Shown here: piece after piece, positions 1-5,177 of the stretch
Layout of the letters: the number at the start of each line of letters is the position of its first letter
Numbering within the stretch: position 1 is the first letter of the stretch
From: Candidatus Latescibacterota bacterium
GTDB taxonomy: Bacteria > JAAXHH01 > JABIQT01
Direction: 5' to 3'
Length of the DNA: 5,177 nt
NCBI GenBank assembly: GCA_018667995.1
Contig: JABIQT010000599.1
Span: 1 to 5,177, forward strand
Notes under the pieces: model-generated
Seen by the model: only the letters and a program-made list of their open reading frames with translations
Database searches by the model: none
Told to the model about the DNA's origin: nothing
Program-made: the position numbers and the translations under genes

Positions 1-657
1 GCTCCGTGGTTCTGGTTCTGTCTGGTGGGAATCTGCTGCGGCTTGGCCGGGGCGTCCAAGCTCAACGGTCTGTCTTTGCTGGCCGGAGGCGCATTGCTGT
101 GTACTGCATGCCTGTGGGTCACTCCGAGACCAGTAGCGGCCCGCTTCAAAATGGCAGTGGCGGGTGCATTCGGTGCGGTCGTTCTTTCGGCCTGGACGGT
201 GTTTATTGCGGTCAACCCGTTCCTCTACCGAGCACCGTTACGGAAACTGGGACTGATGTACGATCACCGAGTCACACAGTTGGCCAATATCGGGGAGGAA
301 CGCAGGGGAATCGAAAGTCTGGCAGAATACATTCAGATCGTACCTACCCGGATATTCGAGACCTATGCGGCTCTTTCATTCGACGGGGCCCTGTATCTAA
401 ATCTGGTTCTGTGCCTGGTAGGAGGTTACTTCCTGTTCTCCAAAGCCCTGGCGTTCCTCCGCCTCCAATCAACAGACGTTGCCACCGTGGTCCTCCTGTC
501 GGTGGCCATGGCGACGGCCATACCCAGCCTCTTCACACCAGCAGATTGGGACCGATACTACATTCTCCCTGTCTTGTTTTCCACCGTGGCGATCGCCGTC
601 GGACTGGGGTACATCATGGAATGGATTTACCGGATTGTAGCCCGACGCTATTCCTAG
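1..657 (+). CDS. C-terminal part of a GT39/ArnT-like membrane glycosyltransferase (5' end outside window)
   Basis: The reading frame is already open at base 1 and stops with TAG at 655-657, giving 218 residues; the GTG at base 25 is internal and is not taken as a start. Proteins of this class (phospholipid-carrier-dependent glycosyltransferases, PMT/ArnT-like) transfer a sugar from a lipid-phosphate donor at the outer face of the cytoplasmic membrane. Seen here: GASKLNG near residues 17-23, the NPFLY motif near residues 68-72 at the end of a membrane helix, a polar loop with MYDHR, and DWDRYYILPVL near residues 180-190, which resembles the D-RYYLP stretch of the family. Hydrophobic segments lie near residues 3-16, 24-37, 49-70, 125-145, 152-170 and 184-205. 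The catalytic N-terminal loop, where acidic residues are expected, is outside the window, so donor and acceptor cannot be named. A second, truncated copy lies at 3749-4294. Family assignment is fairly confident; exact function is unknown. Confidence 0.75.
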   Translation, partial: APWFWFCLVGICCGLAGASKLNGLSLLAGGALLCTACLWVTPRPVAARFKMAVAGAFGAVVLSAWTVFIAVNPFLYRAPLRKLGLMYDHRVTQLANIGEERRGIESLAEYIQIVPTRIFETYAALSFDGALYLNLVLCLVGGYFLFSKALAFLRLQSTDVATVVLLSVAMATAIPSLFTPADWDRYYILPVLFSTVAIAVGLGYIMEWIYRIVARRYS

Positions 658-781
658 GAGATTGGCGCCAACCCTTGAAGCCCACTTCGGGTACTTTCCC
701 TCTACCTGCCGCTAAGTCTGATCCAGTTCCTGTGTGCTTTTTCACCACGGCCCCGCTAAGGCACGGAGTTCTCAGGTCTGG
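134..781 (+). repeat. Long direct repeat, left copy
   Basis: This stretch matches 3750-4400 at an offset of 3616 bases, rising to 3618 after small indels in the tail. The match begins at TAGCGGCC and runs through the glycosyltransferase end without any gap in the 168 shared codons from the ATG at 151. By hand count 51 of 504 coding bases differ, about 90% identity. The part after the stop codon is clearly more diverged but still alignable through GATCCAGTTCC (719-729) and TAAGGCAC (757-764), fading near 781. Confidence 0.85.
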
Positions 782-905
782 ATCCTGTCCTACCTCAATT
801 CATAATCCGTATCCATCCTAGATAGAAATAAGCCAGTCGGATGACTTCATTCGCTTTTAAGACTTTGACATTCGGATATGAATGGCCACAAGCTGAAAGT
901 CGATC
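658..905. other. Convergent intergenic gap between glycosyltransferase and permease
   Basis: No credible gene lies in this 248-base gap, where the two genes end tail to tail. The first half is the diverged 3' tail of the duplicated segment. The second half holds a weak nested inverted repeat just past the permease stop: GACTTT (861-866) with AAAGTC (896-901), and inside it CATTC (869-873) with GAATG (880-884). On the permease strand this could be a weak terminator, but no T-run follows, so the terminator reading is unsupported. Confidence 0.4.
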
Positions 906-3287
906 CTACTTATGTTGCAGTGACTGTACTGGATTCGCCCGTGCGGCGATGAACGCCTGATAGCTCACACTGAGCCAGGCAATCACAAGAACGAAGGCCA
1001 CTGCCACGACGAAGCCCTCAGGACCGACTTCTATGCGATAGACAAACCCTTCCAACCAACGACTCATGGCGAGATACGCCAAAGGGACGGCCACGGCACT
1101 AGCAGCAACAACGAGCATCGTAAATTCTCTGGTAAGCAGCATGACGACACTCAATACGGAGGCGCCGAGCACTTTTCGTACACCGACTTCTCTGGTCTTC
1201 TGCTCGGCCGTAAACGCTGCGAGGCCGAAAAGACCAAGAGATGCAATTAGAAGAGCGATAATCGAGAATCCCCCCATGGCCTGACCCAGCTTCGTCTCAG
1301 CTTTGTACTGTCTGTCGAATACTTCGTCCAGGAACGCATATTCCAGGGGATAAGGTGTGAACGCCTCCATAGCGCGCTTGATCGTTTCAACCGTTTCACC
1401 AATGTCTGCCTGCCTCACTTTGACGAAAACATGGTTCATCCGATCCGGTCTGAGTTCGAACATCAATGGCCGTATAGGCTGGTGCAGGGAATGCAGATGG
1501 AAATCCTTCATCACACCAATGACGGTGCCCTCCCTGCTCCCGAGCTGCAGTTTCTTGCCGAGACCAGACTTCCATCCCAACGACCGCACGGCCGCCTCAT
1601 TGATCAGGTATGAGCCCATTCTGTCCGATGGGAATTCAGGGGAGAAGGTGCGCCCTTCGGCTAGATCGATCTCAAATACATCCAGGAAATCGTAGCCGAC
1701 GGCATTGTGGTGCAGTCGAATGGGCGCCTCATTGCTACGGCCTTCCCAATCTTGGAGCATTCTTCCCGACGAGATACGTGTAATCAGCATGCTGGATGAC
1801 GTCACACCCAGGATGGTCGACTGACGCTCCAGTTCGTTCTTGATCGCCAGGTAGTTTTCTGACACACCGGAATCCGCCTTGATCGCGAGGACACGCTCCC
1901 GGTTATAGCCCATTTCTTTGTTCTGTATATAGTCAAGTTGCTGGTAGATGATCACACCACCAAGAACCAGTGCGATAGAAACCGCAAATTGCCCCACGAC
2001 AAGTAGACTTTGCAGCCTGGATCGTCCCGATGAAGCCAACGGCATCCCCTTCAGTACTTTCGAAGGCTGCATGGAAGCCACGTAGAACGCCGGATAACAT
2101 CCAGACACAAATCCCACCAACAGCGTCAGCCCCAACAGTCCCATGGGCATCCAAAAGTGGCTTGAATAGTCGATACTCAGATCACGCTCGAGTAACGCGC
2201 TGAAACCCGGTAGCGCCATTGAAACCAATCCGATGGCCAGCAGCATAGACAGAAATGACAAGAGCATAGACTCGCCAATGAATTGCAGGATGAGCTGTCC
2301 GCGATACGCGCCCACCACCTTTCGTATACCCACCTCCCGTGCGCGCTTCATCGAACGGACAACGGCCAGATTCATATAGTTGATACAGGCCAGTAGGAGA
2401 ATGGCAAGCGCAATGCTGGAGAGAAAGAGTACGATACGAATATCACCGTTGGCCGAAAGCTCGAAGTTAAGGTGGGACCGGAGATGTATGGACGTCAGCG
2501 ACTGGGCAAAGAACTGCATGCGGTCCTCTGGTTCCAGATGCCCCATGTATTTCGTGTCGAAGGCCGCCATCCTACGCTCTAACTGTGTAATGTTCACACC
2601 ATCTTGAAGGACAAAATAGGTGAACCAGTTAGAATCTCTCCACTCGTTGTTTTCCAGATTCCGTCTGTATTCCGGTTCGGAAACGAGCGACGTGACAAAG
2701 TCGAACGTGAAATGGGCGTTGTCAGGGACATCTTCTATTACACCGGTGACCGCATAAGATCCCGAAGTCCATCCCTGCACTTCGATTATCTGCCCCATGG
2801 GATCATCGTCTCCAAAGAGCTTTCGAGATAGAGATGTGGTCAGAACGATCGTGTTTGGTTCGATCAATGCGGTCTCAGGGTTCCCTGCATACATAGGGAA
2901 TGAGAATATCGAGAAAAGATGCTCATCGGCCAGAAGCCCCGACTCGGTAGAATACACGTCGCCGGCTCGAAGACGGGCATTCTCATCCTTTGTAAGCGCA
3001 GTCGCCCGCGTGATTTCCGGAAAATCACGCAGCAAGGCAGGCGCAAGCGGTGCGGGACTACTCGCGTATTCGTTCTTTTCCATGTACACATCAGGCGACC
3101 GGTGGGCCATGCGGTAGATATTGTCTGCGTGCTGATTAAAGGTGTCAAAGTTCCATTCATACTGGACATAGCACGAGATCAGGACGAAGCAGGCCAATCC
3201 GACGGCCAGTCCGACGATGTTGATGAATACATAGAGCTTCTGCTGAATCAAGGTGCGGAACGCAACGGAGAGATAGTTCTGCAGCAT
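906..3287 (-). CDS. ABC transporter permease, two-module FtsX/MacB-type, complete
   Basis: This is a cytoplasmic-membrane permease subunit of an ABC transporter of the MacB/LolCE/FtsX superfamily; such proteins couple ATP hydrolysis by a separate ATPase to mechanical or export work across the envelope. The 793 residues contain two repeated modules. Module one: helix at 20-41, MacB-type periplasmic domain at about 42-282, helix at 283-310, the cytoplasmic REVGIRK motif at 317-323, then helices near 338-360 and 381-403. Module two: helix at 427-448, second periplasmic domain at about 449-669, helix at 671-692, REVGVRK at 699-705, then helices near 722-742 and 758-779. The length fits the roughly 800-residue Bacteroidota-type family. 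I chose the ATG at 3287: GGAG sits at 3298-3295, seven bases upstream, and family members usually begin with ML-NY. A TTG at 3293 in the same frame would add two residues. No ATPase gene is adjacent. The substrate is unknown. The frame is intact and both coupling motifs are present. Confidence 0.93.
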   Translation of the reverse strand: MLQNYLSVAFRTLIQQKLYVFINIVGLAVGLACFVLISCYVQYEWNFDTFNQHADNIYRMAHRSPDVYMEKNEYASSPAPLAPALLRDFPEITRATALTKDENARLRAGDVYSTESGLLADEHLFSIFSFPMYAGNPETALIEPNTIVLTTSLSRKLFGDDDPMGQIIEVQGWTSGSYAVTGVIEDVPDNAHFTFDFVTSLVSEPEYRRNLENNEWRDSNWFTYFVLQDGVNITQLERRMAAFDTKYMGHLEPEDRMQFFAQSLTSIHLRSHLNFELSANGDIRIVLFLSSIALAILLLACINYMNLAVVRSMKRAREVGIRKVVGAYRGQLILQFIGESMLLSFLSMLLAIGLVSMALPGFSALLERDLSIDYSSHFWMPMGLLGLTLLVGFVSGCYPAFYVASMQPSKVLKGMPLASSGRSRLQSLLVVGQFAVSIALVLGGVIIYQQLDYIQNKEMGYNRERVLAIKADSGVSENYLAIKNELERQSTILGVTSSSMLITRISSGRMLQDWEGRSNEAPIRLHHNAVGYDFLDVFEIDLAEGRTFSPEFPSDRMGSYLINEAAVRSLGWKSGLGKKLQLGSREGTVIGVMKDFHLHSLHQPIRPLMFELRPDRMNHVFVKVRQADIGETVETIKRAMEAFTPYPLEYAFLDEVFDRQYKAETKLGQAMGGFSIIALLIASLGLFGLAAFTAEQKTREVGVRKVLGASVLSVVMLLTREFTMLVVAASAVAVPLAYLAMSRWLEGFVYRIEVGPEGFVVAVAFVLVIAWLSVSYQAFIAARANPVQSLQHK

Positions 3288-3294
3288 GATCAAT

Positions 3295-3298
3295 CTCC
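3295..3298 (-). promoter_or_regulatory. Ribosome binding site of the permease
   Basis: GGAG on the minus strand, seven bases before the ATG at 3287. It would lie only one base before the alternative TTG at 3293, so it decides the start in favour of the ATG. The site overlaps the right arm of a 13-base palindrome (3296-3308). Confidence 0.7.
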
Positions 3299-3440
3299 AG
3301 ATTCTGGATTAAGAACAGATGCGGCGCATGGCCCCTGTTATCCGCCAAACACTTATAGTTCAATTATTCTGAGACAGTTTCTAAACCGCTGTGCATCCGG
3401 TGATCCTATCACATTAGTGAAATGCAATAAGGACAACATA

Positions 3441-3458
3441 AAACAAGAGTCATGCCAA
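3441..3458 (-). promoter_or_regulatory. Candidate sigma-54 (RpoN) type promoter of the permease
   Basis: The minus strand reads TTGGCATGACTCTTGTTT. This matches the -24/-12 consensus TTGGCAC-N5-TTGC well: GG at 3456-3455, then ten bases, then GT at 3444-3443 where GC is expected. The predicted start is near 3431, giving a leader of about 140 bases before the ATG. The -12 element is imperfect, and a sigma-70-like pair TTATTG, 16 bases, TAGGAT (about 3430-3403) lies just downstream as an alternative. The two repeated motifs 100-180 bases upstream sit where enhancer-binding activators normally bind. Confidence 0.35.
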
Positions 3459-3555
3459 AATTCTGGTGATTCACAATCTGTTGTAACAGGGCGTTCTATT
3501 GTAATCAGGAGGCCAGTTTAATCGGTGATGTATCCACTATCGAGATTATCAGGTG

Positions 3556-3569
3556 CCAAAATCGGACAA
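3556..3569 (-). promoter_or_regulatory. Repeated motif CC-N6-GGACAA, copy A (candidate activator site)
   Basis: The plus strand reads CCAAAATCGGACAA; on the permease strand this is TTGTCCGATTTTGG. It matches copy B in 11 of 14 bases, in the same orientation and 44 bases apart, about four helical turns. Relative to the predicted sigma-54 start it lies roughly 125-140 bases upstream. A role as an activator binding site is inference from position and repetition only. Confidence 0.3.
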
Positions 3570-3599
3570 CGACTATAAAACGGAATCTTGGAGTGCACC

Positions 3600-3613
3600 C
3601 CAGTATTGGACAA
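3600..3613 (-). promoter_or_regulatory. Repeated motif CC-N6-GGACAA, copy B (candidate activator site)
   Basis: The plus strand reads CCAGTATTGGACAA, differing from copy A at three positions, all inside or beside the six-base spacer; the CC and GGACAA ends are unchanged. The last two bases are also the start of the hairpin at 3612-3646, so binding and hairpin formation could interfere with each other. Confidence 0.3.
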
Positions 3614-3646
3614 TCGGTTAAGCTACCATTTCTGGTAGAACCGATT
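3612..3646. repeat. Strong hairpin, 14 bp stem with a 3-base bulge
   Basis: The left arm AATCGGTT (3612-3619) pairs with AACCGATT (3639-3646), and CTACCA (3623-3628) pairs with TGGTAG (3633-3638) around a four-base loop TTTC. The AAG at 3620-3622 is bulged. All 14 pairs are Watson-Crick. Only a poor T-stretch follows on the plus strand and no gene ends here, so an ordinary terminator is doubtful. It may be an operator, the 3' end of an unseen small RNA, or a remnant of a mobile element. Confidence 0.6.
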
Positions 3647-3748
3647 TCTTCACACATTGCGCGTGGCGCCTGGTTGAGAGCCAAGGGCAGTCTGTTGCCC
3701 GATACGACTTTGGGCCTCTCTAATCGATTTGCACTCGTATGGATATAG

Positions 3749-4294
3749 TTAGCGGCCGGCATCAAAATGGCTGTTGCGGGTGTATTCGGGGCGGTCGTTC
3801 TTTCGGCCTGGACGGTGTTTATTGCGGTCAACCCGTTCCTCTACCGAGCACCATTACGGAAACTGGGACTGATGTACGATCACCGAGTCACACAGTTGGC
3901 CAATATCGGCGAGGAACGCAAGGGAATCGAAAGTCTGGCAGAATACATCCAAGTCGTACCTACCCGAATATTCGAGACCTATGCGACGCTGTCATTCGTC
4001 GGGTCCCTGTATCTGAATCTGGTTTTGTGTGTGGTAGGTGGTTACTATCTGTTCTCCAAAGCCATAGCGTTCCTCCGCCACCAATCAACAGATCCCACCC
4101 AGGTCGTACTCTTGTCGGTGGCCATGACGACGGCCATCCCCAGCCTCTTCACGCCAGCAGATTGGGACCGATACTACATTCTCCCCGTCTTGTTTTCCAC
4201 CGTGGCGATCGCGGTCGGACTGGGGTACGTCATGGAGTGGATTTACTGCACCGTAAGTCGACGCTATTCCTTCGGGGTTAGGGCCAACTCCTAG
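3749..4294 (+). pseudogene. 5'-truncated second copy of the glycosyltransferase C-terminal region
   Basis: The frame is blocked by TAG at 3746-3748 and then runs LAAGIK-MAVAGVF... to TAG at 4292-4294. From the ATG at 3767 it encodes 175 residues. Over 168 shared residues only 18 differ from the copy at 1-657 (about 89% identical), with no indel or internal stop. NPFLY and DWDRYYILPVL are kept. It ends seven residues later than copy one because the sequence around the old stop differs by about one base. The N-terminal catalytic half is missing, and the ATG at 3767 has no clear ribosome binding site, so it is very unlikely to be an active glycosyltransferase. Because most changes are silent, the copy was probably a functional paralogue until a recent deletion removed its front. 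A small expressed membrane protein cannot be excluded. Confidence 0.75.
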
Positions 4295-4400
4295 CACCAA
4301 CCTCTTGTACTTTCCCCAGGACTGAGCGGCTAAGTTTGATCCAGTTCCCCCACGATTGTACCTCGCTGAGACTGTAAGGCACTGAGCGAGCGGGCTAGGA
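3750..4400 (+). repeat. Long direct repeat, right copy
   Basis: This is the partner of 134-781. The left boundary is sharp: homology starts at TAGCGGCC, directly after the in-frame stop that cuts off the glycosyltransferase frame. The right boundary is gradual, fading near 4400. In the noncoding tail the well-matched blocks are GTACTTTCCC, GCTAAGT-TGATCCAGTTCC and TAAGGCAC. Together with the left copy it brackets the permease gene, a configuration prone to deletion by recombination. Confidence 0.85.
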
Positions 4401-4446
4401 TTGAGCCACCAGTGTTCTGGTTGGGGCCAGACCATCACCGGTTCAT

Positions 4447-4476
4447 ATGGTTCCATTGTTGATGGTTCCATTATTG
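4447..4476. repeat. 15-bp tandem duplication
   Basis: ATGGTTCCATTGTTG (4447-4461) is followed directly by ATGGTTCCATTATTG (4462-4476); one base in fifteen differs. This looks like a slippage duplication or a two-site binding element; nothing in the sequence chooses between them. Confidence 0.8.
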
Positions 4477-4502
4477 AGTCTTACTGCCTTTTCGGTGAAA
4501 AC

Positions 4503-4606
4503 GGACCCGCTTATCTCATTTTCAGCGCTCCAAAGTGAGATACAAAACTTCTTATCTCACTTTAAGGTCAAAAAAATGAGATAAGGGGTCCTATGTCTCA
4601 CTTTTA
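4503..4606. repeat. 41-bp periodic array of alternating TATCTCA / TGAGATA boxes in a large palindrome
   Basis: Five boxes alternate in orientation: TTATCTCATTTT (4511-4522, plus), AAAGTGAGATA (4532-4542, minus), TTATCTCACTTT (4552-4563, plus), AAAATGAGATAAG (4573-4585, minus) and a degenerate ATGTCTCACTTT (4593-4604, plus). The TCTCA/TGAGA cores start at 4514, 4536, 4555, 4577 and 4596, so the steps are 22, 19, 22, 19 and same-strand boxes are exactly 41 apart. In addition, GGACCC at 4503-4508 pairs with GGGTCC at 4586-4591, extending the box 1 / box 4 pairing to 19 pairs with one bulged base (4509). Box 2 also pairs with box 3 inside it. Bases 4591-4606 overlap the last codons and the stop of fic. 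Confidence 0.85.
4551..4585 (-). terminator. Possible terminator hairpin downstream of fic
   Basis: On the fic strand the first hairpin after the stop codon is CTTATCTCATTTT (4585-4573), a nine-base loop, then AAAGTGAGATAAG (4563-4551): 12 of 13 positions pair. It starts about six bases past the stop. The bases after it read AAGTTTTG, only a weak T-run, and the stem is AT-rich, so intrinsic termination is plausible but not strong. The same bases form part of the 41-bp array. Confidence 0.35.
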
Positions 4607-5177
4607 TCAAGAAAAACATCAAGATATCTCGAAAATACGAAGAGACGGTTTCGGCGTAGGCTCGTGACTTTGTCCAAAATTCCAAGATTCGTAAGTGCAG
4701 AAAGCAGGCTGTTTGCTGGATTATAGTTTATGCGCAATAGATCCATAGTTTGCTTAACTGTGACGGCAGGTCTGGCATACAGATGACGAATCAACCTCTG
4801 GGCCATTTCAGCACGTCTTCCCAGCGATAGAACCTGATTCTCAATATCGTTCCGTAACGCAAATATGCGTTGGAAGGTGAGCTTGCCATCAGCGGCAGTT
4901 TCAATGACGGCTTCCAGGAAGAAGCGACACCAATGACCGATGTCATCTGATTCTCTAACTCGTGAGAGCGCATCATAATAAGAGGTCCGATGTTTTTCCA
5001 GGTACGCAGATAGATAAAGAGACGGCTTCCGCAACAGGCCATGATTGAGAAGATATAACGGAATCAACAGTCGTCCAATTCGCCCATTTCCATCAAGGAA
5101 TGGGTGGATGGTCTCGAACTGATAGTGACTGATAGCAATTCGGATTAAATGCGGTACATGGATATCTTCATTATGCC
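4591..5177 (-). CDS. Fic-family AMP-transferase with C-terminal winged helix (5' end outside window)
   Basis: The frame is open at the right edge and stops with TAG at 4593-4591; 194 residues are visible. Fic proteins usually transfer AMP from ATP to hydroxyl groups of target proteins, or to themselves, in the cytoplasm. The complete core motif HPFLDGNGRIGR lies at 5106-5071, with the catalytic histidine and the GNGR phosphate-binding residues, preceded by ISHYQFETI, as in the COG3177 group. After it come the helical LEKHRTSYYDALSRVRE and HWCRFFLEAVIETA segments. The last third (about visible residues 121-186, AEMAQRL to RYLDVF) looks like the winged helix-turn-helix typical of this group. 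Relatives have about 370 residues, so about 175 are outside the window, including any N-terminal inhibitory helix. No antitoxin gene is seen downstream. By eye this gene is richer in AT than the left genes, which could mean transfer. Family assignment is firm; the target is unknown. Confidence 0.92.
   Translation of the reverse strand, partial: HNEDIHVPHLIRIAISHYQFETIHPFLDGNGRIGRLLIPLYLLNHGLLRKPSLYLSAYLEKHRTSYYDALSRVRESDDIGHWCRFFLEAVIETAADGKLTFQRIFALRNDIENQVLSLGRRAEMAQRLIRHLYARPAVTVKQTMDLLRINYNPANSLLSALTNLGILDKVTSLRRNRLFVFSRYLDVFLDKSET

What the first reader, a model, noticed from the sequence alone, without database searches (positions are those of the whole stretch)
4510..4606. Alternating TATCTCA boxes with an exact 41-bp period at the 3' end of fic
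Five boxes alternate strand with core steps of 22, 19, 22, 19 bases, so same-strand boxes recur every 41 bases (about four helical turns). Between the boxes the sequence is not conserved. This regularity is not expected from an ordinary terminator and suggests an array of protein binding sites on one DNA face, or a small repeat family. It lacks the long identical repeats of a CRISPR array.
Basis: seen in the sequence. Interest (0 to 1): 0.7.

Follow-up and report, generated by a model that had tools for sequence, protein, structure and literature searches.

The report
Fic toxin's own DNA-binding site array
The regularly spaced DNA boxes at the end of this fic gene are very probably binding sites for the Fic protein itself, because relatives across many bacterial phyla carry arrays with the same 40-41 bp spacing whose letters change together with the DNA-reading amino acids of their own Fic protein.

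Summary
In detail: five 12-bp boxes at 4511-4604 alternate strand with exact 41-bp same-strand spacing, unique in the host genome. It is not a local curiosity. In 80 Fic homologues from many phyla, a motif-free scan gives one sharp peak, at 40/41 bp, in the 5' or 3' flank of fic and nowhere else. Arrays occur at 83 of 131 loci and at 34 of 55 held-out loci (1 of 132 control regions). The architecture is conserved while box letters differ between loci. Of 319 Fic alignment columns, the three best associated with box sequence are positions 1, 2 and 6 of the winged-helix recognition helix (the LacI 17/18/22 equivalents); the first two replicate on held-out loci. The arrays are therefore most likely operators read by the Fic AMP-transferase's own DNA-binding domain. 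5' arrays cover the fic promoter region; 3' arrays, as here, occur mainly where fic is coupled to an upstream gene, often in restriction-modification loci. Known precedent: CccR auto-repression at one inverted pair. The multi-box 40/41-bp lattice, the 3' siting and the recognition code appear new. What the 3' array does in this window is unresolved: the contig ends inside fic and no gene follows closely.

The parts
4591..5175 (-). fic, C-terminal 194 codons (5' end lost at contig end): SoFic-like Fic protein with intact HPFLDGNGRIGR motif and C-terminal winged-helix domain
   Evidence: Pfam Fic E 6e-12; SoFic 3eqx/3zcn by sequence E 3.5e-26 and by fold E 2.4e-9
4600..4821 (-). winged helix-turn-helix domain of Fic (residues about 119-192)
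   Evidence: AlphaFold model, mean pLDDT 86.9, helices H119-134, H140-147, H151-163 and strand E178-180; matches SoFic wHTH
4687..4725 (-). recognition helix (residues 151-163); Y151, N152 and S156 are its residues 1, 2 and 6
   Evidence: helix H151-163 in the model; these three columns have the strongest association with box sequence of 319 columns
4593..4604 (+). box 1 (ATGTCTCACTTT), overlaps the last codons of fic
   Evidence: same strand, 41 bp from 4552
4573..4584 (-). box 2 (TTATCTCATTTT)
   Evidence: 41 bp from 4532
4552..4563 (+). box 3 (TTATCTCACTTT)
4532..4543 (-). box 4 (GTATCTCACTTT)
4511..4522 (+). box 5 (TTATCTCATTTT)

Best explanation
The array is an operator for the neighbouring Fic protein. 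Each 12-bp box is a half-site read by the recognition helix of Fic's C-terminal winged helix. Neighbouring boxes, inverted and about two helical turns apart, would be taken by the two subunits of a Fic dimer, and the 40/41-bp repeat (about four turns) lets several dimers line up on one DNA face and bind cooperatively. Where fic has its own promoter the array covers it, giving auto-repression of this AMP-transferase toxin. Where fic is coupled to an upstream gene, often a DNA methyltransferase or other restriction-modification gene, the array lies at the fic 3' end, in many loci just before the next gene (hsdR, a DNA methylase or a helicase), which Fic would then control. Shown here by computation: the array, its conserved architecture, its 5'/3' siting, and box-helix covariation. 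Inferred: binding itself, dimer arrangement, repression, and the target in this window.
For: Motif-free lag scan: lags 40/41 stand out in both fic flanks (mean up to 7.3 in the 3' flank and 9.2 in the 5' flank, against a background near 4), not inside fic nor 400-580 bp downstream; argmax at 40/41 for most scoring loci among homologues of 47% identity or more. Direct-repeat class at fic ends against 19 of 1932 random regions. Lattice score of 6 or more: 0 of 291 controls in the first set (maximum 5); 34 of 55 loci against 1 of 132 controls in held-out loci. Partial Mantel: recognition helix with box similarity r=0.186, 0 of 2000 permutations, given Fic domain and the rest of the wHTH; the Fic domain given the helix is not significant. 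Per-column scan: top 3 of 319 columns are helix residues 2, 1 and 6 (z 11.5, 5.0, 4.3); held-out replication at residues 2 and 1 (z 4.0 and 2.8, 0 of 500 each). The window's own boxes are nearest to those of other N152-type Fics (4 of top 6, P 0.0006). Siting: fic start within 40 bp of an upstream same-strand gene in 12/23 3'-array loci against 0/45 5'-array loci, P 2e-7. Precedent: CccR footprint on an inverted pair in its own promoter (PMC9755527).
Against: No binding data. In the window no same-strand gene follows within 1.2 kb and no convincing promoter or terminator was found. 3'-array loci do not have a close downstream same-strand gene more often than 5'-array loci (18/27 against 27/49, P 0.46), so the next-gene role cannot be general. 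48 of 131 homologues show no array by these thresholds. The lattice score was designed after the period had been seen in the first 80 loci; only the held-out set is fully independent. Relatedness was controlled by identity matrices, not a full tree model, and held-out support at residue 6 is weak (z 1.7, 31 of 500).
Confidence: 0.78

Rival explanations
1. The boxes act as RNA: alternating inverted repeats fold into hairpins in the fic transcript, as a terminator, an mRNA-stabilising element or an RNA antitoxin.
For: The array folds at -52 kcal/mol, z -9.3; arrays at the 3' end are probably transcribed with fic.
Against: Boxes that could pair are no more alike than same-strand boxes that cannot (1.35 against 1.36 mismatches per 10). 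No terminator-like T tract and no Rfam match. Many arrays lie upstream of fic in the promoter zone. RNA pairing would not predict box sequence tracking recognition-helix residues or spacing near whole helical turns.
Confidence: 0.06
2. The array is a DNA tether or sink rather than a promoter operator: Fic bound to its array is held in an inactive or deAMPylating state, and loss of the array (for example by phage DNA degradation) frees an active AMP-transferase.
For: Some 3' arrays, the window's included, have no close downstream gene; multi-box arrays exceed what simple repression needs; CbFic2 activity is switched by DNA binding (PMC10628234); Sofic is an anti-phage toxin (PMC12249575).
Against: 5' arrays sit where a repressor would act (median span -92 to -13), and CccR represses its own promoter. 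No direct evidence of activity control by these arrays.
Confidence: 0.15
3. The boxes bind another regulator or are recombination sites of a mobile fic cassette.
For: fic is common in defence loci, and arrays abut the fic end exactly.
Against: Box sequence is best predicted by Fic's own recognition helix among 319 Fic columns; arrays occur upstream in many loci, rarely flank fic on both sides (6 of 131), and are unique in the genomes tested.
Confidence: 0.05
4. Coincidence, or decayed tandem repeats without function.
For: Single boxes are no rarer than chance.
Against: Score 13 against a shuffle maximum of 5; same architecture at many loci with different letters.
Confidence: 0.01

Closest known systems
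CccR of Yersinia pseudotuberculosis (Fic AMP-transferase and autorepressor; PMC9755527)
   Same: Fic enzyme with C-terminal HTH that binds inverted 10-bp boxes in its own promoter (AGATAATCAT-N26-ATGATAATCT) and represses itself; dimer needed.
   Different: One inverted pair with a 26-bp spacer (36 bp centre to centre), 5' only, no multi-box lattice; the solved Fic structure 7xux, which I take to be CccR, is only a weak match to the window protein (TMq 0.48).
SoFic of Shewanella oneidensis (3eqx, 3zcn) and the Sofic anti-phage system
   Same: Closest solved structure to the window protein, including the wHTH.
   Different: DNA binding of SoFic had not been shown as of 2023 (PMC10628234); no operator described. 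E. coli Sofic control was attributed to a small antitoxin AS1 (PMC12249575).
CbFic2 of Coxiella burnetii (8cil)
   Same: Class II Fic with wHTH; DNA binding promotes dimerisation and alters activity (PMC10628234).
   Different: No specific site known; binds random DNA.
LacI-type recognition-helix code (residues 17, 18, 22)
   Same: The three residues that track box sequence occupy the same helix positions (1, 2, 6) as the LacI/GalR specificity residues (established knowledge).
   Different: Winged helix of a Fic enzyme, not a LacI-family repressor.
C (controller) proteins of type II restriction-modification systems
   Same: Small regulator beside restriction genes acting at repeated boxes next to its own gene (established knowledge).
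   Different: Unrelated protein family; here the regulator is an AMP-transferase, and a controller role is only inferred.

Membership tests
SoFic-like Fic AMP-transferase with wHTH | Fic active-site motif HPFxDGNGRxxR | tested here: met
   IHPFLDGNGRIGR in the window protein; H24, P25, D28, G29, N30, G31, R32, R35 invariant in 29 homologues
SoFic-like Fic AMP-transferase with wHTH | C-terminal winged helix like SoFic | tested here: met
   phmmer to 3eqx residues 177-361; Foldseek 3zcn TMq 0.79
SoFic-like Fic AMP-transferase with wHTH | N-terminal inhibitory helix (class II) | not testable with these tools
   contig ends inside fic; the N-terminal half is missing
CccR-type autoregulatory operator | boxes in the fic promoter | not testable with these tools
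   5' end of this fic lies off the contig; in relatives met for 49 of 131 loci
CccR-type autoregulatory operator | single inverted pair with 26-bp spacer | tested here: not met
   five boxes, neighbouring centres 20-21 bp apart, period 41
CRISPR array | identical direct repeats with unique spacers | tested here: not met
   12-bp boxes in alternating orientation, 33-nt copies only 76% alike
Intrinsic terminator | G+C-rich stem followed by T run | tested here: not met
   none found
Dispersed repeat (REP-like) family | many copies in the genome | tested here: not met
   only this locus in 6.06 Mb
RNA antitoxin (type III TA-like) | paired stems kept by compensating changes | tested here: not met
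   no excess similarity between potential stem partners

The most novel reading that the evidence does not exclude
SoFic-family proteins carry a self-encoded, rapidly diverging DNA 'address': a phased multi-dimer array that not only represses transcription but keeps the AMP-transferase docked and inactive on DNA, so that the array itself acts as an antitoxin and its disruption during phage infection triggers the toxin; in restriction-modification operons the same protein serves as the controller of the restriction gene.
Probability: 0.15. Interest if true: 0.88.

Novelty: new variant of a known kind. Interest (0 to 1): 0.72.

Why it matters
SoFic-type Fic proteins are widespread and include the anti-phage toxin Sofic, yet what their winged helix binds, and how they are kept in check, was open: a 2023 paper states that DNA binding by SoFic had not been demonstrated (PMC10628234). 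The arrays give a concrete, testable target for many homologues at once, a three-residue recognition code, and a link between an AMP-transferase toxin and restriction-modification gene order. They also offer a simple genomic signature (40/41-bp alternating boxes beside fic) for annotating these regulators.

Tried and rejected
RNA hairpin or terminator readings. Genome-wide repeat family. A universal next-gene operator model for 3' arrays: not supported as a general rule. A fixed box word across homologues: absent, which first looked like refutation until the period was scanned without a motif. A reading frame at 4085-4471 (-), 120 bp after fic, as the controlled gene: largely antisense to a conserved duplicate, probably spurious. 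Helix-box correlation restricted to the most distant Fic pairs (below 45% identity) was weak (r 0.07), and below 35% identity a shared residue 2 of the helix does not raise box similarity; the code holds above about 35% identity. Sigma-70 promoter scans around the arrays were uninformative at these thresholds.

Full report
Observation. The window carries five 12-bp boxes (consensus TTATCTCAYTTT) at 4511-4604 in alternating orientation, same-strand copies exactly 41 bp apart. The arrangement scores 13 on a lattice test against a maximum of 5 in 300 dinucleotide shuffles and a maximum of 5 at other window positions, and the box pairs occur nowhere else in the 6.06-Mb assembly. The first box overlaps the last codons of fic, which runs on the minus strand and is cut by the contig end.

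The protein. The fic product is a SoFic-like Fic protein: Pfam Fic, SoFic 3eqx/3zcn by sequence and by fold of an AlphaFold model with mean pLDDT 86.9. It ends in a winged helix with recognition helix 151-163; Y151, N152 and S156 are helix residues 1, 2 and 6.

Relatives. Eighty homologues from many phyla show no shared box word at the fic end, but many show locus-specific inverted boxes. A scan that uses no motif, scoring self-similarity at each lag, gave a single sharp peak at 40/41 bp in the 3' flank (mean 7.1-7.3 against about 4) and in the 5' flank (9.2 at 40, 5.7 at 41), and none inside fic or 400-580 bp downstream. With all loci, argmax lags of 40/41 dominate among homologues of 47% identity or more; more distant ones also show 30/31 and 51, that is, near whole helical turns. 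A lattice test (threshold 6; control maximum 5 in 291) finds arrays at the 5' or 3' ends of most loci. Combining the lattice and direct-repeat tests, 49 of 131 loci have a 5' array only, 28 a 3' array only, 6 both. In 55 loci fetched afterwards, 34 had an array against 1 of 132 control regions.

Who reads the boxes. For 72 arrays, similarity of box profiles was compared with similarity of protein segments. The recognition helix predicts box similarity after allowing for the Fic domain and the rest of the winged helix (partial r 0.186, 0 of 2000 permutations); the Fic domain adds nothing significant once the helix is known. Scanning 319 alignment columns one by one, the three best are helix residues 2, 1 and 6 (z 11.5, 5.0, 4.3). 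These correspond to the specificity residues 18, 17 and 22 of LacI (established knowledge, not used in the test). On 34 held-out arrays residues 2 and 1 replicate (0 of 500 permutations each); residue 6 is suggestive only. At matched Fic identity of 0.55-0.70, mean box similarity rises from -2.3 with none of the three residues shared to 2.9 with all three. Examples: STPTAN with TTAGTTAA, HQTAS with TTTACAT, PSTANRL with TTTGCA, FNTAN with TTGAAATA. The window's boxes are closest to those of other Fics with N at residue 2 (4 of the top 6). This is the core evidence that Fic reads its own array; no binding experiment was available.

Where the arrays sit. 5' arrays span a median -92 to -13 from the start codon, a repressor position. 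3' arrays occur where fic is coupled to an upstream gene: fic starts within 40 bp of, or overlapping, a same-strand gene in 12 of 23 against 0 of 45 (P 2e-7). Neighbours are often restriction-modification genes: hsdR, DNA methylases and helicases downstream of 3' arrays, HsdM, MmeI-like and methylase genes upstream, HsdM, Eco57I-like or EcoRI-type methylases downstream of 5'-array fic. In many of these the next gene starts within tens of bases of the last box. But a close downstream gene is not more frequent in the 3' class than in the 5' class (P 0.46), and in the window none follows; there a direct duplicate of another gene (134-730 against 3750-4348, 87.6%) occupies the next stretch. The window's 3' array may have lost its target, or may act otherwise.

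Rivals. RNA folding is strong, as any inverted repeats would be, but boxes that could pair are no more alike than boxes that cannot, and RNA would not predict the helix association. Dispersed repeats and terminators are excluded. A tether or DNA-antitoxin role is the most interesting open alternative, given that DNA binding changes CbFic2 activity.

Novelty. CccR auto-repression through an inverted pair is known. Nine literature searches found no description of phased multi-box arrays, 3' arrays, or a box-helix code for Fic proteins; preprints and most subscription papers were not searchable. I therefore rate it a new variant of a known kind.

Limits. The lattice score was designed after the period was seen in the first set; the held-out set is the independent test. 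Relatedness was controlled by identity matrices. The fic start, and so its promoter, is missing from the window.

Noticed in passing
window 134-730 and 3750-4348: Direct duplicate, 87.6% identical, of the end of a membrane-protein-like gene on either side of the MacB/FtsX permease; the second copy lies just past the fic array and may have displaced the gene once next to it.
   Followed up: partly
L123, L124, L127, L131, L132, L135 (viral contigs); L207, L209: More distant Fic homologues show 5' repeat lags of 50-52 bp (and some 30/31), as if the same array existed in versions one helical turn longer or shorter.
   Followed up: partly
L207:4986-7233 (Synechocystis PCC 6803 pSYSX); L208:3875-7907 (Thermus thermophilus HB8 pVV8): Laboratory strains with a Fic gene abutting restriction-modification genes (hsdS convergent; DUF1156 methylase overlapping) and repeated boxes at the 5' end of fic: convenient for experiments.
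   Followed up: partly
G000:C191:862-1680 (L084): Second, distant fic gene in the same genome, without a 40/41-bp array at its ends.
   Followed up: no
L009:992-1255, L121:2114-2434: Small genes (about 87-107 aa, no Pfam match for the first) overlapping the start of fic in 3'-array loci; possible partner or antitoxin.
   Followed up: no
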